From: an uncultured Veillonellaceae bacterium | GTDB taxonomy: Bacteria > Bacillota > Negativicutes > Selenomonadales > Selenomonadaceae | Direction: 5' to 3' | Assembly: GCA_902773295.1 (NCBI GenBank) | Contig: CACYDT010000002.1 | Coordinates: 1-37,058, forward strand | Length of the DNA stretch: 37,058 bases | Shown: positions 1 to 37,058 of the stretch, piece after piece | Numbering within the stretch: position 1 is the first letter of the stretch | Layout of the letters: each line of letters starts with the position of its first letter | Translations under genes and position numbers: made by a program | The notes under the pieces: generated by a model | Seen by the model: the letters and a program-made list of their open reading frames with translations, nothing else | Database searches by the model: none | Told to the model about the DNA's origin: nothing

Positions 1-78
1 ATCAACGGTTCCTTATATTATAACGCCGTTGCTCAAATTTTGCCATAGGCAAAATCTTCCATGTTCATGTTCTACGGC

Positions 79-108
79 TTGACTTATCTTCTCCATTGCT
101 AGTATTAT
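79..108 (+). promoter_or_regulatory. Probable sigma-A promoter of lgt
   Basis: A -35 box TTGACT (79-84) and a -10 box TATTAT (103-108) are separated by 18 bp, and lgt starts 36 bp further on. Upstream, an 8-bp hairpin (ATTTTGCC-ATA-GGCAAAAT, about 37-55) may be the end of the previous transcript. Nothing else is evident in bases 1-78. Confidence 0.55.
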
Positions 109-144
109 GTATAGGATGAATCGAATTCTAGAAGGGACTTTCTT

Positions 145-963
145 ATGCATCAATATCTGTTCTATATAGGAGACTTTCCCATCCGCGCCTATGGTCTCGT
201 GCTTTCCCTGAGCATCATCCTTTCCACCGGTGTCGGATACTTTCTGGCAAAGCAGGACGGTCGCGGCTACGAGAAATATATTGTGGATATCGGCATTTAT
301 TGCGGCATTGCCGGGCTTCTGGGTGCAAGGCTCTGGGATGTCTTTTTCTTTGACTGGGACTATTATTCCCATCATCTCACGGAAATCCTCAATGTATGGC
401 AAGGCGGTATGGCTGTCCAAGGCGGCATCCTGCTCGGAGTCACCAGTGGCCTGCTCTATGCCAGACATCACCATCTGGATGCCTGGGCCATGGCGGATAT
501 CCTTGCTCCCGCTATCGTCCTGGGGCAAGCCCTGGGGCGTTGTGCCAACCTCTTGAACGGCGATGCCTTCGGTGCACCGACGGGGTCGGATTTCGGCATT
601 CTCTACCCATCCACCACCCTGGCCTACCGAACGTATGGCAACCAGCCTCTCTGGCCCGCCGAAATCTGGGAAGGACAGCTGGATATCGTCATCTTCGCCC
701 TGTTGCTGATGTTCCGTTGCACGAACCATGCAAAGGGGCAGTGCTTCGCCCTTTATATCATGTTGTACTCTTTTTCCCGATTTCTGCTGGAATACCTGCG
801 AGGGGATTACACCCACCTCATCTTCGGCCTCTTCAAGAGCGCTCAGCTAACCAGTCTCACAGCTTTTACCATCGCAGCCCTGGCCTTTCTCCTTCTGCAA
901 TTCCAAAAGTCACGCAGGGCTGCCCGCCCGCAGAAAACCACAAACAGCAACGCCAAACCGTAA
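145..963 (+). CDS. lgt: Prolipoprotein diacylglyceryl transferase
   Basis: This 272-residue integral membrane enzyme moves a diacylglyceryl group from phosphatidylglycerol to the lipobox cysteine of prolipoproteins, the first step of lipoprotein maturation. The family signature is visible as GRCANLLNGDAFGAPT around residues 132-147, and a histidine-rich HHH stretch lies near residue 108. Several hydrophobic segments alternate with short loops, as expected for the usual seven-helix topology, and the length is normal. The start ATG is preceded by AGAAGGGA. The C-terminus ends in a basic tail (SRRAARPQK). The gene stands alone, convergent with the SpeD-like gene, and ends at a strong hairpin. 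Confidence 0.95.
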   Translation: MHQYLFYIGDFPIRAYGLVLSLSIILSTGVGYFLAKQDGRGYEKYIVDIGIYCGIAGLLGARLWDVFFFDWDYYSHHLTEILNVWQGGMAVQGGILLGVTSGLLYARHHHLDAWAMADILAPAIVLGQALGRCANLLNGDAFGAPTGSDFGILYPSTTLAYRTYGNQPLWPAEIWEGQLDIVIFALLLMFRCTNHAKGQCFALYIMLYSFSRFLLEYLRGDYTHLIFGLFKSAQLTSLTAFTIAALAFLLLQFQKSRRAARPQKTTNSNAKP

Positions 964-1048
964 AAAGCCGGAGTGCCTGATGGATACTCGTGGGCAGGAA
1001 CATTTACCTGCCCACGGTCTCCAGTATATCATGGCACTCCGGCTTTTT
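962..1048. terminator. Bidirectional terminator with nested inner hairpin
   Basis: Outer arms AAAAAGCCGGAGTGCC (962-977) and GGCACTCCGGCTTTTT (1033-1048) are perfectly complementary and flanked by A/T runs on both sides, so they can end transcripts from both directions. Between them sits a second perfect 10-bp hairpin, CGTGGGCAGG (989-998) with CCTGCCCACG (1007-1016). It lies between the convergent lgt and SpeD-like genes. Confidence 0.8.
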
Positions 1049-1512
1049 TATCTCTGTGTGCGGCGGGCAAGGATGCGGATCACCTTAGCCCCTGTGTTGT
1101 GGATCTTCCTCAACGGCGCTACCCGCGTTTTTGTCTTCGGCTTGATTTCCGTCTCTTTCCCGAAATCCCCGCGCTTGAGCAGAGTTGTCTTTGTCTTGTC
1201 CGGCTTGAAGAAGTTCTGGAGTTCCTTGTAGATAACCTCCGGGTCTGCATCTTCTTTGCACAGGAAAAGATCCATGGCAACATACCGCAAATCCGTATAA
1301 GCATGAAGCGCAATATGCCCATCACGGAAAATGAGCATGACAGCGAAATGATTTTCCGCGACAGTCTCATCCGAAAGTTTCAGCAACTGATAGCCTTTCC
1401 CTTCGACAACCTCTTTCAAAAGATCCCTGATGAGTTGCAAATCCTGAAACTTGCTGGACTTGCAGTTATAAAAATCTACCGTCAGATGACGCGCAAGTAT
1501 TTTCACTGCCAA
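1048..1512 (-). CDS. S-adenosylmethionine decarboxylase-related protein lacking the pyruvoyl serine
   Basis: The central part resembles bacterial AdoMet decarboxylase (SpeD): GHIALHAYTDLRYVAMDLFLC lines up with the SpeD block around its cleavage site. In SpeD a Glu-Ser bond is self-cleaved to create the pyruvoyl cofactor. Here that pair is Asp64-Gly65, and the auxiliary serine eight residues earlier is alanine. The catalytic His (H70) and Cys (C85) are kept. The protein should therefore not make pyruvate by the known route and is probably not an active decarboxylase. A basic C-terminal extension (TETEIKPKTKTR-like, ending RILARRTQR) is unlike SpeD. Start: I favour TTG at 1512, 5 nt after GAAGGAG, although GTG at 1506 is possible and the frame stays open upstream to a TTG at 1554. 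It lies 58 bp downstream of glmS on the same strand with no terminator between, so it is probably cotranscribed. The function is unknown. Confidence 0.75.
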   Translation of the reverse strand: MAVKILARHLTVDFYNCKSSKFQDLQLIRDLLKEVVEGKGYQLLKLSDETVAENHFAVMLIFRDGHIALHAYTDLRYVAMDLFLCKEDADPEVIYKELQNFFKPDKTKTTLLKRGDFGKETEIKPKTKTRVAPLRKIHNTGAKVIRILARRTQR

Positions 1513-1570
1513 AACCGCTCCTTCTTCATCCACAAAATTATTCCTGCATAGCAAACATCATCCGACAGCC

Positions 1571-3400
1571 TCATTCCACTGTCACGGACTTCGCCAGATT
1601 GCGCGGCTTGTCCACATCGCAGCCACGGGTAATCGCAGCGTAATAAGCGAGAAGCTGCAACGGAACCACTGTCAGCAAAGGAATGAGAAGCTCGTCTGTC
1701 TCCGGTACCTTGATGACATGATCCACATACTTCTGCAACTCATCATCGCCCTCGGCAGCGATGCCAATCACCACCGCATCCCTCGCCTTGACTTCCTTGA
1801 TGTTGGAAAGAGTCTTCTCGTAAACACTCTTCTGCGTAGCAAGCGCTATGACAGGCACACCTTCCACAATAAGCGCCAGAGTGCCATGCTTGAGCTCCCC
1901 TGCCGCATAGGCCTCCGCATGGATATAGGAAATCTCCTTCAGCTTCAGGGAGCCTTCCAATGCAACATCATAATCCAGAGACCGACCAATGTAGAACACA
2001 TCCTCATTGAAGCCATATTTCCTCGCAAACGTCTTGATTGGCTCCACATCAGAAAGGGTCTCGCTGATCTGGGCAGGTATGTTTTTCAGCATGCCAATGA
2101 GCTGCCCGATGCGCTCCCGAGTCTGGCTCTCCTTGATCTCTGCCATATAAAGAGCCAGCATGAAGAAGAGAATAAGCTGCGTCGTATAGGCCTTTGTGGA
2201 AGCGACGGCAATCTCAGGACCGGCCCATGTGTAAAGCACCTGGTCCGCCTCCCGGGCAATGGACGATCCCACCACGTTCGTAATGGCAAGGGTTTTCGCC
2301 CCAAGGCGCCTGGATTCCTTGAGAGCCGCTAAGGTATCACTGGTCTCGCCGGACTGGGAAACAACGATAAGAAGCGTATTCTCATCCACAATGGGATTGC
2401 GATAGCGGAACTCCGAAGCCACATCCACTTCCACGATGATGCGGGCGAGTTTCTCGATATAGAACTTTCCTACCAGACCCGCATGATAGGCCGTGCCGCA
2501 AGCAACAATATAGACTTTATTGAAGGAATTGAGATATTCCTTGGTCCACTTGAGCTCCTCCATAAGAACCGAGTTTCCGTCCTTGGAAATACGCTGGCTC
2601 ATCGTGTCTCTCACAGCCTTGGGCTGCTCATTGATTTCCTTGAGCATGAAATGCTCATAACCGCCTTTCTCAGCGGCTTCCGCATTCCAGTTCACCTCGA
2701 ATACCTTCTTGGTCACAGGCTCGCCCAGACGGTTCGTAATCGCGATAGAATCCTTGCGGACAACAGCGACCTCACCATCATTCAGGATAAACGTACGGCG
2801 CGTACGCTGTATGATGGCAGGGATGTCCGAAGCGATGAAATTCTCGCCATCTCCCAATCCGATAATCAAGGGATTGTCCTTTTTCGTGCAGATCAAGCAA
2901 TCCGGCTGCTGCCTGGACATAAACACAAGGGAATACGATCCTTCCACGCGGCGCAATACCTCTCGCACAGCCGCCTCGAAATCCCCATGATAGACTTCCT
3001 CCAGGAGATGGGCAACCACCTCTGTATCCGTTTCTGACTTGAAGGAATGCCCTTGCTCAATGAGTTCCTCCTTGAGCGCCAGATAGTTCTCGATAATGCC
3101 ATTATGCACCACAACAAAATCACCGGTGCAATCCGTATGCGGATGGGCATTCCGGTCGGATGGGCGGCCATGTGTCGCCCATCGAGTATGTCCGATGCCA
3201 AGGGAACCCTTCGGCATGTTCCCTTCGATTTTCTCCTCCAGTGACGCCAGCCTCCCCACGCTCTTCTCCACGCGGATGGAAGCACCGTCATACACTGCGA
3301 TGCCCGCAGAGTCATAACCCCTGTATTCCAGTTTCGACAAGCCTTCCAGCAGAAATCCCACCGCCTGCTTGTCCCCTACATAACCAACAATACCACACAT
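1571..3400 (-). CDS. glmS: Glutamine--fructose-6-phosphate aminotransferase (isomerizing)
   Basis: This cytoplasmic enzyme makes glucosamine-6-phosphate from fructose-6-phosphate and glutamine, the entry step to peptidoglycan and other amino-sugar polymers. The mature N-terminus CGIVGYVG supplies the nucleophilic Cys of the glutamine amidotransferase domain (about residues 2-220). Two SIS sugar-isomerase domains follow, with VSQSGETSDT and the C-terminal KPRNLAKSVTVE. The 609-residue length is normal. The start is set at the Met before CGIVG, because the Cys must be exposed, and AGGAGG lies 8 nt upstream; the in-frame extension to 3433 is rejected. Expression is controlled by the glmS ribozyme in its 5' leader, and the SpeD-related gene follows. 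Confidence 0.97.
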   Translation of the reverse strand: MCGIVGYVGDKQAVGFLLEGLSKLEYRGYDSAGIAVYDGASIRVEKSVGRLASLEEKIEGNMPKGSLGIGHTRWATHGRPSDRNAHPHTDCTGDFVVVHNGIIENYLALKEELIEQGHSFKSETDTEVVAHLLEEVYHGDFEAAVREVLRRVEGSYSLVFMSRQQPDCLICTKKDNPLIIGLGDGENFIASDIPAIIQRTRRTFILNDGEVAVVRKDSIAITNRLGEPVTKKVFEVNWNAEAAEKGGYEHFMLKEINEQPKAVRDTMSQRISKDGNSVLMEELKWTKEYLNSFNKVYIVACGTAYHAGLVGKFYIEKLARIIVEVDVASEFRYRNPIVDENTLLIVVSQSGETSDTLAALKESRRLGAKTLAITNVVGSSIAREADQVLYTWAGPEIAVASTKAYTTQLILFFMLALYMAEIKESQTRERIGQLIGMLKNIPAQISETLSDVEPIKTFARKYGFNEDVFYIGRSLDYDVALEGSLKLKEISYIHAEAYAAGELKHGTLALIVEGVPVIALATQKSVYEKTLSNIKEVKARDAVVIGIAAEGDDELQKYVDHVIKVPETDELLIPLLTVVPLQLLAYYAAITRGCDVDKPRNLAKSVTVE

Positions 3401-3429
3401 GATGGGAACCTCCTCGCAATTTCCTGCAA

Positions 3430-3627
3430 TCAATCATACGTCTCGATTCCTGTCACTTGCACGGGCATTCTCCCCCATGCTTTGCCCGCCATCGGCTTTG
3501 TCCTGGGAATCGCTTCCCTGTTTTGACCGATTTCTTTCGACCGGGCCAGCCGAGAGGCATCCGCTGACATGCTCGACAACCTCTTCCTCGTCCTCTCAGC
3601 AGGATTTCGCTGCTGAGAACCAGCGCT
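3430..3627 (-). promoter_or_regulatory. glmS ribozyme (glucosamine-6-phosphate riboswitch)
   Basis: Read on the minus strand, the leader has the cleavage-site signature A|GCGC (A at 3627, G+1 at 3626). A paired arm follows (CTCAGCAG...CTGCTGAG), then GAGGAAGAGGTTGTCGAG and AGCGGATGCCTCTCGGCTGG. The last block closely matches the conserved core seen in Bacillus glmS ribozymes (GGCGGATGCCTCCCGGCTG). The 3' domain (GGGAAGCGATTCCC and GATGGCGGGCAAA onward) extends to about 3430, and the glmS ribosome binding site follows. Family knowledge: glucosamine-6-phosphate acts as a coenzyme for self-cleavage and the cleaved mRNA is degraded, giving feedback control. The exact 3' boundary is approximate. 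Confidence 0.9.
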
Positions 3628-3701
3628 AAGGCACTTGCCTTTTCCGTAAGATTCCGTCCCTCCCTTCTTCATGCAACAGGAATATTCAAAGACACATGCG
3701 T

Positions 3702-3730
3702 ATTTTATCCTATGGGGCAGGAATAGTCAA
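3702..3730 (-). promoter_or_regulatory. Promoter of the glmS transcript
   Basis: On the minus strand TTGACT (3730-3725) and TAAAAT (3707-3702) are 17 bp apart. Transcription would start near 3695, leaving about 70 nt before the ribozyme cleavage site. The -35 box lies just beyond the groL terminator. Confidence 0.65.
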
Positions 3731-3742
3731 TGCGCAATCACT

Positions 3743-3789
3743 GAAAAAGAAAAATCCCAAGGGTTCCAACAACATCTGGAACCCTTGGG
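3743..3789 (-). terminator. groL intrinsic terminator
   Basis: Perfect 13-bp arms CCCAAGGGTTCCA (3756-3768) and TGGAACCCTTGGG (3777-3789) with an 8-nt loop are followed on the minus strand by a T-rich run (ATTTTTCTTTTTC). It lies 37 bp after the groL stop codon. Confidence 0.9.
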
Positions 3790-3826
3790 ACGATATCCCT
3801 ACTTCATATCACATCAATATTTTGCA

Positions 3827-5476
<1,650 letters not shown>

Positions 5477-5501
5477 CTATATCTATCTTAACATGTCATT
5501 C

Positions 5502-5783
5502 TTACAGGATTGCGAGGATGTCGCTCTCACGGACAACGAGGTACTCCTTCTCGTCTACCTTCACTTCCGTGCCGGAATACTTGGAGAAGAGGATATTGTC
5601 ACCGGCCTTGACTTCCATCTCGGCACGCTGGCCATTATCCAGCATCTTGCCGGGACCCACTGCTACGACAACGCCCTTCTGGGGCTTTTCCTTCGCCGTA
5701 TCCGGCAGCACGATGCCGCTGGCCGTCTTTACATCGCCTTCAGAAACCTCAATCACAACTCTTTCGCCCAATGGCTTAATCAT
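5502..5783 (-). CDS. groS: Co-chaperonin GroES (10 kDa subunit)
   Basis: This 93-residue lid of the GroEL chamber begins [13 protein letters not shown]. It contains the mobile-loop region ([18 protein letters not shown]) that contacts GroEL, and the conserved [36 protein letters not shown] end. The start ATG has AGGAGG upstream (AGGAGGAAGATAAAC-ATG); a longer frame to 5831 would overlap the operator and is rejected. It is the first gene of groS-groL, preceded by a perfect CIRCE element and a sigma-A promoter, so heat induction through HrcA is expected. hrcA itself is not in the window. Confidence 0.98.
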
Positions 5784-5824
5784 GTTTATCTTCCTCCTAT
5801 AGAATGGTTTGCAAAATTCATTTG

Positions 5825-5851
5825 TTAGCACTCGTTACCGGTGAGTGCTAA
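5825..5851 (-). promoter_or_regulatory. CIRCE operator (HrcA binding site)
   Basis: TTAGCACTC - 9 bp - GAGTGCTAA is an exact match to the CIRCE consensus. It lies between the groES promoter and start codon. HrcA binding here represses groESL at normal temperature in related bacteria. Confidence 0.97.
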
Positions 5852-5862
5852 CCACGGTTCTT

Positions 5863-5891
5863 ATCATACTCGTTTTTCCGAAAAAAATCAA
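5863..5891 (-). promoter_or_regulatory. groESL promoter
   Basis: On the minus strand TTGATT (5891-5886) and TATGAT (5868-5863) are exactly 17 bp apart, with CIRCE immediately downstream at the expected transcription start. One AAGTCAAA octamer (5899-5906), the unit repeated at clpB, lies just upstream of the -35 box. Confidence 0.75.
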
Positions 5892-5916
5892 TAGGTAAAA
5901 GTCAAAAAAACAAAAT

Positions 5917-8487
5917 TCATTTGGAACGGAAGACAAAATCGCCGTCCTCCATGCCGATATGAACCGTATCACCCTCCTTGATGCCGCCGCGGATAATCTC
6001 CTTGGAGAGAGAGGTCTCCACCGTATGGGAAAGCAGCCGGCGAAGCGGCCTTGCACCGAAGTTCGGCTCGAATCCCCTCTCTGCAAGCGCCTCTAATACC
6101 GCATCATCCCAGGCAAGAGAAATGCGGATCTGCTTCTGGAGCCTTGCATTGAGCGACTGAAGCAGGATGGCGGCAATGCTCTTCACCTGTTCCTTGTCAA
6201 GCGCCTTGAACACAATGGTATCATCCACACGGTTCAGGAACTCCGGACGGAAATAGTCCTTGAGAATGTCCTTCACAGCCGCCTGTGCTTCCTCGTAATT
6301 CTTGTTGAGGATTTCATGGGAACCGAGGTTGCTTGTCATAATGATGACCGTGTTCTTGAAATTCACCACGCGTCCCTTGCCATCCGTGAGCCGCCCGTCA
6401 TCCAGAATCTGCAGGAGCACATTGAACACATCCCGGTGAGCCTTCTCAATTTCATCCAGCAAAATGACGCTGTAGGGACGGCGGCGCACCGCTTCGGTGA
6501 GCTGCCCGCCTTCATCATAGCCCACATATCCCGGAGGCGCACCGATGAGACGTGCCACGGAATGCTTCTCCATGTACTCGCTCATATCGATGCGGATCAT
6601 ACTGCGCTCATCATCAAACAACGCTTCCGCCAGTGTCTTTGCCAGTTCCGTCTTGCCGACGCCCGTAGGTCCAAGGAAGATAAAGGAACCAATGGGACGA
6701 TTGGGATCCTTGATGCCGGCTCTCGCGCGGATGATCGCCTCGCTGACCGCCCGGACAGCCTCGTCCTGCCCGACCACGCGCTCATGAAGCACATCTTCCA
6801 AGTGGATGAGCTTTTCCCTCTCCCCCGTGAGCATCTTTGTGACAGGGATTCCCGTCCAGCGGCTCACAACCTTGGCGATATCCTCTTCGCCGACTTCCTC
6901 CTTCAGAAGCTGCTGATCCTTGTTCGATGCAATACTTTCCTCCACTTCCTTGAGCTGCTTCTGCAGGGCGGGCAGCTTTCCGAATTTGAGCTCCGACATG
7001 CGGTTGAGATCGTAGGAACGTTCCGCCTCCTCCATCTGGCTGTTCACTGCGTCGATTTCCTTCTTCACCGCACGCACGCGCAAAATCGCCTGCTTTTCTG
7101 CCTCCCATTTCTCCTGCAGATTCTTTTCCTGTTGCTGCAAAGTCTCTTTTTCTGCGGTGATATTCGCCAGTTTCTCTTCGGAAGATTCATCCGTCTCCTT
7201 CTTGAGCGCCTGTTCCTCGATCTCAAGCTGCATGATCTTGCGGCGTATCTCATCGAGAGGCGCCGGCATGGACTCAATCTCCGTGCGAAGCTTTGCCGCC
7301 GCCTCATCAACCAGGTCAATGGCCTTGTCCGGCAGGAACCTGTCAGAAATATAGCGATCCGAAAGAACTGCTGCCGACACCAATGCCGCATCGCGGATGC
7401 GGACGCCATGATGAACCTCATAGCGCTCCTTGAGTCCGCGCAGAATGGAAATGGTGTCCTCCACGCTGGGCTGCCCTACCATGACAGGCTGGAAACGGCG
7501 TTCCAGAGCTGTATCCTTCTCGATATACTTGCGATACTCATTGAGCGTTGTCGCACCGATGCAGCGAAGCTCCCCACGAGCCAGCATCGGCTTTAAGATA
7601 TTGCCCGCATCCATGGCTCCCTCGGCAGCACCCGCCCCTACGACGGTATGCACCTCATCAATGAAGAGCAGGATCTGTCCCTCGGACTTGGCGATTTCCG
7701 AAAGCACGCCTTTCAGCCGTTCCTCGAACTCTCCCCGGAACTTCGCCCCTGCCACCAGGGCGCCTAAATCCAGGGAATACAGGCTCTTCCTCTTGAGGGA
7801 CTCCGGCACGTCCCCTGCCACGATGCGCCGCGCAAGCCCCTCCACAATGGCCGTCTTGCCGACACCCGGCTCGCCGATAAGCACCGGATTGTTCTTCGTG
7901 CGCCGGGAAAGAATCTCGATGGTACGGCGGATTTCCTCGTCTCTCCCAATGACGGGATCCAACTTGCCGCTGCGCGCCGCCGCCGTCAGATCGCGTCCAT
8001 ATTTTTCCAGGGAGCGATAGCCTTCCTCGGGGTTGCTGCTCATCACGTTCTGCTTGCGATGCTTCCGGATGGCCGATTGGATCCCCCCCTTGGTAAGGCC
8101 GAATTCCGCCGATGCCTCCTTCACTTCCTCATTGCCATCCATGACAAGAGCCAGCAGAAGATGCTCCGTGCTGATGTAATCGTCCTTCATGCTTTTGGAC
8201 AATTCATCTGCCTTTGCCAGCACCCTCACCATGTCCATGCCCATGGAAAGACGATCCTGCCCTTTGACGCTTGGAATCTTGGAAAGAATCTGCTCCAGCC
8301 GCGTTTTGAACATGGAAAGATCTGTGCCGCAATCCGCAAAAATGTCTGCAAGAAGCCCTTCCGGCTCCTTGGCCAATGCCAGCATGGCATGTGCCGATGT
8401 GATTTCCTGATGATATCTCAGAGCAGCCGTCTGCTGCGCAGCCTGCAAAGCTGCCAGTGTTTTTGCTGTATATCTTTCTTCTCCCAT
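5917..8487 (-). CDS. clpB: ATP-dependent disaggregase ClpB
   Basis: This 856-residue Hsp100 chaperone, working with DnaK, pulls proteins out of aggregates. Visible in order are the N-terminal Clp repeat domain ([16 protein letters not shown]...), AAA module 1 with Walker [10 protein letters not shown] (about residue 205) and Walker [14 protein letters not shown], a long charged coiled-coil middle domain (about 400-525; [24 protein letters not shown]) that identifies ClpB rather than ClpA or ClpC, and AAA module 2 with Walker [10 protein letters not shown] (about 605). The start is the Met before GEERYTAK, with AGGAGG 8 nt upstream. It is monocistronic. No hairpin follows the stop before the groES promoter. 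Its promoter is buried in a large symmetrical repeat. Confidence 0.97.
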
Positions 8488-8555
8488 GACAAGTTCCTCC
8501 TGTGTTTCCGGCCAACTCACTGAAATGGCCCGTTTGTTTTCCTTTCTTGGTTCCT

Positions 8556-8610
8556 ATTATACACAATAAAGTCAAAAAGTCAAATGTTATTTTGACTTTT
8601 TGACTTTATT
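8556..8610 (-). promoter_or_regulatory. clpB promoter inside a perfect 20-bp inverted repeat of AAGTCAAA octamers
   Basis: Arms AATAAAGTCAAAAAGTCAAA (8565-8584) and TTTGACTTTTTGACTTTATT (8591-8610) are perfect complements around 6 bp. Each arm holds two tandem octamers (AAGTCAAA at 8569-8576 and 8577-8584, and mirror copies at 8591-8598 and 8599-8606). On the minus strand one copy forms the -35 box TTGACT (8583-8578), 16 bp from TATAAT (8561-8556). A repressor on the repeat would block the promoter. CtsR sites also use GTCAAA heptads but as direct repeats with a 10-bp period, and here the period is 8 bp with dyad symmetry. Confidence 0.75.
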
Positions 8611-8638
8611 ATAAAAAAAAGATTTCCGGCAAAAGGAA

Positions 8639-8673
8639 CTTGAACAACTATACTGCGATATAGTATACTATAT
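8639..8673 (+). promoter_or_regulatory. Probable promoter of the rubredoxin fusion gene, with 16-bp palindrome
   Basis: TTGAAC (8640-8645) and TATACT (8664-8669) are 18 bp apart on the plus strand, upstream of the flavin reductase-rubredoxin gene. The -10 region is covered by a perfect palindrome ATATAGTATACTATAT (8658-8673), a plausible operator for a dimeric regulator. Confidence 0.5.
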
Positions 8674-8710
8674 TGTGAAGGTTATGACGATTTGAAGAGG
8701 AGGCGTTTGA

Positions 8711-9328
8711 ATGGATACAAAAGCAATGTTCAACATTTCCTATGGTCTTTTTGTCCTGACAGCAAACCAGGACGGAAAGGACAATGGATGCATCGTCAAT
8801 ACGGTCACGCAGGTGACATCCGACCCGCTCCAGGTAACCATCGCGGTCAACAAACTGAATTATACCCATGATATGATTGCCGCAACAGGTCATTTCACGG
8901 CCTCCATCCTGAGCGAGAAAGCCGATTTCGAGATTTTCAAGCGCTTCGGCTTCCAAAGCGGACGGAACACAGACAAATTCGCCGGCTTCGATGCCGTGCA
9001 GAGAACTGCCAACGGCACTCTTGCTGTTACTCAGGGGACAAATTCCTACATTTCTGCAGATGTCACACAGAAAATCGATGTGGGAACCCATACCATCTTC
9101 CTCGCCAAGGTCGTGGACGTAGAATCCCTGTCCGATATCCCCTCCGCTACATACACCTATTACCAGCAGCACATCAAACCGAAACCGCAGCCCAAGGCGC
9201 CACAGGGCAAGACCATCTGGCGCTGCAAGATCTGTGGGTATGAATACGAGGGCGAGGAGCTTCCGGCAGACTTCATCTGCCCTCTCTGCAAGCATCCCGC
9301 CTCGGATTTCGAGAAAGTCACGGCGTAA
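8711..9328 (+). CDS. Flavin reductase-rubredoxin fusion (high-molecular-weight rubredoxin type)
   Basis: Residues 1-155 form a flavin reductase-like, FMN-binding split-barrel domain (MDTKAMFNISYGLFVLTANQDGKDNGCIVNTVTQVTSDP...). A Pro/Gln/Lys linker (KPKPQPKAPQGK) follows, then a rubredoxin-type iron site with two CxxC knuckles (CKIC and CPLC, about residues 176-195) in the short spacing found in rubrerythrin. The same architecture in acetogens (Hrb) passes electrons from NAD(P)H to diiron flavoproteins that reduce oxygen or nitric oxide; that role here is inference, as no flavodiiron gene lies nearby. The ribosome binding site is GAGGAGG. The gene is divergent from clpB and its stop codon lies within a very long hairpin. 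Confidence 0.85.
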   Translation: MDTKAMFNISYGLFVLTANQDGKDNGCIVNTVTQVTSDPLQVTIAVNKLNYTHDMIAATGHFTASILSEKADFEIFKRFGFQSGRNTDKFAGFDAVQRTANGTLAVTQGTNSYISADVTQKIDVGTHTIFLAKVVDVESLSDIPSATYTYYQQHIKPKPQPKAPQGKTIWRCKICGYEYEGEELPADFICPLCKHPASDFEKVTA

Positions 9329-9385
9329 CAAGACAGGAAAAGGGAACCATGGATACATCCATGGTTCCCTTTTCCTGTCTTGTTA
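9326..9385. terminator. 29-bp perfect inverted repeat, bidirectional terminator
   Basis: Bases 9326-9354 and 9357-9385 are perfectly complementary over 29 bp with a 2-base spacer. The left arm begins with the TAA stop of the rubredoxin fusion gene and the right arm ends 30 bp before the guaB stop. Internal A and T runs suit termination from both convergent genes, although the stem is unusually long. Confidence 0.75.
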
Positions 9386-9414
9386 CCTGCAGTTCCAAGC
9401 AGGGACGGAGACCG

Positions 9415-10926
9415 TCAATTAGAACGTGCCGAGAACTTGTCGCGCAAAATAACATCATGGGAACCGCCTTCGACAATGCTCGTGGCGGATACCAGTGTCA
9501 ATTTTGCCTTGTCGCGGAACTCCGAAAGAGAGAGCGAACCGCAGTTGCACATAGTGGAGCGGATCTTCGAAAGAGTCACGCCCACATTGCTCTTCAGGGA
9601 GCCTGCATAAGGCACATACGAATCAACCCCCTCCTCAAAGGAAAGCTTCTTCGCCCCTCCCAGGTCATAGCGCTGCCAGTTCCTTGCACGGTTGGAACCT
9701 TCGCCCCAATACTCCTTATAGTAAGTCCCGTTGATCTTCACCTTGTCCGAAGGGCTCTCGTCGAAACGGGAGAAATAACGTCCCAGCATGAGGAAGTCTG
9801 CTCCCATGGCCAGAGCCAGCGTCATATGATAGTCGTGCACAATGCCGCCATCGGAGCAGACCGGGATATAGACACCGGTCTCCTCATAATACTTGTCGCG
9901 CTCGGCACAGACATCGATGAGTGCTGTCGCCTGTCCACGCCCGATACCTTTCGTCTCACGGGTAATGCAGATAGAACCTCCACCGATTCCCACTTTGATG
10001 AAGTCTGCGCCGGCATCAGCCAAGAAGCGGAAACCTTCCGCATCCACCACATTTCCGGCACCTACCTTCACGTCTTCGCCAAATTTCTCATGGATGTACC
10101 GGAGAGTGATGCGCTGCCATTCCGAAAAACCTTCGGAGGAATCAATGCAGAGAACATCCGCACCGGCATCCAGCAGGGCAGGAACCCGCTCCGCGTAATC
10201 GCGGGTATTGATGCCGGCACCCACGACATACCGCTTATGGGAGTCGATAAGTTCCAGCTCATTCGCCTTGTTGTCCGTATAGTCCTTGCGGAACACCATA
10301 TAGCGGAGACGCTGGTTCTTATCGATGAGAGGCAGCATATTGAGCTTGTGTTCCCAGATGAGATCGTTCGCCATGGACAGGCTCGTGCTTTCCGCATCGG
10401 CATAAATCAGCTTCTCAAAGGGCGTCATGAAGTCCTTGGCCTGCTCATCCCCCGTCATGCGCGAAACGCGGTAGTCCCGGCTCGTGACAATGCCGAGAAG
10501 CTTGCCCGTAGGCGTGCCGTCCTCGGTAACAGCCATAGTGGAATGCCCCGTCCGATCCAAAAGTTCCAGAATCTCACGAAGCGTTGTCGTCGGCTTGATA
10601 TTGGAATCGCTACCCACGAAGCCGGATTTGTAGGTCTTGACGCGATGAACCATGGCAGCCTCGTCCTCAATGGACTGGGAACCATAGATGAAGGACACGC
10701 CGCCCTCCTTCGCCAAGGCAATGGCCATGGTATCATTCGACACCGCCTGCATGATGGCTGACGTCATGGGGATGTTCATGGAAATCTTCGGATCCTCTCC
10801 CTTCCGGAACTTCACCAAGGGCGTCCTCAAAGAAACATTCGCAGGGATGCACTGCTCGGACGAATACCCCGGCACAAGCAGATACTCCCCAAACGTATGC
10901 GATGGTTCCTGAAAGTAAAATGCCAA
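9415..10926 (-). CDS. guaB: Inosine-5'-monophosphate dehydrogenase
   Basis: It converts IMP to XMP with NAD+, the first committed step of GMP synthesis. The catalytic loop [20 protein letters not shown] carries the nucleophilic Cys (about residue 318), preceded by [18 protein letters not shown]-pair regulatory insert lies around residues 100-215 ([23 protein letters not shown]). [30 protein letters not shown] forms the phosphate-binding half of the barrel. The length is 503 residues. The start is a TTG (10926) with AGAAGGGG 5 nt upstream, and there is no in-frame ATG near it. A TTGACA promoter lies upstream; the gene converges on the rubredoxin fusion gene. Confidence 0.95.
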
Positions 10927-10960
10927 CGTAACCCCTTCTTTCTCTGATATTATTTCCTAT

Positions 10961-10990
10961 ACAATACTACAAACCTGCAATCCTTGTCAA
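10961..10990 (-). promoter_or_regulatory. guaB promoter
   Basis: On the minus strand TTGACA (10990-10985) and TATTGT (10966-10961) are 18 bp apart, in the short gap between the deacetylase stop and the guaB TTG start. Confidence 0.6.
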
Positions 10991-10999
10991 TCAAACAGC

Positions 11000-11821
11000 T
11001 CAGCTCTTCGTCCACCCAAACTTCTCAAACAGCGGGATGTAACGGATACGTTCCAGAAAGGACTTCTGCGTATCCTCTGTATGGAAGATGGGAACGCGTT
11101 CCAATGCAAAGACATTGCTGGCCTTGTCCACATTTCCGAACTTGATGGTAAAAGCTGCCTTGTAGCCCGCGTCCTTCACGAGCTGGGCAATGTGCAGATT
11201 ATAGGTTCCCGTGGGATAGGCAATGAATTCCACCGGCTTTCCAAGCTCTGCTTCGATTTTCTTCTTCGATTCTACCAGTTCCGCTCTGAGCTGGTCATCC
11301 GTAAGATCTGTCATCGACTTATGATCCACCGTGTGGGACTGGATGCTTATGCCATTCTCTTCCATTTCCCTCGCCTGGTCCCAGGTAAAGTAATTCTTCT
11401 CCACTCCCAGGAAACTCGAAATCACAAAGATGGTTGCCTTGAAACCATACTTCTTCAGGATAGGGTAGGCGTTGCGGTAATTGTCCGCATACCCATCGTC
11501 AAAAGTAATCAGAACGGGATTCTCCGGCAGCTCAAGATTCCCCGACAAACTATCATACAGTTCTTGCGGTGTAATCGTATGGTAATTATTCTCGCTCAAA
11601 TAGCGCATCTGAGCATCGAAATCCTCCGGCAATACGGAAAGTGATATATTCATGCGATCGACTTTATGATAATTAAGGACAATGACTTTTGTTCCATTCT
11701 CGCTGTCCGCAACCATGCGGGCTGTCATATTCCCAGGATCCACCAAAAGAACCGCCGCCAGCAATGCCACGCAAAGAAACGCCACGCGCCTGAACATCTT
11801 CGACTTTCCCCGGAACAACAT
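11000..11821 (-). CDS. Membrane-anchored or secreted polysaccharide deacetylase (NodB domain)
   Basis: This is a 273-residue carbohydrate esterase family 4 type protein that probably removes acetyl groups from an extracellular polysaccharide or peptidoglycan. An N-terminal signal or anchor (KSKMFRRVAFLCVALLAAVLLV) is followed by the NodB domain with its metal and catalytic motifs: TFDDGYADN (general-base Asp and metal Asp), HTVDH (metal His pair) and YPTGTYN. The substrate cannot be read from sequence. The start Met is chosen at 11821, with GGGAGG 9 nt upstream; a frame open to 12028 runs through the divergent promoter region and is rejected. It reads toward guaB, with 73 bp between them holding only the guaB promoter. 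Confidence 0.88.
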   Translation of the reverse strand: MLFRGKSKMFRRVAFLCVALLAAVLLVDPGNMTARMVADSENGTKVIVLNYHKVDRMNISLSVLPEDFDAQMRYLSENNYHTITPQELYDSLSGNLELPENPVLITFDDGYADNYRNAYPILKKYGFKATIFVISSFLGVEKNYFTWDQAREMEENGISIQSHTVDHKSMTDLTDDQLRAELVESKKKIEAELGKPVEFIAYPTGTYNLHIAQLVKDAGYKAAFTIKFGNVDKASNVFALERVPIFHTEDTQKSFLERIRYIPLFEKFGWTKS

Positions 11822-11931
11822 ACTTTGCTTCCTCCCAAAACCCGCCACCATAGAACATCCAAATATTCCTTTTATTGTACCCCTATTTTTTTCAAAAAAC
11901 CACCCCCGGAGGATGAAAAACAGAAAAAAGT

Positions 11932-12042
11932 GTGATATAATCATTCCGTTGAGGATTCCCGTGCTTGCACGGAGATGGCAGAGATGCCACAAAAGAGGAC
12001 GCTTGCCCTTTTGTTTCGTGAAGGGCAAGCATTCCTCGAATT
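11932..12042 (+). promoter_or_regulatory. Extended -10 promoter and compact multi-hairpin leader RNA upstream of the DUF1858 gene
   Basis: TGATATAAT (11932-11940) is an ideal extended -10 box, placing the start near 11947. The RNA would open with a closing stem, TTGAGGA (11949-11955) with TCCTCGA (12033-12039), which includes a U-G pair valid only in plus-strand RNA. Inside are three hairpins: CCGTG/CACGG (11959-11972), TGGCA-GAGA-TGCCA with a GNRA loop (11976-11989), and a 10-bp stem GCTTGCCCTT/AAGGGCAAGC (12001-12030). No T-run follows, so it is not a simple terminator. It matches no riboswitch I recognise. The rest of the gap to 12118 is AT-rich and may hold a second promoter. Confidence 0.5.
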
Positions 12043-12118
12043 TATGTTATTGGCTCAAATGTGCTTAGCTAGGTATGCTTGAGTATATTTGATTATATTT
12101 TTAGAAGGAGGACTCAAC

Positions 12119-12316
12119 ATGGCAATCACCAAAGATATGAGCATTTTAGAGGTTGTGCAGAAGTATCCCGATACCGTTGCAGTATTCGCAAACGCAGGGA
12201 TGGGCTGCATCGGCTGCGCGGCTTCTCATTTCGAGAACATCGAGCAGGGCGCCCTGGCCCACGGCATTGATGTGGACGCCCTCATTGACGGGCTCAATGA
12301 AGCGGTCACCCATTGA
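12119..12316 (+). CDS. DUF1858 domain small protein
   Basis: This 65-residue protein, MAITKDMSILEVVQKYPDTVAVFANAGMGCIGCAASHFENIEQGA..., is a complete stand-alone DUF1858 domain. The conserved CxxC (GCIGCA, about residues 30-34) is the likely redox or metal site. Such domains occur alone or fused to hybrid-cluster and redox proteins in anaerobes, but the molecular function is not established. The start is fixed by AGAAGGAGG 7 nt upstream. It is the only gene on its transcript and is preceded by a structured leader of roughly 170 nt. Confidence 0.85.
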   Translation: MAITKDMSILEVVQKYPDTVAVFANAGMGCIGCAASHFENIEQGALAHGIDVDALIDGLNEAVTH

Positions 12317-12320
12317 CACA

Positions 12321-12367
12321 ATCAAAAACGGCTTTTCCTGCAAACCACAGGAAAAGCCGTTTTTGAT
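12321..12367. terminator. Bidirectional terminator after the DUF1858 gene
   Basis: Perfect 20-bp arms (12321-12340 and 12348-12367) flank a 7-base loop. The outer ends are A-rich and T-rich, giving a T-run on both strands. Confidence 0.9.
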
Positions 12368-12378
12368 GTCCACGTTCC

Positions 12379-12405
12379 AAAAAGCCGTCCGCAAATGCGG
12401 ACGGC
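12379..12405 (-). terminator. ilvD terminator
   Basis: Read on the minus strand, GCCGTCCGC-ATTT-GCGGACGGC is followed by TTTTT. It sits 9 bp after the ilvD stop codon. Confidence 0.9.
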
Positions 12406-12413
12406 CAATTCTT

Positions 12414-14066
12414 TTATTTGACAACAGCGCCCGTACTGGCGGATGTCGTGAGTTTTGCGTACCTGGAAAGATAGCCCGTCTTGATCTTCGGCTCCGGGCA
12501 GGTCCAGTTCGCCCTGCGCTTCGCCAGTTCCTCATCGCTGACTTCCAGTTCCAGCTTGCGGTTCGGGATATCCACAGAGATGATGTCCCCATCCTCGATG
12601 AGGGCAATGACACCGCCCGCCATGGCTTCCGGCGAGATATGGCCGATGCAGGCTCCCTGGCTGGCACCGCTGAAGCGGCCGTCCGTGATAAGAGCAACCT
12701 TGAGACCCATTCCCGTGATGACCGCCGTTGGGTTGAGCATCTCCTGCATCCCCGGACCGCCCTTCGGTCCCTCATAGCGGATGACCACGACATCGCCGTT
12801 ATGGATTTTGCCGTCCATGATGGCATTCACGCCTTCCTCCTCGGAATTGAAGCAACGCGCCGTCCCCTTGTAAATGAGCATATCCTCGCTCACTGCCGAA
12901 GCCTTGACCACTGCGTAATCCGGACAAATGTTCCCTTGCAGGATTGCGATGCCCCCCGTCTTGCGATATGGATCATCCACACTGCGGATGACATCCGGCC
13001 TTTCGATCTCCGCATCCTTGATGCGCTCGCCCAGAGGCCCTGTCACCGTCATGGCATCGAGATGCAGGATCCCCTTCTTGGAAAGCTCGTGCATAACCGC
13101 AGAGATTCCGCCGGCCTCGTCCAGATCCTGCATATGATGCTTGCCCGCAGGGCTGAGCTTCGTGATATATGGAGTCCTGCGGCTGATCTCGTCGAAGAGA
13201 GGCGCTGGAATCTCAATGCCCGCCTCATGGGCAATCGCCGTGAGATGGAGCACCGTATTGGAGGAACCGCCGATGCCCATGTCTACGGTAATCGCATTCT
13301 CGAATGCTTCCCTCGTCATGATATCCCTCGGCTTGATATCCTTTTTCAAAAGCTCCATGACCACAGCCCCGGCACGTTTCGCCAGGAGCAGCCGGGCACC
13401 GTTGTACGCCGCCGGAATCGTACCGTTCCCCGGAAGGCCCATGCCCAATGCCTCCGTCAGGGAATTCATGGTATTCGCCGTGAAAAGCCCGGCGCAGGAA
13501 CCGCAGCCCGGGCAGGCATGAGCCTCCAGGTCTGCCATTTCCTCTGCATCCATCGTTCCGGCAGCGAACTTCCCCGCCGCCTCAAAGGACTGGCTCACAC
13601 TCACATCCTTGCCATGGAACCTTCCTGCCAGCATGGGCCCGCCGCTCACAAGGACACTCGGGATGTTCAGCCGTGCCGCCGCCATGAGCATGCCCGGCAC
13701 CACCTTGTCGCAGTTCGGGATGAGGACAAGGGCATCGAATCCGGAGGCCATGGCCACCGCCTCAATGGAATCCGCGATGAGCTCGCGGCTGGCCAGAGAG
13801 AACTTCATGCCCGTATGCCCCATGGCAATGCCGTCACAGACGCCGATGGCCGGAAACTCGATGGGAGTCCCCCCCGCAGCCGCCACGCCGAGCTTCGCCG
13901 CTTCCGTGATGGATTTGAGGTGCATATGCCCCGGAATGATTTCATTGAAGGAATTGCAAATGCCCACCAAGGGTTTCGAAAGCTCCTCAGGCCCGAAACC
14001 ATTCGCATGGAACAGGGAACGATGAGCGCAACGCGTCGCGCCCTTTTTGACAATGTCACTTCTCAT
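12414..14066 (-). CDS. ilvD: Dihydroxy-acid dehydratase
   Basis: This iron-sulfur dehydratase makes 2-keto acids in valine, leucine and isoleucine synthesis. The 550-residue protein has the cluster cysteines in [11 protein letters not shown] (about residue 119) and [19 protein letters not shown] (about 185-200), and the family block [19 protein letters not shown] near the C-terminus. The start is [12 protein letters not shown] with AGGAGAG upstream. It lies only 14 bp behind the metK stop on the same strand with no promoter or terminator between, so it probably shares the SAM-riboswitch-controlled transcript. Confidence 0.97.
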
Positions 14067-14080
14067 TTCAAACTCTCCTA

Positions 14081-15271
14081 TTACAATCCTGCCTGCGCCT
14101 TGAGATCTGCGGCTTTGTCCGTATGCTCCCAGGGAAGGTCGATATCCGTGCGGCCAAAATGCCCATAGGCAGCCGTCTGCTTATAGATGGGGCGGCGGAG
14201 ATCCAGCATGCGGATAATGCCTGCCGGACGCAGATCGAAGTTCTTCTCTACGAGCTTCTCGATGACCTCCTCGTCCACCTTGTGGGTGCCGAAAGTGTCC
14301 ACCATGACAGAAACAGGATGCGCCACGCCGATAGCATAGGCGAGCTGGATCTCGCAACGATCCGCCAGGCCTGCCGCCACGATATTCTTCGCCACATAAC
14401 GGGCGGCATAGGCAGCGCTGCGATCCACTTTCGTGGGATCCTTGCCGGAAAATGCACCGCCGCCATGACGCGCCCAGCCGCCATAGGTATCGACGATGAT
14501 TTTGCGCCCCGTAAGGCCGGAATCCCCCTGGGGACCGCCGATGACAAACTTCCCTGTGGGATTGATGTAATACTTCGTATCCTCCCTCAGAAGCTCTGCC
14601 GGAACAATGGGCTTTACCACTTTCTCGATGAGGTCTTTCTCAATCTGCTCCAAAGACACGTCCGGGCCATGCTGCGTGGAAATGACAATGGTATCGACAC
14701 AGACAGGCTTCCCATCCTCATAGACCACGGTAACCTGAGTCTTTCCGTCCGGACGGAGATATTTGAGCTCCCCATTCTTGCGCACTTCGGTAAGACGGCG
14801 TGCCAGACGATGTGCCAAAGCAATTGGAAGGGGCATGAACTCCTCCGTCTCATTCGTGGCATAACCGAACATCATGCCCTGATCGCCCGCACCAATGGCC
14901 TCTGCCGCATCCATCGTGCCTTTCTTTGCCTCGAAGGCCTTGTCAACGCCCAAGGCGATATCTGCCGACTGTTCGTCAAGGGACACGAGAATGCCGCAGG
15001 TCTTGCAGTCGAACCCATAGGAGGCATCCGTATAGCCGATTTCCTCCACCGTGTCGCGGATGATGTGAGGGATATCCACATAGCAGGACGTGGAGATCTC
15101 GCCCACCACATGGACCTGCCCCGTGGTCACCAGCGTCTCGCAGGCAACACGCCCCTGGGGATCCTTCGCGATGATGGCATCAAGGATGCTGTCGGAAATC
15201 TGGTCGGCCATCTTATCCGGATGCCCTTCTGTCACAGACTCCGATGTAAAAAACATGCGTTTCTTGCTCAT
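14081..15271 (-). CDS. metK: S-adenosylmethionine synthase
   Basis: It makes S-adenosylmethionine from methionine and ATP. Signature segments are [16 protein letters not shown] (about residues 14-29), [16 protein letters not shown] (about 112-127), and [18 protein letters not shown] (about 262-279), the usual methionine, ATP and phosphate-loop regions. The length is 396 residues. The start is MSKKRMFF (15271): AGGAGG is 9 nt upstream of this ATG but only 3 nt from the ATG two codons earlier. A SAM-I riboswitch with terminator precedes it, giving product feedback, and ilvD follows closely. Confidence 0.97.
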
Positions 15272-15308
15272 TGGCATTTTCCTCCTCGTAATACTGCACC
15301 CATGGAAC

Positions 15309-15460
15309 CCAAAAAGACCTCTCTATCTATAATAGAGAGGTCTTCGCTATCCCGTCTCATCTTATAGGCAGATACCTAAAGGAATTGGCACCGTTTTGGC
15401 AAAGCCAAGGGTTGCCGCAGCTTCATCGGGCCATTCCCTCTGCTGCTCTGGATGAGTTCC
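15309..15460 (-). promoter_or_regulatory. SAM-I (S-box) riboswitch with intrinsic terminator
   Basis: The minus strand shows P1 CTCATC (15456-15451) paired with GATGAG (15361-15356). The conserved core segments AGAGGGAATGGCCCGATGAAG-type, CGGCAACC and GGTGCCAATTCC lie in the correct order. The expression platform is a 13-bp hairpin AAGACCTCTCTAT/ATAGAGAGGTCTT (15344-15314) followed by TTTTT, ending 38 bp before metK. Family knowledge: SAM binding stabilises P1 and favours the terminator, so metK is shut off when SAM is plentiful. Confidence 0.96.
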
Positions 15461-15487
15461 ATAACTTTATGCACTTATATGGTTGCT

Positions 15488-15517
15488 ATTATATCAAGAT
15501 AATGCCCTTCCTGTCAA
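15488..15517 (-). promoter_or_regulatory. metK promoter
   Basis: On the minus strand TTGACA (15517-15512) and TATAAT (15493-15488) are 18 bp apart, with an extended TGA before the -10 box. It lies between the trmD stop and the riboswitch. I see no clear terminator after trmD. Confidence 0.85.
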
Positions 15518-15555
15518 GGAATATCTCACATTTCGCTGCAGTTCCTTATGCTTGT

Positions 15556-16317
15556 CTATCGGAACGAGTCAGGACACTCTTTGCCGCTCCCCAAAGATGC
15601 CAGATAAGCCCGGTCTGCTTCCGTAAGGTTTGCTTTCTTCAGAAGATCCGGCCGGTTTTCCTTTGTGATTCTCAGCGACTGCCTCCTGCGCCATTCACGG
15701 ATTTTCCCGTGGTCGCCGGAAAAAAGGATCTCGGGAACCTGCATCCCCTTGTATTCCCTCGGGCGGGTGTACTGCGGAAACTCCAGAAGTCCCTCGTAAA
15801 AGGAATCCGTGGGGGCAGATTCCTCGGAACCAAGAACCCCGGGCAGCATGCGGGAAACTGCATCCACAATCACCATAGCAGGAAGCTCGCCGCCGGTCAG
15901 GACATAGTCACCGATGGAAACAGCCTCATCAGCAAGATGCTCCGTGATCCTCGCATCAAATCCCTCATAATGCCCGCAAATGAAAACAAGCTGCTCATAC
16001 TGTGCCAGAGATTTCGCCTTTTCCTGGTGGAACGCCGCACCTCCGGGATCCATGAGCAGCACACGGCGGCTCTTGCATTCCGCCGTGGTTTCCTTCACAT
16101 AGCGTACAGCACGGAACAACGGCTCCGGTTTCAATACCATGCCGCTGCCACCGCCAAACGGGGAATCATCCACCTGATGATGCTTGTCAAGAGCGAAATC
16201 ACGAAAATTCGTGAAATGAATGTCCAAAATGCCCTTGTCCACAGCACGCTTTATGATACTGTCACCAAAAACACCCGCAAACATCTCCGGGAACAGCGTA
16301 ATCATATCCACGCGCAT
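15556..16317 (-). CDS. trmD: tRNA (guanine-N1-)-methyltransferase
   Basis: It methylates G37 of tRNAs using SAM, which prevents frameshifting. The 253-residue SPOUT-fold protein opens [13 protein letters not shown]. It carries the knot motifs [45 protein letters not shown], and the C-terminal ..[21 protein letters not shown]. The ATG at 16317, just after the rimM TGA, is chosen over an in-frame TTG two codons earlier. It is the last gene of the SRP/ribosome-biogenesis operon, and only the metK promoter follows. Confidence 0.97.
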
Positions 16318-16319
16318 GA

Positions 16320-16847
16320 TCAATCTTCCTCCATCATGTCCACGACCATCCTGCCCCCGGAAACATCGATCTCCTTCACAACTTTCTTCAAAGCGGGCAC
16401 CAAAATCTCCGTTCCGTCCTCACTGCCTACAACATACACATCATTGCTCCCGGTGCGCAGCACATTCTCCACCACGCCCATCTTCCCGCCATCCGGACGG
16501 AACACCTCAAGCCCGATGATATCGAAGGTATAGTACTCCCCCTCGGAAAGAGGCGCTGCCTCGCTGCGGGGCACCGTAAGGAAGCGTCCCGTCAAGCGGG
16601 CTGCTTCCTCCCGCACCGGATATTCCTTGAATTTCATGAGCACGAAGTGCTTATGGTATTTCACGCTTTCCACATGAAGAAGCTCTTCCCCCACCATGAC
16701 CTCCTTCAGACCCTCAAAGCGATCGGCAAAATCTGTCAGGGGATGTATGCGAAGCTCCCCGTGAATACCGTGGGGAGCTCCTGCCTTGCCGATGGTAATG
16801 CGCTTCTCCTGCCCGTGCTCAGCTGCGGATAGCGATAACTTTGTCAT
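16320..16847 (-). CDS. rimM: Ribosome maturation factor RimM
   Basis: RimM binds ribosomal protein S19 and assists maturation of the 30S head. The 175-residue protein has the N-terminal barrel ([36 protein letters not shown]), a PRC-barrel domain ([29 protein letters not shown]), and the end [14 protein letters not shown]. The start is uncertain: ATG at 16847 overlaps the previous gene by 29 bp and has only a weak GGTGGAAG upstream, while a better CAGGAG lies further in before a non-standard codon. trmD begins 2 bp after its stop, indicating tight coupling. Confidence 0.93.
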
Positions 16848-17241
16848 CTTCCACCAGCACTTCCATATTCATGACCTCACGCATGTCATCGCCCACATGG
16901 ACTTCCACCTGGCGCTCCAAGGTTCCCTGAACGATTTCCGCGCCAATGGCAAGCTTCTCTGTCTCTTCCTTTTTTTCCAATGCCTGTGCGCGGAATTCCA
17001 GGCGCTTCTGCCGCTCCATGCCGAAATGCTGCTGAATGGCGTGCATCTGCTGGGCTCCCTCCGGCGTTTCCACATCGGGCTTGTTCTCATCAATGACCCG
17101 GCGTTCCTGGATATTGATCTGCTGGATTTCAAGCTCCGCCTGCTTGATGTTCTTCTCAAGATCCTCCAGAATGGCCGCCTTGAGCTTCTCTGTGAGCTTT
17201 GCCTTGATCGTAACCGGTACCTTCAAAGAAATACTGTCCAT
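16819..17241 (-). CDS. YlqD family protein
   Basis: This 140-residue protein is of unknown function. It starts MDSISLKVPVTIKAKLTEKLKAAI and is mostly a charged helical segment rich in Glu, Gln and Lys (about 20-95), probably coiled coil, with a beta-type C-terminal part ([29 protein letters not shown]). It matches the YlqD family by position, between khpA and rimM in the SRP operon, and by style of sequence. Start: ATG at 17241 with GGGAGGGAG upstream. Two hairpins separate it from khpA, and its end overlaps rimM. Confidence 0.75.
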   Translation of the reverse strand: MDSISLKVPVTIKAKLTEKLKAAILEDLEKNIKQAELEIQQINIQERRVIDENKPDVETPEGAQQMHAIQQHFGMERQKRLEFRAQALEKKEETEKLAIGAEIVQGTLERQVEVHVGDDMREVMNMEVLVEDDKVIAIRS

Positions 17242-17259
17242 ATTCGCTCTCCCTCCCAA

Positions 17260-17329
17260 GGAACTGTTCAGAAATAGTTCCTAAAGAAACAGCGGCAAAA
17301 TCCCGGTAAGTTCTCCGGGATTGCCGCTG
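17260..17329 (-). terminator. Hairpin pair between khpA and ylqD, probable terminator or mRNA processing signal
   Basis: Starting 3 nt after the khpA stop, the minus strand holds CAGCGGCAATCCCGG paired with CCGGGATTTTGCCGCTG (17329-17290, with a 2-nt bulge), then TTTCTTT. A 6-bp hairpin GGAACT/AGTTCC (17281-17260) sits immediately before the ylqD ribosome binding site. The first looks like an intrinsic terminator within an otherwise continuous operon. Confidence 0.65.
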
Positions 17330-17332
17330 CTT

Positions 17333-17560
17333 TCATACAATCTCAACCGTGACTTTTTTGTTTTCACGCATAGCCGCAGCCTTGACAACGGTCCGCAATG
17401 CTTTCGCAATGCGTCCTTGCTTGCCGATGACCTTGCCCATATCATCCTGTGCCACATGGAGTTCCAGGACAAGCTGTGCCCCATCCTGTTTTTCCTCCAC
17501 GGCAACATCCTCGGGATGATCCACTAAGGATTTCGCAATAACCTCAACAATTTCTTTCAT
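17333..17560 (-). CDS. khpA: KH domain RNA-binding protein KhpA
   Basis: This 75-residue protein consists of one KH domain; the RNA-binding loop is GKVIGKQGRIAKALRTVVKAAA (about residues 42-63). In Bacillota KhpA works with KhpB/Jag in RNA binding linked to cell growth and division. It follows rpsP by 22 bp, the usual place for this gene, and is followed by a terminator-like hairpin. Confidence 0.93.
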   Translation of the reverse strand: MKEIVEVIAKSLVDHPEDVAVEEKQDGAQLVLELHVAQDDMGKVIGKQGRIAKALRTVVKAAAMRENKKVTVEIV

Positions 17561-17582
17561 GTTGACGCAGCCTCCTTAGTCC

Positions 17583-17858
17583 TTAGTCCTTCGCCTTCTT
17601 GGCTTCTGCGAACTTGGACATGATGCCCTGCTTGCGCAGAAGGGACTTTACGGTATCCGTGGGCTGCGCGCCCTTGCGCATCCAGTCCATGACCTTCTCC
17701 TCGTCTACATTGACTACAGCAGGCTGCTGAGAAGGATCGTAGTTACCAAGAATCTCAATGAATCGACCGTCGCGCGGAGCACGGGAATCTGCAACAACAA
17801 TGCGATAGAAGGGATTCTTCTTCGCACCCATGCGGTTCAAGCGAATCTTTACCGCCAT
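17583..17858 (-). CDS. rpsP: 30S ribosomal protein S16
   Basis: A 91-residue ribosomal protein, starting [42 protein letters not shown], with the normal length and C-terminal basic tail. Its ribosome binding site AAGGAGGTGATTTCAA-ATG is nearly a full complement of the 16S tail, consistent with high expression. It lies between ffh and khpA. Confidence 0.98.
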
Positions 17859-17893
17859 TTGAAATCACCTCCTTGAAATGGTATCGGAAATGT

Positions 17894-19270
17894 CTATTTC
17901 ATGAAGGGAAGCTTGAGGTTGCCAAGCGCCCCCAGACCGGGAAAGCCGCCCTTTTTGCCGCCTTTCAGCTTCTTCATCTTCTTCATCATCTTTTTCATCT
18001 CGCCGAACTGTTTCAGGAGCTTGTTGACATCCTGCACCCGCGTGCCGCTTCCCATGGCAATGCGCTTGCGGCGGCTGCCGTTGATGATGCTGATATCCGC
18101 CCGCTCCTTCGGTGTCATAGACGTAATGATTGCCTCAATCTGGCGCATTTCCTTTCCATTGAGGTCGATATCCTGGCCGGCCAGCTGCTTCTTGAGATCC
18201 CCCATGCCGGGAATCAGTCCGAGGATGCTGTCCAAAGAGCCAAGCTTCTTCACCTGCTGCATCTGGGAAAGGAAATCATCCAGCGTGAACTCGTCCTTGC
18301 GGAGCTTCTTCTCCATCTTCCTGGCTTCTTCCATATCGAAAGTAGCCTGCGCCTTCTCCACGAGGGAAAGCACATCGCCCATGCCAAGGATGCGGGAAGC
18401 CATCCGATCCGGATGGAAAGACTCCAATGCCTCCAATTTTTCCCCCATACCAACAAACTTGATGGGACAACCGGTGACAGCCTTAATGGAAAGAGCTGCG
18501 CCGCCTCGGGCATCGCCGTCCATCTTTGTGAGGACAACCCCATCCAGGCCAAGACTGCTGTGGAAGCTCTCGGCAACATTCACGGACTCCTGTCCTGTCA
18601 TGGCATCCACGACGAGGAGAATCTCGTGTGGCCGAACACCGGCTTTGATATCGCGAAGCTCCTGCATGAGCCTCTCATCAATCTGCAGACGCCCTGCCGT
18701 ATCAATGATGACCACATCATTCGCATGAGATACGGAATAAGGAATGGACTCCTTCGCAATCGTCACGGCATCCGTCCCCGCCTCCATGGTGAAAACGGGA
18801 ATCCCCAGTTGCTGGCCGACAACCTGCAGCTGCTTGACGGCAGCCGGACGATAGATATCCGCTGCCACCAAAAGAGGCCGCTTCCCCTGCTTCTTGAGGG
18901 AAAGCCCCAGCTTGCCGGCGGAAGTTGTCTTTCCTGCTCCCTGCAGCCCCACCATCATGATGATGGTCGGCGGGTGAGCGCTCATGCTGATGCGGCTTTG
19001 CGTACCGCCCATGAGGTTCGTCAATTCCTCATCGACGATTTTCACCACGACCTGTGCCGGTGTCAGCGTTTCCAGAATATCCTGCCCGACCGCCCGCTCC
19101 CTGACGGTATTGACGAAATCCTTGACGACCTTGAAATTGACATCAGCCTCCAGAAGCGCCATACGCACTTCCCGCATCGCCTCATTCACATCGTCCTCTG
19201 TCAGCTTGCCATGCCCGCGCAGTTTCTTGAAGGTTTCCTGCAACCTCTCCGATAAGCTTTCAAAAATCAA
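17894..19270 (-). CDS. ffh: Signal recognition particle protein Ffh
   Basis: This GTPase binds SRP RNA and signal sequences and delivers nascent membrane proteins to FtsY. Of the 458 residues, the N domain (about 1-90) is followed by the G domain with GLQGAGKTTSAGKLG (about 105-119), DTAGRLQID and TKMDGDARGGAALS. The methionine-rich M domain then runs from about residue 300 to a basic tail. The start ATG (19270) overlaps the ylxM stop by 4 nt (ATGA), which couples the two genes. The SRP RNA gene is not in the window. Confidence 0.97.
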   Translation of the reverse strand: MIFESLSERLQETFKKLRGHGKLTEDDVNEAMREVRMALLEADVNFKVVKDFVNTVRERAVGQDILETLTPAQVVVKIVDEELTNLMGGTQSRISMSAHPPTIIMMVGLQGAGKTTSAGKLGLSLKKQGKRPLLVAADIYRPAAVKQLQVVGQQLGIPVFTMEAGTDAVTIAKESIPYSVSHANDVVIIDTAGRLQIDERLMQELRDIKAGVRPHEILLVVDAMTGQESVNVAESFHSSLGLDGVVLTKMDGDARGGAALSIKAVTGCPIKFVGMGEKLEALESFHPDRMASRILGMGDVLSLVEKAQATFDMEEARKMEKKLRKDEFTLDDFLSQMQQVKKLGSLDSILGLIPGMGDLKKQLAGQDIDLNGKEMRQIEAIITSMTPKERADISIINGSRRKRIAMGSGTRVQDVNKLLKQFGEMKKMMKKMKKLKGGKKGGFPGLGALGNLKLPFMK

Positions 19271-19626
19271 ATCGATACCTCCCGAGCCTTTTCCAGGAAA
19301 GGGGAAAGGCGATCCAATATCTCGTCGACAACAACCTCGTTCCCCGGCTGACGCAGCTCCCGGACCAATCCACAGATTCCGGAAAGAGCTTCGCGTTCCA
19401 ACCGGAAGCGCTCCACCAGTCCCAGCTTCGCCTCGTATTCTTCCATGATTTTCTGCGAACGATGGATGCTGTCATGGGCAGCCTGACGGGAAATCCCCAG
19501 GTTCTCCCCAATCTCCGCCAGGGAAAAATCATCAAACAGGCAAAGCTCCATGCACTTTTGCTGCCGCTTTGTCAGCAATGCCCCATACAGGTCAAACAGA
19601 TCTGTCAAATAAAGCATCTCTTTCAT
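19267..19626 (-). CDS. ylxM: YlxM family DNA-binding protein, putative SRP operon regulator
   Basis: A 119-residue helix-turn-helix protein: LTKRQQKCMELCLFDDFSLAEIGENLGISRQAAHDSIHRSQKIMEEYEAKLGL resembles a sigma-70 region 4-type HTH and is characteristic of YlxM/p13. YlxM has been linked to SRP function in streptococci and listeriae. The start MKEMLYLTDLF (19626) has GGGGAG upstream; the longer frame to 19737 runs into the promoter and is rejected. It overlaps ffh by 4 nt and is the first gene of the operon. Confidence 0.9.
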   Translation of the reverse strand: MKEMLYLTDLFDLYGALLTKRQQKCMELCLFDDFSLAEIGENLGISRQAAHDSIHRSQKIMEEYEAKLGLVERFRLEREALSGICGLVRELRQPGNEVVVDEILDRLSPFLEKAREVSI

Positions 19627-19686
19627 CCCGGCTTCTCCCCAATTCCATCCTTTTGCCCTGACAAGTATTCTTGCTTGACAGGGGAT

Positions 19687-19715
19687 ATTATACACAAGCA
19701 CATCTCCCATGTCAA
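19687..19715 (-). promoter_or_regulatory. Consensus promoter of the ylxM-ffh-rpsP-khpA-ylqD-rimM-trmD operon
   Basis: On the minus strand TTGACA (19715-19710) and TATAAT (19692-19687) are exactly 17 bp apart, a full sigma-A consensus. The start would be near 19680. An imperfect hairpin (CTGTCAAG...CTTGTCAG) lies between it and ylxM. Confidence 0.9.
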
Positions 19716-19726
19716 GGCCGCCAACA

Positions 19727-19779
19727 CCAATTTCCAAGAAAATCCCGCCCCGGACAGGAAGGATTTTCCTGGGAATTGG
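19727..19779 (+). repeat. 19-bp imperfect inverted repeat upstream of the FIST chemoreceptor gene
   Basis: CCAATTTCCAAGAAAATCC (19727-19745) pairs with GGATTTTCCTGGGAATTGG (19761-19779), with two non-Watson-Crick positions and a 15-base loop. It lies between the divergent promoters of ylxM and the chemoreceptor gene, and could be an operator or a leader hairpin. No T-run follows. Confidence 0.55.
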
Positions 19780-19823
19780 AGAATTAAGACTATAACAAAC
19801 AAATCTTCACGAGGTGGCATATC

Positions 19824-21902
19824 ATGTTCAGTATCTTTTCTTCCAAAAAAACGGAATCGCCTGCCCTCCCTTCCACGAAGCCGCAGACTGCGTCCCAACC
19901 CGTCTCCCAGGTTTCCCGGATTGCCTCCCAGCCGCAAAAGGACATCCGGACGGCATATCTCAACGTGCGGGAGCTTGATGCCAGAAACCTGAAGACTCTT
20001 TGTGATGTGGCGGAAGGGCCGGCCCTGATTCTCGGATTCATTTCCCCCGATCTCTCCATGGACAGCGTTGCCCAAGCCGTCAAGAGGGAGATTCCCCATG
20101 GCACAAAGCTCATCATGATGACGACCTCCGGCGAACTCTGCCGCCCGGCAAACAGCACGACCCTTTACTGCCCCGCTGACGAAGGGCGCGGCAAGGTGCT
20201 TCTCCAAGCCTTTTCCCATCGCATGATTGAAGACGCATACACGATGAGCATTCCGCTCCATAATGATGACCTGCGCGCCAAGAACATCACGATGACCGTG
20301 AGCGAGCGCGTCGAACTCATCCGGCAGGAAATCGACAAGCACAGGATTCCTTTCCGCATCAGCGTAAATCATACCTTTGCATTAGTCTATATCGACGGCG
20401 TATCCGGCTGCGAGACTTTCGCCCTGCAGGCGCTCTTCAGCGCCGGAAAATTCTCCTGTCCTTTCATCGGTGGCAGCGCAGGCGGCAATCTGGACTTTTC
20501 CCATACCTATATCTATGACGGTGAGCGCACTCTGGAGGATCATGCCGTCATTACGATTGTGCGCCTGAAAAAAGAATATCGCTACGGTATCTTCAAGACA
20601 CAGGCCGTAGAGCGTACGGGAACCGTATTCACCGTAGGAAGCGCCAACACGGCTCTGCGCTATATCGAAACCGTCAACAGTCCCTCCGGCCCGGTCAGTT
20701 TCATCCACGCCCTCAAAGAACATTTCCAGGTCAGCACGACCTCGGAACTGCAGGATATCCTGCAGGAATACACATTTGCCGCAGATATCAACGGGGAGGA
20801 CTTTATCCGGACAGTTGCCAATATAGACGATGCGAACGATCGCATATACTTCTTCTGCGATGTTGTTACCGGAGAAAAGCTCTACCTTCTCAAGAGAATC
20901 TCCCTGGAAAAAACACTTGCCCAGGATCTTCATCTCTACCAGCAGGACAAGCCTGCGCCCATCGGTGTCATACTCAACGACTGCATTCTGCGCCGTCTGG
21001 GATACCCGCAAGAAATCATGCATATTGACCAGTTCAAAAATATCCCTGCGGCCGGCTTCTCCAGTTTCGGCGAAATCAGCGGACTCCATGTGAATGAGAC
21101 ATTGACAGCCATCTTCTTCCATCATGTGCCATCCGGCACATCTTTCAGCGATGAATCCGTCGATAACTTTGCCCTGTCCTACGCAAATTGCCACGCCTTC
21201 TTCTACCAACGCATCATTGAGCGTCAGAAGCAGACAGAACTATTGAAGGACAATCTCATTGAGATGTTCCAAGATTATCAGGCAAAAATGCCCGGCATCG
21301 TGGACACCATCACGCATATCTCCGATGATGTGGAAGTCATACAGAACTCCATCAACCAACTCGCCAACGGCATTGACGAGCAGGGCGGGCTCTTTTCCCA
21401 GCTCATGCAGCGCAACAATGACATCACGCCAAAGCTTGATCTCTTGAGCCAAAACACGCAAAAAATCAAAGATGTCATGAAGATGATCAATGAGATTGCC
21501 GACCAGACCAATCTCCTCGCCCTGAACGCCGCCATTGAGGCCGCCCGTGCCGGAGAGGCAGGACGCGGCTTCTCCGTTGTGGCACAGGAAGTGCGGAAAC
21601 TTTCGGAGAACACCCAGCAGAGCCTGCAGACTTCGGATGAAGCCATCAATGTCCTCCTGCATGACGTGAAGGAAATCGATGCGATTCTCGCAGAGAACAA
21701 GAATTTCGAGGAGCGCATCGGCGAGTTCGATGCCAATTTCAATACACAGATGAAAGACCTGCACAAAAACCTGAACGAAGGCATCCGGCATATCCAGAAT
21801 TCCACCCGGTCCATCCGGGATCTGGAACGCATCAATGATGCTACCCGCCTTCAGATGGAGCAGCTCACTGCCACCATTCACAACATCGAAATGGGGATTT
21901 AG
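19824..21902 (+). CDS. Soluble methyl-accepting chemotaxis protein with FIST sensory domains
   Basis: This 692-residue protein has no signal peptide and no membrane segment, so it should be a cytoplasmic receptor. After a Pro/Gln/Ser-rich leader (about 1-38), residues of about 55-250 and 265-440 have the look of FIST N and FIST C domains, which are thought to bind small ligands such as amino acids: [42 protein letters not shown], and [15 protein letters not shown]...[13 protein letters not shown]. The C-terminal helical signalling hairpin carries the conserved tip [37 protein letters not shown] (about 556-592) that binds CheA/CheW. The signalling region is short, so its length class is uncertain. 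Ribosome binding site: GAGGTGG. No other chemotaxis genes are near. Confidence 0.9.
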
Positions 21903-21974
21903 AACCATGCATCAATAAAAACTTTTTCGAAACGCCTCGTTGTACATCAAACGGGACAAAGGAGATCTGTTTTT

Positions 21975-23048
21975 ATGGAAAAGGGCATTACTATCTACCC
22001 CGGATTGGACAATAGCCCCGAAGAAAATCTTCAATTGCTCGATCAAGCTGCAGACTGCGGCATCCATCGTGTTTTCTTTTCCCTGATGCTTCCCTATGCA
22101 AATTTACGGCAGGCAAAATCTGAATTGGGAAAACTGCTCTCCTTTGCACGGAAGCTTCACATGGATATCATCGCGGCTCTGACACCGGATGTCATGCGCG
22201 CGCTCCATATCAGCCATCTGCGTCTGGAGGCATTCCGTCTCATGGGCATCCATACCCTCTTCCTCAAAAACTTCCTCCCGGAAGATCTCGCAGAACTGAG
22301 CCGCAATCCCTATGGCATCCACATCCAATTCAGTGCTTCCCGGCTGACAATGAATGAATTGGGAAGACTTCTGCATGAACGCCCCAACCTGCAACAGCTG
22401 GAAGCCCTGCACAATGGCTACGACCGGGAGGGAACCGGGCTTTCCGAAGAAAACCTCATCCGCCGCACTGTCATGCTCCATCGTTCAGGAATCCGCGTCA
22501 GTGCCTTTGTCCCAAGCTCCGGGCGCCGTTCTCCGTTCCATGCAGGCATCCCATCCCTCGAGATGCATCGCCACATGCCGGTGGATCTCGCTTGCAGGCA
22601 TTACGCGGCCATCGGCATGGACTCTGTCTTCTTCGCGGATTCCAAGCCCTCGCCGGAAGAACTTCATGCCCTGGGAAGTCTGGCGCAAGGCGAAATCGTC
22701 CTGCGTGCCCGCTTCCTCACTGAAGATGACCTGCAGCGCCAATTGCTCCGGCACAGCTTTACCGCCCGCATTGACGAAGCCCGCGATGCCGTGCGGGCAA
22801 TGGAAGGTACAGCCATCGCCACCGTGCTCGGCAGAACCATCCTCCCGGAGAACACCGTGGAACGCCGTATCGGGGACATCACCATCGACAACAGAGATTG
22901 CACCGGATTCATGGGAGAAGTGCAGATCATAAAACGCCCCTCCCCCGCCAGCAGCCGCACAAATGTAGCGGCACGCATCCACGAAGAAGAGGCGTTCCTC
23001 ATCGACTATGTCATCCCCGGAAAAAAATTCCGTTTCCAATTCGACTGA
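21975..23048 (+). CDS. MupG family (DUF871) TIM-barrel protein, putative 6-phospho-N-acetylmuramidase
   Basis: The 357-residue protein starts MEKGITIYPGLDNSPEENLQLLDQAADCGIHRVFFSLMLPYAN. It has the large N-terminal barrel and a smaller C-terminal domain (GEVQIIKRPSPASSRTNVAARIHEEEAFLIDYVIPGKKFRFQF) typical of DUF871/MupG. In staphylococci MupG splits MurNAc-6P-GlcNAc imported during cell-wall recycling. No PTS, MurQ or muramidase genes are adjacent, so that role is family-based inference. AAAGGAG precedes the ATG. It is 72 bp after the chemoreceptor gene on the same strand and could be cotranscribed. It ends 7 bp from the convergent DUF445 gene. Confidence 0.85.
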   Translation: MEKGITIYPGLDNSPEENLQLLDQAADCGIHRVFFSLMLPYANLRQAKSELGKLLSFARKLHMDIIAALTPDVMRALHISHLRLEAFRLMGIHTLFLKNFLPEDLAELSRNPYGIHIQFSASRLTMNELGRLLHERPNLQQLEALHNGYDREGTGLSEENLIRRTVMLHRSGIRVSAFVPSSGRRSPFHAGIPSLEMHRHMPVDLACRHYAAIGMDSVFFADSKPSPEELHALGSLAQGEIVLRARFLTEDDLQRQLLRHSFTARIDEARDAVRAMEGTAIATVLGRTILPENTVERRIGDITIDNRDCTGFMGEVQIIKRPSPASSRTNVAARIHEEEAFLIDYVIPGKKFRFQFD

Positions 23049-23055
23049 TGCATGC

Positions 23056-24342
23056 TCAAGATCTGGCCAGAACCAACATCACAAACAGGACTGCTCCTAT
23101 GCCCGACCCCACGATGGAACCGTTCATGCGGATCCAGAGGAGGTCGGGCTCTACTTTGTCATAGACCAGATGGTTCAGCTGCTCATCCGTCATGCGGCGC
23201 AGAACGTCTTCCACAATCTCTCCTACCATATTCTGAGCATGGAGGGCGCTTCTGACCACAATGTCATAGAGAAAATGTTCCACAGTATGGCGCAGGCGCC
23301 CATCCGTATGCACCATCTCCAGGCACCTTGCATACTCCTCACTGAAAATATCCAGAAAGCCCTTGCGGAGCGCCGGCAGGCTATCCGTCCGGGAATCCGC
23401 GCCAAAACTCTCGCTGATGTTCATCATGGCAAGGCTGACTGCTTCATTCAACGGAAGCTCCCGCACAATATCTTCCTTCATTTCAGCGATGAGACTCCTA
23501 AATTCCGGATCCTTCCCAAGATCCTCCGCCTTCTCGTAAAAAAGAGCCAGAATCCCCCTCTGCAGGGGAGAATCCACTTCCGCAAGTTCGTCGGCAAGCC
23601 GGAGAAGCTGCTTCTGCATGATTTCGGCAGCCTCTTCCAAATTCACGAAATCCAATGCCTCTGCAATCCCTGCCAGCAAAAGTTCCAGCGTGCTTTTCGT
23701 GCACTCCTTCTCGTACTGCTCCAACATGCCGAGAATGGCCGTCTTCGTAGCAGGCTGCTCCAGATATTCTCTGACATACATGGCCACGTACTGAAGGAAT
23801 TCTTTGTCGCGGCCACTCTCCCGCATCCATTTCCCGACTTCCGCAAGGAATTCATCCGGCGATGCCTGAAGCAAGGTATTCCTCAACCGCCCGGCAATCA
23901 TATCCACCTGCTCCTGCCGATCCTGGTTCATGAGAAAATCCTTCGCGTAATCCATGAGACGCTGCAGCATCTGCTGCCGGGTCGCCGGTTCATGGAGCCA
24001 GTCCATAAGCATGGGAAGTACATGGAGCTTCTCGATATGATGGATGATCTTGCGCCTGGAAAAAAATTCCTTCTGCACCATCGTGACAGAAGCCTTGATG
24101 AATGCCTCCCGACGACGGGGAAGGATTGCCGTATGATAAGGGAACCCCAAAGGCTTCCTGAAAAGTGCCGTCACAGCAAACCAATCGGCGATACCGCCCA
24201 CCAATGCCGCTTCCGCGCAAAAGAGAAAACCTTCTGCCAACAGGCTCTCCCGGTACTGCAGATGCAGGCAGAGGGAAAACAGAAAAACGGCAGCGGCACA
24301 CAACAACGTCTTGTCCGCCTTGTTCCAATCCCGCCAGATCAC
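23056..24342 (-). CDS. DUF445 family membrane protein, second copy
   Basis: A 428-residue protein of the DUF445 family. It begins with hydrophobic segments (LLCAAAVFLFSLCLHL) and the conserved block LVGGIADWFAVTALFRKPLGFPYHTAILPRRRE. A long helical, soluble-looking region follows, and it ends in the family C-terminus LLWIRMNGSIVGSGIGAVLFVMLVL, a second membrane segment. Function is unknown. GTG at 24342 is preferred because it overlaps the previous stop by 4 nt (GTGA) with AAAGGG upstream; a TTG at 24369 is the alternative. It is the last gene of thiE-galU-DUF445-DUF445. Confidence 0.85.
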   Translation of the reverse strand: MIWRDWNKADKTLLCAAAVFLFSLCLHLQYRESLLAEGFLFCAEAALVGGIADWFAVTALFRKPLGFPYHTAILPRRREAFIKASVTMVQKEFFSRRKIIHHIEKLHVLPMLMDWLHEPATRQQMLQRLMDYAKDFLMNQDRQEQVDMIAGRLRNTLLQASPDEFLAEVGKWMRESGRDKEFLQYVAMYVREYLEQPATKTAILGMLEQYEKECTKSTLELLLAGIAEALDFVNLEEAAEIMQKQLLRLADELAEVDSPLQRGILALFYEKAEDLGKDPEFRSLIAEMKEDIVRELPLNEAVSLAMMNISESFGADSRTDSLPALRKGFLDIFSEEYARCLEMVHTDGRLRHTVEHFLYDIVVRSALHAQNMVGEIVEDVLRRMTDEQLNHLVYDKVEPDLLWIRMNGSIVGSGIGAVLFVMLVLARS

Positions 24343-25577
24343 ATGCCCCACACCCTTTCTGCAACCCAAGCGATGATGTAAAGCCCCATCCCCACAAGAG
24401 CGCCGACAAGGGATCCATTGATGCGGATCATCTGCAGATCGTCCGATACCCTGGACTCCACAAACTCCGTAAGATTCTCGTCGGAAAACTCATCGAGGCG
24501 CTCCCGGATCAATTGGGGAATGAGATCGTGGTGCTTTATAAGCTCTGCCTCTATGAAATCCTTGATCATGGAATCGAAACGCTTCTGCCAGTCTTCCCTT
24601 TGGGAAAATTCCAGAAGCTTCCCCTCGACAAACCTGTCCAGCGGTTCCAGCCAAAAAGGATGATCTCCCTTGACATTCGCCTCCAGCCATCCGGCCATCC
24701 AGTCGCTGAAATCCACCTTGTCGAGATACTGCTCCTTCCAGCGGCAAAACACCTCATGAACGGCTTCCTTCTGCCCAAGGGAACGAAACATTGTCTCCAG
24801 TCCATCTTTCCATGCCCTGTAAGAGTCCGTTTCCCCTGCCATCATTTCATCCATATGGTGCATCAGCTTGTCATTGATAATGCCCAGAATCCGCTCATCC
24901 GAAAGATCCAGTGTCTCCAAAACGAACACACGCCCGGCAGAATCCTTCTCGTATTCCTGCCGCAGAATCTTTATGTTGTCCAGAAGCACTTGCTGCATGG
25001 CAGGTGCGAGCAAGACCTGGCGGCCTATCCCCAGAACAGAACGAAGCATACGGCTGCTGTGCCTGTCCTCTGCCAGCATCTGGACGACACCGGACAGGAC
25101 TTTTTCCAACGGAAGGGATTGCAAGGCATTCCGGATGGTCGGTTCCAATCCCTCCGCTACGGCCTTTGAGTCCATCGTTTCCACCGCCGAAAGCAACACC
25201 TCGTCCACCGTCTCCCTCAGCAGCGCAGCACCGCCGCGATGCTGCAGGTAATCTACCATAAGAGCTGCCGTATCTTGCTTGCGCATCACTTCCATGATAT
25301 TTTCCACGCTCAGGAGGTCATCCCCGGAAAATGTGACAATCGAGTCCATGATGCGTTTCCGGTTGCGCCGGAGAATCTCCGTACGATAGGATATGCCGAG
25401 GGGCTTCCTGAACAGCGCTGTCACCGCAAACCAATCCGCCAGCCCGCCGATGGTCGCTGCCAGAAAACCATGATGGAAAAGCCCCCACCAGAATCCAGCC
25501 GCAGCGCAGGGCAATGTGGAAAAGCATCCCAATGCACTGACCGCCAGTGCCAGCGTCGCCTTGTACTTCGTCCGCAA
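24339..25577 (-). CDS. DUF445 family membrane protein, first copy
   Basis: This 412-residue paralogue of the next gene has the same layout: an N-terminal hydrophobic region, TIGGLADWFAVTALFRKPLGISYRTEILRRNRKRIMDSI, a long helical middle, and the C-terminal DLQMIRINGSLVGALVGMGLYIIAWVAERV. Overall similarity to the downstream copy is moderate, highest at the two ends. The start is a TTG at 25577, 3 bp after the galU stop, with AAGGGA upstream. Function is unknown. Two membrane anchors with a long helical middle suggest a structural or envelope role, but this is only inference. Confidence 0.85.
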   Translation of the reverse strand: MRTKYKATLALAVSALGCFSTLPCAAAGFWWGLFHHGFLAATIGGLADWFAVTALFRKPLGISYRTEILRRNRKRIMDSIVTFSGDDLLSVENIMEVMRKQDTAALMVDYLQHRGGAALLRETVDEVLLSAVETMDSKAVAEGLEPTIRNALQSLPLEKVLSGVVQMLAEDRHSSRMLRSVLGIGRQVLLAPAMQQVLLDNIKILRQEYEKDSAGRVFVLETLDLSDERILGIINDKLMHHMDEMMAGETDSYRAWKDGLETMFRSLGQKEAVHEVFCRWKEQYLDKVDFSDWMAGWLEANVKGDHPFWLEPLDRFVEGKLLEFSQREDWQKRFDSMIKDFIEAELIKHHDLIPQLIRERLDEFSDENLTEFVESRVSDDLQMIRINGSLVGALVGMGLYIIAWVAERVWGM

Positions 25578-25580
25578 TCG

Positions 25581-26468
25581 TTACATTCCCTTCACCATCT
25601 GCTTCAGATATTCTTTGAACGGCTCCCCAAGATCTTCCCTGCGCAAGGCAAACTCTATCGTCGCTTTCAGGAAGCCGAGCTTATCTCCCAGATCATAGCG
25701 CATCCCTTCAAAATCATAGGCATACACCACATCCTGCTGCGCGAGAACCCGCAATGCATCCGTCAGCTGGATCTCCCCGCCCTTGCCCGGCTGGGTTTTC
25801 TCAAGGAGCTCAAAAATCTCCGGTTTGATAATATAGCGCCCCAGCACGGCCAGATGGCTCGGAGCCTCTTCCATAGTAGGCTTCTCTACCATATCGGATA
25901 CCCGCATGAGCCGGTCATTTTCTGTTGCCTGCCCCGCAACAATCCCATAAGATGATACCTGGTCATCGGGAACATGCTGGCACCCGAGAACCGACCCGCC
26001 GGTAGCCTCATAGATCTCAATCAACTGCTTCAATGCCGGTTTCTTGGGATGATAGACCACATCATCTCCCAAAAGCACCGCAAAAGGCTCCTCCCCCATG
26101 AAAGCCTTCGCGCAAAGAATGGCATCCCCCAGCCCTCGCATGTAGCGCTGCCTGATATAGTGGATATTGATATCCGCCGTCTCCCTTACGATTTTCAGGA
26201 GATCCTTCTTTCCCTTTTTCTCCAGCTCCATCTCCAGTGCCGGTGCAGAATCGAAGTAATCCTCGATGGCTCTCTTGCCATGTCCGCTGATGACCAGGAT
26301 TTCCTCGATACCGCTTTCCAGTGCTTCCTCCACGATATACTGGATGGTCGGCTTGTCCACAATAGGAAGCATCTCCTTCGGTGTCGACTTCGTTGCCGGC
26401 AGGAACCTCGTCCCATAGCCTGCCGCAGGAATAACAGCCTTCCTTATTTTCTGCATGTGCATCCTCAT
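25581..26468 (-). CDS. galU: UTP--glucose-1-phosphate uridylyltransferase
   Basis: It makes UDP-glucose from UTP and glucose-1-phosphate for polysaccharides and glycolipids. The nucleotide-binding N-terminus KAVIPAAGYGTRFLPATKSTPKEMLPIVDKPTIQYIVEEA is fully conserved, and LLGDDVVYH and VEKP motifs follow. The length is 295 residues from ATG 26468, which overlaps the thiE stop by 4 nt (ATGA) with AAGGA upstream. Two further in-frame ATGs lie within 12 nt, so the exact start is open. The long frame upstream of 26468 is inside thiE and is not coding. Confidence 0.95.
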   Translation of the reverse strand: MRMHMQKIRKAVIPAAGYGTRFLPATKSTPKEMLPIVDKPTIQYIVEEALESGIEEILVISGHGKRAIEDYFDSAPALEMELEKKGKKDLLKIVRETADINIHYIRQRYMRGLGDAILCAKAFMGEEPFAVLLGDDVVYHPKKPALKQLIEIYEATGGSVLGCQHVPDDQVSSYGIVAGQATENDRLMRVSDMVEKPTMEEAPSHLAVLGRYIIKPEIFELLEKTQPGKGGEIQLTDALRVLAQQDVVYAYDFEGMRYDLGDKLGFLKATIEFALRREDLGEPFKEYLKQMVKGM

Positions 26469-27175
26469 CCTTTCTTCCTTCCGGAATGTTCCATTTTCCA
26501 TGTATCCGCCAAGTCCCTGGCAGCAAGTCCGGGATCTGCGGCACCTGCCACTGCGGATACGACAAAGAACCCATCCACGCCGGCTGCCGCAAGCGCAGGA
26601 AGGTCTCCTGCCTTCACACCTCCGCCAACCACTACGGGGCGAGGGCTGCAGGCAGCAAGCTCTTTCAGCTCCTCCAGGCTGCGAAGGATCACATTGCCAT
26701 CCTCGTCCATTCCGCAATCCGGCTTTGTTGCCGTTTCATGCAAGGGACCTGCGCCAAAATAATCGATATCCGATACGTCCACATTCCTGACGTAGTCCAG
26801 CAAATCCACCGTCCTCGCGGAAAGCCCGATCACAGCCTGCTCCCCCAGATACTTCCGGCAAACGGCTACGGGAATATCGCTCTGCCCCACATGGATCCCA
26901 TCCACTTTGATTCCCATGTCACGGGCCGCCAGCACGACATCCAGCCGATCATCCACCAATAACGCCACCTGTCCCTGTTTTCCCTGGGAGGCAATTACAT
27001 CCGCAACATCCCTTGCCAGCTCTATGAGTTCCCATGCAGATGCCACCTTGGAACGTACCTGCACACAGGTAAACCCCTCTGCCACTGCAGCGCCTGCAAT
27101 GTCCTTCACGGGACGGCCGAGGGTATTTTCCGGTCCAACAACCAGATACGACGATATGTCAAATACGTTCCTCAT
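26465..27175 (-). CDS. thiE: Thiamine phosphate synthase
   Basis: The 236-residue TIM barrel joins the thiazole and pyrimidine halves of thiamine. Visible family features include the pyrophosphate- and substrate-binding segments LLVDDRLDVVLAARDMGIKVDGIHVGQSDIPV, GLSART, DYFGAGPLHETATKPD, and VVVGGGVKAGDLPALAAAGVDGFFVVSAV. Start MRNVFDISSYLVVG (27175) has CAGGGGG upstream; a frame open to 27217 is rejected. No TPP riboswitch is present upstream. Instead a large structured RNA with a terminator ends 32 bp before the start codon, with no promoter evident between. Confidence 0.92.
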   Translation of the reverse strand: MRNVFDISSYLVVGPENTLGRPVKDIAGAAVAEGFTCVQVRSKVASAWELIELARDVADVIASQGKQGQVALLVDDRLDVVLAARDMGIKVDGIHVGQSDIPVAVCRKYLGEQAVIGLSARTVDLLDYVRNVDVSDIDYFGAGPLHETATKPDCGMDEDGNVILRSLEELKELAACSPRPVVVGGGVKAGDLPALAAAGVDGFFVVSAVAGAADPGLAARDLADTWKMEHSGRKKG

Positions 27176-27206
27176 TCCAAAATCCCCCTGAAATTTTTCA
27201 AAAGAT

Positions 27207-27252
27207 ATCAAAAACAAACGACAGCCACTTGATTCTTCTCCAAGCGGCTGTC
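27207..27252 (-). terminator. Terminator of the structured RNA, ahead of thiE
   Basis: A 12-bp stem (27252-27241 with 27231-27220, one G-U pair) and a 9-nt loop are followed by GTTTGTTTTTG on the minus strand. The thiE start codon is 32 bp further on. Confidence 0.8.
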
Positions 27253-27540
27253 ATGGCACACTATTCTTTTTCATACAGAATTCTTCACCAAATGCAGGTT
27301 TTCTTTTCTCTGCAACCCATCATCGCTTGGTTTTCGCTAGGCGTTGCAAAACGCTGTGGCAGCTCCCGTTCTCGTCACCCGAAGTGACCGCCAGCGACGT
27401 CTTATGAACTGCTATTGGAAGCACAGACCCTATACAGGGATTTTCCAATCCGACTAAAAACCTGTAAAGCCGAACTGGTTTCTTGCAAGGACTCATAACC
27501 CGGATTTACCTGTTATCAAGCCCCATCGGACTCTCCCCCT

Positions 27541-27603
27541 TTACATGATATCATGTCGGTTTGCAACTGAAGATGCCACCCATTTGCTAGCATTATCATT
27601 CAT
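27541..27603 (-). CDS. Possible 20-residue leader peptide within the structured RNA
   Basis: ATG at 27603 is preceded by GAGGGAGGG with 8 nt spacing, an excellent ribosome binding site, and opens MNDNASKWVASSVANRHDIM-stop. The start lies in a perfect 14-bp palindrome (TCATTCATGAATGA) and the end in another (ACATGATATCATGT). A 6-codon frame (27526-27506, after AGGGGGAG) and a 58-codon frame (27496-27320, MSPCKKPVRLYRF...) follow. Translation of any of these is unproven, and the sites may simply be conserved RNA structure. Confidence 0.3.
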   Translation of the reverse strand: MNDNASKWVASSVANRHDIM

Positions 27604-27631
27604 GAATGACACCCTCCCTCGACCTAATTCT

Positions 27632-27660
27632 ATAATACCATAAAATCTGATAATTGGCAA
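27632..27660 (-). promoter_or_regulatory. Promoter of the structured RNA
   Basis: On the minus strand TTGCCA (27660-27655) and TATTAT (27637-27632) are 17 bp apart, placing the start near 27625. Confidence 0.65.
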
Positions 27661-27698
27661 GAATTCTTTGAAAAGAATCTTTGAGAAAGACACACAAA

Positions 27699-29087
27699 TC
27701 AATGATGGCGCACAACCTCAAACCGCCAGAGCTGAACCTTTTCATCCGGACGGATATTTCCCTTCTTCCGGGCAATGGAAATCTGCTGCTCCACCGTGTC
27801 TACCCCTGACAAGTCCGGCAGCAGGAGCCCGCGCCGCCCTCCGCATTGGACAATAACCCCATAGCGGCGCACATCAAGATCTTCCGGGGAATCCACAGGC
27901 TCCGGTTTCCCCAATACATCCACACTGTAGACCAAATCGGAAAGCTCCTCCGGCTGAACCGGAGAAAACCTCGGGTCACGCATACCCGCTGAAACGGCAT
28001 TGTACAGGATCTCTTCGGCCAAAGAGTCTTGCGTAGGCTGCGTCGTTCCAATGCAGCCTCTCAGCTGCCCATCCTTTTTCAGAGATACAAAAGCGCCTGC
28101 CTGGCTCTTCATGAGTTCCTCCGGCAAGCCATCCGGAAGCTTTGCATAGCTCTTTGTTCTCACAAACGTCTCCAAGCTCATGCGTGCCAGCCGGACCACT
28201 GCATCCTCGTTCGCCTTGCGCTCTGCCATGCGCCTCTGGTGACGCTCTTCCAGCTGCTCCCCGAAATCGCGCGAACTGTCCTCCCCCATTGGCTGTATCC
28301 AAACAACGCCATACCCCACGCCGAAGGGGCCCTCATAGGAAACAGCCTCCGTTTTGACGTTCTTTCGATCCATCGCTCCCGCCATGATCCAGAAAGAGCG
28401 CAAACCGCATTCAGCCGCGCCTTCTGCCAGTTCCGCATCCATCTCCAGCAAAGAAAGGAAATCCCCGGTCCCCAGCGCCCGCATGGCCAGTTTGTCAAAC
28501 TCCGGCCCCTCCTTTGCAAAACCGTAAGGCCCGTCCTCCTTGAGCTTATGGGAAAGATCTCCGCTGGCAATCAAAAGCACCCGCCGCCCCAGTTCTTCCG
28601 CCACTTCCGCAATATGCCTGCCAAGGGCGTAATGATCCCGCGCCGGAAGTCCCGACAAGCCTATGCGCACCACCTTGCAATCCAGCAGCTGATGTTCCTG
28701 CAGGAAACGCAAAGGAATCAATGTGCCATGATCCAAAGCGGGATTGCGCTCCCCTGCTGTCCCTGCCGCAAGGAACGCACTCCGGCAATGGCTTGAAAGA
28801 GCCCTGACGAATTCTTCATCATATTCTGCCCGGAGTTCCACCTCCGGCGCACGGAATTGGGAAAAATCTCCCCTTGCCCCTTTCCCCGGGGAAATATGGA
28901 AGTAATCCGCATACATAACAGAATGCGGGCTTGTCACCACAACCGTGTCCGGCTGCAGAACAGCGGCGCGTTCCATAACCGTACGATAAGCATCTATGGT
29001 CTTTTGTATCTTCCTCTCTTCCCCATGTCCCACTTCCGGCAGGATGATGGGAGGATGAGGAACAACAACGGCTGCAACAATCGACAT
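27699..29087 (-). CDS. AmmeMemoRadiSam system protein: MEMO (B) and AMMECR1 (A) domains fused
   Basis: In this 462-residue protein the N-terminal about 270 residues are a MEMO / class III extradiol-dioxygenase-like domain (VVVPHPPIILPEVG, VVTSPHSVMYADYFHI, LIASGDLSHKLKEDGPYG). The C-terminal about 180 residues are an AMMECR1 domain (GAFVSLKKDGQLRGCIGTTQPTQDSLAEEI...MRDPRFSPVQPEELSDLVYSVDVLGKPEPV...RRGLLLPDLSGVDTVEQQI). Both are parts of a conserved three-component set whose third member is a radical SAM enzyme, which is not in the window. The biochemical role is unresolved. The start Met (29087) has AAAGGGGG upstream; the open frame to 29267 is rejected. It is followed by the structured RNA region. 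Confidence 0.9.
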   Translation of the reverse strand: MSIVAAVVVPHPPIILPEVGHGEERKIQKTIDAYRTVMERAAVLQPDTVVVTSPHSVMYADYFHISPGKGARGDFSQFRAPEVELRAEYDEEFVRALSSHCRSAFLAAGTAGERNPALDHGTLIPLRFLQEHQLLDCKVVRIGLSGLPARDHYALGRHIAEVAEELGRRVLLIASGDLSHKLKEDGPYGFAKEGPEFDKLAMRALGTGDFLSLLEMDAELAEGAAECGLRSFWIMAGAMDRKNVKTEAVSYEGPFGVGYGVVWIQPMGEDSSRDFGEQLEERHQRRMAERKANEDAVVRLARMSLETFVRTKSYAKLPDGLPEELMKSQAGAFVSLKKDGQLRGCIGTTQPTQDSLAEEILYNAVSAGMRDPRFSPVQPEELSDLVYSVDVLGKPEPVDSPEDLDVRRYGVIVQCGGRRGLLLPDLSGVDTVEQQISIARKKGNIRPDEKVQLWRFEVVRHH

Positions 29088-29111
29088 ACCGATACCCCCT
29101 TTATTGATATG

Positions 29112-29150
29112 ATACGAGAGACTGTGGAAATTTGCCGCAGTCTCTCGTAT
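29112..29150. repeat. 16-bp inverted repeat in the 5' region of the MEMO/AMMECR1 gene
   Basis: ATACGAGAGACTGTGG (29112-29127) and CCGCAGTCTCTCGTAT (29135-29150) pair over 16 positions with one T-G, around AAATTTG. It lies 25 bp before the start codon of the minus-strand gene, in the divergent intergenic region (29088-29279), and is a candidate operator or leader hairpin. The rest of this gap is AT-rich, with a TATAAT near 29183 on the plus strand. Confidence 0.6.
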
Positions 29151-29279
29151 ACCTTGGGCAGAGAAAATTTCCTGCTCACGAGTATAATACGTGATTTTAC
29201 GGGAAACTCCTCTTTCACTACCGGAAAAATCGTGATAATCTATATCATGCAAATGCAAAACAACCAAGGAGGCATCCCC

Positions 29280-29816
29280 ATGTCAAATTCTTCGCACTGT
29301 ATCGGCTTTTCCCCCTGTATCGATGAAAACTGCACTCATATCATTCTCGGCTCCATGCCAAGCATTGCTTCTCTGGAAGCCCGGCAATACTATGCTCATC
29401 CCCAGAACCGTTTCTGGCCTCTTATGTCCCGCATCCTGGAAAATATGCCAGCCCCTCCCGAACGCTATGCAGACCGCCTCTCCATGCTCCTGCGCCATCA
29501 TATCGCCCTATGGGATTCCATCGGAGCCTGCGACAGGGACGGCAGCCTTGACACGGCCATAAAAAACGAGCAGGGCAATGATTTCACTGCCCTGCTCGAA
29601 AAATATCCCGGCATCCATACGATTTGCTTCAATGGAAGCAAGTCCTTCCAATGCTTCAAGAAATCCAATAAGCCCCTCCTGAGCCGAAAAGAGATTGCCT
29701 TTTATCCAATGCCTTCCACAAGCCCTGCCAATGCCCGTTGGAAGCTCGATATGCTGGAGGACGCATGGAGGATTCCATTGTCCGGCTGCATACATCATTT
29801 ATCCACGGCAACCTGA
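29280..29816 (+). CDS. DNA-deoxyinosine glycosylase (uracil-DNA glycosylase superfamily)
   Basis: This 178-residue repair enzyme has the family motif IILGSMPSIASLEARQYYAHPQNRFWPLMSRIL (about residues 21-53). It continues with IALWDSIGACDRDGSLDTAIKNEQGNDF and ends with the SMPSTSPANA-type motif (YPMPSTSPANAR, about 143-154). Relatives remove hypoxanthine, the product of adenine deamination, and some act on mismatched uracil. Start: ATG at 29280 with AAGGAGG 7 nt upstream; the longer frame upstream is non-coding. Its 3' end overlaps the convergent HlyD-like gene by 22 bp. Confidence 0.87.
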   Translation: MSNSSHCIGFSPCIDENCTHIILGSMPSIASLEARQYYAHPQNRFWPLMSRILENMPAPPERYADRLSMLLRHHIALWDSIGACDRDGSLDTAIKNEQGNDFTALLEKYPGIHTICFNGSKSFQCFKKSNKPLLSRKEIAFYPMPSTSPANARWKLDMLEDAWRIPLSGCIHHLSTAT

Positions 29817-30853
29817 ACCACGGTTTTCATGCCCGGCTTCAGTTCAAAAGAAACCTCTGCCGGCAGAGAAATCTTTACCGTGGATTTTCCGTCCTCTGCA
29901 GGCGGCTCATTTCCTTCCGTGTCCGTCTGCGCGGATGCCTCCTCATTTTCTGCAGCATCATCATCGGACTCAATTTCCAGCACCGTCCCCTGAAGAGCAT
30001 GTCCTTCTATCTCATACGTCACGAACTGCCCCAGACGGATCTTCCCTTTCTGCTCAGGCGTAACGCGAGCCTCCAGCCAGATATTCCCTGCATCACCAAT
30101 ATTCATGATGGTCTGGCCTGCTTTCACTTCACTGCCTTCTTTGAGATCCGTGCAATAAATCGTTCCATCCACAGGCGCCACAATCTCCGTCGCCTGAGAA
30201 TCCTTCTTGGCGCTTTCCAGCGCCGCTTCTGCCTGACGAACTTGGATTTCGGCACTCTTGATGACTTCCGGGCTGCTGGGCTGCACAACAGTACGATACG
30301 TCACCTTCGGGGGGGCAGCAACAGAAGAAGAAGCCGCCGCCTTCGCAGCAGCGTATTCCGCAACCGCCTCATCCCGCTTCACTGCACTGATGGCCCCCAT
30401 TTTGAAGAGCTCCTCCATCCGCTGCATCCGCGCCTCTGCCTGCGCCACTGCTGCCTGTGACACCGTAGAACCACCGCCGCCGCCACCTTCGGACATCACA
30501 GGTGTTGTGATGGTCTGCCCCTTCTGGATCTCTGCCAGATTGCGTTTTGCCAGCTCCAGATTCTGTTCCAGTTGCTGGATCTGTTCCTCCGTCACACTGA
30601 CTTCAATCCGCGCGATAACCTCTCCGGCTGCCACATGATCCCCATCATTCACGTTCAATTCAGCAATCTTGCCATTGGCCTTCGTCCTGACGCCTACCAT
30701 GGTGCTGGTCACCTGTGCATCATAAAGCTTCATGCGATTGTTCTGATTCTGGTAATACCAGATACCGGCAGAGCAAAGAAGCGCCACGGCAATCAGGCCT
30801 ATCAGGCCAAATTTCACAAAATAATTGACTTTCCTGGAAATATCAACTTCCAA
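29795..30853 (-). CDS. HlyD family periplasmic adaptor (membrane fusion) protein
   Basis: This 352-residue protein is anchored by one N-terminal segment (FGLIGLIAVALLCSAGIWYY). It has split lipoyl-type halves (VRTKANGKIAELNVNDGDHVAAGEVIARIE and VAPVDGTIYCTDLKEGSEVKAGQTIMNIGD) flanking a helical hairpin (about 88-225), and a beta-barrel domain that includes an acidic insert (DDDAAENEEASAQTDTEGNEPP). Such proteins link an inner-membrane pump to the outer membrane, which suits a diderm Negativicute. No pump or outer-membrane partner lies adjacent. The start is a TTG with GGGGGG upstream, 25 bp after the alaS stop, so it may be cotranscribed with alaS. Confidence 0.85.
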   Translation of the reverse strand: MEVDISRKVNYFVKFGLIGLIAVALLCSAGIWYYQNQNNRMKLYDAQVTSTMVGVRTKANGKIAELNVNDGDHVAAGEVIARIEVSVTEEQIQQLEQNLELAKRNLAEIQKGQTITTPVMSEGGGGGGSTVSQAAVAQAEARMQRMEELFKMGAISAVKRDEAVAEYAAAKAAASSSVAAPPKVTYRTVVQPSSPEVIKSAEIQVRQAEAALESAKKDSQATEIVAPVDGTIYCTDLKEGSEVKAGQTIMNIGDAGNIWLEARVTPEQKGKIRLGQFVTYEIEGHALQGTVLEIESDDDAAENEEASAQTDTEGNEPPAEDGKSTVKISLPAEVSFELKPGMKTVVQVAVDK

Positions 30854-30878
30854 TCACATTCGCCCCCCATAGGGAATT

Positions 30879-33506
30879 TCAGCAGCCCAACTGTTCATGC
30901 ACAACCTTCACCGCCATCTCAAATGCCTTGGGAAGGCTCTCGGGATTCTTGCCGCCTGCCTGCGCCATTTCGGGACGGCCGCCTCCGCCACCACCCACGA
31001 TTTTGGCTGCCTCTTTGATGATCTTGCCGGCATGGATGCCCCTTGCCACAAGGGATTTCTCCACCTTGACCACAAGGTTCACCTTGCCGTCCGCAACAGC
31101 TGCCAGGATGACAATGCCATTCACCAGTTTCCCGCAGGTAAGATCTGCAAGGCTGCGAAGTTCCTCCATGTCCTTGGCCAGCGCCTTGCCGCAGACGATA
31201 TGGACATCGCCGACTTCCTGTACCGCCATGAGCAGTTTCTGTGCATCGGCTTTCTTCTGAACATCATGGATCTCGTCCAGCTGCTTCTGCATATCCTTTT
31301 GCATGGCGAGGATTTTCTCCGTCTGAGCCGGCACGTCTTCCTTCCTGACCTTCAAGAGAGACGCCGTATCTTCGAGAAGCTGCATTTCATGATTGGCATA
31401 GTCAATGGCTGCCTTGCCCGTGATGGCCTCAATACGGCGCACACCGGAAGCAATGCCGGCCTCGCTGATGATCTTGAACATGCCGATCTGCCCGACATTC
31501 TTGACATGGGAACCGCCGCAAAGCTCCATACTGAACCCGGGAACCTTGACAACGCGCACGACATCCCCGTATTTTTCGCCGAAAAGCGCCATGGCACCGG
31601 CAGCCTTTGCCTCATCCAATGACATGTGAGAAATCTCCAGATCTATGCCCTTGAGGATCTCCTCATTGACAAGCTCCTCCACATCGGCAAGCTGCTGAGC
31701 GCTGACCGGCTCAAAGTTCGTGAAATCGAAGCGGAGCCTCTCCGGCGTGACAAGGGAGCCTGCCTGGTTCACCTGCTCGCCAACGACCTTCTTGAGAGCT
31801 GCCTGCAGAAGATGCGTGGCGGTATGGTTACGGGCAGAAGCCAGCTTGCTTGCCATATCCACCTGAATGGCCACTTTGTCGCCGACCTTCAACATGCCCT
31901 CTTCCACATATGCAATATGATAAACCGTGCCATCCGGCAATTTCTTGGCAGTTTCCACACGGATATGACCGAACTCGCCGACAAACCGGCCGCAGTCCCC
32001 TACCTGTCCGCCGCCTTCTGCATAGAAGGGCGTAACATCGAGGATGATCCCGGCCTCCTCGCCATCTTCCAATGTCTCCACCAACCTGCCGTCCTTCCAG
32101 ATGGCAACGACCTGTGCCTCCACAGCCTCCTTGTCCACCTTGAGCCGGCTCGTATCGATGGAACTGAGATCCGGCACGGCCACGCGCTGATTCTCCGCGC
32201 GGGCGCTGCGGGCGCGCTCACGCTGCTCCTCCATGGCTTTGTCAAAGCCATCCTTGTCAAGCACCAGCCCGTTCTCATGGAGAATCTCGTCCGTAAGCTC
32301 CCAGGGGAACCCGAACGTATCATAGAGCTTGAAGCCGACTTCACCGGCCAGTTCTTCTTTCCCGGAAGCCTTGACCTCTGCAATATAGGTGCCAAGCAAA
32401 TCCATACCTTGCGCCAAGGTTGCGGCAAAACGATCCTCTTCCAGGCGGATCACCCGCTTGATGTAGTCCTGCTTGTTCACAAGTTCCTGGAAGTCCGAAG
32501 CGTCTTTGTAAATCTTCACCACGGCATCCACTGCACCCTCAAGGAACTTATCCTTGATGCCAAGCATGCGTCCATGGCGAACAGCGCGGCGCAGGATACG
32601 GCGCAAGACATAGCCCCTTCCCTCATTGGAGGGAAGAATCCCATCCATGATCATGATCGCCATGCTGCGGGCATGATCGGCAATGACCTTGAGAGAAACA
32701 TCCGTTTTCTCATTCTCCCCATACTTCACCCCGGAAACCTGGGAAGCATACTCAATAATTGGGAACAGCAAATCCGTCTCGAAATTCGTGCGCTTGTTCT
32801 GCACAACAGAAGCCAGACGCTCCAGCCCGCATCCCGTATCGATGTTCTTATGTGCCAGAGGCTTGTATTCCCCATCCTCCTGCTTGTCAAACTGTGTAAA
32901 CACGAGATTCCATATCTCAAGATAGCGGTCGCAGTCACAGCCCACCTTGCAATCCGGGGAACCACAGCCCCGCTCCTCGCCAAGATCAATGTAGATTTCC
33001 GAGTCAGGACCGCAGGGGCCCGGCCCGATCTCCCAGAAGTTGTCTTCCATCTTCACGATATGATCTTTCGGAAAGCCGGGCTGCTGAAGCCAGATCTCCA
33101 CAGCCTCATCATCCTTCGGATAGACACTGACCCACAGCTTGTCCTTGGGCAGTTCCACAACCTCCGTGAGGAATTCCCATGCCCAGGGAATCGCTTCCGA
33201 TTTGAAATAATCGCCAAAGGAGAAATTCCCCAACATCTCGAAATATGTCTGATGGCGCGCCGTGCGGCCCACATTCTCAATATCACCCGTGCGCACGCAG
33301 CGCTGGCTCGTCGTGACACGCGTGCGCGGCGGCTTCATCTTCCCTGTAAAAAAAGGTTTCAATGGCGCCATGCCAGCCCCAATGAGGAGCAACGTCGGAT
33401 CATCCTCCGGAATCAGGGAGAAACTCGGCATGCGAAGATGCCCTTTCTTTTCCGCAAAAAACTGCAAGTACGCTTCCCGCAGTTCGTTACCAGTCATATA
33501 CTTCAA
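30879..33506 (-). CDS. alaS: Alanine--tRNA ligase
   Basis: This 875-residue class II synthetase has a complete domain set: a catalytic domain starting TGNELREAYLQFFAEKKGHLRMPSFSLIPEDDPTLL, a tRNA-recognition region, the editing domain with HTATHLL (about residue 565) and CGGSH (about 665), and the C-Ala domain ending with the Gly-rich AAKIVGGGGGGRPEMAQAGGKNPESLPKA. The start is a TTG at 33506, about 10 nt after GGAGG; ATG at 33497 is possible but is far from the site. Upstream is a TGATATAAT extended -10 box. HlyD follows in the same direction. Confidence 0.97.
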   Translation of the reverse strand: MKYMTGNELREAYLQFFAEKKGHLRMPSFSLIPEDDPTLLLIGAGMAPLKPFFTGKMKPPRTRVTTSQRCVRTGDIENVGRTARHQTYFEMLGNFSFGDYFKSEAIPWAWEFLTEVVELPKDKLWVSVYPKDDEAVEIWLQQPGFPKDHIVKMEDNFWEIGPGPCGPDSEIYIDLGEERGCGSPDCKVGCDCDRYLEIWNLVFTQFDKQEDGEYKPLAHKNIDTGCGLERLASVVQNKRTNFETDLLFPIIEYASQVSGVKYGENEKTDVSLKVIADHARSMAIMIMDGILPSNEGRGYVLRRILRRAVRHGRMLGIKDKFLEGAVDAVVKIYKDASDFQELVNKQDYIKRVIRLEEDRFAATLAQGMDLLGTYIAEVKASGKEELAGEVGFKLYDTFGFPWELTDEILHENGLVLDKDGFDKAMEEQRERARSARAENQRVAVPDLSSIDTSRLKVDKEAVEAQVVAIWKDGRLVETLEDGEEAGIILDVTPFYAEGGGQVGDCGRFVGEFGHIRVETAKKLPDGTVYHIAYVEEGMLKVGDKVAIQVDMASKLASARNHTATHLLQAALKKVVGEQVNQAGSLVTPERLRFDFTNFEPVSAQQLADVEELVNEEILKGIDLEISHMSLDEAKAAGAMALFGEKYGDVVRVVKVPGFSMELCGGSHVKNVGQIGMFKIISEAGIASGVRRIEAITGKAAIDYANHEMQLLEDTASLLKVRKEDVPAQTEKILAMQKDMQKQLDEIHDVQKKADAQKLLMAVQEVGDVHIVCGKALAKDMEELRSLADLTCGKLVNGIVILAAVADGKVNLVVKVEKSLVARGIHAGKIIKEAAKIVGGGGGGRPEMAQAGGKNPESLPKAFEMAVKVVHEQLGC

Positions 33507-33548
33507 AATCCATCTACCTCCAACAGAGTCAATTGCTAAACGCCCCTA

Positions 33549-33557
33549 ATTATATCA
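33549..33557 (-). promoter_or_regulatory. Extended -10 promoter of alaS
   Basis: TGATATAAT on the minus strand (33557-33549) is a perfect extended -10 box without a recognisable -35. The same GTGTGATATAAT string precedes the DUF1858 leader at 11929-11940. Confidence 0.55.
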
Positions 33558-33713
33558 CACTCAGGAGATGTTTTTCCATAAAATATTTACTTTCCTTGAG
33601 AGTCTAAACTACAGATAATTACAATTTCTTTTGATGCCTGGCTGGTTGACATCTAGCAGGCTTCTGCTAGAATTGAAACAACGATAGATTTTTCCATGAA
33701 ATGGGGCGAGGCT

Positions 33714-35396
33714 ATGAAGCAGCATTATGTGATGCCTGTGGGAGAGGATGACTTCCGGCAGGTGCGCGAGAAATATTACTATGTGGATAAGACGGAGTTT
33801 ATAAAAGAGCTGATAGACAGCCACGCCAAGGTCACCCTGATTACCCGGCCGCGGCGGTTTGGCAAGACTCTCTCCATGAGCATGCTGTACTACTTCTTCT
33901 CTAATAAAGATGTGGAGGCCAACCGGATCCTGTTCGAGGGCACAAAGATTGAAAAAGCCGGGAATCGGTATATGACAGACCAGGGGACACTGCCGGTGGT
34001 GTTTCTTAGTCTGAAGGATATCAAGGAAGATACACTTGAGGGGATGCTGGCAGGTTTTGCAACTGAGATGCAGGCGATTTACCAGTCTTTTCGCTGGCTA
34101 CTGGAGGGTGAGATTCTATATTCGGAGGAAAAAGAAGCCTTCGAAGCTGTGCTTTCCTGCAAGGCCTCCAGGAGTGAGCTGCAGTATTCCCTCAAGAAAC
34201 TGACGGCGTATCTGCAAAGATATCATGGCAAAAATGTCTTGGTGTTGATAGATGAGTATGATGCGCCCATACAGTATGCCTGGGATTATGGTTATTACAA
34301 AGAGGCAATTGTCTTCATAAGGAACTACTTAAGCTCTGTGCTGAAGTCAAATTCTGCCCTTGATTTTGCCGTGCTGACTGGTGTGTTGCGGATCGCCAAG
34401 GAAAGCATCTTCAGCTCCCTGAACAATCTGGAAGTGGACAGCGTAGTATCCGGGGCGTATTGGGATGCTATGGGCTTTACCTTCGAAGAAATACAAAAGA
34501 TGGCAGCCGACTTCCATGTGACGGAAAAACTGTCGGAGATCAAAGAATGGTACGATGGCTACAATTTTGATGGGCAGGAAATATATAACCCCTGGTCGGT
34601 CGTAAGCTATTTCAAGCAGAACTGTCGTCCTGCCACATATTGGGTCAATACTTCCGGAAATGCGATTCTCACCAAGATGCTCCAGCAGGCAAAACCATCC
34701 CAATGCCGAGCCCTGACACAGCTACTCCACGGCGGAAAGATAAGCGCAGTGCTCTATGAAGGTTTTATCTATGATGAAATCTACCAGAACAGCGACGCCC
34801 TGTACTCCATGCTTCTGACCACCGGGTATCTGACTATTGTGGATTATCCTGACCCTTATGTCGATGAGAATGAAGCTTCCATGAGGCTCCCCAATAGGGA
34901 AATCCGGACGCTATTCAAACAGGAGGTCATGCGATATCTGTCCAGCTTGGATCAGGACTCTGATCTCCTGCGCAATCTCCTGCGAAGTATGCTCCGTGGC
35001 AATGCTAAAGATTTCGAGGAAGCTTTGTCCAGGTTCTTGAGTATGATGGTCAGCTTCTATGATACAGCTGCCAAAGAGAGCTTTTACCATGGTTTGGTGC
35101 TGGGCCTGCTGACTACCCTGATGCCACGCTTCGAGGTATTGTCCAACAGGGAGTCCGGCTATGGCAGATTTGATATCGCTATTTTCCCCGGGAAAAATCA
35201 GACCGTAGGCTCCTTGCTAGAGTTCAAGGTGGCGGAGAAAGAAGAGGATTTGCCAGACAAGGCCAAAGAGGCGCTGGCTCAGATCAGGGACAATGTTTAC
35301 ATGATGGAATTCGAGAACAGGGGCGTGCATGCTGTTTGGCAGTACGGCATTGCATTCTGCGGGAAGAAGTGCCATATCGAGGCGGCAAATGTATAG
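33714..35396 (+). CDS. Predicted AAA-ATPase with C-terminal PD-(D/E)XK nuclease-like domain (DUF1703 type)
   Basis: The roughly 560-residue protein has an N-terminal AAA-ATPase-like module (MPVGEDDFRQVREKYYYVDKTEFIKELI, Walker A RPRRFGKTLSMSM, Walker B VLVLIDEYDAPIQYAW). The C-terminal domain carries RFDIAIFPGKNQTVGSLLEFKV, matching the D-x(n)-ExK pattern of PD-(D/E)XK nucleases. Proteins of this kind are very numerous in Bacteroidetes and anaerobic Bacillota, often in several copies; the role is unknown. Start: ATG at 33714 after GGGGCGAGG is preferred, and ATG at 33696 lacks a binding site. Base composition is visibly more AT-rich than the housekeeping genes to the left, consistent with transfer. 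Confidence 0.85.
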   Translation: MKQHYVMPVGEDDFRQVREKYYYVDKTEFIKELIDSHAKVTLITRPRRFGKTLSMSMLYYFFSNKDVEANRILFEGTKIEKAGNRYMTDQGTLPVVFLSLKDIKEDTLEGMLAGFATEMQAIYQSFRWLLEGEILYSEEKEAFEAVLSCKASRSELQYSLKKLTAYLQRYHGKNVLVLIDEYDAPIQYAWDYGYYKEAIVFIRNYLSSVLKSNSALDFAVLTGVLRIAKESIFSSLNNLEVDSVVSGAYWDAMGFTFEEIQKMAADFHVTEKLSEIKEWYDGYNFDGQEIYNPWSVVSYFKQNCRPATYWVNTSGNAILTKMLQQAKPSQCRALTQLLHGGKISAVLYEGFIYDEIYQNSDALYSMLLTTGYLTIVDYPDPYVDENEASMRLPNREIRTLFKQEVMRYLSSLDQDSDLLRNLLRSMLRGNAKDFEEALSRFLSMMVSFYDTAAKESFYHGLVLGLLTTLMPRFEVLSNRESGYGRFDIAIFPGKNQTVGSLLEFKVAEKEEDLPDKAKEALAQIRDNVYMMEFENRGVHAVWQYGIAFCGKKCHIEAANV

Positions 35397-35410
35397 GTAA
35401 ACTGATACAA

Positions 35411-35551
35411 GGCGTGTTTCAAAAGGCATCATTTCCGGTTGACAAATTTGATGGCGCATTGCAGGACGAAAACCCTTGTCAGAAAAGGACGGAGGTTTGT
35501 TAGCACCGTTGGAAAGCTGTCAACTAAATATTGACAAGTTTGAAACACGCC
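35411..35551. mobile_element. 141-bp MITE-like element or IS remnant with 13-bp terminal inverted repeats
   Basis: GGCGTGTTTCAAA (35411-35423) and TTTGAAACACGCC (35539-35551) are perfect inverted ends. A second inverted pair, GTTGACA (35438-35444) and TGTCAAC (35518-35524), lies inside. There is no coding capacity and no clear target duplication (flanks ..GATACAA and GATGCAC..). The right end abuts the truncated Rpn-type gene, suggesting the insertion or a deletion from it cut that gene. Confidence 0.55.
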
Positions 35552-35552
35552 G

Positions 35553-35801
35553 ATGCACTATCCAGAACTCGCTCGACGGGTAGACTATTTCAAGCATGAA
35601 AACAAGGGGGTACAAGCAATGTGCGAAATTATGAAACAGCTACAGGATGAAGGCAGAGCAGAAGGTTTGGCTGACGGTTTTGCTCAAGTCGCCATCGGAA
35701 TGCTCAAAGACAACAAACCCTTCGAGGAAATCACGAAGTATACGCACATTCCACCAGAGGAATTGGAAAAACTTGCCCAGCAAATTCACCCATCTCATTA
35801 A
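35553..35801 (+). pseudogene. C-terminal remnant of an Rpn/PD-(D/E)XK nuclease family transposase-like protein
   Basis: The 82 codons read RRVDYFKHENKGVQAMCEIMKQLQDEGRAEGLADGFAQVAIGMLKDNKPFEEITKYTHIPPEELEKLAQQ. This is the typical C-terminal tail of Rpn-family (recombination-promoting nuclease) proteins, which normally have about 200 more residues of nuclease domain before it. That domain is absent: the frame begins one base after the inverted-repeat element. A good ribosome binding site (AAGGGGG) before the internal ATG at 35619 could still express a 60-residue tail, as some Rpn genes do. Confidence 0.7.
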
Positions 35802-35823
35802 CTTAAATGAACATCTTCGGGGC

Positions 35824-35849
35824 ACCTCCCCTTTCAGGGGAGGTTTTTT
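35824..35849 (+). terminator. Intrinsic terminator after the Rpn remnant
   Basis: ACCTCCCC (35824-35831) and GGGGAGGT (35837-35844) with a 5-nt loop, followed by TTTTTT. Confidence 0.85.
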
Positions 35850-35863
35850 CATTTCATCCTGCC

Positions 35864-36537
35864 TCAGATTTTCGACCGTCTCATTTCATGGATGAACCTC
35901 AAATACTCGAACCAGTACTGCTTGTAGAAGTGTTCCCGCCAGTAGATCTTTCCGGCCCACTTGATGCGTTCGTCTGCAATGCCCATGCGGATGAGGCTTT
36001 CCCTGGCCTCGTTGGCAGAGGTTTCGTTTGTCATGGAGATCAGTACCTTGTCGAACTTGAACTGTTTGAGGGCACCCACGGGAGCCACGGGAATGCCCGG
36101 ATGTCGATGTTTTCTGCGTTCTTGTCCACGATGACCACGCATTTCACCCAGCCGTAGTCTTTCGTCTGCTGGTAGAACTTCCTCCCCACATCCCCAGCGC
36201 CATAGATGGCGATGGTCTCTCCCTCCCGGAAGAGATGATAGGGGAAGATATGGTCGTAGATCACCATGCGGAGCTTTTTCTCCAGGGCATCAAGGAACTG
36301 GTTCCTATCGATGAAATCACCGCCAATCTTCCGGAGCATGGGGAAATAGACATTTCGGAAAAACTCGTCCCTATAGTAAGTCTCCCCGTCCCAACGGATT
36401 TTCTCCTCTGGTATGCCCATAGCCTGAAGGGTCTCCCTGATAGCCTCCACGGCCTTCCCTCCGTGAACCGTAATGAGCACATGGTCAAAGTCCATCCCCT
36501 TCAGTGCCTCCACTTCCCGGGCCGGGATTCCTGCGGA
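35864..36537 (-). pseudogene. Frameshifted two-repeat Rossmann-type protein of a surface-polysaccharide locus
   Basis: Two similar units can be read. Unit 1 (36537-36310) is GIPAREVEALKGMDFDHVLITVHGG...RETLQAMGIPEEKIRWDGETYYRDEFFRNVYF. Unit 2 has a nucleotide-binding motif, IAIYGAGDVGRKFYQQTKDYGWVKCVVIVDKNAENIDI, then GIPVAPVGALKQFKFDKVLIS...LIRMGIADERIKWAGKIYWREHFYKQYWF. Unit 2 changes frame at 36096-36100, where one base seems lost from a CCCGGG run; restoring it joins the halves as ENIDIPGIPVAPVGAL. Unit 1 lacks its own nucleotide-binding half and a convincing start. Such units occur in FkbM methyltransferase-like and glycan-modifying proteins. The substrate is unknown. Confidence 0.65.
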
Positions 36538-36859
36538 TCACGCATTTTTCCAAAAGGCGTTGCAACGCGATCAAGTATTCCTCTAAGTATCTAATGTTTC
36601 GAAGAATTGCATAATCGTGCATATCATCTAATTCCAAAAACTTCTTGTTCGCATTCAACAGGCAGATCCGCTTCTCATAATTATTGAGGGCAAGCGGCTC
36701 CAACCTTCCCATATCCAGCCTAGAAAAATGTTCCGTTGCGGGCGAAACAATGGAAAGCCAGTTGGTAAGGCCAACAGCCCTTGTATGCCGATAAGGCATC
36801 CCTACCATATGTGTGACGCAATCCCCGAATAATGCGACCGTCCGATCTGTTTTCTCCAT
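36485..36859 (-). CDS. Unrecognised protein, probably truncated at its C-terminus
   Basis: The 124-residue frame MEKTDRTVALFGDCVTHMVGMPYRHTRAVGLTNWLSIVSP... has a sound start (AAGGAGG, 4 nt spacing, right after the previous stop). The opening VALFGDCVTHM is faintly like the GSCVTRD start of DUF6270 proteins from polysaccharide loci, but this is weak. The last dozen residues (RRNPGPGSGGTEGDGL) look like out-of-frame reading, because the next frame there gives the meaningful IPAREVEALKG. One extra A near 36525, or a deletion joining two genes, would explain it. Confidence 0.5.
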   Translation of the reverse strand: MEKTDRTVALFGDCVTHMVGMPYRHTRAVGLTNWLSIVSPATEHFSRLDMGRLEPLALNNYEKRICLLNANKKFLELDDMHDYAILRNIRYLEEYLIALQRLLEKCVIRRNPGPGSGGTEGDGL

Positions 36860-36868
36860 GAAGCCTCC

Positions 36869-37058
36869 TTAAAGCATCCCCTGCACCATCCGTTCCCGAT
36901 AGCACAGCATGAAAACTTCCAGCATCTTCCTATAAGCCACCAGCTTTTCAAAGTCCTCCTCGCCCAGCATAAGATTCCCCCAGCCGTCCACATAGCAACG
37001 GTCCGGCCGGTCAATCTCCAGCTTGTACACATGCCTGCACACATGCAGCACATAGTCA
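36869..37058 (-). CDS. C-terminal end of a protein running off the window, function not recognised
   Basis: The 62 visible codons read DYVLHVCRHVYKLEIDRPDRCYVDGWGNLMLGEEDFEKLVAYRKMLEVFMLCYRERMVQGML-stop. The frame is open to the window edge, so the start is outside. It ends 9 bp before the next gene, whose ribosome binding site follows its stop codon, so the two form an operon. No motif can be assigned. Confidence 0.6.
   Translation of the reverse strand, partial: DYVLHVCRHVYKLEIDRPDRCYVDGWGNLMLGEEDFEKLVAYRKMLEVFMLCYRERMVQGML

Follow-up and report, generated by a model that had tools for sequence, protein, structure and literature searches.

A modular structured RNA of Selenomonadaceae carries a dead-end mini-ORF behind a strong Shine-Dalgarno sequence

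Within a 37,058-nt stretch of DNA from an uncultured Veillonellaceae bacterium, hereafter the window, the region upstream of thiE encodes an RNA that firmly belongs to a family of structured RNAs absent from Rfam. The RNA is modular, combining a covarying hairpin with a GCUAGC loop, a core composed of a Shine-Dalgarno (SD) sequence and AUG-GGN, and an intrinsic terminator. On the evidence of sequence comparison, an independent gene location, covarying hairpins, a mini-ORF of the form SD-AUG-Gly-(X)-stop and the GCUAGC apical loop are all conserved. The dead-end mini-ORF came as a surprise, having no place in the original prediction made for this locus. While the family is firm, its mechanism is something we infer, and with somewhat better than even confidence we read the product as a regulatory RNA that stands on its own and engages ribosomes at this mini-ORF.

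The original prediction had described a structured RNA equipped with a promoter and terminator of its own, and the minus strand between positions 27660 and 27218 indeed presents a promoter followed by a highly stable fold and a terminator (Table 1). The same kind of promoter is also found upstream of homologues. Folding of the minus-strand RNA (27640-27215) gave -138.3 kcal/mol compared to -118.5 kcal/mol for shuffled sequences (z -3.55; 0 of 100 shuffles as stable), whereas the plus strand reached a z score of only -1.17, which shows the proposed minus-strand orientation to be right. In addition to this z score, the assignment of the RNA gene is based on a homologue in a congener (G001) and on a match to R1, a covariance model of the family, at 27447-27596. 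The region had also been said to contain no conventional gene. This holds for the 58-codon frame, which we rejected as a gene because it lies inside an insert missing from G001; it does not hold for the tiny SD-AUG frame at 27541-27506, which is conserved.

Table 1. Features of the RNA locus and its flanking genes (window coordinates)
Feature	Position	Strand	Description
Promoter	27632..27660	-	TTGCCA 27660-27655, 17-bp spacer, TATTAT 27637-27632; TG before the -10
RNA gene	27218..27625	-	~408 nt; start inferred ~7 nt past the -10, end at the terminator
Hairpin module	27572..27614	-	Covarying stem P1 with palindromic GCUAGC loop; alignment-free covariation, window copy included
P1 arms and loop	5' arm ~27614-27602; 3' arm ~27585-27572; GCUAGC loop 27591-27586	-	
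CCGACAUG element	27544..27559	-	Small hairpin CAUG-AUAU-CAUG in the window
Core AAGGGGGAGAGUCCGAUGGGGC	27520..27541	-	Strong SD, conserved spacer, AUG-GGN
Mini-ORF	27506..27526	-	AUG GGG CUU GAU AAC AGG UAA (MGLDNR*), six codons
Lineage-specific insert	27280..27519	-	~240 nt, core to terminator; missing from G001; holds the 58-codon frame 27320-27496
GGUGACGAGAACGG	27366..27379	-	Two mismatches to the loop conserved in terminators of type B homologues
Intrinsic terminator	27218..27254	-	15-bp stem and T-run
thiE	26465..27175	-	Downstream of the RNA in this genome only; probable start ATG 27175-27173
Upstream protein gene	27699..29267	-	Precedes the RNA in G001 as well; true start probably well within the frame

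The RNA falls outside Rfam, as the original prediction had anticipated for several classes; its suggestion of a HEARO or raiA identity finds no support there. A permissive scan of the region returned chance-level matches only, and none of the homologous loci scanned matched an Rfam family at the RNA. The scan of the whole window picked up two ordinary elements elsewhere, both well over the cut-off: a SAM riboswitch at 15354-15458 (minus strand, 90.8 bits) and a glmS ribozyme at 3478-3638 (minus strand, 83.3 bits). The family is not described in the main text of any large structured-RNA survey that we examined. A phage origin was rejected, a scan of viral contigs having yielded two matches, neither of which resembled the RNA.

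The RNA has homologues in related genomes. In a DNA search of relatives, G001 matched both ends of the region without ~240 nt of the middle; its RNA is ~200 nt long and lies next to the same upstream gene as in the window, which we take to be AMMECR1-like. Searching with this shorter form gave weak matches in other genera, of which those centred on the core AAAGGAGGGGAGUCCGAUGGGCC each lay within an RNA of like kind, complete with promoter and terminator. The core pattern occurred in 45 of 380 genomes of the class, Selenomonas ruminantium, Mitsuokella multacida and M. jalaludinii among them, compared to a single match for the reversed control pattern. Paralogues are common, often two per genome: six of the seven core-carrying genomes searched whole had two copies, the G001 record alone having one. 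By our count, R1, which was built from type B copies only, detects the family in 52 of 189 genomes of the window's family, across 11 genera (E <= 1e-5). Excluded from the family are the weak R1 matches L195-L197, L201 and L209, which were mainly driven by the terminator or had no recognizable core.

Type A RNAs carry the GCUAGC hairpin upstream of the core; type B RNAs have an AAGCC hairpin followed by GCCGACAUG, and no GCUAGC. The two look different, yet the type B-only model finds most type A copies at E values of 1e-6 to 1e-9, as well as those of G001 (1.2e-7) and, more weakly, the window (0.0028). The latter two copies combine GCUAGC with CCGACAUG, an element that recurs 15-25 nt upstream of the SD in type B copies. 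Most copies measure ~180 nt. The form in genus g9 is longer, roughly 550 nt, its core, GCUAGC hairpin and terminator being read by eye, and the window copy is likewise a long variant, owing to its ~240-nt lineage-specific insert and longer ORF. Upstream of type B promoters, a conserved CAGAATACATAAAA...TCTGAAAA block sits just 5' of TTGAC (for example, in L043, L054-L058 and L061) and is a possible operator or UP element.

Related patterns also turned up at other loci. Core-pattern matches in Clostridia were not counted as family members, since most are the usual kind of strong ribosome-binding site that serves a protein or a short ORF. Nine of these loci (L078, L079, L082, L088, L095, L101, L102, L105 and L110) show ORFs of ~15-28 codons, mostly with MG[QHR] starts, behind AGGAGG-type extended ribosome sites and in some cases with a terminator-like hairpin directly after; they are possibly a separate class of tiny genes. 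Four loci of genus g52 in family f15 (L024, L027, L028 and L029) hold RNAs of larger size whose two related cores flank an ORF of 14-16 codons; this ORF is conserved in length, divergent in sequence and ends just before the second core.

The core AUG lies 8 nt 3' of the SD and is read as AUG-GGN. SD:anti-SD pairing has a median energy of -13.5 kcal/mol in the cores versus -7.9 kcal/mol at the best starts of the window's long ORFs, calculated with the general bacterial anti-SD because no 16S rRNA 3' end turned up in the host's fragmented assembly. Among 57 divergent copies, 48 reach an in-frame stop at codon 3 or codon 4, compared to 5 of 57 for each other frame; these representatives are <85% identical and nonetheless related, so the 48 are not independent events. 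All 11 stops at codon 3 are UAG; the 37 at codon 4 are UAA, UGA or UAG. Because stop codons and positions are thus mixed, many separate frame-keeping changes would have been needed. The products seen include MG*, MGP*, MGQ*, MGR*, MGH* and MGY*. Their second codon is always Gly, written with all four Gly codons, and the third residue is one of seven (H, P, Q, R, Y, F or T), which argues that the peptide is not the point. Note that AUGGG was part of the search pattern, making its invariance partly a matter of ascertainment; the stops were not. In L198, an 8-nt duplication has left a second AUG that restores MGR*. Cores also occur in tandem, one to three per RNA: g15 has two, G024 has three, and every one of these opens an MGX* frame of its own; the G024 loci L038 and L075, reading MGR*, MGT* and MGR*, have the most mini-ORF modules seen. 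The window copy is exceptional in its six codons and in its weaker SD (AAGGGGG). As a translated minigene would require, SD spacing, start and a stop within two to three codons are under selection, and across the copies compared we conclude that selection has kept a frame of two or three codons behind a strong ribosome site.

The surrounding structure is conserved as well, with compensatory stem changes evident when cognate and shuffled arms are compared. Since MAFFT alignments of type A placed the stem out of register, covariation was tested alignment-free, from the pairing energies of cognate and non-cognate stem arms. For P1, every cognate pair was the best in its row and column among eight divergent type A representatives including the window (permutation p 5e-5). 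The type B 5' domain covaries too (p 0.002), as does the stem of the g9 GCUAGC hairpin (p 5.6e-4), although the latter lies ~250 nt 3' of the core. The proposal of a structured RNA thereby gained both homologues and covarying stems. GCUAGC occurs at 0.09 per kb across the fetched loci, RNA copies counted, and is present in nearly all type A, double-core and g9 RNAs, on the 5' side, in the middle or on the 3' side of the core. With the hairpin located beyond the core in g9 and between the cores in double-core RNAs, the module moves and the loop stays fixed. GCUAGC is mostly unpaired in predictions and partly paired in several type A copies. One loop, GGUGACGAGAAAGC, is common to the terminators of type B and g9; it is invariant in many copies and, in a survey of 41 genomes, had exact matches confined to this RNA family. 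AUGGG is under structural constraint too, since part of it pairs in many copies with CCCAU or CCAU further downstream.

How might such an RNA work? In our preferred reading, ribosomes would initiate at the very strong SD and stop after two to three codons, so that they cycle at a fixed spot and the identity of the peptide is unimportant. Their occupancy may act in cis: it may prevent the core hairpin from closing and protect the RNA against nucleases, or fix the RNA in one selected conformation. The structured remainder may act in trans, possibly as a dimer formed through the self-complementary GCUAGC loops. Ribosomes cycling at the mini-ORF would make the product a regulatory RNA engaged by ribosomes rather than a metabolite switch for thiE. 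In favour of this reading we count the stop-codon signature, the strong SD, the tandem cores, the covarying stems, the recognition of type A by the type B model and the variable neighbours; against it we count the six codons and weaker SD of the window copy, the partly ascertained and structurally constrained AUGGG, and the lack of GCUAGC in type B. There is precedent for effects of such short frames: strong-SD two-codon minigenes can inhibit translation, and the two-codon mini-ORF of axe-txe is reported to act in cis, possibly through mRNA stability (PMC8708949). A bolder version, which we hold to be doubtful, sees an RNA machine in which one to three dead-end mini-ORFs capture cycling ribosomes and GCUAGC loops dimerize the RNAs, giving a ribosome-titrating or ribosome-sensing particle across Selenomonadaceae.

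The gene neighbourhood bears on whether the RNA instead controls what lies downstream, as the original prediction of a riboswitch or attenuator for thiE implied. Counted from the likely ATG, which is supported by the orthologue in congener G002, thiE begins 42 bp after the terminator rather than the 32 bp first given. As predicted, no second promoter is visible in this gap, and read-through into thiE is possible in this one genome. The RNA of G001, however, faces a convergent gene and has no thiE, and in G002 the thiE orthologue (69% identity) follows thiM in a thiM-containing operon without the RNA; a thiE-specific switch is for these reasons excluded as the role of the family. A thiamine-related riboswitch controlling thiE, contradicted by this congener comparison, is hardly credible, considering also that no TPP or other Rfam aptamer was found, that most copies have no nearby thi gene and that we saw no conserved location directly upstream of thi genes. 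In its favour are the adjacency in the window and L210 in G010, a g9 RNA with a thiM-thiD pair on the other strand, no more than ~3 kb away, a proximity that is probably due to chance even though the window copy, too, is next to a thi gene. More generally, translation of the mini-ORF could set the balance between termination and read-through into whichever gene follows, be it thiE, guaB or a DUF362 gene. The promoterless gap before thiE would suit such a cis-acting attenuator, as would the recurrence of a DUF362 gene downstream of type B (g4, g11, g17, g18 and g23) and of guaB downstream of type A (g3 and g17), these names being assigned from sequence. We nonetheless judge it unlikely: guaB seems to be served by a TTGACA promoter of its own past the terminator, copies L014, L021, L043 and L064 face convergent genes, the downstream genes, which include a potA-like gene in g3, have no pathway in common, and the thiE link is broken within the genus. 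Its own promoter and terminator, together with varying neighbours, are what a free-standing sRNA would show.

Among trans-acting alternatives, translation of the two to three codons could itself be the output, tying up ribosomes, initiator tRNA or the tRNA of the last codon. Phage lambda bar minigenes are the model here, and repeated initiation, drop-off and re-initiation would slow global translation under some condition. Two codons, a strong SD and UAA are the features reported to make minigenes inhibitory (PMC8708949), and the short frame, very strong SD and tandem copies resemble them, as the unconserved third residue would allow. However, the final sense codon differs widely between copies (G, P, Q, R, H, Y, F or T), pointing to no single target tRNA, and the elaborate conserved structure with its GCUAGC loop is left unexplained; we consider this reading rather unlikely. 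Quite improbable, in our estimation, is a base-pairing sRNA that uses the invariant GCUAGC or CCGACAUG single strands as seeds for mRNAs, with the mini-ORF incidental or protective only. An own promoter and terminator and conserved unpaired stretches are consistent with it, but the stop-codon signature is not accounted for, and GCUAGC shifts around the core and is missing in type B.

The family has partial counterparts among known systems. The two-codon minigenes of axe-txe (mg2), the LEE1 leader and lambda bar show the same AUG, one or two codons and stop behind an SD, with ribosomes that terminate as soon as they have initiated; those reported belong to mRNA leaders or phage transcripts, whereas here the unit is a module of a free-standing structured RNA, in up to three copies. 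Dual-function sRNAs such as SgrS/SgrT and RNAIII likewise join a structured regulatory RNA to an SD and an open frame. Unlike in these, no peptide is conserved here, the third residue being free while length and stop are kept. OLE, ROOL, GOLLD and raiA are also independent transcripts with conserved covarying architecture; the present family differs in being smaller and modular, in its SD/mini-ORF core and in having no Rfam match. OLE, ROOL and GOLLD are described as forming homo-oligomers (PMC12286853), and by analogy GCUAGC might allow oligomers here. Like most copies of the family, 6S RNA is an independent transcript of ~180 nt, yet it has no mini-ORF; this identity was rejected, true 6S RNA (RF00013) lying elsewhere, at G000:C168 and in all 25 relatives searched. 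Several GGA motifs in or near loops recall the Csr/Rsm sponge RNAs, but a CsrA sponge was likewise rejected, csrA not being found in the RNA carriers G012, G091 and G092 (Mitsuokella-type) and G024.

Taken as a family, these RNAs occur in Selenomonadaceae of the rumen, the gut and probably the mouth, and elements of this sort are missed by gene finders and RNA searches alike. They offer evolutionary evidence of selection on an open frame of two to three codons within a structured RNA, and they make testable the idea of a non-coding RNA that would work by ribosome initiation without a peptide output.
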